Shown: piece by piece, positions 1-6,542 of the stretch
How the letters are laid out: every line of letters begins with the position of its first letter
How positions within the stretch are numbered: the stretch's first letter is position 1
Origin: Acidobacteriota bacterium
GTDB lineage: Bacteria > Acidobacteriota > Blastocatellia > Pyrinomonadales > Pyrinomonadaceae
DNA length: 6,542 nucleotides
Direction: 5' to 3'
Assembly (NCBI GenBank): GCA_029777145.1
Contig: JAKOSS010000392.1
Coordinates: 1-6,542 of the forward strand
Program-made: the position numbers and the translations under genes
Notes under the pieces: model-generated
Told to the model about the DNA's origin: nothing
Seen by the model: the letters and a program-made list of their open reading frames with translations, nothing else
Databases searched by the model: none

Positions 1-720
1 CGCGCCTTCCAGTTCGGTAATTCGACCGACATCCTGACGCCCGGAGATTTTACCGGCGACGGCAAGACCGATCTCGGTTTCTACCGCGGCGGCACGTGGT
101 ACGTGTTCCGCAGCGAGGATTCGACGTACTACTCGTTCACGTTCGGGATCGCGACGGACACGCCGGTTCCGGCCGATTACGACGGCGACGGCAAGACCGA
201 CGCGGCCGTTTTCCGGCAAAGCAACAGCACCTGGTATATTCAGAATTCGGGCGGCGGAACGACGATCGAGGCGTTCGGTTCGGCCGGTGACAAACCCGTT
301 CCCGCCGATTACGACGGCGACGGCAAATCGGACATCGCGATCTATCGGCCGTCGGTCGGACAATGGTGGCTGAAGCGCTCGACGGCGGGCGTGATTGCGG
401 TAACATTCGGCACGAGCACCGACAAGACCGTCCAGGGCGATTACACGGGCGACGGAAAGGCCGACACGGCGTTCTTCCGTCCGTCGACCGGAACGTGGTA
501 CGTCCTGCGCAGCGAGGATTATTCGTTCTACTCGTTCCCGTTCGGGATCGCGACGGACGTTCCGGTTCCCGGCGACTATGACGGTGACGGAAAGTTCGAC
601 GGCGCGGTCTTCAGGGCGTCGAACAATACCTGGTACGCCGAGCGATCGACCGCCGGAACATTGATCCAGGGCTTCGGATCGGCCGGCGACGTCGCCGTTC
701 CGAGCGTCTTCGTCAGATGA
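1..720 (+). CDS. FG-GAP/VCBS-like repeat protein, C-terminal fragment
   Basis: This is the last 239 residues of a longer protein: the frame is open from base 1 and ends at the TGA at 718-720. It consists almost wholly of about 44-residue repeats. Each has an FG start, a Pro-rich turn, a D-[YF]-[DT]-G-D-G-K-x-D loop (residues 16-24, 59-67, 103-111, 147-155, 192-200), an [FY]-R strand and a [TQ]-W-[YW] motif. The acidic loop resembles the calcium-binding loops of integrin-type FG-GAP and VCBS repeats, so a beta-propeller-like or beta-solenoid surface domain is likely. Such domains usually sit at the C-terminus of large secreted or surface proteins. The signal peptide and any catalytic domain would lie upstream, outside the window, so the function of the whole protein cannot be told. 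There is no LPxTG or obvious membrane anchor at the end, and the last repeat stops after its first 15 residues. The next gene is on the same strand 78 bases downstream, across a large inverted repeat. Confidence 0.88.
   Translation, partial: RAFQFGNSTDILTPGDFTGDGKTDLGFYRGGTWYVFRSEDSTYYSFTFGIATDTPVPADYDGDGKTDAAVFRQSNSTWYIQNSGGGTTIEAFGSAGDKPVPADYDGDGKSDIAIYRPSVGQWWLKRSTAGVIAVTFGTSTDKTVQGDYTGDGKADTAFFRPSTGTWYVLRSEDYSFYSFPFGIATDVPVPGDYDGDGKFDGAVFRASNNTWYAERSTAGTLIQGFGSAGDVAVPSVFVR
13..717 (+). repeat. Tandem FG-GAP-like repeats with a three-repeat superperiod
   Basis: Repeats begin at the FG dipeptides at 13, 142, 274, 406, 541 and 673, giving unit lengths of 43, 44, 44, 45 and 44 codons plus a 15-codon partial unit. 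The units are not equally related. The headers run FGNSTD, FGIATD, FGSAGD, then FGTSTD, FGIATD, FGSAGD, so units 1-3 match units 4-6. Units 1 and 4 also share the RSED-x-x-x-YSF ending. This suggests growth by duplication of a block of three repeats (about 393-399 bases). Confidence 0.8.
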
Positions 721-797
721 TTCAAGATATTCAAGATTCAAGATTCAAGAACGCTCTTGAACCTTGAATCTTGAATCCTGAATTTCGATTCTTGAAG
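721..797. repeat. Heptamer-based inverted repeat / long hairpin
   Basis: Three exact tandem copies of ATTCAAG (729-749) are followed, after a short loop, by inverted copies of the same heptamer: CTTGAAC 756-762, CTTGAAT 763-769 and 770-776, CCTGAAT 777-783, CTTGAAG 791-797. Bases 730-750 pair with 755-775 over 21 bp with one mismatch and a four-base loop (751-754). Flanking bases 721-726 can pair with 777-782 after a small bulge. It begins directly after the stop of the upstream gene and so may act as a terminator or mRNA 3' stabiliser, but no T-run follows. The last heptamer also supplies the only Shine-Dalgarno-like bases before the next gene. It could equally be a dispersed intergenic repeat family. 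Confidence 0.8.
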
Positions 798-798
798 G

Positions 799-1422
799 AT
801 GAGCTACTTCACGAAAGGCCGGGTCGAGGCGTTCAGCGACGGGATCTTCGCGATCATCGTGACGCTGCTCGTTCTTGAGATCAAGGTCCCGCACATCGAG
901 GACCACGGATCGGTCGCGCAATTGGCCGGCGAGTTGCTGAAACTCGCCCCGAAGGTCATCGCCTGGATGATCAGTTTCGTCACCGTCTGTGTGATCTGGG
1001 TCAATCACCACCGGATCTTCGAGGCGCTGACGGCGATCGACCAATGGATGTTCTGGCTCAATGCCAATCTGTTGATGTGGGTCTCGCTGATTCCGTTCCC
1101 GACCGCTTTGATGGGCGATTACCCGGATAATCCTCTGGCGGTCAGCGCGTACGGCGCGGTGTCGTTCATGATGGGGATCGCGTTTCTGCTGATCCGTCTG
1201 TACATGGTCAGCTGCGAAGAGATCACCGAAGGGGTGCCGCGTTCCGAGCTCAGGCGCGGCGTGAAAAACGTCCTGCTCTACGGTCCGACGCCGTATATGA
1301 TCGGCATCGCCGCCGCGTGGGTCCACACTTATCTGGCGTTCTCAATGTACGCCTTTGTCTCGATCTACTTTATCTTTCCGCGATCAACCGCTCTCGAACG
1401 CCGTCCTGAGGCTTCAGAGTGA
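799..1422 (+). CDS. TMEM175-family (DUF1211) potassium channel-like membrane protein
   Basis: A complete 207-residue protein, the usual size of bacterial single-repeat TMEM175 proteins, which form tetrameric potassium-permeable channels in the inner membrane. The family signature R-x-E-A-F-S-D-G-x-F-A-I lies at residues 8-19 within the first membrane helix. FSD is at 12-14, and this helix lines the pore in known structures. Six hydrophobic segments are visible at about 11-28, 53-68, 83-104, 114-136, 158-174 and 177-194. The W-x-N-H-H motif at 67-71 ends helix 2, as expected for the family. The ATG at 799 places the signature at the right distance from the N-terminus, but the purine-rich GAAGG (794-798) abuts the start codon with no spacer, so initiation may be weak or unconventional. 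The gene is converging with the acetyltransferase on the other strand, and the two coding ends overlap by nine bases. Ion selectivity and physiological role are inferred from the family only. Confidence 0.9.
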   Translation: MSYFTKGRVEAFSDGIFAIIVTLLVLEIKVPHIEDHGSVAQLAGELLKLAPKVIAWMISFVTVCVIWVNHHRIFEALTAIDQWMFWLNANLLMWVSLIPFPTALMGDYPDNPLAVSAYGAVSFMMGIAFLLIRLYMVSCEEITEGVPRSELRRGVKNVLLYGPTPYMIGIAAAWVHTYLAFSMYAFVSIYFIFPRSTALERRPEASE

Positions 1423-1875
1423 TTTTCGCATGCAGACGCTGTTCTCGACTCCGGCATACTGGCCGTAGTTCGGAATTCGTTCGTATCCGGATTTTTCGTA
1501 AAGCCGGATGGCTTCCGGTTGCTTGAAACCGGTTTCAAGCACCGCCGAATCATAATTTTCTTCAACTGCCCAACGCTCAAGTTCATTGAGCACTGCGACG
1601 GCGACTCCGCAACCTCGGTTTTCCGGACGCACGAACATACGTTTGATTTCGACGGTCGCACCTTCAAACGGCTTGAACGCGCCGCAACCGACGGCTACTT
1701 CGTTCATGGTCGCGACAACCGCGTGCCGGATCATGTCGATTTTGTTGAATTGAGCGTAGAACGAGTGTTCGTCGCCGTCTCGAACGGCGAGTTCGACGTC
1801 GAGCATCGCGACAAGTTCCCTGAAATCGGGGTCGTCCGAATCGGTCCGGCGAACCGTTATTTGAGATTCGCTCAT
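1414..1875 (-). CDS. GNAT family N-acetyltransferase
   Basis: A protein of 153 residues, typical of a single GNAT domain that transfers acetyl from acetyl-CoA to an amine; the substrate is unknown. Counting from the ATG at 1875, the acetyl-CoA pyrophosphate-binding motif A is visible as R-P-E-N-R-G-C-G-V-A at residues 83-92 (core R-G-x-G-x-A at 87-92), preceded by the beta strand V-E-I-K-R-M-F-V. Motif B with the family's Q-P-E-A-I-x-L-Y-E-K-x-G-Y pattern lies at 119-131. The end of the protein (I-P-N-Y-G, then a S-V-C-M-x-K close) matches a common cytosolic GNAT subgroup. The frame also allows a GTG start at 1890, five codons earlier. I prefer ATG 1875 because a weak GAG/AAG purine stretch precedes it and nothing precedes the GTG. 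The gene lies about 40 bases downstream of the dehydrogenase on the same strand and may be read through from it. Its 3' end overlaps the convergent channel gene. Confidence 0.9.
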   Translation of the reverse strand: MSESQITVRRTDSDDPDFRELVAMLDVELAVRDGDEHSFYAQFNKIDMIRHAVVATMNEVAVGCGAFKPFEGATVEIKRMFVRPENRGCGVAVAVLNELERWAVEENYDSAVLETGFKQPEAIRLYEKSGYERIPNYGQYAGVENSVCMRKSL

Positions 1876-1914
1876 CGGCTTACTCAACACGTAGGCAAAG
1901 AGGACACATAAGCG

Positions 1915-3051
1915 TCATGCGGTTCCGTAAACCCGCGAAACGAACGGACCGCTCATGAACGGTACGGGATCGATATCGCTCTGCAGTACGACGCCCGTGT
2001 GATCGCCGCGCAGGAGCATCATCGCCGATTCGCAGAGCGGCGCGGCGGTCGTCGTCTGGATCGCCCGGAGACGTTTGCCGTTGATCTCGATCGGATGGAC
2101 GTAATACGCCTTCTCGATCATTCGCCGGCGTCCGTGCGAATCGAATCCGTCGACCGACGCGTGCACCAGAACGATGTCGTCCTCGACCGACGGGATCGCC
2201 TTGAGCATTACTTCCTGCAAGCGGTTCGGAAGGTCCCCGTCCTTCGGTAACTTCTTGATCTGCCGCTCGACCCACTCGTAATGGCCGACATAGCGCAGCG
2301 TCTTGTAATCGAGCGACCGCGCCTTGCCGGTGAAATAATCCGGCAGATCAGCCGCGCCGCCCGACGTCAGGTCAGCTTCATACGTACGCGCGCCGATGAC
2401 GATCGTCTCGCGGGCCGAAAGCGCCGGGCGTTCCGTGATCTGATAGTCGCGCAGCACCCGCGAGTTCTTGACATACTCGGTGGCGACACCGATCGGCGAC
2501 CAGGTGAAACCGTAGAAATGCGGCTCGTGCGCATGTGCCGTGAGCGCGCCGACCTTCATGCCGATCCGCTCGACCTTTTCGTTCTCGTACTGTTCGACAA
2601 ACTGTCCGTAAAGCGACATCGCGAGAACGTTGATGAACCCGGGCGCAAGTCCCGTTTGAAGGACGAAACCCGTCGACGCGTCACTTGCGAGTTCCATGAT
2701 CCGGTCCGTTTCCGCGACATACTCCGTCAGGTTCGCGTAATGCATCCCGAATTCCTTCGCGAATCCCGCCATTTTCGGAGCCTGACCGCCCGGCGAACAA
2801 TCGAGCAGGCAGTCGCACGCTTCGAAAGCAGACCGCATTGCGTCGCTCACACCGTCACGTTCCATGAGAACGGTTTCGACGGCGCTCGTCTTCGCCGATC
2901 CGCCGACCACGAATTCACGTGCCGATTCGAGATTTTCGGCCGAGATGTCGCCGAGATACAGATCGATCTCAAATTCCGCCCATTCGCGCAAAAGCAAAGC
3001 GGCGGCCTCGCCGATTCCGCCTGAACCGGCAATAAATATCTTCTTTTTCAT
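1915..3051 (-). CDS. Saccharopine dehydrogenase-type NAD(P)-dependent oxidoreductase
   Basis: A complete 378-residue cytosolic enzyme of the saccharopine dehydrogenase / lysine 6-dehydrogenase / carboxynorspermidine synthase superfamily. An N-terminal Rossmann fold is shown by I-F-I-A-G-S-G-G-I-G (GxGGxG at 9-14). An acidic residue follows at the end of the second strand (D35), which slightly favours NAD contact at the ribose. Further family marks are G-L-A-P-G-F at 134-139 (the 'G-x-x-P-G' helix start), F-T-W-S-P at 182-186, T-L-R-Y-V-G-H at 251-257 and the conserved C-terminal Q-T-T-T-A-A-P at 332-338. The T-L-R-Y-x-G-H motif is shared with lysine- and saccharopine-handling members, so an amino-acid-derived imine or secondary amine substrate is likely, but I cannot choose between lysine catabolism, polyamine synthesis or another role. 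It starts 15 bases after the stop of the small acidic gene, with no clear Shine-Dalgarno sequence, so translation may be coupled. The nearest gene downstream is the acetyltransferase. Confidence 0.9.
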   Translation of the reverse strand: MKKKIFIAGSGGIGEAAALLLREWAEFEIDLYLGDISAENLESAREFVVGGSAKTSAVETVLMERDGVSDAMRSAFEACDCLLDCSPGGQAPKMAGFAKEFGMHYANLTEYVAETDRIMELASDASTGFVLQTGLAPGFINVLAMSLYGQFVEQYENEKVERIGMKVGALTAHAHEPHFYGFTWSPIGVATEYVKNSRVLRDYQITERPALSARETIVIGARTYEADLTSGGAADLPDYFTGKARSLDYKTLRYVGHYEWVERQIKKLPKDGDLPNRLQEVMLKAIPSVEDDIVLVHASVDGFDSHGRRRMIEKAYYVHPIEINGKRLRAIQTTTAAPLCESAMMLLRGDHTGVVLQSDIDPVPFMSGPFVSRVYGTA

Positions 3052-3066
3052 TGGTTTAGAGATTTG

Positions 3067-3285
3067 TCAGGAGCCTGATTCGGATTCTTCGTCTTCCGAA
3101 ACAGCTTCGGCGTCCTGCAGATGAAGACTTCCCGCACCGAGGTTGTAATCGCCTTCGGCCTGAGTCACCGGGTCCGCGGTCAAAATTCCGCCGATCTTCT
3201 CGATCTCACCGACGATCATCTGCCCGACGGCCTCGAGTTTCTCACGCGCCGAATTCTCCTCGTGCTGTTTTTTCTCTTCCGTCAT
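3067..3285 (-). CDS. Small acidic CsbD-like protein
   Basis: A 72-residue hydrophilic protein with no signal peptide or membrane segment. Residues 12-34 form a predicted amphipathic helix. The segment at 26-45, G-E-I-E-K-I-G-G-x-L-T-x-D-P followed by Q-A-E-G, resembles the repeat of CsbD-like stress proteins (G-K-x-x-G-x-x-T-G-D with a following Q-A-E-G). The match is short and made from memory, so treat it as a suggestion. The last 13 residues (60-72) are Glu/Ser-rich and strongly acidic. The ATG at 3285 has no Shine-Dalgarno sequence, but a -10-like hexamer lies only six bases upstream, consistent with a near-leaderless transcript. It is the first gene of a likely two- or three-gene unit with the dehydrogenase 15 bases downstream. 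CsbD-type proteins are linked to general stress, but no molecular function is established. It could instead be an unrelated lineage-specific small protein. Confidence 0.7.
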   Translation of the reverse strand: MTEEKKQHEENSAREKLEAVGQMIVGEIEKIGGILTADPVTQAEGDYNLGAGSLHLQDAEAVSEDEESESGS

Positions 3286-3291
3286 GGCTAA

Positions 3292-3320
3292 ATTTTACAC
3301 CCAAGCGGACGTTATTCGAA
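3292..3320 (-). promoter_or_regulatory. Possible promoter for the small acidic gene
   Basis: On the minus strand a TAAAAT hexamer (3297-3292; five of six to the sigma-70 -10 consensus) sits 17 bases downstream of TTCGAA (3320-3315; three of six to the -35 consensus). The -10 hexamer ends six bases before the ATG at 3285, so transcription would begin at or very near the start codon. The -35 match is poor and this is a by-eye call. Confidence 0.35.
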
Positions 3321-3353
3321 AGTGAGGCGACCATACATCGAATCTGATTTGAG

Positions 3354-3390
3354 ATCTCACTTGGCGCGCCTCGCGCGCTCGGCGTGAGAC
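3354..3390 (-). other. Compound GC-rich hairpin in intergenic spacer (possible terminator)
   Basis: Bases 3354-3360 pair with 3384-3390 (six Watson-Crick pairs and one G-T). Inside, GCGCGC 3364-3369 pairs with GCGCGC 3373-3378 around a three-base loop, separated from the outer stem by a 3/5-base internal loop. It lies about 90 bases past the stop of the DoxX-like gene and about 70 bases before the small acidic gene, both read leftwards, so it could end or attenuate the upstream transcript. No T-run follows in the transcribed direction, so intrinsic termination of the standard kind is not shown. Confidence 0.45.
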
Positions 3391-3478
3391 GGTCTTTCGA
3401 ACAACGCGGAGATCGCGGAGTCCGAAAAGCAAGATCGACACTTGGCGGGCTTTACGTGATGTATTCCCCGAAAGTGAG

Positions 3479-3856
3479 CTATTTCGCCGCGAGGAACGGC
3501 TTGTATTTCTCGAAATTTACGAACACCATGAACGCCTCGGCGAGCGCGACGCAGATCGCGACCGGCAGCCCGTCGGGCATGACGAACACATGCGTCAGCA
3601 GGATGTTCACCGCGATCGGAAAAAAGACGAGCGTCGCGAGCGGCACGAAATAACCCGAAACGAACGCGATCCCGACCAGAAGTTCGAAGACCTTGACGAC
3701 CGGCAAAATATAACGCGACGCGTTCAATCCCTCGAAAAACGCCTGTTGGCGTTGGTTGAGTTCGGGCGGACCGCCGAGATTCGCGAAGAACGCGATCGAG
3801 GCGAAAAGAAGCAATAATCCGAGAAGTATGCGAACGATCGTTGCGGCGATTTTCAT
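3479..3856 (-). CDS. DoxX-like family membrane protein
   Basis: A 125-residue integral membrane protein with four hydrophobic segments at about 5-25, 50-68, 71-92 and 97-114, the standard DoxX/DoxX-like arrangement. The second segment begins with the family pattern K-V-F-E-L-L-V-G (residues 55-62, with K55, E58 and G62). A short polar loop of about 20 residues (28-48) follows helix 1, and the protein ends in a basic tail. DoxX-family members are poorly defined and have been linked to quinone- or thiol-based redox and sulfur chemistry at the membrane; a specific role cannot be assigned. The ATG at 3856 is chosen because helix 1 starts directly after it. A longer reading frame continues upstream to 4033, but its extra 59 codons overlap the 78-residue gene and encode an implausible Arg/Cys-rich stretch. 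The ATG is only five bases after the stop of that gene, so the two are probably co-transcribed, although no clear Shine-Dalgarno sequence is present. Confidence 0.88.
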   Translation of the reverse strand: MKIAATIVRILLGLLLLFASIAFFANLGGPPELNQRQQAFFEGLNASRYILPVVKVFELLVGIAFVSGYFVPLATLVFFPIAVNILLTHVFVMPDGLPVAICVALAEAFMVFVNFEKYKPFLAAK

Positions 3857-3861
3857 AATGT

Positions 3862-4098
3862 TCAATCGAAAAAATCTTCGGGTAGTTCCTGGCCGTACAA
3901 GCGTTGGTAGTACTGCCGCTTGAACTCGGCCTCGCTGGGAACCGGAGGCAGTGATGTTGCGACAATCTCTCGTCCAGCAACAATCATCTCGGCCATTCGG
4001 CGGCATCTTTCCTGCGGCGCAAGCGACATCCACAGTTTGGACTGCGCGCGTCTGATCCCGGCGTCAGTGTCTGTCAGAAATTGACTTTGCCGTTTCAA
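3862..4098 (-). CDS. Small partner protein of nucleotidyltransferase (putative antitoxin-like)
   Basis: A 78-residue, soluble, charged, probably helical protein with no membrane segment. It starts with TTG at 4098, inside the nucleotidyltransferase gene, giving a 35-base overlap in a different frame; a GGGG stretch lies seven bases before the TTG. A later ATG at 4029 (residue 24) is possible. I prefer the TTG because the preceding stretch D-T-D-A-G-I-x-R-A-Q-S-K-L-W (residues 10-23) belongs to the pattern I recall in small proteins next to such nucleotidyltransferases: a Q-x-x-L-W helix, then [MS]-x-[PA]-x-E-[KR] (here L-A-P-Q-E-R at 26-31), an R-x-M-A-E-M helix and a C-terminal [EA]-x-x-[FY]-x-x-x-x-x-R-L-Y-G-x-E-L end (here ending near R-L-Y-G-Q-E-L at 66-72). 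Function is unknown; the layout suggests a neutralising or co-factor protein for the enzyme. The downstream DoxX-like gene begins five bases after its stop. Confidence 0.75.
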   Translation of the reverse strand: MKRQSQFLTDTDAGIRRAQSKLWMSLAPQERCRRMAEMIVAGREIVATSLPPVPSEAEFKRQYYQRLYGQELPEDFFD

Positions 4099-4639
4099 GT
4101 TGTTGCCCCAATCCTAGTTTGACGGTCCATTCGTTCAAATAAGCTTGGTCCAGAAGGTCATCGGCATTGGCAAGGATCCCTGCAACGTCTTCAATCTGCC
4201 GTTCAGAACCAGATTTCCGCGACCAATCAAGTTTTGCAATGATCAGATCCTCTCTCAAGATCAACCACAGCCGCATATCGCGTGTAAATTCAACCTCTTG
4301 TCTTCGCGAAAACGATACCGTTTCATAGTTGCCGCTTTTCAGTAGGACGCAGTCGATCTTTACCAACTCGCGTTGATGAATCAGGTTAAACATTCCACGC
4401 GCAGAGGTGGCGCGCCTCGCCGATCCGATCGGTATATAGTAATCGCCATCAAACGCAGCGATAAACCGTTGAAGATCTCGCTCGGTCAAGTTAAGTACGA
4501 TGTCAATGTCCACCGTTGAGCGAGGGATCGAATAGTAACCGAGAGCCACCGATCCCGTCAACATGTAGTCCAAGCCGAGCTTCTCAAACCGAGATACGAC
4601 GTCTTTCAGGACATCGATGAAATAGTTATCGCCAGCCAC
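4064..4639 (-). CDS. Nucleotidyltransferase-fold protein (AbiEii/DUF6036-like)
   Basis: A 191-residue cytosolic protein with the polymerase-beta-like nucleotidyltransferase fold. The G-S motif is at 29-30 (T-G-S-V-A-L), followed by R-S-T-x-D-I-D-I-V-L at 40-49, which gives the metal-binding pair D44 and D46. A third acidic residue, D96, lies in the strand V-K-I-D-C-V-L-L. The C-terminal part has R-E-D-L-I-I-A-K-L-D-W (129-139) and S-E-R-Q-I-E-D-V (145-152), the helices typical of AbiEii-like and DUF6036-like members, some of which are toxins of type IV-like toxin-antitoxin or abortive-infection pairs. All catalytic residues look intact. The start is GTG at 4639; the next Met is residue 26 and would remove the helix before the G-S motif. 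A promoter-like region lies just upstream, 31 bases from the end of metH. Sampled blocks of this gene have about 43-53% G+C against about 53-70% in metH, consistent with acquisition by transfer. Target and activity are not known from sequence. Confidence 0.85.
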   Translation of the reverse strand: MAGDNYFIDVLKDVVSRFEKLGLDYMLTGSVALGYYSIPRSTVDIDIVLNLTERDLQRFIAAFDGDYYIPIGSARRATSARGMFNLIHQRELVKIDCVLLKSGNYETVSFSRRQEVEFTRDMRLWLILREDLIIAKLDWSRKSGSERQIEDVAGILANADDLLDQAYLNEWTVKLGLGQQLETAKSISDRH

Positions 4640-4642
4640 ACG

Positions 4643-4674
4643 ACGAATTTATATCAAAATCCACGAATTGTCAG
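4643..4674 (-). promoter_or_regulatory. Possible promoter with spaced direct repeats upstream of the nucleotidyltransferase
   Basis: On the minus strand CTGACA (4674-4669; five of six to the -35 consensus) is followed after 15 bases by TATAAA (4653-4648; five of six to the -10 consensus). The spacing is short; a shifted TAAATT would give 17. The -35 element overlaps the metH stop codon. The heptamer ACGAATT occurs at 4643-4649 and 4663-4669, 20 bases apart, i.e. about two helical turns on the same face, bracketing the core promoter like an operator. Called by eye. Confidence 0.4.
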
Positions 4675-6542
4675 TCGATGTTGAAGTACTTCGCTTCCGG
4701 ATGATGGACGACGATCGCCGACGTCGACTGCTCCGGATGCAGCTGAAATTCCTCGGACAATTCGACACCGATCCGTTCCGGCTGCAGGAGTTCGAAGATC
4801 TTCGACTGATCCTCAAGATTCGGACACGCCGGATAGCCGAAGCTGAAACGCGATCCGCGGTAACCCTGCTTGAAGAGCTTAGCGAGTTCCGGAGAATCGT
4901 CGCCGGCGATCCCGAGTTCTTCGCGGATCCGCTTGTGCCAAAGCTCCGCGAGCGCTTCCGCCGATTCGACCGACAGTCCGTGAAACAGCAGGTAATCCGT
5001 GTAATTGTCTGAGTGAAATAGGTTTAGCGAATGTTCCGACGCCTTGCGGCCCATCGTCACGAGCTGCAGCGCGACGACGTCGGTCCGGTCGGATGCGAAG
5101 TAGTCGGCGATGCAGAGATTCTTCGATCCGCGCTGGTCGAGCGGCTGGCGCGGAAACGTGAACCGCGTCCGCTCGGACGATTCGTCATCGCTCAGAACAA
5201 TCAGATCGTTCCCGTCGGCGCGGCACGGGAAATAGCCGTAAACGAGTTTTGCCTCGAGCAGTTTGTCGCGGATCGCCTTCGCCTTCACCTCGCGGTATCG
5301 AGGATAGACCTCGTTCTCGAGAATTTCGGCGTATTCTTCACTCGACTTCCTTCCCTGCTTGTACTGCCATTGCCCTTTGAACAGCGCGGTCTCGTTGATA
5401 AATTCGAAAACCGTGTTGAGATCGGTGATCTCGACAACCCGGGAGCCATAGAACGGAGCCGACGGCAAGGAGTCGAGACGGGCGACGTTCGACCGGGTCG
5501 TATGCTTCAGACGATTGTCATGCACCTCGCCGCGGCTTGATACGCGCGCCGCGACCATTCCGAGTTTCGCATCCTCGCCGACCAGATCTTCCGAATCCGA
5601 AACAGTGGAAATCACCTCGTGGTCTTTCTCCCCTTCCCCCGCTCGCCCACTCTCCCGCTCACCCGCGCCGCCGCCGGCGATCTCGTCCATAGCGTGCAGG
5701 CCGTCGAAGGCGTCGCGGGCATAGAAGAGCTTACCGCCGTACAAAGGTACAAGGTCGTTGTCGACGTACTTGCGGTTGAGCGCCGCGCCGCCGAGGATGA
5801 CCGGAACGCTGATCCCGCGCTCGTTCATGATCTCGAGGTTGTCGCGCATGATCAGAGTCGATTTCACGAGCAGTCCCGACATCCCTATCGCGTCGCCACC
5901 ATGCTCGTTATAAGCGTGCAGAATGTCCTCGATCGGTTGTTTGATACCGAGGTTGACGACACGATAGCCGTTGTTCGTGAGAATGATGTCGACGAGGTTC
6001 TTGCCGATGTCGTGGACATCGCCCTTGACCGTCGCGAGTATCATCGTCCCCTTGTTCGCTCCCTCGACCTTTTCCATGAACGGCTCAAGGAACTTGACCG
6101 CCGTCTTCATCGCTTCGGCCGACTGCAGGACGAACGGCAACTGCATCTGCCCGGAACCGAACAAGTCGCCGACAGTCTTCATGCCGTCGAGCAGGATGTT
6201 GTTGATGATCTCGAGCGGTTCGTAGGTTTCGAGCGCATTGTTCAGGCTGTCCTCGAGCCCGATCTTTTCGCCGTCGATGATGTGCCGTTTGAGCTTTTCT
6301 TCAACCGGCAGGTTCGAGATGTCGGGTTTGATCGATTTCGCCGTTTTGCCTTCGAAGAGCGTTGTGAATTCGGCGAGAGGGTCGTACGTGCAGATGTCGC
6401 CTTCGAACTTGCGTTTGTCGTAGATCAGTTCGAGCGCGACGTCGATCTCGTGCTCATTGAATCGATTGAGCGGCAGGATCTTCGAGGCGTTGACGATCGC
6501 CGAATTCATTCCGACCTCGACGCATTCGTGGAGAAAGATCGA
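4671..6542 (-). CDS. metH: Cobalamin-dependent methionine synthase, C-terminal half (partial)
   Basis: The last 623 residues of MetH, which transfers a methyl group from methyltetrahydrofolate via methylcobalamin to homocysteine. The frame runs off the right edge, so the homocysteine domain and most of the folate domain are outside the window. Numbering from the first complete codon, residues 1-75 are the end of the pterin (folate) domain (G-M-N-S-A-I-V-N near 11-18). Residues about 81-156 are the helical cobalamin cap. Residues about 165-275 are the Rossmann cobalamin domain with D-V-H-D-I-G at 175-180 (H177 is the expected lower axial cobalt ligand; codon at 6014-6012), S222 in G-M-S-G-L-L, and the G-G of V-I-L-G-G-A at 251-252. 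Residues about 361-623 are the AdoMet-binding reactivation domain with R562 in Y-R-G-S-R and G-Y-P-A-C-P at 569-574. Between the last two domains lies a long, Gly/Glu/Arg-rich linker (about 288-360). The reactivation domain is complete, so the enzyme should be self-repairing with a flavodoxin-type reductant. The TGA at 4673-4671 lies 31 bases before the nucleotidyltransferase gene. Confidence 0.96.
   Translation of the reverse strand, partial: SIFLHECVEVGMNSAIVNASKILPLNRFNEHEIDVALELIYDKRKFEGDICTYDPLAEFTTLFEGKTAKSIKPDISNLPVEEKLKRHIIDGEKIGLEDSLNNALETYEPLEIINNILLDGMKTVGDLFGSGQMQLPFVLQSAEAMKTAVKFLEPFMEKVEGANKGTMILATVKGDVHDIGKNLVDIILTNNGYRVVNLGIKQPIEDILHAYNEHGGDAIGMSGLLVKSTLIMRDNLEIMNERGISVPVILGGAALNRKYVDNDLVPLYGGKLFYARDAFDGLHAMDEIAGGGAGERESGRAGEGEKDHEVISTVSDSEDLVGEDAKLGMVAARVSSRGEVHDNRLKHTTRSNVARLDSLPSAPFYGSRVVEITDLNTVFEFINETALFKGQWQYKQGRKSSEEYAEILENEVYPRYREVKAKAIRDKLLEAKLVYGYFPCRADGNDLIVLSDDESSERTRFTFPRQPLDQRGSKNLCIADYFASDRTDVVALQLVTMGRKASEHSLNLFHSDNYTDYLLFHGLSVESAEALAELWHKRIREELGIAGDDSPELAKLFKQGYRGSRFSFGYPACPNLEDQSKIFELLQPERIGVELSEEFQLHPEQSTSAIVVHHPEAKYFNID
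5629..5660 (-). repeat. Degenerate octamer repeat inside the metH linker
   Basis: Read on the coding strand there are four consecutive eight-base units: GAGCGGGA, GAGTGGGC, GAGCGGGG and GAAGGGGA, purine-rich and flanked by a GGC-rich run (5664-5679). Eight is not a multiple of three, so the units are read in rotating frames and give the low-complexity peptide E-R-E-S-G-R-A-G-E-G-E (fragment residues 295-305) in the linker between the cobalamin and reactivation domains. Confidence 0.65.

Follow-up and report, generated by a model that had tools for sequence, protein, structure and literature searches.

A probable MenAT1-like toxin-antitoxin pair with the toxin gene first, located behind metH on an acidobacterial contig

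The MenAT1 system of Mycobacterium tuberculosis pairs a nucleotidyltransferase (NTase), MenT1 (Rv0078A), with the antitoxin MenA1, which is Rv0078B (PF18993). According to its published description, MenT1 transfers cytidines to the CCA end of tRNAs and is inhibited by MenA1, a protein of one long and one short helix that lies across two toxin molecules; no toxicity of MenT1 in E. coli is reported, and phage defence is one possible role of MenT1 suggested by the authors (PMC10435456). MenA1 is also described as inducing the self-phosphorylation of MenT1 at T39 (PMC11375011). The antitoxin gene comes first in MenAT1: 15 of 21 menA1 genes were placed upstream of a menT-like gene (PMC10435456), and TASmania lists Rv0078B/Rv0078A as A->T (PMC6504116). 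We regard this order as usual for MenAT1, not as strictly defining. Other NTase pairs, namely MenAT3, MenAT4 and AbiEi-AbiEii (type IV / VII, DUF1814), are reported to have larger antitoxins with a winged-helix domain (PMC10435456).

In this study, we analysed a 6,542-nucleotide stretch of DNA from an Acidobacteriota bacterium (contig JAKOSS010000392.1; referred to here as the window), in which two overlapping genes sit behind metH. We consider it likely that these genes encode a MenAT1-type toxin-antitoxin pair and belong to a branch that has the toxin gene in first position. The case, which we judge to be supported, is built on the fold of the NTase, its catalytic residues and universal pairing in the loci fetched; the link of the partner to known antitoxins is indirect, through intermediates that connect it to PF18993, and the function is inferred. 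A toxin-antitoxin reading had been put forward in the preliminary description of this DNA, and it has held; the likeness to type IV AbiE systems proposed there has given way to MenAT1 as the nearest system, on the MenT1-like fold and profile of the NTase and the 78-residue length of its partner.

All of the genes concerned lie on the minus strand. The 3' part of metH, identified by its ORF and Pfam matches to the B12-binding and activation domains, occupies positions 4671 to 6540, and its frame ends at 4671. Downstream are the NTase ORF (4064 to 4639; 191 residues), the putative toxin, and the overlapping ORF of a small protein with three predicted helices (3862 to 4098; 78 residues from a TTG codon), the putative antitoxin. 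The GTG start, G29-S30, D44-x-D46 and the third aspartate, D96, that had been read in the NTase frame are all present. The small frame also runs as first described, from TTG and sharing 35 bases with the NTase gene; however, this overlap may be too long, because 41 of 78 relatives show an overlap of 4 bp and 20 one of 8 bp (61 of 78 together) and because, on our reading of the sequence, the M-x-D-T start usual in the family aligns with a CTG codon at 4077 to 4075, so that 4077 is a possible start. A DoxX-like gene (3479 to 3856; Pfam 3.9e-4, under the cut-off) begins approximately 5 bp past the small gene, if the ATG at 3856 is its start.

The low G+C content claimed for the pair relative to metH applies to the NTase gene (48.6% versus 57.5%) but not to the small gene, whose 54.9% is ordinary and lies inside the 53.9 to 62.5% range of the other genes in the window. 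The promoter-like element that had been noted upstream, CTGACA-17-TAAATT at 4674 to 4646, did not rise above chance, with 2 sites found against 0.9 +/- 1.0 expected. Elsewhere in the window, a saccharopine-dehydrogenase-like neighbour gene has 65 to 72% identity to its counterparts on three acidobacterial contigs. A 72-residue ORF (window positions 3067 to 3285, minus strand) that has no Pfam match has counterparts of 48 to 59% identity in loci L051, L115, L116 and L122; in those of these loci in which the saccharopine-dehydrogenase-like gene was found, the ORF precedes it. The intergenic segment at 721 to 798, between the first ORF and a TMEM175-like gene, is rich in repeated and inverted ttcaagatt words.

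Profile libraries said little about the NTase. It had two Pfam matches, both weak: DUF6036 at E = 2.1e-4, which is under the cut-off, and AbiEii at 0.066. NCBIfam gave no match for either protein of the pair, and no family of PADLOC-DB, a collection of known anti-phage systems, matched either at E <= 1, with 2 of 59 NTase relatives matching AbiEii in that collection. No paper on DUF6036 was found in the literature searched. Among the solved NTases compared, MenT1 was the closest by fold and by profile and scored highest in three measures. The catalytic residues T42, D44, K136 and D151 were kept in 58, 59, 59 and 59 of 59 NTases, respectively, and correspond by spacing to T39, D41, K137 and D152 of MenT1. 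The window pair resembles MenAT1 in the closest solved fold, in T/D/K/D catalytic residues of matching spacing and in its arrangement as two adjacent genes, of which one encodes a helical partner of some 70 to 80 residues; the partners are linked indirectly, at the family level.

The pairing of the two genes proved to be highly conserved. A protein search with the NTase returned 70 proteins, whereas the small protein had no match at E <= 0.001 among 5.8 billion proteins, in a tool that requires shared 5-residue words; its relatives surfaced solely as neighbours of NTase relatives. A search for genomic loci, made with an alignment of 31 NTase sequences (A1) and one peptide pattern, gave 575 confirmed places, of which the best 80 were fetched; this selection leans to the window's own type. 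In 80 of these 80 similarity-chosen loci the small protein lies directly downstream of the NTase: 78 were recognized by an ORF rule, and the two that it missed, L044 and L062, by direct profile search (E = 1.7e-25 and 5.7e-18). Against a profile built without it, the small protein of the window scored E = 1.7e-17, and this match and the alignment of relatives establish conservation of the small frame at the protein level. In two loci (L059 and L064, each at 5530 to 6264), the small protein occurs as a fusion with a C-terminal domain of approximately 150 residues.

The same picture was obtained from 119 genomes of the family to which L051 belongs, with counts made by hand among the matches listed. 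Each of the 35 strongest NTase matches (E <= 3e-56) is followed directly by the small protein, and so the homologues keep their small neighbour, as had been anticipated, in this survey as well as in the 80 loci. Among the next 12 NTase matches listed, the small protein was upstream in nine and none was listed in three. Sixty small-protein matches were obtained in this family. Of these, 35 follow a strong NTase and 11 precede an NTase, which in two cases is truncated by the end of the contig; 3 adjoin an NTase fragment, and the remaining 11 have no listed NTase nearby. The source labels of the toxin-first loci include Acidobacteria, Verrucomicrobia, Planctomycetes, Nitrospira, Proteobacteria and others. 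NTase relatives were present on six plasmid records (29 to 31% identity), and none was found in phage records at the same sensitivity.

The identity of the small protein was approached through its relatives. The window protein itself had no match in Pfam, and no solved relative was found by sequence profile. An alignment of the window protein with 69 of the 78 relatives (A3) predicted three helices (mean pLDDT, 92), in contrast to the two of MenA1, and showed near-invariant residues at D10 and T11 (70 of 70), R31 and Y68 (69 of 70), and R66 and M38 (66 of 70). When the 70 members were scanned one by one, 23 matched PF18993, the "Rv0078B-related antitoxin" family, at E <= 0.1 (best, 4.3e-6); in a detailed scan of 10 members, two matched, L032 (0.0017), whose residues 17 to 64 align to positions 1 to 51 of PF18993, and L046 (0.027). 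The window partner differs from MenA1 in being below PF18993 detection, and a direct profile comparison of the small family with eight PF18993 pairs from the same bacterial family was negative (4.6% probability), although the NTases of those eight pairs do align with the window-type NTases (92.6%; E = 4.6e-7).

A search of 396 genomes of the phylum gave a PF18993 match in 40, and among the 42 loci retrieved by PF18993 (L203 to L244) there are 15 with an ORF that the window-type small profile recognizes as well (E <= 0.01). A bridge set of eight proteins (A7) aligned both with A3 (96.4%; E = 1.1e-9) and with the PF18993 pairs (85.4%; E = 5.8e-6); all eight match PF18993, which is the criterion by which they were found. 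Because this set connects the two groups, we consider that the small protein is likely to be homologous to MenA1, via intermediates. Seven of the PF18993 antitoxin and NTase pairs (L203, L204, L205, L208, L209, L214 and L215) all lie behind the same upstream gene, whose sequence resembles mtnA, of methionine salvage.

The order of enzyme first and small partner second, which had been singled out as the reverse of the usual one, is real: the window shares it with all of the 80 loci fetched. In the bridge group, and in those PF18993 pairs for which an NTase was identified, it is the small gene that comes first. A tree was built from 79 toxin-first and 18 antitoxin-first NTases, with seven of the PF18993 type as its root; the toxin-first NTases formed one clade in it (support, 0.937), of which the simplest reading is a single switch of order followed by wide spread. 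As the toxin gene comes first here and the antitoxin gene first in MenAT1, we refer to the pair as MenAT1-like and not as MenAT1.

By analogy with MenAT1, the free NTase would add nucleotides to the tRNA CCA end and translation would stop, and the small protein would bind across the NTase active site. It may also make the NTase phosphorylate itself at T42, the equivalent of T39 of MenT1. Since the antitoxin gene lies second and overlaps the gene of the toxin, we propose that translational coupling may keep the two proteins in step.

Several other families of NTase pairs had to be weighed against this reading. An AbiE system of type IV was rejected, as the partner has 78 residues, three predicted helices and no Pfam match, whereas an AbiEi-like antitoxin has a winged-helix and a second domain. 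HEPN/MNT pairs likewise consist of an NTase and a small helical protein encoded by adjacent genes, and in them the NTase is reported to be the antitoxin (PMC7641770). If the roles were reversed in this way, the NTase would modify and silence a toxic small protein, and the gene order would be the conventional antitoxin-first one. This we regard as very unlikely, given that the NTase fold is nearer to MenT1 than to any other solved NTase compared. The HEPN motif is R-x4-6-H. No HEPN family appeared among the Pfam matches of the 70 small-family members, and their near-invariant residues, D10, T11, R31, M38, R66 and Y68, include no histidine.

Unlikelier still, in our judgement, is that the pair is no toxin system at all but a small-molecule nucleotidyltransferase, comparable to the aminoglycoside enzyme ANT(2'')-Ia or to Lnu, with a small accessory subunit. 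MenT1 outscores such enzymes in three measures, and the partner, found at every locus fetched, is linked to antitoxins. In addition, the neighbouring host genes vary from locus to locus, which is ill-suited to a pathway enzyme.

We regard the pair as probably an acquired module that has come to lie behind metH. The NTase tree groups the window in a clade of 27 members (support, 0.933) together with L003, which sits behind an Lgt gene, and L014 and L028, which sit behind a SIS/CBS gene; the different genes that precede these members indicate that the pair has changed place. The stretch from metH to the saccharopine-dehydrogenase-like gene is itself a recurrent toxin-antitoxin site in relatives. 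L001 and L004 carry an NTase-small pair there, and within 60 bp behind metH a small gene is found in genome G010 (L089 and L138) and a piece of an NTase gene in G032 (L099). In L051, the 68-base 3' end of metH is present in three copies (3278 to 3345, 3815 to 3882 and 5503 to 5570), the outer two being 87 and 90% identical to the middle one; the first interval between them contains a RelB/Phd-like and ParE-type pair, and the second a 256-residue ORF without a Pfam match, followed by the NTase gene and the small gene. The metH-end pattern occurs in 58 of the 119 L051-family genomes, with two or three matches on one contig in four of them (G001, G015, G017 and G082).

Repeated metH ends were also seen at L114 (G015), L115 (G017) and L113 (G082). 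In G082 (L113, reverse complement 4133 to 4843), an Unstab_antitox/ParE-like pair, its ParE match under the cut-off, lies between metH and a 44-base copy of the metH end. From this copy into the next gene, the DNA aligns with that of relatives in which the metH end adjoins the same gene (L196, 71%; L119, 68%), and the downstream copy thus marks the old site. The DNA just behind metH in L113 also aligns in L188, L111, L186 and L198. At L114 (4370 to 7609), the interval between the metH-end copies is 2.8 kb and holds a 613-residue ORF and a small membrane-type ORF that are not obviously a toxin-antitoxin pair.

Such repeats are not confined to metH. Of the 78 loci, 75 had enough flanking sequence and were scanned over as much as 1500 bp to either side of the pair. 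A direct repeat was found across the pair in 16 of 75 loci versus 3 of 121 control intervals from the same loci (Fisher p = 2.3e-5), and both copies lie within 350 bp in 13 of 75 loci versus 0 of 121 controls (Fisher p = 1.9e-6), although full independence of the loci cannot be assumed. When full flanks and random intervals were used, with the same reservation about independence, repeats were found in 10 of 56 versus 12 of 312 (p = 4.6e-4). The repeats, of 37 to 191 bp, flank the pair in L009, L011, L012, L015, L025, L029, L032, L036, L037, L038, L048, L049, L051, L061, L067 and L072. Several of them duplicate the 3' end of the housekeeping gene that precedes the pair, clearly so for a PheS-like gene in L067, whose copy begins a single base past the small gene, the gene of a PSD1 protein in L012, ThiC in L072, a TyrRS-like gene in L029 and metH in L051; not every repeat is a gene end, and that of L015 lies outside any long ORF. 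None of the repeat copies listed contains the GTTRRRY core, and attC sites, and with them integron cassettes, are therefore not supported. A plain target-site duplication is a poorer fit for repeats whose copies differ chiefly at the third position of codons; this position accounts for 136 of 294 differences, a rough count over all repeats with an assigned frame in which the wrong ORF was taken for some loci, such as L067 and L072.

We tentatively suggest, as a possibility that we hold to be rather unlikely at present, that toxin-first MenAT-like pairs and some other toxin-antitoxin pairs are minimal, integrase-free mobile cassettes that carry a copied 3' end of a conserved host gene, the members using metH, thiC, pheS, tyrS or PSD1-type genes. 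It can be envisioned that such a cassette would enter by recombination at that end, for instance through a single crossover of an excised circle, leaving the host gene whole and a duplicated end behind it, and would be retained by its toxin; loss by recombination between the two copies would be punished by the toxin, which would hold the cassette in place. The window pair might then be an arrival whose downstream copy decayed or was never kept. Downstream of this pair, no copy of the metH 3' end was detected by motif scan, the best local alignment scored 18, a value reached by 417 of 500 shuffles, and a protein-level comparison scored 24 against a threshold of 62. The protein-level scan was passed by 5 of 63 loci, its threshold being raised by ThiC loci that match each other's copies. 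Given that no metH copy was found, arrival at a gene end is only a possibility for the window pair. To our knowledge, based on a thin literature search, there is no report of toxin-antitoxin pairs flanked by duplicated host-gene ends.

In conclusion, MenAT1 was described with 21 menA1 homologues (PMC10435456), and the analysis presented here places a toxin-first branch beside it, spread across many phylum labels, whose small antitoxin candidates are mostly unnamed in the profile libraries searched. Should the duplicated host-gene ends around the pairs be confirmed, they would suggest a means by which such pairs move and a reason why their loss is difficult. Toxin-first pairs from nonpathogens offer material for understanding how so small a protein can silence a tRNA nucleotidyltransferase, and they also serve the question of whether induced self-phosphorylation is general.
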